Made by a program: the position numbers and the translations under genes
Shown: positions 1-21,488 of the stretch, one piece after another
How positions within the stretch are numbered: the first letter of the stretch is position 1
How the letters are laid out: each line of letters starts with the position of its first letter
Notes under the pieces: generated by a model
Told to the model about the DNA's origin: nothing
The model's database searches: none
What the model saw: only the letters and a program-made list of their open reading frames with translations
IMG/VR virus record: IMGVR_UViG_3300027754_000502
Span: 1-21,488 of that record
DNA length: 21,488 nucleotides
Reading direction: 5' to 3' (one strand)
Source: a virus

Positions 1-2
1 TT

Positions 3-839
3 ACTGGTAATGCAACTACTGTCCCAACAATGTCTCTTACTGCATCATCATTGACGATTGGCAATAGTACAATCACTGGTGCTCCAACAATTAACCTAGC
101 AAATTCAACCGGTAATACTACGGTTAACACTACATCAATAAGCACAACTACTGTATATGCTAATACAACTGGTATTCATACGGGTAACGTATCAGCAACT
201 GTTGTAAATGCAAGTGCTAACGTAAATGCGCCATTGGTATTTGCTAATGTTACAGGTACATATGCTAATATCACCGGGCAAGTAAATACTGCAACGTTCT
301 ATGCTTCTACGTCTGCTAATGTTGGTGGTAATGTACAACTAACTACTTCACAGTTGTTTATTGGCAATGCGACAGCAAACGCATTATCAAACTCAACAAT
401 TGTTACAATAGCTAATTCTACTGGTATTGCAAATCTTCAACCTGCATTGCTAACGATTGGCGGATCGGTTGTTAATACTACTTATGTAGCAGCAAATAAT
501 TTAGTAATTAATACAGATTGTGAGATGCGAGTATCGTCAAATACTCTTAATGCAAATATTACTTCTGCTCAAGTATTTTTCACATTTGCTACTTCTTTCT
601 CATCAGCAAAAATTACTGCTCAAGTAAAACGCTCGGGTAATGTTCAAACTTCTGATATGATCATTGTGCATGATGGAACAGATGCATTTATTTCTGTATA
701 TGGTACTGTTATAGCTCCTTCAACTTCATCTGATCTTGGTGATTTTAGTGTTGGCGTAAATGCTGGTAACGTTGAATTGAAATATCAACAAACAGCTGCT
801 AGTTCTGTTATTAAAGTAATCGCTCACCTAATAAAGTAA
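3..839 (+). CDS. Repeat-rich tail fibre protein, 3' part (5' end lies before the window)
   Basis: The frame is open from the first bases of the window, so the gene starts upstream; the ATG at 30 is internal. The visible 278 codons begin inside an Asn/Thr/Ser-rich repeat (SLTASSLTIGNSTITGAP) that also occurs three times in the giant fibre gene at 1782. A block at 171-305 encodes 45 residues identical to part of that gene. The last ~100 residues form a different, less repetitive domain with the signature VHDGTDAF (visible residues ~222-229), followed by a GDFSVGVNAGNVELKY stretch. The same domain ends the next gene (IHDGTNVL). I know this ending from fibre-like proteins of marine T4-type phages, where it is a terminal beta-rich domain. 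The role as a trimeric adhesion or fibre protein is inferred from composition, repeats and position; no enzyme motif is visible. Confidence 0.75.
   Translation, partial: TGNATTVPTMSLTASSLTIGNSTITGAPTINLANSTGNTTVNTTSISTTTVYANTTGIHTGNVSATVVNASANVNAPLVFANVTGTYANITGQVNTATFYASTSANVGGNVQLTTSQLFIGNATANALSNSTIVTIANSTGIANLQPALLTIGGSVVNTTYVAANNLVINTDCEMRVSSNTLNANITSAQVFFTFATSFSSAKITAQVKRSGNVQTSDMIIVHDGTDAFISVYGTVIAPSTSSDLGDFSVGVNAGNVELKYQQTAASSVIKVIAHLIK
171..305 (+). repeat. Inter-gene repeat block, copy in first fibre gene (partner 2559-2693)
   Basis: Forty-five codons encode exactly the same peptide (GIHTGNVSATVVNAS... to ...NTATFYA) as 2559-2693. By my count the DNA differs at 13 codons, each at the third base and each synonymous. 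Confidence 0.85.
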
Positions 840-850
840 AGTAAAGCAAA

Positions 851-1759
851 ATGGCATCAGCAAATAGTAGATTTAAAACAGAGAATGGACTTTACGTAAC
901 CGGTGGTAATGCTGAGTTTACTCAGATAGTTACAGTAGGAGGTAATTGCACAGTAAGTGGTGATTTGTTATTTGTTGGTGGCAACCTTACAGTCCAAGGC
1001 ACTCAAGTTTTTCAAGGTGGTCAAATTTATGTAAGCAACATCACTGCCAACATGGCTGGTCTAGGTATTGGTAACACCACTTATGCCTTTGATGTCTATT
1101 CCGCTAATCTTTTTGTTAACACTGCAGTACTACCACTAAATAACACTATTCCATTAGGAAACACTACACGAAGATTTGTAACTTATTCAAACACGCTTGA
1201 TGTTTCTACCACTGCATTGATTTCTGGTAACGTCACTATTTCTGGAACATCACACACTATTGCCGGTAATGTTAATATTAACTCTGGTACGTTGTTTATT
1301 GATGGAACAAATAACCGGGTTGGTATAAACAATACTGCTCCAACTACAGGTGTAAATTTACAAGTAACTGGTAATGCTAACGTTTCTGCTAATTTGGTCA
1401 CTTCTTTAGTAGTGGTTAATAATGCTATTTTTGCATCCAATAGTAAATCTGTTACTTCTACTGCTCAAGTGCTAGTTGATGATTTCCCATTAGTTCTATC
1501 AAACTGTGTTAAATATCTTGTGTTTACAAGAAATACAGGAAACACTGTTGTTCATACATTAGAATTAATGGCAATTCATGATGGTACTAATGTACTTTTA
1601 TCTCAATATGGTGAGGTTTTTAATACTTCACTTGGTTCATTTGATGTGAACATTAACGTTGCAAATGTTGAATTAAAGTTTACAGCAACTGTAAGCGGAG
1701 CAGCACCAAACGTAACACATCCGTATACAGTCAAAGTATTAAGAACACAAATTACATAA
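851..1759 (+). CDS. Tail fibre-like structural protein with HDGT-type C-terminal domain
   Basis: This 302-aa protein starts with MASANSRFKTENGLYVTGG, an N-terminus of the same style as the giant fibre downstream (FVVKNGLQVGSS). That region is followed by short beta-repeats (GGNCTVSGDLLFVGGNLTV). The centre (PLNNTIPLGNTTRRF, TNNRVGINNTAP) resembles fibre segments that form beta-helical shafts in phage and algal-virus proteins. The C-terminal ~100 residues (IHDGTNVLLSQYGEVF at 242-257, then VANVELKF and KVLRTQIT) match the end of the preceding gene, so the two share a terminal domain. The start lies 11 bases after the previous stop and has no clear Shine-Dalgarno; instead there are short AAAG/TAAAG repeats, so translation may be coupled to the upstream gene. 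A fibre role is inferred from composition and context. Confidence 0.72.
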   Translation: MASANSRFKTENGLYVTGGNAEFTQIVTVGGNCTVSGDLLFVGGNLTVQGTQVFQGGQIYVSNITANMAGLGIGNTTYAFDVYSANLFVNTAVLPLNNTIPLGNTTRRFVTYSNTLDVSTTALISGNVTISGTSHTIAGNVNINSGTLFIDGTNNRVGINNTAPTTGVNLQVTGNANVSANLVTSLVVVNNAIFASNSKSVTSTAQVLVDDFPLVLSNCVKYLVFTRNTGNTVVHTLELMAIHDGTNVLLSQYGEVFNTSLGSFDVNINVANVELKFTATVSGAAPNVTHPYTVKVLRTQIT

Positions 1760-1761
1760 GC

Positions 1762-1783
1762 ATTAGAGGAGAGGGAATCTAAT
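1762..1783 (+). promoter_or_regulatory. Inverted repeat around the ribosome binding site of the giant fibre gene
   Basis: ATTAGA (1762-1767) is complementary to TCTAAT (1778-1783). The purine-rich Shine-Dalgarno GGAGAGGG lies in the 10-base loop, and the first two bases of the ATG at 1782 lie in the stem. This could present the ribosome site or delay initiation. The stem has only one G-C pair, so stability is doubtful. Confidence 0.3.
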
Positions 1784-4700
1784 GGCAATTTCTAAAGATT
1801 TCGTTGTTAAGAACGGCCTACAGGTCGGTTCTAGTTTGCAAGTCAACTCTACTGCTACATTTTCAAACGATGTAACTATTTCTGGTAACTTAATTGTTTC
1901 TGGAACAACTACGTACGTTAATACTGCAACTTTAAACATTGCAGATAATATTGTTACACTAAACGCTGACGTATCTGGCGCAACATCTCCTACTGAAAAT
2001 GCAGGATTAGAAGTTAATCGTGGTAGTTCAGCAAACGTTCAATTGCGTTGGAATGAAACAACTGACTCATGGGAACAGTCCAATGCTGGATTAAGTGTTT
2101 ATTATAAACTCTTAGCGAACAACGATATTCTGGATAGTCTTGTAAGTACTAGCATAACTGTTGCAGCTTCAGCTAACTCAGTAAAAGCAGCATATGATAC
2201 TGCAATATCACAAGGATCAACTGCATATAGTAACGCAACTACATATGCATCAAACGCAACGAATATCTCATCTGGTACTTTAAACACTGCACGCTTACCA
2301 GCTCAAGTCAATGTAAGTGCTAATCTTAACATTGGCGCTTTTGGTACAACGAATGGTGTGAATATTCAAAACACAGCAATCATTGTTGGTAACTCAACAG
2401 CCAATGCAACAGTTGCTTATAATTTATTACAGGCTTCTAATGCTACAAGCACTGCTAATCTTTCTCCTGTTGATCTTAAGATAGGTAGCGCTATAGTTAA
2501 CTCAACTGTGTTAACTATAACCACAGTGAATGCCACTACTGTGAATGCAAACACGTCTGGTATTCATACCGGTAACGTATCAGCTACTGTTGTAAATGCT
2601 AGTGCTAATGTTAATGCTCCTTTAGTATTTGCCAATGTTACTGGTACATATGCTAATATCACTGGTCAAGTCAATACTGCAACGTTCTATGCTGCCACAA
2701 GCGCTAACGTTGGTGGTAACGTTCAAATTACAGTATCACAATATGGTATTACTGGTAACGTTACTACCGCACCAACAATGTCATTGACTGGTTCAGCTTT
2801 AACGATTGGTAACAGTTCGATCACCGGCGCACCTTCAATTAACCTAGCAAATAGTACCGGGAATACTACGGTTAATGTAACTTCTATTGGATCCAGTTGG
2901 GGTTTAATTTCAAATGCATCCGGTGTGTATCATAGTGGTCTTGTAAATGCTGCTTCTCTTACAGTTGGCTCAAGTTTCATAGCCAACTTAACTGCAATTG
3001 TAGGAACAGGTTATGCTAACGTTACCGGCGCGGTTAATGCTTCTAGTCATACTGTAGGAACTACATTTACAGCTAATGCTACGCTCGTAAATGCTGCAGC
3101 AATAAACATTGTAAACCAAACCAATACAGCCACACTTTTTGTTACTACTAGTGCTAATGTTGGTGGTAATGTACAGATTACAGTATCACAATATGGTATT
3201 ACTGGTAATGCAACTACTGTTCCAACAATGTCTCTTACTGCATCATCATTAACGATTGGCAATAGCACGGTTACGGGTGCTCCAACAATTAACCTAGCAA
3301 ATTCAACCGGTAATACTACGGTTAATGTAACTTCTATTGGAACTAGCTGGGGTCTAATTTCAAATGCATCTGGTGTGTATCATAGCGGTGTAGTTAATGC
3401 TGCATCGCACACTACTACTACAACTGTATCTAATACAACTGGATTCTTTCCAACAACGAATGCTATAGCATTAGGAAACAGCATAGGACTTTGGGTAATT
3501 TCAGCAAACAGCTTAGGCGCCAATAGTATCACTGTAACTGGTGGTAATCTTAACGCTGCTACTGTTTATGCTACTGGTCTTGTTAATGCTGCTAATTTTA
3601 CAACTACTGGTACTGTTAATACTGCCACGGTTTTTGCAACTGGACAAATAAATGCGGCATCACACACAACAACCAATAGTGTATCCAATACATCTGGGTT
3701 TTTTCCAATAAGCAATGCAGCAGTTGGAGCATTAGGAAACTCAACTGGTCTTTGGGTAGTGTTGGCTAATAGTGTTACTACTAATACTTTAACAGTTTCC
3801 GGCGGAACAATTACTTCTGGAAACGTTAATATTACTGGATATGTTAACGCTTCAGCTAACTTAGTTGCTCCTTTAGTATTTGCTAACGTATCTGCTGGTT
3901 ATGCTAACGTAACAGGTCAAGTGAATACAGTTACGTTCTTTGCAACTACATCTGCAAATGTTGGTGGTAACGTTCAAATTACAGTGTCTCAATATGGCAT
4001 CACGGGTAATGCAACCACCGTTCCAACAATGTCTCTTACTGCATCAGCATTAACGATTGGTAATAGTACAGTTACGGGTGCTCCATCAATTAACTTAGCA
4101 AATAGCACAGGTAATACTACAGTTAATGTAACTTCTATTGGATCCAGTTGGGGTCTAATTTCAAATGCATCTGGCGTGTATCATAGTGGTGCAACTGCTG
4201 TAATTAATGCTTTTAGTCATACTTCTGGTTCTGGATTTATTGCTAACTCAACTGCTATTGTTGGAACAGGATTTGCTAATGTAACAACAAGTGTTAACTC
4301 AGCGTTATTAACAGTAGGTACATCTTTCATTGCTAATACCACTGGGGCTTATCATACTGGTACTGTTAATGCTGCCAGCCATACCGTTGGAACTACATTT
4401 ACTGCTAATGCAACATTAGTTAATGCTGCTGCTATTAACGTTACTGGTCAAATTAATACAGCTACTTTGTATGCTATTACTTCTACTCCAGGATTTTATG
4501 CTGTTTATGGTTATTCAAATAGCAGTGTTGGTGTTTATGCTATATCAAACACGGGTTATGGCGTTTCAGGCACTTCAAATTCTGGCGTTGGCGTTTATGC
4601 TCAATCGAATTTTAACAATCCGTTAGTTGCCGGTAACAATACAACAACATTCATTACTATTAACAGTTCTGGTAACATGGTTGCTGCATATAATGTTAAT

Positions 4701-6254
4701 GCTGCCAACTTTGTAACTACAGGAACAGTTAATACTGCTACCGTATATGCAACTGGTACTGTTAATGCTGCTTCGTATACGGTAGGAACTTCATTCATAG
4801 CTAACTCAACTGCAATAGTTGGTACTGGTTATGCTAATGTAACTACAAGCGTTAACTCGGCATTACTAACTGTTGGTACGGCTTTTACTGCTAATGCAAC
4901 AGCTTTAGTCCATACTGGATTTGCTAATGTAACAACAAGTGTTAACTCGGCATTACTAACTGTTGGTACGGCTTTTACTGCTAATGCAACATTGGTTAAT
5001 GCTGCAGCCCTTAACGTTGTAAACCAAGTTAATACAGCTACTTTGTATGCTACTACTTCTGCTAACGTAGGAGCTAATGTACAGTTAACTACTTCACAAT
5101 TGTTTATTGGCAATAGCACAGTCAATAATACAACGAACACATCATATGCGTTTATTGGTAATTCTACCGTTTATGCTACTACAGATTTAACTGCTCCAAC
5201 AGGAACAGTAGTAGCTGAAAGATATAATACAGGATTTGATAGCTCTACTTTTGGAAAATCTGTTGTCACAACTTATAGTAATACTACCGTAACTGCTGCT
5301 AGATCGAATTATGGTCAACAATTAGTTTATAATAATTTGGGGCTGCATGCTAATTCCTTAGGTGTTGCGACTGGAGCACAATTATCTGATATTTATGGAT
5401 TTGCTTCTTTTGTATATAGTGGAAATTCTGCTAGCGGAGGTAATGCTAGAATTGATAGTATATTTGGCATACAAGCTGATGTTAGAAATTATGCAAATGG
5501 AACTACCGCTAACACAATAAACTCTGCAACTGCACTAAACAGTGTAGTAAGACAATACGGATCTGGAACAATTACTGCAGCGACTGGAATCATAGGCACA
5601 GTGACTGCAGCTAACAGTTCAGTCACTGGAGCTATTACGACCGCCTATGGCGTTAAAAGTTCTGTATCTTCTAACACGGCTATGACGATTGGTACTGCAT
5701 ATTTATTTTATGGCCAGTCACTAGGAGCAAGTCCATCAACAAATACCACAAGTTATGGTGTATATTGCACAGGAGAATCAAATAATTATTTTTCAGGAAA
5801 TATGCGAGTGTCAGGAGCACTAGGTATAACAGGTGCTCTTACAAAAGGATCTGGTACGTTCTTAATTGACCATCCTCTTGATCCTACAAATAAAGATCTA
5901 TATCATGGATTCGTTGAAGCTCCAAGATATGATTTAATTTATCGTGGAGAAGTAACTCTTGAACATGGGTCTGCTGAAGTAGATATTGACATTGCATCTA
6001 ATATGACGCCAGGAACTTTTGATGCTCTTACTCAAAATCAAAAAGTAACATCTTTGCAAAATCAAACTGGATTTGATAGGGTTAAACCATTAACTATTGC
6101 AAATGGTAAGTTTACAATCATATCAGAAAGTAATACTTCTAATGATACGATAGTTTGGGTTGTTATGGGTGAAAGAAAAGACGTGTTCATTAAGACCGTG
6201 AATAACACAGATTCTGAAGGTAGACTAATACCCGAATGGGATAAGGAGGAATGA
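1782..6254 (+). CDS. Giant modular tail fibre protein (1,490 aa)
   Basis: This is probably a long adhesion fibre subunit. Residues 1-103 form an N-terminal module known from marine T4-type phage fibres (NIADNIVTLNADVSG, NAGLEVNRG at 73-81, VQLRWNE at 86-92). Residues ~110-1135 are a repeat shaft rich in Asn, Thr, Ser, Ala and Val. It holds three 80-residue copies starting SANVGGNVQITVSQYGITGN, two copies of a GFFP...LGNS.GLWV segment, a 90-bp tandem duplication and an isolated GVYA/GVSG segment. Residues ~1140-1355 are non-repetitive and end near YGVYCTGESNNYFSGNMRV. Residues ~1356-1490 form a terminal domain with IDHPLDP, HGFVEAPRYDLIYRGEV, WVVMGERKD and a final DSEGRLIPEW, an ending I recognise from cyanophage and marine phage structural proteins. 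A strong Shine-Dalgarno precedes the start. The repeat shaft suggests length variation by recombination. Attachment function is inferred. Confidence 0.8.
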   Translation: MAISKDFVVKNGLQVGSSLQVNSTATFSNDVTISGNLIVSGTTTYVNTATLNIADNIVTLNADVSGATSPTENAGLEVNRGSSANVQLRWNETTDSWEQSNAGLSVYYKLLANNDILDSLVSTSITVAASANSVKAAYDTAISQGSTAYSNATTYASNATNISSGTLNTARLPAQVNVSANLNIGAFGTTNGVNIQNTAIIVGNSTANATVAYNLLQASNATSTANLSPVDLKIGSAIVNSTVLTITTVNATTVNANTSGIHTGNVSATVVNASANVNAPLVFANVTGTYANITGQVNTATFYAATSANVGGNVQITVSQYGITGNVTTAPTMSLTGSALTIGNSSITGAPSINLANSTGNTTVNVTSIGSSWGLISNASGVYHSGLVNAASLTVGSSFIANLTAIVGTGYANVTGAVNASSHTVGTTFTANATLVNAAAINIVNQTNTATLFVTTSANVGGNVQITVSQYGITGNATTVPTMSLTASSLTIGNSTVTGAPTINLANSTGNTTVNVTSIGTSWGLISNASGVYHSGVVNAASHTTTTTVSNTTGFFPTTNAIALGNSIGLWVISANSLGANSITVTGGNLNAATVYATGLVNAANFTTTGTVNTATVFATGQINAASHTTTNSVSNTSGFFPISNAAVGALGNSTGLWVVLANSVTTNTLTVSGGTITSGNVNITGYVNASANLVAPLVFANVSAGYANVTGQVNTVTFFATTSANVGGNVQITVSQYGITGNATTVPTMSLTASALTIGNSTVTGAPSINLANSTGNTTVNVTSIGSSWGLISNASGVYHSGATAVINAFSHTSGSGFIANSTAIVGTGFANVTTSVNSALLTVGTSFIANTTGAYHTGTVNAASHTVGTTFTANATLVNAAAINVTGQINTATLYAITSTPGFYAVYGYSNSSVGVYAISNTGYGVSGTSNSGVGVYAQSNFNNPLVAGNNTTTFITINSSGNMVAAYNVNAANFVTTGTVNTATVYATGTVNAASYTVGTSFIANSTAIVGTGYANVTTSVNSALLTVGTAFTANATALVHTGFANVTTSVNSALLTVGTAFTANATLVNAAALNVVNQVNTATLYATTSANVGANVQLTTSQLFIGNSTVNNTTNTSYAFIGNSTVYATTDLTAPTGTVVAERYNTGFDSSTFGKSVVTTYSNTTVTAARSNYGQQLVYNNLGLHANSLGVATGAQLSDIYGFASFVYSGNSASGGNARIDSIFGIQADVRNYANGTTANTINSATALNSVVRQYGSGTITAATGIIGTVTAANSSVTGAITTAYGVKSSVSSNTAMTIGTAYLFYGQSLGASPSTNTTSYGVYCTGESNNYFSGNMRVSGALGITGALTKGSGTFLIDHPLDPTNKDLYHGFVEAPRYDLIYRGEVTLEHGSAEVDIDIASNMTPGTFDALTQNQKVTSLQNQTGFDRVKPLTIANGKFTIISESNTSNDTIVWVVMGERKDVFIKTVNNTDSEGRLIPEWDKEE
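2559..2693 (+). repeat. Inter-gene repeat block, copy in giant fibre gene (partner 171-305)
   Basis: This is the partner of 171-305, with an identical 45-residue product and only synonymous DNA differences. A more diverged relative (NASANLVAPLVFANV, then ANVTGQVNT) lies around 3845-3945 in the same gene. Confidence 0.85.
2700..2939 (+). repeat. 80-residue fibre module, copy 1
   Basis: In-frame 240-bp module running from SANVGGNVQITVSQYGITGN to WGLISNASGVYHSG. Copies 2 (3150-3389) and 3 (3951-4190) have the same length with only a few substitutions. Confidence 0.9.
3150..3389 (+). repeat. 80-residue fibre module, copy 2
   Basis: This copy has the same 240-bp length as copies 1 and 3. Its part 3199-3325 matches window bases 1-127 in the first fibre gene with seven mismatches by my count, the closest inter-gene match here. 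Confidence 0.9.
3951..4190 (+). repeat. 80-residue fibre module, copy 3
   Basis: This copy has the same length and boundaries as copies 1 and 2. After it the sequence diverges (GATAVINAFSHTSG), so the conserved unit ends at YHSG. Confidence 0.9.
4831..4991 (+). repeat. 90-bp tandem duplication in the giant fibre gene
   Basis: Units start at 4831 and 4921. A 51-base stretch (4851-4901 and 4941-4991) is identical at DNA level, and the period is 30 codons (ANVTTSVNSALLTVGTAFTA). A diverged third relative lies at about 4273-4332. Exact identity suggests a more recent event than the other repeats in this gene. Confidence 0.88.
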
Positions 6255-6255
6255 T

Positions 6256-6408
6256 ATGAGTGAAGAAGACGATTACGAATGGGTTATAGACTATGAAAAA
6301 ATAGGCAAAAAAGGATATCCAATTCATTATAAAGAATATGGTATGGAACCTCCTATGAAAAGAGTTTTAAAAGAAAAAGTAAAAGACCCAGAACCAGAAC
6401 AGTCTTAA
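6256..6408 (+). CDS. Small charged hypothetical protein (50 aa)
   Basis: This short frame starts MSEEDDYEWVIDYEKIGKKG and ends KVKDPEPEQS. It begins two bases after the stop of the giant fibre gene and has a strong Shine-Dalgarno (AAGGAGGA, 6243-6250) ideally spaced from the ATG at 6256, which is the main support that it is translated. It is rich in Glu, Lys and Tyr, with no membrane segment or signal peptide. I do not recognise a family. Its position directly behind the fibre suggests a fibre-associated or assembly-helper protein, but that is inference only. Confidence 0.6.
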   Translation: MSEEDDYEWVIDYEKIGKKGYPIHYKEYGMEPPMKRVLKEKVKDPEPEQS

Positions 6409-6414
6409 TAAATA
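6407..6414 (+). promoter_or_regulatory. Late promoter element (AATAAATA)
   Basis: NATAAATA is the late promoter form seen in T4-type cyanophages; the T4 consensus is TATAAATA. It lies 24 bases before the ATG at 6439, giving a predicted leader of about 19 bases. The region is AT-rich, so a chance match is possible. Confidence 0.5.
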
Positions 6415-6438
6415 TAATAAAAATACGTAGAGATATAA

Positions 6439-6765
6439 ATGTCAACAAAAGCAAACCTAGTCTTAGATCAAGGCGCTACATTTTCATCTACTGTCACCGT
6501 TGCAGATGCTAACGGCGATGTTATGGATTTGACCAATTATACTGGTGCTGCTCAGATGCGTAGACATTATTCGTCTACAAACTCTACATCATTTGTGGTT
6601 ACAATTGCCAATTCTGGTACTGTAACGCTTTCTCTTTCTGCTAATGCTACTGCGAATATTCCTTATGGCAGATATGTTTATGATTGTGAGATCACGAGTA
6701 ATGCTGCAATTGTTACCCGAATTTTAGAGGGTATAGTTACAGTAACTCCAGAGGTAACTCGATAA
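6439..6765 (+). CDS. Small beta-sandwich structural protein (108 aa), BppU N-terminal-like
   Basis: The protein (MSTKANLVLDQGATFSSTVTV, then LTNYTGAAQMRRHYSS and a final EGIVTVTPEV) has the layout of a short immunoglobulin-like or BppU N-terminal-like domain: strand, variable loop, the phrase 'D-(L/V)-T-x-Y-T-A-A-x-Q-M-R', then strands closing with GRYVYDCEI. Similar ~110-aa proteins are common in marine T4-type phages near the fibre genes. A role in the baseplate or as a fibre adaptor is inferred. The ribosome site is weak (TAGAGAT), but a late promoter element lies just upstream. The next gene starts immediately after the stop codon (TAAATG), so the two are probably translated together. Confidence 0.6.
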   Translation: MSTKANLVLDQGATFSSTVTVADANGDVMDLTNYTGAAQMRRHYSSTNSTSFVVTIANSGTVTLSLSANATANIPYGRYVYDCEITSNAAIVTRILEGIVTVTPEVTR

Positions 6766-6963
6766 ATGGCTATACAGATTGCTGTTGATTCTGTACAAAT
6801 CATATCAACAGTCAAACCAGTTACATCTATTAAAGTGACTCCTACATCATTAACTCCTGTTATTAAAGTCACAGCGTTAAATGCTGTGCCTAAAAAAATA
6901 CAAGCAGCTTTTCTACCGGGATATGAACCTATATCTTCAGACGTAGATGGCGGGACATTTTAA
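6766..6963 (+). CDS. Small hypothetical protein ending in DGGTF (65 aa)
   Basis: The ATG directly follows the stop of the gene at 6439, and AGAGG at 6750-6755 inside that gene can serve as the ribosome site. The product is rich in Val, Thr, Ile and Pro in alternating strand-like runs (VQIISTVKPVTSIKVTPTSL) and ends PGYEPISSDVDGGTF. The next gene also ends in DGGTF, an unusual shared tail. There are no transmembrane segments or enzyme motifs. It is likely a small virion or fibre-accessory protein, but I do not recognise a named family. Confidence 0.55.
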   Translation: MAIQIAVDSVQIISTVKPVTSIKVTPTSLTPVIKVTALNAVPKKIQAAFLPGYEPISSDVDGGTF

Positions 6964-6973
6964 GGAATAGCAA

Positions 6974-8032
6974 ATGGCAAATCAAATTCTAATAAAAAGA
7001 AGTACTACAACTTCTATTCCAGCATCATTAGCGAATGGTGAATTAGCGTATACTGCTAATGGTGATACTCTTTATATTGGTAGTAATGGTCAAATTGTTG
7101 CTATTGGTGGAATTAGAAATCCGGGTGTTCTTACTTCAAATCAAGCCCTTATAGCAAATTCTACTAGTGGTATAGATAAAGTCATAACAGCTAATCTTGT
7201 ACCTACTGCCGTTTATGCAAATGGTTCTTTTGGATCTGCTGGTCAAGTTCTTACGACAAACGCTACTGGCATTTATTGGAGCACCCCTTCTGCTGGCGGC
7301 GGTACTCCAGCCGGAACAGATACTCAGATTCAATATAACAGTTCTTCTTCTTTTGGTGCATCTGCTGGCTTAACGTTTAACTATTCGTCAAATACGCTTA
7401 CTGTTTCAAATACAATATCGACTGCAAATTTAACTATCACTAATCAATTAACGGGCAATAATGCTACGTTCACTGGAAATTTAGTAGTCTCTGGTACATT
7501 AGTCACTTTAAATGTTCAAAATATTGTTGTCAATGATCCCTTAATTAAGTTAGGCGCAAATAATACGTCAACAGATGTATTAGATCTTGGTTTCTATTCT
7601 ACCTATTATACTGGTTCTACTACTGGATATAGTGGATTTTTCAGAGACGCAACATCAAAGACGTATAAACTTTTTGATGGGTTAACACAAGAACCTACAA
7701 CGACTATACTCGGTGGCGGCGGCACAGGATATTCTCAGGCTACTCTACAAGCATATATAAATGCAAGTGCTTTAGTATCCAATTCTTCAGTTACAAATAT
7801 AACTGCAAATAGCACCGTAAGTTCTACTATAGCTGCGAATACTCTTACATTGAGTACTGCACTTTCTGGAAATAATGGTGGCACAGGATTAATCTCCTAT
7901 ACATCTCAAGATATTTTAGTTGCAAATGCCACAAATGGTTTTGCTAAATTGGCTTTAGGTACTTCTGGATATGTACTTCAGTCAAATGGCACCGCACTTG
8001 TTTATGCCGCCTTAGATGGGGGAACTTTCTAA
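6974..8032 (+). CDS. Tail fibre protein with Mtd-like N-terminal domain (352 aa)
   Basis: Residues 1-45 (MANQILIKRSTTTSIPAS, NGELAY at 21-26, DTLYIG at 31-36) match the style of the N-terminal fold of the Bordetella phage tropism determinant Mtd, widespread at the start of phage fibre and baseplate proteins. Residues ~88-105 hold the common linker SAGQVLTTNATGIYWSTP, also present in the next gene. Residues ~169-245 (NLVVSGTLVTLNVQNIVVND, then DPLIKLGANN, GFFRDATSKTYKLFDG) are related to the N-terminal module of the giant fibre but carry different details. The end is QSNGTALVYAALDGGTF. The ribosome site is TAAGGA at 6961-6966. Virion surface location and host contact are inferred. Confidence 0.7.
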   Translation: MANQILIKRSTTTSIPASLANGELAYTANGDTLYIGSNGQIVAIGGIRNPGVLTSNQALIANSTSGIDKVITANLVPTAVYANGSFGSAGQVLTTNATGIYWSTPSAGGGTPAGTDTQIQYNSSSSFGASAGLTFNYSSNTLTVSNTISTANLTITNQLTGNNATFTGNLVVSGTLVTLNVQNIVVNDPLIKLGANNTSTDVLDLGFYSTYYTGSTTGYSGFFRDATSKTYKLFDGLTQEPTTTILGGGGTGYSQATLQAYINASALVSNSSVTNITANSTVSSTIAANTLTLSTALSGNNGGTGLISYTSQDILVANATNGFAKLALGTSGYVLQSNGTALVYAALDGGTF

Positions 8033-8044
8033 TATTGATGTCCT

Positions 8045-8060
8045 CTCGATACATATCGAG
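8045..8060 (+). promoter_or_regulatory. Intergenic hairpin before a fibre gene
   Basis: CTCGATACATATCGAG is a near-perfect palindrome: six to seven base pairs around a small loop, in the 42-base gap between two fibre genes. There is no U-run after it, so it is not a standard terminator. It sits just before the ribosome site AAAGGAAG of the gene at 8075 and could stabilise or process the mRNA. Confidence 0.45.
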
Positions 8061-8074
8061 TTAAAGGAAGCCAT

Positions 8075-8833
8075 ATGGCAAATAAGATTCAGATAAAAAG
8101 AACTTCGGTTACAGGTCGTACTCCAAATACGACTAATGCAAATAATACTGCATATATTGATGCAGGTGAATTAGCGTTAAATCTCACTGATGGTAAATTA
8201 TTTTCTTCTAATGGAACTGCTTATTTTGAAGTTGGATCAAATCTACAAAATATTTCAATTACTGGCAATACGACAACCACAGGTATTATAGCAAACGGCT
8301 CTATAGGTTCTGCTGGACAAGTATTAACCTCAAACTCAACTGGGATTTATTGGGCGTCTCCTTCGGCAGGATCTCTTTCCAATGCTAATTCAGTACTGAC
8401 TTCGACAGCAAATGGAACGACATTTACTACTGGATATTTTTCTGCATTAGGCGATGCTATTCAAAAAACTTATATCCTCAGAGGAATCACGACTAACGCT
8501 ACAGAAACTGAAATCTTTTTAGATGGATCTTATAGAATTCCAGTCAATACAAATACTACTGTATTCTATACAGTTGATATTGTTGCAAGAAGAACTGATG
8601 CTATCAATGAAGCAGCGGCATTTCATCTTAAAGGAGCAGCTGATAATTTTTCAGGAACTACAGCAGATGTTGGTAACATATTTGAAACTATTGTTGCAAG
8701 AGACGATGCAAGATATGCAGTAGATGCTAGAGCAAACAACTCTACTGATACGATAAATATATATGTTACTGGAGTAGCAGCAAAAACTATACGCTGGGTG
8801 GCATACGTCATGACAGTAGAGGTATCGCAATAA
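8075..8833 (+). CDS. Tail fibre protein with Mtd-like N-terminal domain (252 aa)
   Basis: Residues 1-50 (MANKIQIKRTSV, AGELALN at 30-36, DGKLFSSNG) have the same Mtd-like start as the gene upstream. The linker SAGQVLTSNSTGIYW (79-93) is nearly the same as in that gene. Residues ~133-252 form a distinct C-terminal domain: TEIFLDGSYRIPV, VDIVARRTDAINEAAAFHLK, VARDDARYAVDARA, INIYVTGVAAKTIRWVAYV. I recognise this ending as common in marine phage fibre proteins. The start has a good Shine-Dalgarno (AAAGGAAG). The final base of the stop codon is the first base of the next ATG. A role in host recognition is inferred. Confidence 0.72.
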   Translation: MANKIQIKRTSVTGRTPNTTNANNTAYIDAGELALNLTDGKLFSSNGTAYFEVGSNLQNISITGNTTTTGIIANGSIGSAGQVLTSNSTGIYWASPSAGSLSNANSVLTSTANGTTFTTGYFSALGDAIQKTYILRGITTNATETEIFLDGSYRIPVNTNTTVFYTVDIVARRTDAINEAAAFHLKGAADNFSGTTADVGNIFETIVARDDARYAVDARANNSTDTINIYVTGVAAKTIRWVAYVMTVEVSQ

Positions 8834-9306
8834 TGGCAAGATTACGAGGTCTGTTGATTGATAATTCTGCTGACATAGGATCGATTTATACTAATATTGC
8901 AGCAACAGCAAATGCTACTCCTTCTAAAACTATTTCTACTGGTGTAGCTAAACAATTTTCAGTTCAAATAAAGGCACCGGGGACAGCAGTTCAACTTTTT
9001 AATAGCGCAAGTGCATGGACATCACCATCTAGTGTATCCATAACAAGTGTTTATGCAGTTTTATTACAAAAACTTACAAGCGATATAACATATCCAACTG
9101 GAAAAGATCTAATATTTAGATTAAGAATACAGCCAAATAGTGGTTCAAGAACAGACAATTATTTTACAATACCAGTTAATACTACTTCTCTTACTCAATC
9201 ATTTAGTTATGATTTAGCAGTAAATGATAGAGTTTTTGTTGACGTAACACAGATTGGTTCTATTAGACCGGGATTGGGATTAACTGTTTATGTAAGATAC
9301 ATATGA
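8833..9306 (+). CDS. Hypothetical virion-associated protein (157 aa)
   Basis: This protein overlaps the preceding fibre gene by one base (TAATG), and AGAGG about 11 bases before the ATG can act as ribosome site. It begins MARLRGLLIDNSADIGSIYT and is rich in Ser, Thr and Val with alternating polar and hydrophobic residues, suggesting beta strands throughout. It ends PGLGLTVYVRYI. No catalytic motif, signal peptide or membrane helix is visible. I do not recognise the family. Its place among fibre genes and the translational coupling suggest a small structural or fibre-tip protein. Confidence 0.6.
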   Translation: MARLRGLLIDNSADIGSIYTNIAATANATPSKTISTGVAKQFSVQIKAPGTAVQLFNSASAWTSPSSVSITSVYAVLLQKLTSDITYPTGKDLIFRLRIQPNSGSRTDNYFTIPVNTTSLTQSFSYDLAVNDRVFVDVTQIGSIRPGLGLTVYVRYI

Positions 9307-9313
9307 GGAAACT

Positions 9314-9502
9314 ATGAGTATAGAAGACATAAAAAATTATTTTCATAATTATCCAGTTTATACTTTTTCTGGATCAAAAGAAGAATTACAGTGTATCGTG
9401 GGCACAAATTTTTCTATGTTAATTGTCGAAGACAAAGTTTATTTTAGCATATTATCAGAAGATTCTCTTGCATGTTTTGATGAAAGAATGGAGTTAATTT
9501 AA
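9314..9502 (+). CDS. Small hypothetical protein (62 aa)
   Basis: The start has a clear Shine-Dalgarno (GAGGA, 9304-9308) and the stop overlaps the next ATG by one base (TTTAATG), which supports translation. Composition differs from the neighbours: acidic and aromatic (MSIEDIKNYFHNYPVYTFSG, SKEELQCIVG, KVYFSILSEDSLACFDE) with two cysteines and no Asn/Thr repeats. It looks like a small soluble alpha/beta domain rather than a fibre part. No family recognised; it could be a chaperone or regulator for the next gene, but nothing in the sequence proves this. Confidence 0.55.
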   Translation: MSIEDIKNYFHNYPVYTFSGSKEELQCIVGTNFSMLIVEDKVYFSILSEDSLACFDERMELI

Positions 9503-10629
9503 TGTACGCAAAATTAGTTGCAACTGCTAATGTCAATCCATGTTTGTTAATACGAGATATAGTTCGTTTATGCACTTCTGATACGCCTAATACAACTTTA
9601 ATTAGTGGATTTTCAAATACATCTAGTGTAGTAATCGATCCTACTCCTGCTGGTTGGACGTATGTCTATAGCACAGCAGATACTACAACATTACAGCCTG
9701 CATCGAATGCTACTATTAATAATACTACTGCTTATGAGTGGTGGGCTATGAGTGCTCCATGCTTAGGTCCATTATCAGGTAATGCTACATTAAAGTATGC
9801 AAAACTTACAACTGTTGGTGCAGGAACGGCTAATAGTATTGCAACAAATACGTTATCTGGTTTTGCATTGACTGGAGCAGCAAATATACAAACATCTTCA
9901 GTAACAAATGAAGGCACTAGAAGAGGCGCAAATGGCACATCAGCAGCCAGTTTTCCATTATATGCGTGGGGATCTGCAACATATCATTTAATTGCCACTC
10001 CTAGACATGTAACGTTAATTAGAGAAGGTTATAATTATCAAGGAGTTTGGGAATATGCATTCACAGATGTCCATTCATTTTATACCACATCTTCTCCTTT
10101 TTTACAAATAAATCATGGTGGAGAAAACGGATCTAATAACACAACATCCGCTGCAAATACTGGACCAGCAGATCCAGTATACACGACCACTACGGCATTT
10201 AATACGCAATCTAACATTAGTAATTTAAATACGCAAAATTTCGGTTCTTATACATCATGTTTATTTAATGTTACGGTTCCTAGTACAGGTGTTTCGTATG
10301 GTTCATTATCATTAGGTATCATGCAAAATATGTCAATGCTAACAGCCAATAATCTATTAGCTTTTCAGCCATATCTTTTTAATTATGGAAGATTATCTTC
10401 GGTTAATAGTACAGGTGCAACTCGAAATCTTTTAAATCCTATTTTTATAAATGGAGGTTCAATAGGTCATCCTACTTTAGACGTTTCTACTACATCTAAG
10501 ATTTATAACGTTAAAGCAGGAATAGCTTCTACTGGTGATAATATTGATATTAATGGTACTACATACACATTTTTTAATTCTGGCACCTCATCTAATAATG
10601 GTCTTGCTTTAGTTATGACAACGAGTTAA
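9502..10629 (+). CDS. Hypothetical structural protein (375 aa)
   Basis: The gene starts on the last base of the previous stop, with TGGAG as ribosome site. The N-terminus is MYAKLVATANVNPCLLIRDI. Visible features are an aromatic patch (TAYEWWAMSAPCLGP at ~76-90), a central segment with basic and aromatic residues (RHVTLIREGYNYQGVWEYAF), and a Ser/Thr/Asn-rich second half. It lacks the 80-residue modules and terminal domains of the other fibres. It is the last sizeable gene before the neck module, the place where T4 has fibritin (wac), but it shows no coiled-coil pattern and I do not call it fibritin. It is likely a virion protein of unknown function. Confidence 0.6.
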   Translation: MYAKLVATANVNPCLLIRDIVRLCTSDTPNTTLISGFSNTSSVVIDPTPAGWTYVYSTADTTTLQPASNATINNTTAYEWWAMSAPCLGPLSGNATLKYAKLTTVGAGTANSIATNTLSGFALTGAANIQTSSVTNEGTRRGANGTSAASFPLYAWGSATYHLIATPRHVTLIREGYNYQGVWEYAFTDVHSFYTTSSPFLQINHGGENGSNNTTSAANTGPADPVYTTTTAFNTQSNISNLNTQNFGSYTSCLFNVTVPSTGVSYGSLSLGIMQNMSMLTANNLLAFQPYLFNYGRLSSVNSTGATRNLLNPIFINGGSIGHPTLDVSTTSKIYNVKAGIASTGDNIDINGTTYTFFNSGTSSNNGLALVMTTS

Positions 10630-10633
10630 TTAC

Positions 10634-10789
10634 ATGGCAAGTATAGCAACAAATACAATAGATGCAACTTTAGTTTCTACTAAATTTCCTGTACAATTAA
10701 TCGTTATATTTCTTGCACCTTATGTGCCAGATTGTTTAATTAATCGTGGATTAAGTGCGCCAGAAGATGAAGTCGTAATAGGATCTTAG
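10634..10789 (+). CDS. Small hypothetical protein (51 aa)
   Basis: This frame follows the previous stop by four bases and ends just before the late promoter of the neck genes. The product is MASIATNTIDATLVSTKFPV, then a short hydrophobic run (QLIVIFLAPYVP, residues 21-32), then DCLINRGLSAPEDEVVIGS. The hydrophobic run is too short and proline-bounded for a confident membrane helix. The ribosome site is weak. The MASIATNTIDATLVSTKF opening resembles fibre-type composition, so it may be the remnant of a larger gene or a small virion protein. No family recognised. Confidence 0.4.
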   Translation: MASIATNTIDATLVSTKFPVQLIVIFLAPYVPDCLINRGLSAPEDEVVIGS

Positions 10790-10792
10790 ACA

Positions 10793-10800
10793 TATAAATA
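10793..10800 (+). promoter_or_regulatory. Late promoter (TATAAATA) of the neck/terminase genes
   Basis: Perfect T4 late promoter consensus in the gap before gp13. In T4 this element spans about -13 to -6, so transcription would start near 10806, leaving a leader of about 18 bases. A partial second copy (TATAAATC, 10804-10811) follows. Confidence 0.8.
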
Positions 10801-10807
10801 CTCTATA

Positions 10808-10820
10808 AATCTCGGAGATT
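10808..10820 (+). promoter_or_regulatory. Hairpin at the predicted mRNA 5' end, containing the gp13 ribosome site
   Basis: AATCT (10808-10812) pairs with AGATT (10816-10820) around CGG. The Shine-Dalgarno GGAGA is partly in loop and stem. It begins within a few bases of the predicted late transcript start. Confidence 0.35.
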
Positions 10821-10823
10821 AAA

Positions 10824-11567
10824 ATGGCTGTTCCAACTACTCGTGCTGCATTTAAAGAATATTGTCTAAGACGACTAGGCAAACCTGTCATCGAAATCAA
10901 CGTCGATGAAGATCAGGTAGAAGATCGTATTGACGATGCTTTGCGTTATTATTGGGATTATCATTTCGATGGCGCTGAGAAAGTTTATTATAAGCACGCT
11001 GTAACATCAACCGATAGAACCAATAAGTATATTACTCTTCCAGAAAATATTATTGGTGCAGTTAGTATATTTTCAATAGCTGATCCATCTATTCGTTCTG
11101 ATGATCTTTTTAATATTCGTTATCAGATTGCTTTAAATGACTTATACACACTAACTTCAGTATCAATGCTTCCATACTATATGGTAATGGAAAATCTTGC
11201 ATTAATTGCTGAGATGCTTGTAGGTAAGCAACCAATTCGATACAACAGACATATGAATAAGTTATATGTCGACATGGATTGGAACACTTTAACGGATGGT
11301 GAATTTCTTTTAGTTGAAGCTTATCAGATCGTAGATCCAACTGACTATGTAGATGTTTGGAAAGACCAATGGTTAATGAGATATTCTACTGCTTTAATTA
11401 AGCGCCAATGGGGAGCTAACCTAAGTAAGTTTACTGGAATGACTCTTCCGGGCGGAGTTCAGTTTAACGGACAGACTCTTTATAATGAAGCTATTCAAGA
11501 AATTGATACGCTGGAACGTGAAATGATTAATTCTTATAGTTTACCTGTACTCGATATGGTGGGCTAA
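10824..11567 (+). CDS. gp13: Neck protein gp13 (head completion)
   Basis: The 247-aa protein has the typical start of T4-type gp13 in marine phages: FKEYCLRRLGKPVIEINVD (10-28), then DQVEDRIDDALRYYWDYHFD (30-49). In T4, gp13 and gp14 form the neck that closes the filled head and receives the tail. The T4 protein is longer (309 aa). The middle (LNDLYTLTSVSMLPYYMVME) and the aromatic RHMNKLYVDMDW region are also consistent with the family. It is followed by gp14, gp15, gp16 and gp17 in the T4 order, which strongly supports the call. The start has a GGAGA ribosome site eight bases upstream and a perfect late promoter. Confidence 0.88.
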   Translation: MAVPTTRAAFKEYCLRRLGKPVIEINVDEDQVEDRIDDALRYYWDYHFDGAEKVYYKHAVTSTDRTNKYITLPENIIGAVSIFSIADPSIRSDDLFNIRYQIALNDLYTLTSVSMLPYYMVMENLALIAEMLVGKQPIRYNRHMNKLYVDMDWNTLTDGEFLLVEAYQIVDPTDYVDVWKDQWLMRYSTALIKRQWGANLSKFTGMTLPGGVQFNGQTLYNEAIQEIDTLEREMINSYSLPVLDMVG

Positions 11568-11568
11568 C

Positions 11569-12312
11569 GTGGCAACAAGCGTCTTCTTTAATAATTTTGG
11601 TTCAAGTCAAGAACAAAGCTTAATCGAAGATCTTGTTATAGAGTCAATTCGAATCTATGGGCATGACTGTTTTTATCTTCCAAGATCATTAAAGAATGAA
11701 GATAAGATCTATGGTGAAGATTCAATCTCTGAATACAATGAACAGTTCATGGTTGAGATGTATATTAAGAATGTTATGGGCTTTAAAGGTGAAGGCGATT
11801 TCTTGTCAAAGTTCAATTTGCAAGTTCGTGATCAGATGACTTTCACAATTGCAAAGCGAGTATTCTTTGATGAGATTGGAAATGTAAGAGGATTTGATCG
11901 TCCACGAGAAGGTGATCTAATTTATTTTCCATTGAACAAGAAAGTTTTTGTAGTTAAATTTGTTGAACATGAGGCAGTATTTTACCAGCTTGGTGCTTTA
12001 CAGACATATGATTTAGAGTGTGAGCTTTGGGAATACTCAAATGAAATAATGAATACTAGAATTGCCGATATAGATTTACTTCAGAAGAAGTATTCATTTG
12101 ACATGTCACAATTTGCAATTCTTACTCAAGACTCATTTGTGATAACAGACGAAGATGGATATGATTTAGTACAAGAACAATATAATTTTGTTACACAAGT
12201 TGGTTCAAGTTTTGAAGATAATGAAAATCCTGTTAATGAAAATCTTCAATCTGAAGCAGAAGCTGTTATCAATTTTACTGATTCGAATCCATTTTCTGAA
12301 GGTAACTATTAA
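11569..12312 (+). CDS. gp14: Neck protein gp14
   Basis: This 247-aa protein starts at GTG, one base after the gp13 stop, with a modest ribosome site (GGTGGG) inside gp13, so translational coupling is likely. Family hallmarks shared with T4 gp14 (256 aa) are YGHDCFYLPR (30-39), the YGED motif (48-51), REGDLIYFP (113-121), FYQLG (138-142) and a C-terminus near SNPF. With gp13 it builds the collar between portal and tail. The stop overlaps the gp15 start by one base. The non-ATG start is chosen because no in-frame ATG exists before residue ~61 and the conserved N-terminal motifs need it. Confidence 0.87.
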   Translation: MATSVFFNNFGSSQEQSLIEDLVIESIRIYGHDCFYLPRSLKNEDKIYGEDSISEYNEQFMVEMYIKNVMGFKGEGDFLSKFNLQVRDQMTFTIAKRVFFDEIGNVRGFDRPREGDLIYFPLNKKVFVVKFVEHEAVFYQLGALQTYDLECELWEYSNEIMNTRIADIDLLQKKYSFDMSQFAILTQDSFVITDEDGYDLVQEQYNFVTQVGSSFEDNENPVNENLQSEAEAVINFTDSNPFSEGNY

Positions 12313-13145
12313 TGTTTAATCAGTTCTATCATGGATCACTTAGAAAATACGTTGTTATGTTTGGTACATTATTTAATAGCATCTATATCAATCGCATAAA
12401 CAGTAGTAATGAAACTGTTCAATCGATGAAAGTTCCATTATCATATGGGCCTAAAGAAAAGTTTCTTGCACGGCTTGAAGGTGATCCAACATTCAATCGT
12501 CCAGCAATGGTTCTTCCAAGAATGGCATTTGAAATTACGTCTATTAGTTATGCATCAGATAGAAAATTGAATACTCTTAATAGGAACGTTAAAGTCAATA
12601 GCGCAAACACAGTATCATTAGCATATCAATATCAATCAGTGCCATATGATATTGGATTTACTTTATACATAATGGTAAAGAATGTTGATGATGGCACGCG
12701 TATCGTAGAACAGATATTACCTTATTTTACACCTGAATGGACTATCACTGCTAATTTAATACCTCAATTAGGTTTAAATGTAGATATTCCAATTATATTA
12801 AAAACGATTGGTTCTCAAGATACATATGAAGGTGATTTCATGAATCGCCGGGCTATAGTTTGGACTCTTGATTTTGCAATGAAAGCATACTTGTTTGGAC
12901 CAACTAAGAAAGGTTCAATCATCAAGACAGTCAATACAAATATCTATGTTGCAAAAACTGAGAATATAGATGATTCTGTAGGTGTAACTGATATTGCATC
13001 AAGAATAACTGTAAGGCCCGGTTTACTTGCCAATGGTTCTCCAACATCAAATGCTTCGCTATCAGTTGATATATCGCAAATTGATGCTGATGAGAATTAT
13101 GGGTTTATTATTGAATTTGATAGTTATGAAGATATAATCCAATGA
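12312..13145 (+). CDS. gp15: Tail completion / sheath stabiliser protein gp15
   Basis: The 277-aa length is close to T4 gp15 (272 aa). Family-type sequence is seen at KYVVMFGTLFNSIYINR (12-28), VPLSYGPKEKFLARLEG (41-57) and LPRMAFEITSISYASDRKLN (68-87). In T4, gp15 caps the top of the finished tail, stabilises the contracted-ready sheath and joins the tail to the neck. The gene shares one base with gp14 and overlaps gp16 by four bases (ATGA), in line with a coupled late operon. T4 gp3 is a different tail terminator; the position between gp14 and gp16 favours gp15. Confidence 0.87.
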   Translation: MFNQFYHGSLRKYVVMFGTLFNSIYINRINSSNETVQSMKVPLSYGPKEKFLARLEGDPTFNRPAMVLPRMAFEITSISYASDRKLNTLNRNVKVNSANTVSLAYQYQSVPYDIGFTLYIMVKNVDDGTRIVEQILPYFTPEWTITANLIPQLGLNVDIPIILKTIGSQDTYEGDFMNRRAIVWTLDFAMKAYLFGPTKKGSIIKTVNTNIYVAKTENIDDSVGVTDIASRITVRPGLLANGSPTSNASLSVDISQIDADENYGFIIEFDSYEDIIQ

Positions 13146-13507
13146 ACTCCGATAAAATTATTGCTGACTCATTAGACATTGCTGCATTTGATGAGCAAGT
13201 GGAATACATCCCAAGCTCTGATGATGATTATGATTTTGCTCGAAAGAACATTCGTTCTATTCTCGAAAAAGGTTCTATTGCTTTAGATAAGATGCTTGAT
13301 GTTGCAGACTTATCTCAGCACCCACGAAGTTATGAAGTAGTCTCAACACTTATTAAATCATTATCCGATTCAAGCAAAGATCTATTAGAGCTTGCTGAGA
13401 AAAAGAATCGTATTGAAAAAGGTAAAGATGTTGATGGTAATAAAACCATAAATAATAACTTATACATCTCAACCTCTGAACTATTGAAGTTAATAAAGAA
13501 TAAATGA
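13142..13507 (+). CDS. gp16: Terminase small subunit gp16
   Basis: The 121-aa product is shorter than T4 gp16 (164 aa) but has the central helical hairpin expected for the family: DYDFARKNIRSILEKG (29-44), then LDVADLSQHPRSYEVVSTL (52-70) and KSLSDSSKDLLELAEKKN (72-89). The small subunit recognises concatemeric DNA and regulates the gp17 motor. The C-terminus (STSELLKLIKN) could be the segment that contacts the large subunit, by analogy. It overlaps both gp15 and gp17 by four bases (ATGA), so the three proteins are probably made in coupled amounts. Confidence 0.83.
   Translation: MNSDKIIADSLDIAAFDEQVEYIPSSDDDYDFARKNIRSILEKGSIALDKMLDVADLSQHPRSYEVVSTLIKSLSDSSKDLLELAEKKNRIEKGKDVDGNKTINNNLYISTSELLKLIKNK
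13447..13454 (+). promoter_or_regulatory. Possible late promoter element (CATAAATA) inside gp16
   Basis: This NATAAATA match lies 49 bases before the gp17 ATG. It could give extra gp17 transcription, but it is within coding AT-rich sequence, so chance is a real alternative. Confidence 0.2.
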
Positions 13508-15114
13508 GTGAAGCATATCTTGGTAACCCACTTCTAAAGAAATCTAATGTAAAATTTAATTTTACAAAAGAACAAATTGAAGAATACATAAAAGCCTCTG
13601 AAGATCCAGAGTACTTTATATTAAATTATTGCTATATTGAAACTCTTGATCATGGTCTGATTAAGTTTGAGCTTTACGATTGTCAGAAGAATAAGATAAA
13701 AGTCATTAATGAGAACCGTAAAGTTATCGTTATGGAAGGTCGGCAACAAGGTAAGACTACTACTTCAGTTGCCTATATCTTATGGTATACGGTTTTCCAA
13801 TCTCATAAGAACGTAGCTATCTTAGCAAATAAAGCCGCAACAGCTCGCGGTATTCTTGCAAGATATCAGTTGATGTATGAGAACTTGCCTAAATGGATGC
13901 AACAAGGTGTGGTCAATTGGAATAAAGGCGATATTGAACTTGAGAATGGATCTAAGATCTTTACGGCCGCAACAACTGCGGCAGGTATTCGTTCTCAATC
14001 AGTTAACTTATTGTATATTGACGAAGCAGCAATTATTCCAAATAATGTAGCTGAACAGTTCTTTACTTCTGTATACCCTGTAGTTTCTGCTGGTCAGACT
14101 ACAAAGATCATCATTACTTCTACACCATATGGATATAATCATTTCTGGAAATTCTGGAATGATGCACAGAATAATCGTAATGACTTTGTGCCATTGTTTA
14201 TTCCATACCACGAGATTCCCGGTAGAGATGATAAATGGCTTGAAGAACAAAAGAGACAGTTAGGTGAACTCAAGTTCAATCAAGAAGTTCTTTGTAACTT
14301 CCTTGGGTCATCTGCAACTCTTATTGGTTCTGATGCTATTGCTAAGATGTCAATTATTGATCCTATTCATAGTTATGATGGTCTCGATATATTCTTAGAA
14401 CCAGAACCACATGCGGTTTATGTCATGACCGTCGATACTGCAAAAGGAGTTGGGGGTGACTTCTCTGCGTTCACGGTCGTTGATATATCCACTATTCCAT
14501 ATAGAATTGCTGCTAAATATAAGAACAACGCAATTAGCCCATTGCTTTATCCTAATGTGATTAATGAGGTTGGTAAAAAATATAATGATGCATTCTGTTT
14601 AATTGAACTGAATGTAAATGAACAAGTAGCATATATTCTTCATACAGAATTAGAATATGATAACATCTTATTCTCTGTTAAAGAAAAGAGCAGTCAGACA
14701 ATTACATCTGGATTTGCAAGCAAGAGCATGCGACCAGGAATAGTAATGGATCGTAAAGTAAAAAGAATTGGTTGCCATAACTTAAAATCATTAATAGAAA
14801 CTGGCAAACTTCTCATCACAGATGCAGACACTATCTCTGAAATTTCAACATTCATTGAAAAAAGAGGTAGCTTTGAAGCTGATGAAGGGTATCATGATGA
14901 CTTAGTAATGACCTTAGTTATGTTTGCTTGGCTTATAACTACTCGTTATTTTAAAGAAATAAATAGTGTTGATCTTAGAAAAGCATTATATGAAGCTAAG
15001 ATGAAACAAATCGAAGAAGATATGGTCCCATTTGGTATAATTGATACTGGATTGCCGCCCCCAGCAATAGTGGAAATGAGTGATTTTGATAAATTCTTTT
15101 ACGATAATGATTAA
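13504..15114 (+). CDS. gp17: Terminase large subunit gp17 (ATPase and nuclease)
   Basis: This protein packages DNA into the prohead using ATP and cuts the concatemer. The ATPase domain shows Walker A GRQQGKTT (79-86), Walker B LLYIDEA (169-175) with predicted catalytic Glu174, and coupling motif III IITSTP (203-208). The RNase H-like nuclease domain shows VDTAKG (Asp311), CLIELN (Glu368) and GYHDDLVM (Asp465/Asp466), matching the acidic triad of T4 gp17. Length is 536 aa versus 610 in T4; the difference is mainly at the ends. The Arg-Gln-x-Gly-Lys form of Walker A is typical of T4-type terminases. No intron or intein interrupts the frame. Translation overlaps gp16. Confidence 0.96.
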   Translation: MSEAYLGNPLLKKSNVKFNFTKEQIEEYIKASEDPEYFILNYCYIETLDHGLIKFELYDCQKNKIKVINENRKVIVMEGRQQGKTTTSVAYILWYTVFQSHKNVAILANKAATARGILARYQLMYENLPKWMQQGVVNWNKGDIELENGSKIFTAATTAAGIRSQSVNLLYIDEAAIIPNNVAEQFFTSVYPVVSAGQTTKIIITSTPYGYNHFWKFWNDAQNNRNDFVPLFIPYHEIPGRDDKWLEEQKRQLGELKFNQEVLCNFLGSSATLIGSDAIAKMSIIDPIHSYDGLDIFLEPEPHAVYVMTVDTAKGVGGDFSAFTVVDISTIPYRIAAKYKNNAISPLLYPNVINEVGKKYNDAFCLIELNVNEQVAYILHTELEYDNILFSVKEKSSQTITSGFASKSMRPGIVMDRKVKRIGCHNLKSLIETGKLLITDADTISEISTFIEKRGSFEADEGYHDDLVMTLVMFAWLITTRYFKEINSVDLRKALYEAKMKQIEEDMVPFGIIDTGLPPPAIVEMSDFDKFFYDND

Positions 15115-15125
15115 AATCAAAGAAA

Positions 15126-15133
15126 TATAAATA
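15126..15133 (+). promoter_or_regulatory. Late promoter (TATAAATA) of the tail sheath gene
   Basis: Perfect T4 late consensus in the 62-base gap between gp17 and gp18. The predicted start near 15139 leaves a 38-base leader holding a strong ribosome site (AGAGGGAG, 15161-15168). Confidence 0.82.
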
Positions 15134-15176
15134 CTAGAACATAGATTAATCACCTTTTCGAGAGGGAGAATAAAAA

Positions 15177-17291
15177 ATGGCATTTCAAGTAAGTCCCGGA
15201 ATTAATGTATCCGAAATTGAATTAACCACAATAGTACCTGGCGCAGCCACCACAGAAGGTGCTTTTGCTGGCGTATTCCGTTGGGGTCCAATAGATAAAC
15301 TAGTCCTTGTAGATTCAGAAGAAAAATTGGTTGCTCGGTTTGGAAAACCAACCAGTTTTAATCCAGAAACATTCTTTACTGCTGCAAATTTCTTATCATA
15401 TGGCAATCAACTTTTTGTAAGTCGTGCAGCAAATACAGCAGATGCAACCGGCGCTACCGGTGTTCTTTCTGCTATGGCAAATAGCACCTCAATTACCAGC
15501 AACTTAGTTCATCTAGTTCTCAATGCTGATGATTATGATACAAAAATTGCAAGTTTTGAATCTGGCGTTCAGTTCATTGCTAAGTATCCTGGTGCACTAG
15601 GAAACTCACTTAAAGTTTCTGTTTGCAGTGCTGCTAATCAATACACACAAACCATCGATTTTCTTTCTGGCAATACTGTTGGCACTGCCAATACATCATT
15701 CGGTAATGCAACCGCTACAAAGATTGATTTTACTGTTGGTACCAATACTGCCACTATTTCTTTGGTAAATACTGCTGTTTTGACGGGTAGTACTCCTGTA
15801 CCCTATGCAAATACAGTTGCAAACCTATTCTCAATTGGTGATATTCTAGAAGTAGGTAACAGTTCAATTGGTAAGCAATATCTTAAAATTTCAAATGTAA
15901 GCATTCTTGTAAATAATACAGCCGGTACAAATACTGGTTCTGCAACAATTACAGTAAGTCTTGCTTCTAAATTTATTCTTTCTTCAGATTATAGTTCAAA
16001 TACTGTCGTAAGAAATTGGGAGTATTTTAATAGTGTAGATTCTGCGCCAGGTCGATCAGAATTTGTTGCTAATTTTGGTAACACCGCAGCCAACGATGAA
16101 TTGCATGTAGTTGTGGCTGATGAAGATGGTAAGTTTACTGGTGTACCAGGAGCAATTCTAGAAGTTTATAAAGGTCTATCACGCGCAACAGACGCAAAGA
16201 CTAATGATGGAACAGGCAATTATTACAAGACTGTTCTAAATGATAATTCAAATTACATTTGGTGGGCAACTGATCGTTCAGGCGCAGTATCTAATACAGC
16301 AGTAAACATTATTTCTTCAACAAATTCAAAGCCATCAACTCTTTCATTTGTTAATGGTTCTGATGGCGCTGATGAAAGCACAATCACTAATGCTGCTCTT
16401 TCTCTTGCGTATGATAAATTTAAGTCTGCAGAGGATGTTGATATTTCTTTACTATTACAAGGTAAAGCAAGAGGATCTGCCGGCAATCAATATGCACAAC
16501 TTGCAAATTATTTGATTGATAATATTGCTTCTGTTCGTAAAGATTGCGTAGCTTTTATTTCGCCTGATCGTGCTGACGTTGTTCAGAACTCAGGTAAAGA
16601 TGAAGCACAAGATATTGTGGATTTCCGCAATGCACTTACCTCTACTTCATATGCAGTACTTGATTCTGGATATAAGTATCAATATGATAAGTATAATGAT
16701 GTTTATCGTTATATTCCACTTAATGGTGATATGGCTGGTTTGGCTGTTCGTACAGATAGTGTAAGAGATCCTTGGTATTCACCAGCTGGATTCAATCGTG
16801 GTCAAGTTAAGAATGTAATTAAACTTGCTTACAATCCAAGTAAAGCTGATCGTGATCTTCTTTATAAGAACGACGTAAACCCAGTAGTTACTTTCCCAGG
16901 TCAAGGAACAGTTCTTTACGGCGATAAGACTCTACTCGGTGCTCCAAGTGCTTTTGATCGAATCAACGTTCGTCGGTTATTCATTGTTCTCGAGAAGACT
17001 ATTGCACGTGCTGCTAAGGGTCTACTCTTTGAATTCAATGATGAATTTACACGGGCTCAGTTCAAGAATATTGTTGAACCTTTCCTCAGAGACGTCAAAG
17101 GAAGACGTGGAATCTATGACTTTAAGGTAGTGTGTGATAGCACAAATAATACCCAAGGAGTCATTGATAGAAATGAGTTTGTAGGTGACATCTACGTTAA
17201 ACCTGCTCGTGCAATTAATTATATTCAATTGAACTTTGTTGCAGTGCGATCCGGCGTAGAATTCTCTGAAGTAGTTGGTCAGGGTTTTTAA
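15177..17291 (+). CDS. gp18: Tail sheath protein gp18
   Basis: This is the contractile sheath subunit, present in many copies around the tail tube. The N-terminus MAFQVSPGINVSEIELTTIV and the following GAFAGVFRWGP are classic for T4-type gp18. The C-terminal core is also conserved: INVRRLFIVLEKTIARAAKG (596-615), FEFNDEFTRAQFKNIVEPFL and a final region with FVGDIYVKPARAINYIQLNF. Length is 704 aa against 659 in T4. The extra length lies in the central protruding part (about residues 90-300), which is rich in Asn, Thr and Ser and differs in character from the conserved ends. A dedicated late promoter and a strong Shine-Dalgarno fit high expression. Confidence 0.95.
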   Translation: MAFQVSPGINVSEIELTTIVPGAATTEGAFAGVFRWGPIDKLVLVDSEEKLVARFGKPTSFNPETFFTAANFLSYGNQLFVSRAANTADATGATGVLSAMANSTSITSNLVHLVLNADDYDTKIASFESGVQFIAKYPGALGNSLKVSVCSAANQYTQTIDFLSGNTVGTANTSFGNATATKIDFTVGTNTATISLVNTAVLTGSTPVPYANTVANLFSIGDILEVGNSSIGKQYLKISNVSILVNNTAGTNTGSATITVSLASKFILSSDYSSNTVVRNWEYFNSVDSAPGRSEFVANFGNTAANDELHVVVADEDGKFTGVPGAILEVYKGLSRATDAKTNDGTGNYYKTVLNDNSNYIWWATDRSGAVSNTAVNIISSTNSKPSTLSFVNGSDGADESTITNAALSLAYDKFKSAEDVDISLLLQGKARGSAGNQYAQLANYLIDNIASVRKDCVAFISPDRADVVQNSGKDEAQDIVDFRNALTSTSYAVLDSGYKYQYDKYNDVYRYIPLNGDMAGLAVRTDSVRDPWYSPAGFNRGQVKNVIKLAYNPSKADRDLLYKNDVNPVVTFPGQGTVLYGDKTLLGAPSAFDRINVRRLFIVLEKTIARAAKGLLFEFNDEFTRAQFKNIVEPFLRDVKGRRGIYDFKVVCDSTNNTQGVIDRNEFVGDIYVKPARAINYIQLNFVAVRSGVEFSEVVGQGF

Positions 17292-17297
17292 TCTAAA

Positions 17298-17305
17298 GAT
17301 AAATA
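17298..17305 (+). promoter_or_regulatory. Late promoter element (GATAAATA) of the tail tube gene
   Basis: One base off the T4 consensus and matching the cyanophage NATAAATA form, in the 38-base gap between gp18 and gp19. The predicted start near 17311 leaves AGGAGAG and the ATG in a leader of about 19 bases. Confidence 0.68.
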
Positions 17306-17329
17306 AAACAACTATATAGGAGAGCTTAG

Positions 17330-17881
17330 ATGGCATTTAATGTAAATGATATTAGAAGTCAATTAATACTTGGAGGAGCAAGACCATCGCTCTTCCAGGT
17401 TACAATTCAAAACCCAGCCAATAGTGCTGGGGATATTAAAGTACCATTCATGGTTGAAGCTGCATCAATCCCAGAATCAGCCATTGGTATGATTCAAGTT
17501 CCTTATTTTGGTCGTAAGGTTAAGATTGCAGGTGATAGAGTTTTTGGTGCATGGACTGTTCAAGTAATTAACGATGAAGATTTCCTTATCCGTAATGCAA
17601 TGGAATCATGGCTAACTTCAATAAATACTCATGAAGGAAATATTACTCAATTTGGTGCAGCTTCACCACTGCTTTATAAATCACAAGCACAAGTAGTTCA
17701 ATACTCAAAGACTGGTATTCCAATTAGAACATATCAGTTCAATGGATTGTTCCCAACAAGTGTAGCTGCAATGGGTCTAGATTGGAATGCAACAGACCAA
17801 ATTCAAAAATTTCAAGTGACATTTGAATATGATTGGTGGGAAGTTTCTGGAGGAATCACCGGCGACGCTGGTGGTACTTAA
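17330..17881 (+). CDS. gp19: Tail tube protein gp19
   Basis: The 183-aa protein (163 in T4) forms the rings of the inner tail tube through which DNA passes. The N-terminus MAFNVNDIRSQLILGGARPS, the FMVEAASIPESAIGMIQVPY segment (40-59), the FGRKVKIAGDR stretch (60-70) and the C-terminal FQVTFEYDWWEV are typical of T4-type tube proteins. It directly follows gp18, as in T4. It has its own late promoter and the ribosome site AGGAGAG, and it is followed by a strong terminator, so it forms an independently controlled high-expression unit. Confidence 0.95.
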   Translation: MAFNVNDIRSQLILGGARPSLFQVTIQNPANSAGDIKVPFMVEAASIPESAIGMIQVPYFGRKVKIAGDRVFGAWTVQVINDEDFLIRNAMESWLTSINTHEGNITQFGAASPLLYKSQAQVVQYSKTGIPIRTYQFNGLFPTSVAAMGLDWNATDQIQKFQVTFEYDWWEVSGGITGDAGGT

Positions 17882-17886
17882 TAAAC

Positions 17887-17913
17887 ATGGGGGTATTTTT
17901 GCCCCCATTTTTT
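17887..17913 (+). terminator. Intrinsic terminator after the tail tube gene
   Basis: ATGGGGG (17887-17893) pairs perfectly with CCCCCAT (17902-17908) around an eight-base loop, followed by a run of T (17908-17913). It sits six bases after the gp19 stop and is the only convincing rho-independent terminator in the window. Confidence 0.9.
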
Positions 17914-17927
17914 AGTGGAAAAATATA

Positions 17928-19448
17928 ATGGCAAGCATTTTTGGATTTCAATTTAAGCGTAAAAAAGACGAAGTAGTTTCTTTTGCGCCTCCAGTCTTTG
18001 ATGACGGTGCCGTTGCAGTTGCTGCAGGCGGCGCTTATGGCACTTACGTTGATCTTGAAGGATCAGCTAGGTCTGAAGCAGAACTCGTTACTAAATATCG
18101 AGAGATGGCAATGCATCCTGAAATTGATGCTGCTGTCTCCGATATTGTGAATGAAGCAATCTCCGATGAAGAAGATAAAGGTGCCGTTCATCTTAATCTA
18201 GAAAATCTTCCAGTTGCACCAAAGATTAAAGATCTTATTACTGCTGAATTCAATTATCTTCTTGAACTATTTGAATTCAATACAAGATCCTATGATGTAT
18301 TTCGTCGTTGGTATGTAGATGGTCGCTTAGTCTATCATGTTATCATTGATGAAAAGGCACCACAGAATGGTATTAAAGAATTACGATATGTAGATCCACG
18401 TAAGATTCGTAAAGTACGTGAGATGAAAAGAAAACCAATTGCTGATTCTGGTGTTTCTGTTACTCAAGTAGAATCAGAATATTACATTTATAATGACAAG
18501 GGATTCCAAACAAATATCTCTGCTACTTCAAATGCATTTGGCTCAAATGGATTAAAGATCTCAGCTGATGCAATCCTTGGAGTCAACGCCGGTATTCTTG
18601 ATAAGAATAATCAATTAGTTCTAGGTCATTTACATAAGGCTATTAAAGCTTTAAACCAACTTAGAACTCTTGAAGATGCTACACTTATCTATAAGATTTC
18701 ACGCGCACCAGAGCGTCGGATATTTTATATTGATGTAGGTAATCTTCCAAAGATGAAAGCTGAGCAATATCTTCGTGATATTATGACTCGTTTTAAGAAT
18801 CGTGTAGTTTATGATTCATCTACTGGTGAAGTTCGAGATGATCGTAAATTTATGACAATGTTAGAAGACTTTTGGTTACCACGTCGAGAAGGTGGCCGAG
18901 GTACTGAAATCTCAACTCTTCCTGCTGGTCAATTATCCGGTGATCTTGAAGATGTTAAGTATTTTCAACGTAACCTTTATAAATCATTAAATGTTCCTGT
19001 CAACCGACTTGAACCTGATAACACATATACGATGGGTCGTGCTACGGAAATTACAAGAGACGAAGTTAAGTTTACTAAGTTTGTTTCAAGACTACAAACT
19101 AAGTTTAGTGAACTATTTCTTGATGCATTAGAGAAACAGTTAGTCTTAAAGAGAATCATTGCACCAGAAGAATGGCCTTCACTTGCAAACAAATTTAAGT
19201 TTCAGTATTCTAAAGATAATCAGTTTACTCAGCTTAAACAATTAGAAATCATTCGTGAAAGAAATACTATAATGTCTGAAACTGATCCATATGTTGGTAA
19301 ATATTATTCAACCGAATGGATTAAGCGAAATGTATTACGTCAAGATGAAGATGAAATGCAAACCGTAATGACCCAAATAAATAATGAAATCAAAGCTGGT
19401 ATTATACAGTTGGCTCCACCTCCTGGCGAAGAACCACCAAAAAAGTAA
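17928..19448 (+). CDS. gp20: Portal vertex protein gp20
   Basis: The 506-aa protein (524 in T4) forms the 12-subunit portal through which DNA enters and leaves the head and from which head assembly starts. Family-type features are YVDLEGSARSEAELVTKYRE (42-61), MHPEIDAAVSDIVNEAI (63-79), FRRWYVDGRLVYH, LRYVDPRKIRKVRE, and the stem/crown region ISRAPERRIFYIDVGNLP. NVPVNRLEPDNTYTMGRATE followed by ITRDEVKFTKFV is strongly conserved in T4-type portals. The ribosome site is weak (GTGGAA), and no late promoter lies between the upstream terminator and the start, so expression probably depends on read-through. Confidence 0.95.
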   Translation: MASIFGFQFKRKKDEVVSFAPPVFDDGAVAVAAGGAYGTYVDLEGSARSEAELVTKYREMAMHPEIDAAVSDIVNEAISDEEDKGAVHLNLENLPVAPKIKDLITAEFNYLLELFEFNTRSYDVFRRWYVDGRLVYHVIIDEKAPQNGIKELRYVDPRKIRKVREMKRKPIADSGVSVTQVESEYYIYNDKGFQTNISATSNAFGSNGLKISADAILGVNAGILDKNNQLVLGHLHKAIKALNQLRTLEDATLIYKISRAPERRIFYIDVGNLPKMKAEQYLRDIMTRFKNRVVYDSSTGEVRDDRKFMTMLEDFWLPRREGGRGTEISTLPAGQLSGDLEDVKYFQRNLYKSLNVPVNRLEPDNTYTMGRATEITRDEVKFTKFVSRLQTKFSELFLDALEKQLVLKRIIAPEEWPSLANKFKFQYSKDNQFTQLKQLEIIRERNTIMSETDPYVGKYYSTEWIKRNVLRQDEDEMQTVMTQINNEIKAGIIQLAPPPGEEPPKK

Positions 19449-19450
19449 TT

Positions 19451-19458
19451 TATAAATA
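19451..19458 (+). promoter_or_regulatory. Late promoter-like TATAAATA overlapping the gp67-like ribosome site
   Basis: Perfect consensus two bases after the gp20 stop. The Shine-Dalgarno AGGAGAT (19458-19464) begins on its last base. A standard start near 19464 would leave only ~5 bases before the ATG and remove the ribosome site. Confidence 0.55.
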
Positions 19459-19468
19459 GGAGATACAC

Positions 19469-19756
19469 ATGGCAGAAGTAATTGATTTAGTTAAATATGC
19501 TGCTGATAATCAGCCAATAGATTTTGGTTCTACTTTTAAAGAACTACTTGGTCAAAAAGCATTAGAAATAATAGACGCACAAAAACAAGAAGTCGCAGTT
19601 TCGATGTTTGGTAATGATCCAGATGAAGATGATTTTGATGATGAAGAACTAGAACAAACTCTTGATGATATTGAAGTAGATGATTTGGAAATTGATGATG
19701 AGATCGAATTATTTGACGACGATATAGAAACCGGAGAAGAAGATGAAGACTATTAA
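19469..19756 (+). CDS. Acidic prohead core protein, gp67-like
   Basis: The 95-aa protein has two parts: a mixed N-terminal half (MAEVIDLVKYAADNQPIDFG, then FKELLGQKALEIIDAQKQEV) and an intensely acidic C-terminal half with repeated Asp/Glu runs (DEDDFDDEELEQ, DLEIDDEIELFDDDIETGEE). T4 gp67, the small core protein immediately after portal gene 20, has the same size class, two-part layout and position, so I call this gp67-like. In T4 the protein joins the scaffold and is cut by the prohead protease. Here only F23-K24-E25 loosely fits the cleavage rule. The stop overlaps the next start by 14 bases, linking production of the two proteins. Confidence 0.6.
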   Translation: MAEVIDLVKYAADNQPIDFGSTFKELLGQKALEIIDAQKQEVAVSMFGNDPDEDDFDDEELEQTLDDIEVDDLEIDDEIELFDDDIETGEEDEDY

Positions 19757-21488
19757 AGACATCATAGAGCTCTATAAGCCTAAGTCAGCTGACGAAGATC
19801 GATTCGTCAAGAAGCACGTTATTAAGAAAACAGAAGATGCTAATGGCAATAAAGATGATGTCTTTAATGCAACCAATGTTAAGCCTACAGAACGTACACC
19901 TAAGCACGGCTATAACCCAGGTGAAGATGAACAAGTGTATGAAGGTTATGAAGAAATTAGATTTGATGATCCAGAAAATAATTCTAAACCATCTGGTTCA
20001 ACACGTGATTCACGGAGTCGCAGTGAACGTATTGATGCCGAAATGAATAAATTAGGAAATCAATATGGTCGTAAAAATTTAGCTTCAAAAATTAAAAAGA
20101 AATATAGCACTAAGAATGAAGAAACTGTTAGTGAAGACACTCACACAGATCATTTTAGATTTCTTCTTCCTTTACAGAAAGCCGGAGTTCCTGCTCCTTC
20201 TAAAGAAAGAGCTATGGACTTAATTGCTAAGCACGGCGATCCACTTAGAGCCGGTCAAGCGTATGTTGATCGATATAAGAAAATTAAGAATGCGGCTAAT
20301 AAAGTTCAAAAAGAAGAAACTGAACTTGATGAAGCAAGCACTGGAAAACCTCGTTCTAGTCTATATGTTGGAACTGTGTCGCGCAGTGATCCTGATTATA
20401 ATCAAAAAATTGGCGAATTAAAGAGTAGAACTGTTGGTGGCCACCGCATTCGTGGTCGTGCACCTACATCAGAGTATAAGCATCTTTATGCAGTTGGTGG
20501 AAAACTTCATCGTTATAGCTCACAAGATATTAAACCTGAACACTCGTCTCACGTTGATGTTTATTCACGCAATCCAATGAAAGAAGAAGTTGAACCGCTT
20601 GACGAAGCAAGAAGAAAATTAAGTCCAATTGAAAAGCTTTTCAATCGTCCATCAATGCAATTTGCAAAAAAATACACTAATAAAAAATCAGCTGATGAAA
20701 TAAAGATGGAACGTCTTGGGTTTCCAGCACGTCATCTTCCTAAAGATGGAACTGACACCGGAACAACTTCTTCATTAGAAGGAAAAGCAAAACAGGGAAA
20801 GATTGAAGACGTTGCAAAGCGTACAATGCAGAATAATTCATATGAGTCAGAAGGTCAGCAACTTAATGAACTAGTTCTCAATCCATTCCTTAGAGGTCTC
20901 TTAGAAGCAACATGTAAAGAATGTGGCAAGACATATAAAAAGGGTGGTTCATGCTCATGCTGCATGAAAGAAGACTCACAGATTGATGAATTATTTGGTA
21001 TTGGTGATACAATTGGAAGAGCTTATGATGCGGTGGAGCGTGGAGAAAATAAATTTTTCACTGCTGGTGCACGCTTTATGAACAAAATTGCGACAAAAAG
21101 TCGCACTATGGATCAACAAGCAGCGGCAGCCCGCAAAGGCGATAGTGAACCAAATATAACTAACTATAGCTCTAAAGGAGATATCGCTCGCTTGCGAACT
21201 AAAGATATATCTAAAGAACCTTTAACTAAAGTTCCTAGCCCTCAGCGTAAGCTAATTCAACCACCTAATTTTACACCTGGCGCGCCAAATTCTCTATCGG
21301 TAATAAAGCCGCAAAAGCCATTATCAACGGTATTACAAAATCCTAGTACTAAAGTAAAGTCTGGTATTTTGCCAACAAGAATGAAAGAAGACGTTCAGCT
21401 TGATGAGATTCTAACTCCTTCAATGGGTGCTGGTGCATATATTGATGACTTTGTTAATTCAAAAGATCCAAAGTTTGCTGGTAAATCT
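19743..21488 (+). CDS. Long prohead-associated protein with repeated [L/I][D/N]E motifs (3' end beyond window)
   Basis: The frame is open for 582 codons to the window end. The ATG overlaps the gp67-like gene by 14 bases and has GGAGAAG (19733-19739) as ribosome site. The N-terminus MKTIKDIIELYK resembles the capsid-targeting sequence of T4 internal proteins (MKTYQEFIAEA). Residues ~19-70 form a conserved-looking head (DRFVKKHVIKK, NGNKDDVFNATNVK, HGYNPGEDEQVYE). The rest is basic and low in order, punctuated by KEETELDEA (190-198), KEEVEPLDEA (280-289), SEGQQLNELV (369-378), KEDSQIDELF (409-418) and KEDVQLDEIL (548-557). These end in [L/I]xE, the T4 gp21 protease rule. A cysteine cluster lies at 391-407. 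The place matches T4 gene 68, but size and structure do not. A core or internal-protein precursor is inferred. Confidence 0.7.
   Translation, partial: MKTIKDIIELYKPKSADEDRFVKKHVIKKTEDANGNKDDVFNATNVKPTERTPKHGYNPGEDEQVYEGYEEIRFDDPENNSKPSGSTRDSRSRSERIDAEMNKLGNQYGRKNLASKIKKKYSTKNEETVSEDTHTDHFRFLLPLQKAGVPAPSKERAMDLIAKHGDPLRAGQAYVDRYKKIKNAANKVQKEETELDEASTGKPRSSLYVGTVSRSDPDYNQKIGELKSRTVGGHRIRGRAPTSEYKHLYAVGGKLHRYSSQDIKPEHSSHVDVYSRNPMKEEVEPLDEARRKLSPIEKLFNRPSMQFAKKYTNKKSADEIKMERLGFPARHLPKDGTDTGTTSSLEGKAKQGKIEDVAKRTMQNNSYESEGQQLNELVLNPFLRGLLEATCKECGKTYKKGGSCSCCMKEDSQIDELFGIGDTIGRAYDAVERGENKFFTAGARFMNKIATKSRTMDQQAAAARKGDSEPNITNYSSKGDIARLRTKDISKEPLTKVPSPQRKLIQPPNFTPGAPNSLSVIKPQKPLSTVLQNPSTKVKSGILPTRMKEDVQLDEILTPSMGAGAYIDDFVNSKDPKFAGKS

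Follow-up and report, generated by a model that had tools for sequence, protein, structure and literature searches.

What does the gene that follows the portal and gp67-like genes of this T4-like phage encode, and why does a series of nearly stereotyped acidic motifs punctuate its product? The window is the whole virus record of 21,488 bases and covers part of a T4-like phage genome. The first genes are of tail-fibre-like and neck type, followed by terminase, sheath, tube, portal gp20 (17928..19448, on the + strand like all other parts of the window placed below; PHROG 213 portal, E 5e-196) and an acidic, small core protein gene of gp67 type (19469..19756). The gp67-like ORF has only weak PHROG matches, a "prohead" family among them, but occupies the same slot in relatives. 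The gene under study (19743..21488) overlaps it by 14 nt and has 582 visible codons; its 3′ end is cut by the contig end, and comparison with relatives L006 and L008 indicates that about 19 C-terminal residues are missing. Relatives that run further contain the missing end, a protein of ~123 aa, and then gp21, gp22 and gp23. Because the gene is flanked by portal and gp67 on one side and by gp21 in relatives on the other, it lies in the slot of T4 gp68, between gp67 and gp21. A small ORF (~80 to 140 aa in most relatives) is conserved between the gene and gp21 in nearly all relatives, and the copy at L006:9119-9490 has no family match. Elsewhere, the window encodes a structural protein of 1,490 aa that is rich in Asn, Thr and Ser and contains many internal repeats nearly identical to one another (1782-6254; ANVTGQVNTATFYA..., NLANSTGNTTVN...), and the adjoining ORFs 3-839 and 851-1759 encode proteins of this type as well.

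Five acidic motifs are present in the visible protein: KEETELDE (residues 190-197, window 20310-20333), KEEVEPLDE (residues 280-288, 20580-20606), SEGQQLNE (residues 369-376, 20847-20870), KEDSQIDE (residues 409-416, 20967-20990) and KEDVQLDE (residues 548-555, 21384-21407). The next residue is A after the first two, L after the third and fourth, and I after the fifth. An earlier sequence-only reading had recognized all five, but it extended their ends one or two residues too far and assigned them a three-residue spacer, where two or three residues are found. Its judgment that the raw count of [L/I]xE in this protein is near chance agrees with our counts (8 seen vs 4.8 expected, P = 0.09). So does its view that the KEE/KED context is the stronger signal: the extended motif, a pattern picked after inspection of the window sequence, occurs five times in the window protein and not once in 20,000 shuffles. 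When a similar pattern was tested on 83 non-redundant complete relatives, we found 129 occurrences against a shuffle mean of 0.0. The shorter pattern [LIV][DEN]E is likewise in excess, both in the window protein (5 vs 1.3 expected, P = 0.008) and in the 83 relatives (371 vs 97.8 expected, SD 9.4). Across 266 boundary sites, the motif profile is about E-E-x-E-[QE]-[LIV]-[DE]-E (P8 E 63%, P7 E 79%, P5 E 68%, P3 L 45%, I 41% and V 12%, P2 D 66% and E 26%), with E at P1 by definition.

These motifs mark the ends of the parts into which the protein can be divided. Profile alignment delimits a conserved N-terminal domain (residues 1-67, 19743..19943) that ends in DEQVYE, and the DNA of relatives L005, L007 and L008 parts from that of the window at 19943/19944, exactly at the end of this domain. 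A variable segment follows (residues 68-131, 19944..20135) and ends in NEETVSE; DEQVYE and NEETVSE are thus weaker motifs that add at least two module boundaries to those formed by the five motifs above. Module 1 (residues 132-197, 20136..20333) is a helical mini-domain ending in KEETELDE, and module 2 (residues 198-288, 20334..20606) ends in KEEVEPLDE. Module 3 (residues 289-376, 20607..20870) ends in SEGQQLNE, and the short module 4 (residues 377-416, 20871..20990), which is Cys-rich (CKECGKTYKKGGSCSCC) and zinc-ribbon-like by inspection, ends in KEDSQIDE. Module 5 (residues 417-555, 20991..21407) ends in KEDVQLDE and is followed by a C-terminal module of family m3 (21408..21488, GAGAYIDDFVNSKDPKFAGKS...), which is truncated by the contig end and runs on as KEKRRQMALAAYYAAKRGK in L006.

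Comparison with relatives revealed that the gene is a mosaic, with module boundaries exactly at the motifs in many relatives. The relatives share an architecture in which the conserved N-terminal domain of ~67 residues is followed by a differing middle and by one of a few C-terminal modules. With zero to six interior modules per chain among the 83 non-redundant complete relatives, the polyprotein departs from the one-cargo-per-precursor arrangement of the T4 IP/Alt type, and its size ranges from ~150 to >790 aa among otherwise similar phages. When the proteins of 81 relatives were cut at the motifs, 690 of 951 cross-protein matches between interior segments (73%) were full length on both sides, compared with 17 to 21% when the cuts were shifted by 10 residues, 5 to 7% when they were shifted by 30, and <1% for random cuts. 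At the DNA level, 21 of the 26 breakpoints between the window and its relatives fall inside motif spans, which make up 17% of the gene. BLAST alignments also stop most often at the motif Glu itself (offset 0: 38 of 524 ends, 7.3% vs 1.5%), and they most often start 8 to 12 residues ahead of it, since the motif is part of the alignment; we treated this as a partial breakpoint signal only and replaced it by the segment-coverage and DNA tests.

Relatives with 98% identity over 6.6 to 8.6 kb lack exactly one whole module. Module 2 is precisely absent from L002 (98.5% identity over 6.6 kb), as it is from L003 and L004, and module 5 is precisely absent from L006 in the DNA alignment to the window. 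The flanks of L002, L003 and L004 are ~98% identical to the window; their chain has only 246 aa and ends in HLPKEKR-stop, without the usual C-terminal module. Module 2 is found again, flanked by motifs, in a divergent lineage whose polyproteins have a different N-terminal domain (L216 to L222), at 58 to 64% identity, and one short fragment reaches 76%. In that lineage, polyproteins with module 2 are up to ~1,058 aa long (longest ORF) and lie in the same portal-gp67-X-gp21 slot. Clustering of interior segments at 50% identity, which we used because 30% single-linkage merged several module families into one (m0), gave 21 families and 54 singletons, and the common families each have several different neighbours. 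Homologues were expected to keep the motifs at conserved places. Since modules come and go as entire units, the motif positions shift from one relative to another, but the motifs stay at the module ends.

The interior modules have a mean length of 73 residues; with the motif excluded, 98% of them are net positive, with a median net charge of +8. The segments between motifs had been described as poorly structured. This description fits most of the chain, where pLDDT is below 60, and both AlphaFold models are mostly of low confidence; however, residues ~133-197, which end in the first motif, form a confident helical mini-domain (pLDDT 84 to 96). The best Foldseek match of the window model in the PDB has an E value of 1.3. 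The window protein belongs to no curated Pfam or NCBIfam family, has one weak match among PHROGs to a family of unknown function, and gives nothing at E 1 in a tblastn search of 50,697 phage records; neither a known conflict domain nor a peptidase domain of its own was found in Pfam, PHROGs or NCBIfam. Among the units of relatives, an EF-hand-like stretch has sub-threshold Pfam matches only. A 233-aa chain segment in L008:3035-4813 carries a LysM motif (SYTVQKGDTLDRISK; Pfam LysM 1e-7), which is unusual in a presumed head-internal protein.

The beginning of the chain suggests where it may go. Polyprotein N-termini such as MKTLKDFLE, MAKTLKDFLNE and, in the window, MKTIKDIIE (19743..19769) resemble MKTYQEFIAE of T4 IPII and IPIII and MKTFKEF of IPI. 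The first ten residues of IPIII are enough to target a protein into the T4 head (PMC9026906; PMC5694885). Under a pattern that was defined after inspection and shows resemblance only, 55 of the 83 relatives have such a start, and 72 have one within the first 45 residues; among 987 other ORFs there are only 4, and two of these encode cytidylyltransferases. The tripeptide IIE (residues 7-9), previously listed with a caution as a further [L/I]xE site, instead closes this segment as an IxE site; many other polyprotein N-termini read FLE or FME in place of L/I-x-E. The N-terminus looks like a T4 capsid-targeting sequence, and it may direct the chain into the prohead core.

Similar starts also occur outside the polyprotein gene. 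Clustered on the - strand of L205 (G006:C1:14000-28000) are genes at 3188-3556, 3557-4057, 6316-7857 and 8287-10173 with starts such as MKTFIEFINE... and MKSFKSFINE..., and this cluster includes a chain of modules, 513 aa long, that has several motifs, as well as a cytidylyltransferase-like protein of 628 aa that starts MKSFLELVKE. In L211 (G007:C1:1-20000), which shares its contig with the close relative L006, small proteins at 5958-6668 (+), 7618-7866 (-) and 15675-16157 (-) start MKSFIEFLEE, MKSLNDFVEE and MKTLKEIINE, and are further candidates for head-packaged proteins.

T4 gp21 cuts after L/I-x-E, and its substrates gp22, gp67 and gp68 yield several fragments (PMC9026906; PMC5694885). 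The window ends before gp21, but the expectation that the genome would encode a gp21-type protease is borne out in near-identical relatives (L002, 98.5% identical, and L006), where a Peptidase_S77 gene (E 5e-37) lies just downstream. The gp21 of relatives keeps the T4 gp21 motifs GELxHP and GVSxRGxGS. The gp23 of relatives reads L-G-E or L-A-E at the processing site of T4 gp23. The 266 boundary sites have L, I or V at P3 and E at P1; some module ends, with V at P3 or reading VYE or VSE, depart from the L/I rule as it strictly applies in T4. No protein of the 128.8-kb record G001 has more acidic-context motifs than the scaffold gp22 and the polyprotein, with five each. We consider it highly probable that the polyprotein is cut by gp21 at the acidic motif sites. 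The proposal of the sequence-only reading, a precursor with multiple gp21 cuts, gains from the coincidence of motifs and module boundaries, the T4-like N-terminus, and the downstream Peptidase_S77 with its conserved active-site motifs, all of which point the same way; the modular shuffling and the capsid-targeting-like start were absent from it.

Unit-type proteins are also encoded by cultured phages: P-TIM68 gp159, S-SKS1 82, Cr30 gp064, S-CREM2 ORF160 and S-SCSM1 gp029 are chains of small basic units with ends of the L/I-x-E type. Of these, S-CREM2 ORF160 was found in virions (7 peptides, 13.1% coverage; PMC10665884). S-SCSM1 gp029 is annotated in its record as "virion protein", and 45 virion proteins of S-SCSM1 were identified by mass spectrometry (PMC9602691). 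These virion-linked cyanophage proteins are related to the window gene in kind, via P-TIM68 gp159, and are not its orthologues. The S-CREM2 cytidylyltransferase, which starts MKNFSSFLTE-AD, was likewise found in virions (PMC10665884). Module chains of Cr30, P-TIM68, SynMITS9220M01 and S-CREM2 (L094, L095, L097 and L214) lie near cytidylyltransferase genes, and three of these cytidylyltransferases start MKSFTSFFTEA, MKNFFQFLSEA or MKNFSSFLTEA. Record G001 also has a second module-chain gene, far from its head cluster (L199, G001:C1:20001-40000, 8775-10238), which encodes 487 aa with LSKATMGRYINKA-type units.

With moderate confidence, we propose that the gene encodes a modular head polyprotein, whose products would be packaged as cargo and probably delivered. 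The capsid-targeting-like N-terminus would bring the chain into the assembling prohead core, where the gp21-type serine protease would cleave the repeated acidic [LI]-x-E motifs on the C-terminal side of their Glu. The cuts would free a set of small proteins, mostly basic but with an acidic tail at the C-terminus of each, that would share the head with the DNA and probably pass into the host. The set of modules would be exchanged between phages at motif boundaries, and any inserted unit would thus be released automatically. More tentatively, we conjecture that the gene could serve as a plug-in delivery array, in which host-acting units are swapped at head-protease sites, cut in the prohead and injected with the DNA. 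In that case, one gene slot would hold a rapidly changing set of early-acting proteins.

The main rival to the cargo reading is that the gene encodes a core protein of the gp68 type, whose fragments, once cut by gp21, are disposable and leave the prohead before DNA packaging, so that module variation is neutral. The gene shares its slot with T4 gp68, a basic protein whose gp21 fragments are mostly lost from the head (PMC9026906), so position does not imply retention. However, sequence kinship to gp68 is not established (a four-sequence search scored 9.2 bits at best, and hhalign gave a probability of 0.6%), and the wide size range of the polyprotein fits a stoichiometric core part poorly. Its modules also keep recognisable families, LysM and Cys-rich units included, and proteins made of similar units were found in cyanophage virions. 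We therefore regard disposable core pieces as unlikely.

Two other explanations dispense with cleavage. The chain could stay intact as one long core protein with the modules as its domains, and the motifs could be docking or linker elements for scaffold, portal or DNA-binding partners. The motif does exceed, in both length and acidity, the minimal L/I-x-E that gp21 needs, but a hydrophobic P3 with Glu at P1 is the pattern of a gp21 site, gp21 acts in the same compartment, and the other G001 protein with as many motifs is gp22, a classical multi-cut substrate; an intact chain thus seems improbable. Alternatively, the motifs could be mere recombination joints, short repeated DNA for swap or deletion with no role at the protein level, as module gain and loss does break at motif DNA. 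Within a gene, motif copies have a codon identity of 0.65 vs 0.60 expected from codon usage, and third codon positions differ between copies in half of the cases. Because the copies share codons about as codon usage predicts, conservation is at the level of the peptide and not of the DNA, which makes this last explanation very improbable.

If the cargo reading is right, the slot beside gp21 marks the place at which aquatic T4-like phages store small proteins that evolve fast and are packaged in the head; the majority of these proteins lack annotation. Because the boundaries can be read from sequence, the mature fragments can be predicted and searched for in virion mass spectrometry, and the cargo carried or injected by T4-like phages other than T4 would become a list of testable units. 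The gene would also show that a DNA phage can use polyproteins in its head, with gp21 sites doubling as exchange points.

Processing by gp21, capsid-targeting sequences and multi-cut core proteins are already known. A gene for exchangeable basic units joined by head-protease-type sites was not found in the open-access papers searched. The polyprotein resembles T4 gp68, together with gp67 and gp22, in its slot between gp67 and gp21 and in its basic character, and gp21 cleaves gp68 at L/I-x-E to give several fragments (PMC9026906, PMC5694885); unlike the polyprotein, gp68, with 141 aa, is not known to be built from exchangeable units in mosaic fashion. T4 IPI, IPII, IPIII and Alt carry an N-terminal capsid-targeting sequence of ~10 residues, to which we liken the polyprotein start, and the IPs are basic, head-internal proteins, many of which enter the host on infection. 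Each IP, however, consists of one short propeptide and one cargo, whereas the polyprotein has many units behind one targeting segment. In SPN3US and phiKZ, head proteins are cut by a gp21-like protease with Glu at P1 and several sites per protein (PMC5694885), but the extra sites are in propeptides, and a chain of exchangeable units is not described there. The cyanophage and Cr30 module proteins that we viewed lie outside the gp20-gp21 cluster, and their records call them hypothetical, virion or DUF6321 proteins. Polyvalent proteins (Iyer et al. 2017) combine several domains in one polypeptide that is believed to undergo packaging and delivery together with the DNA, and some are thought to be autoprocessed (PMC5512222). 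While polyvalent proteins have large enzymatic domains and often their own peptidase, the units here are small, and the head protease would cut them apart.
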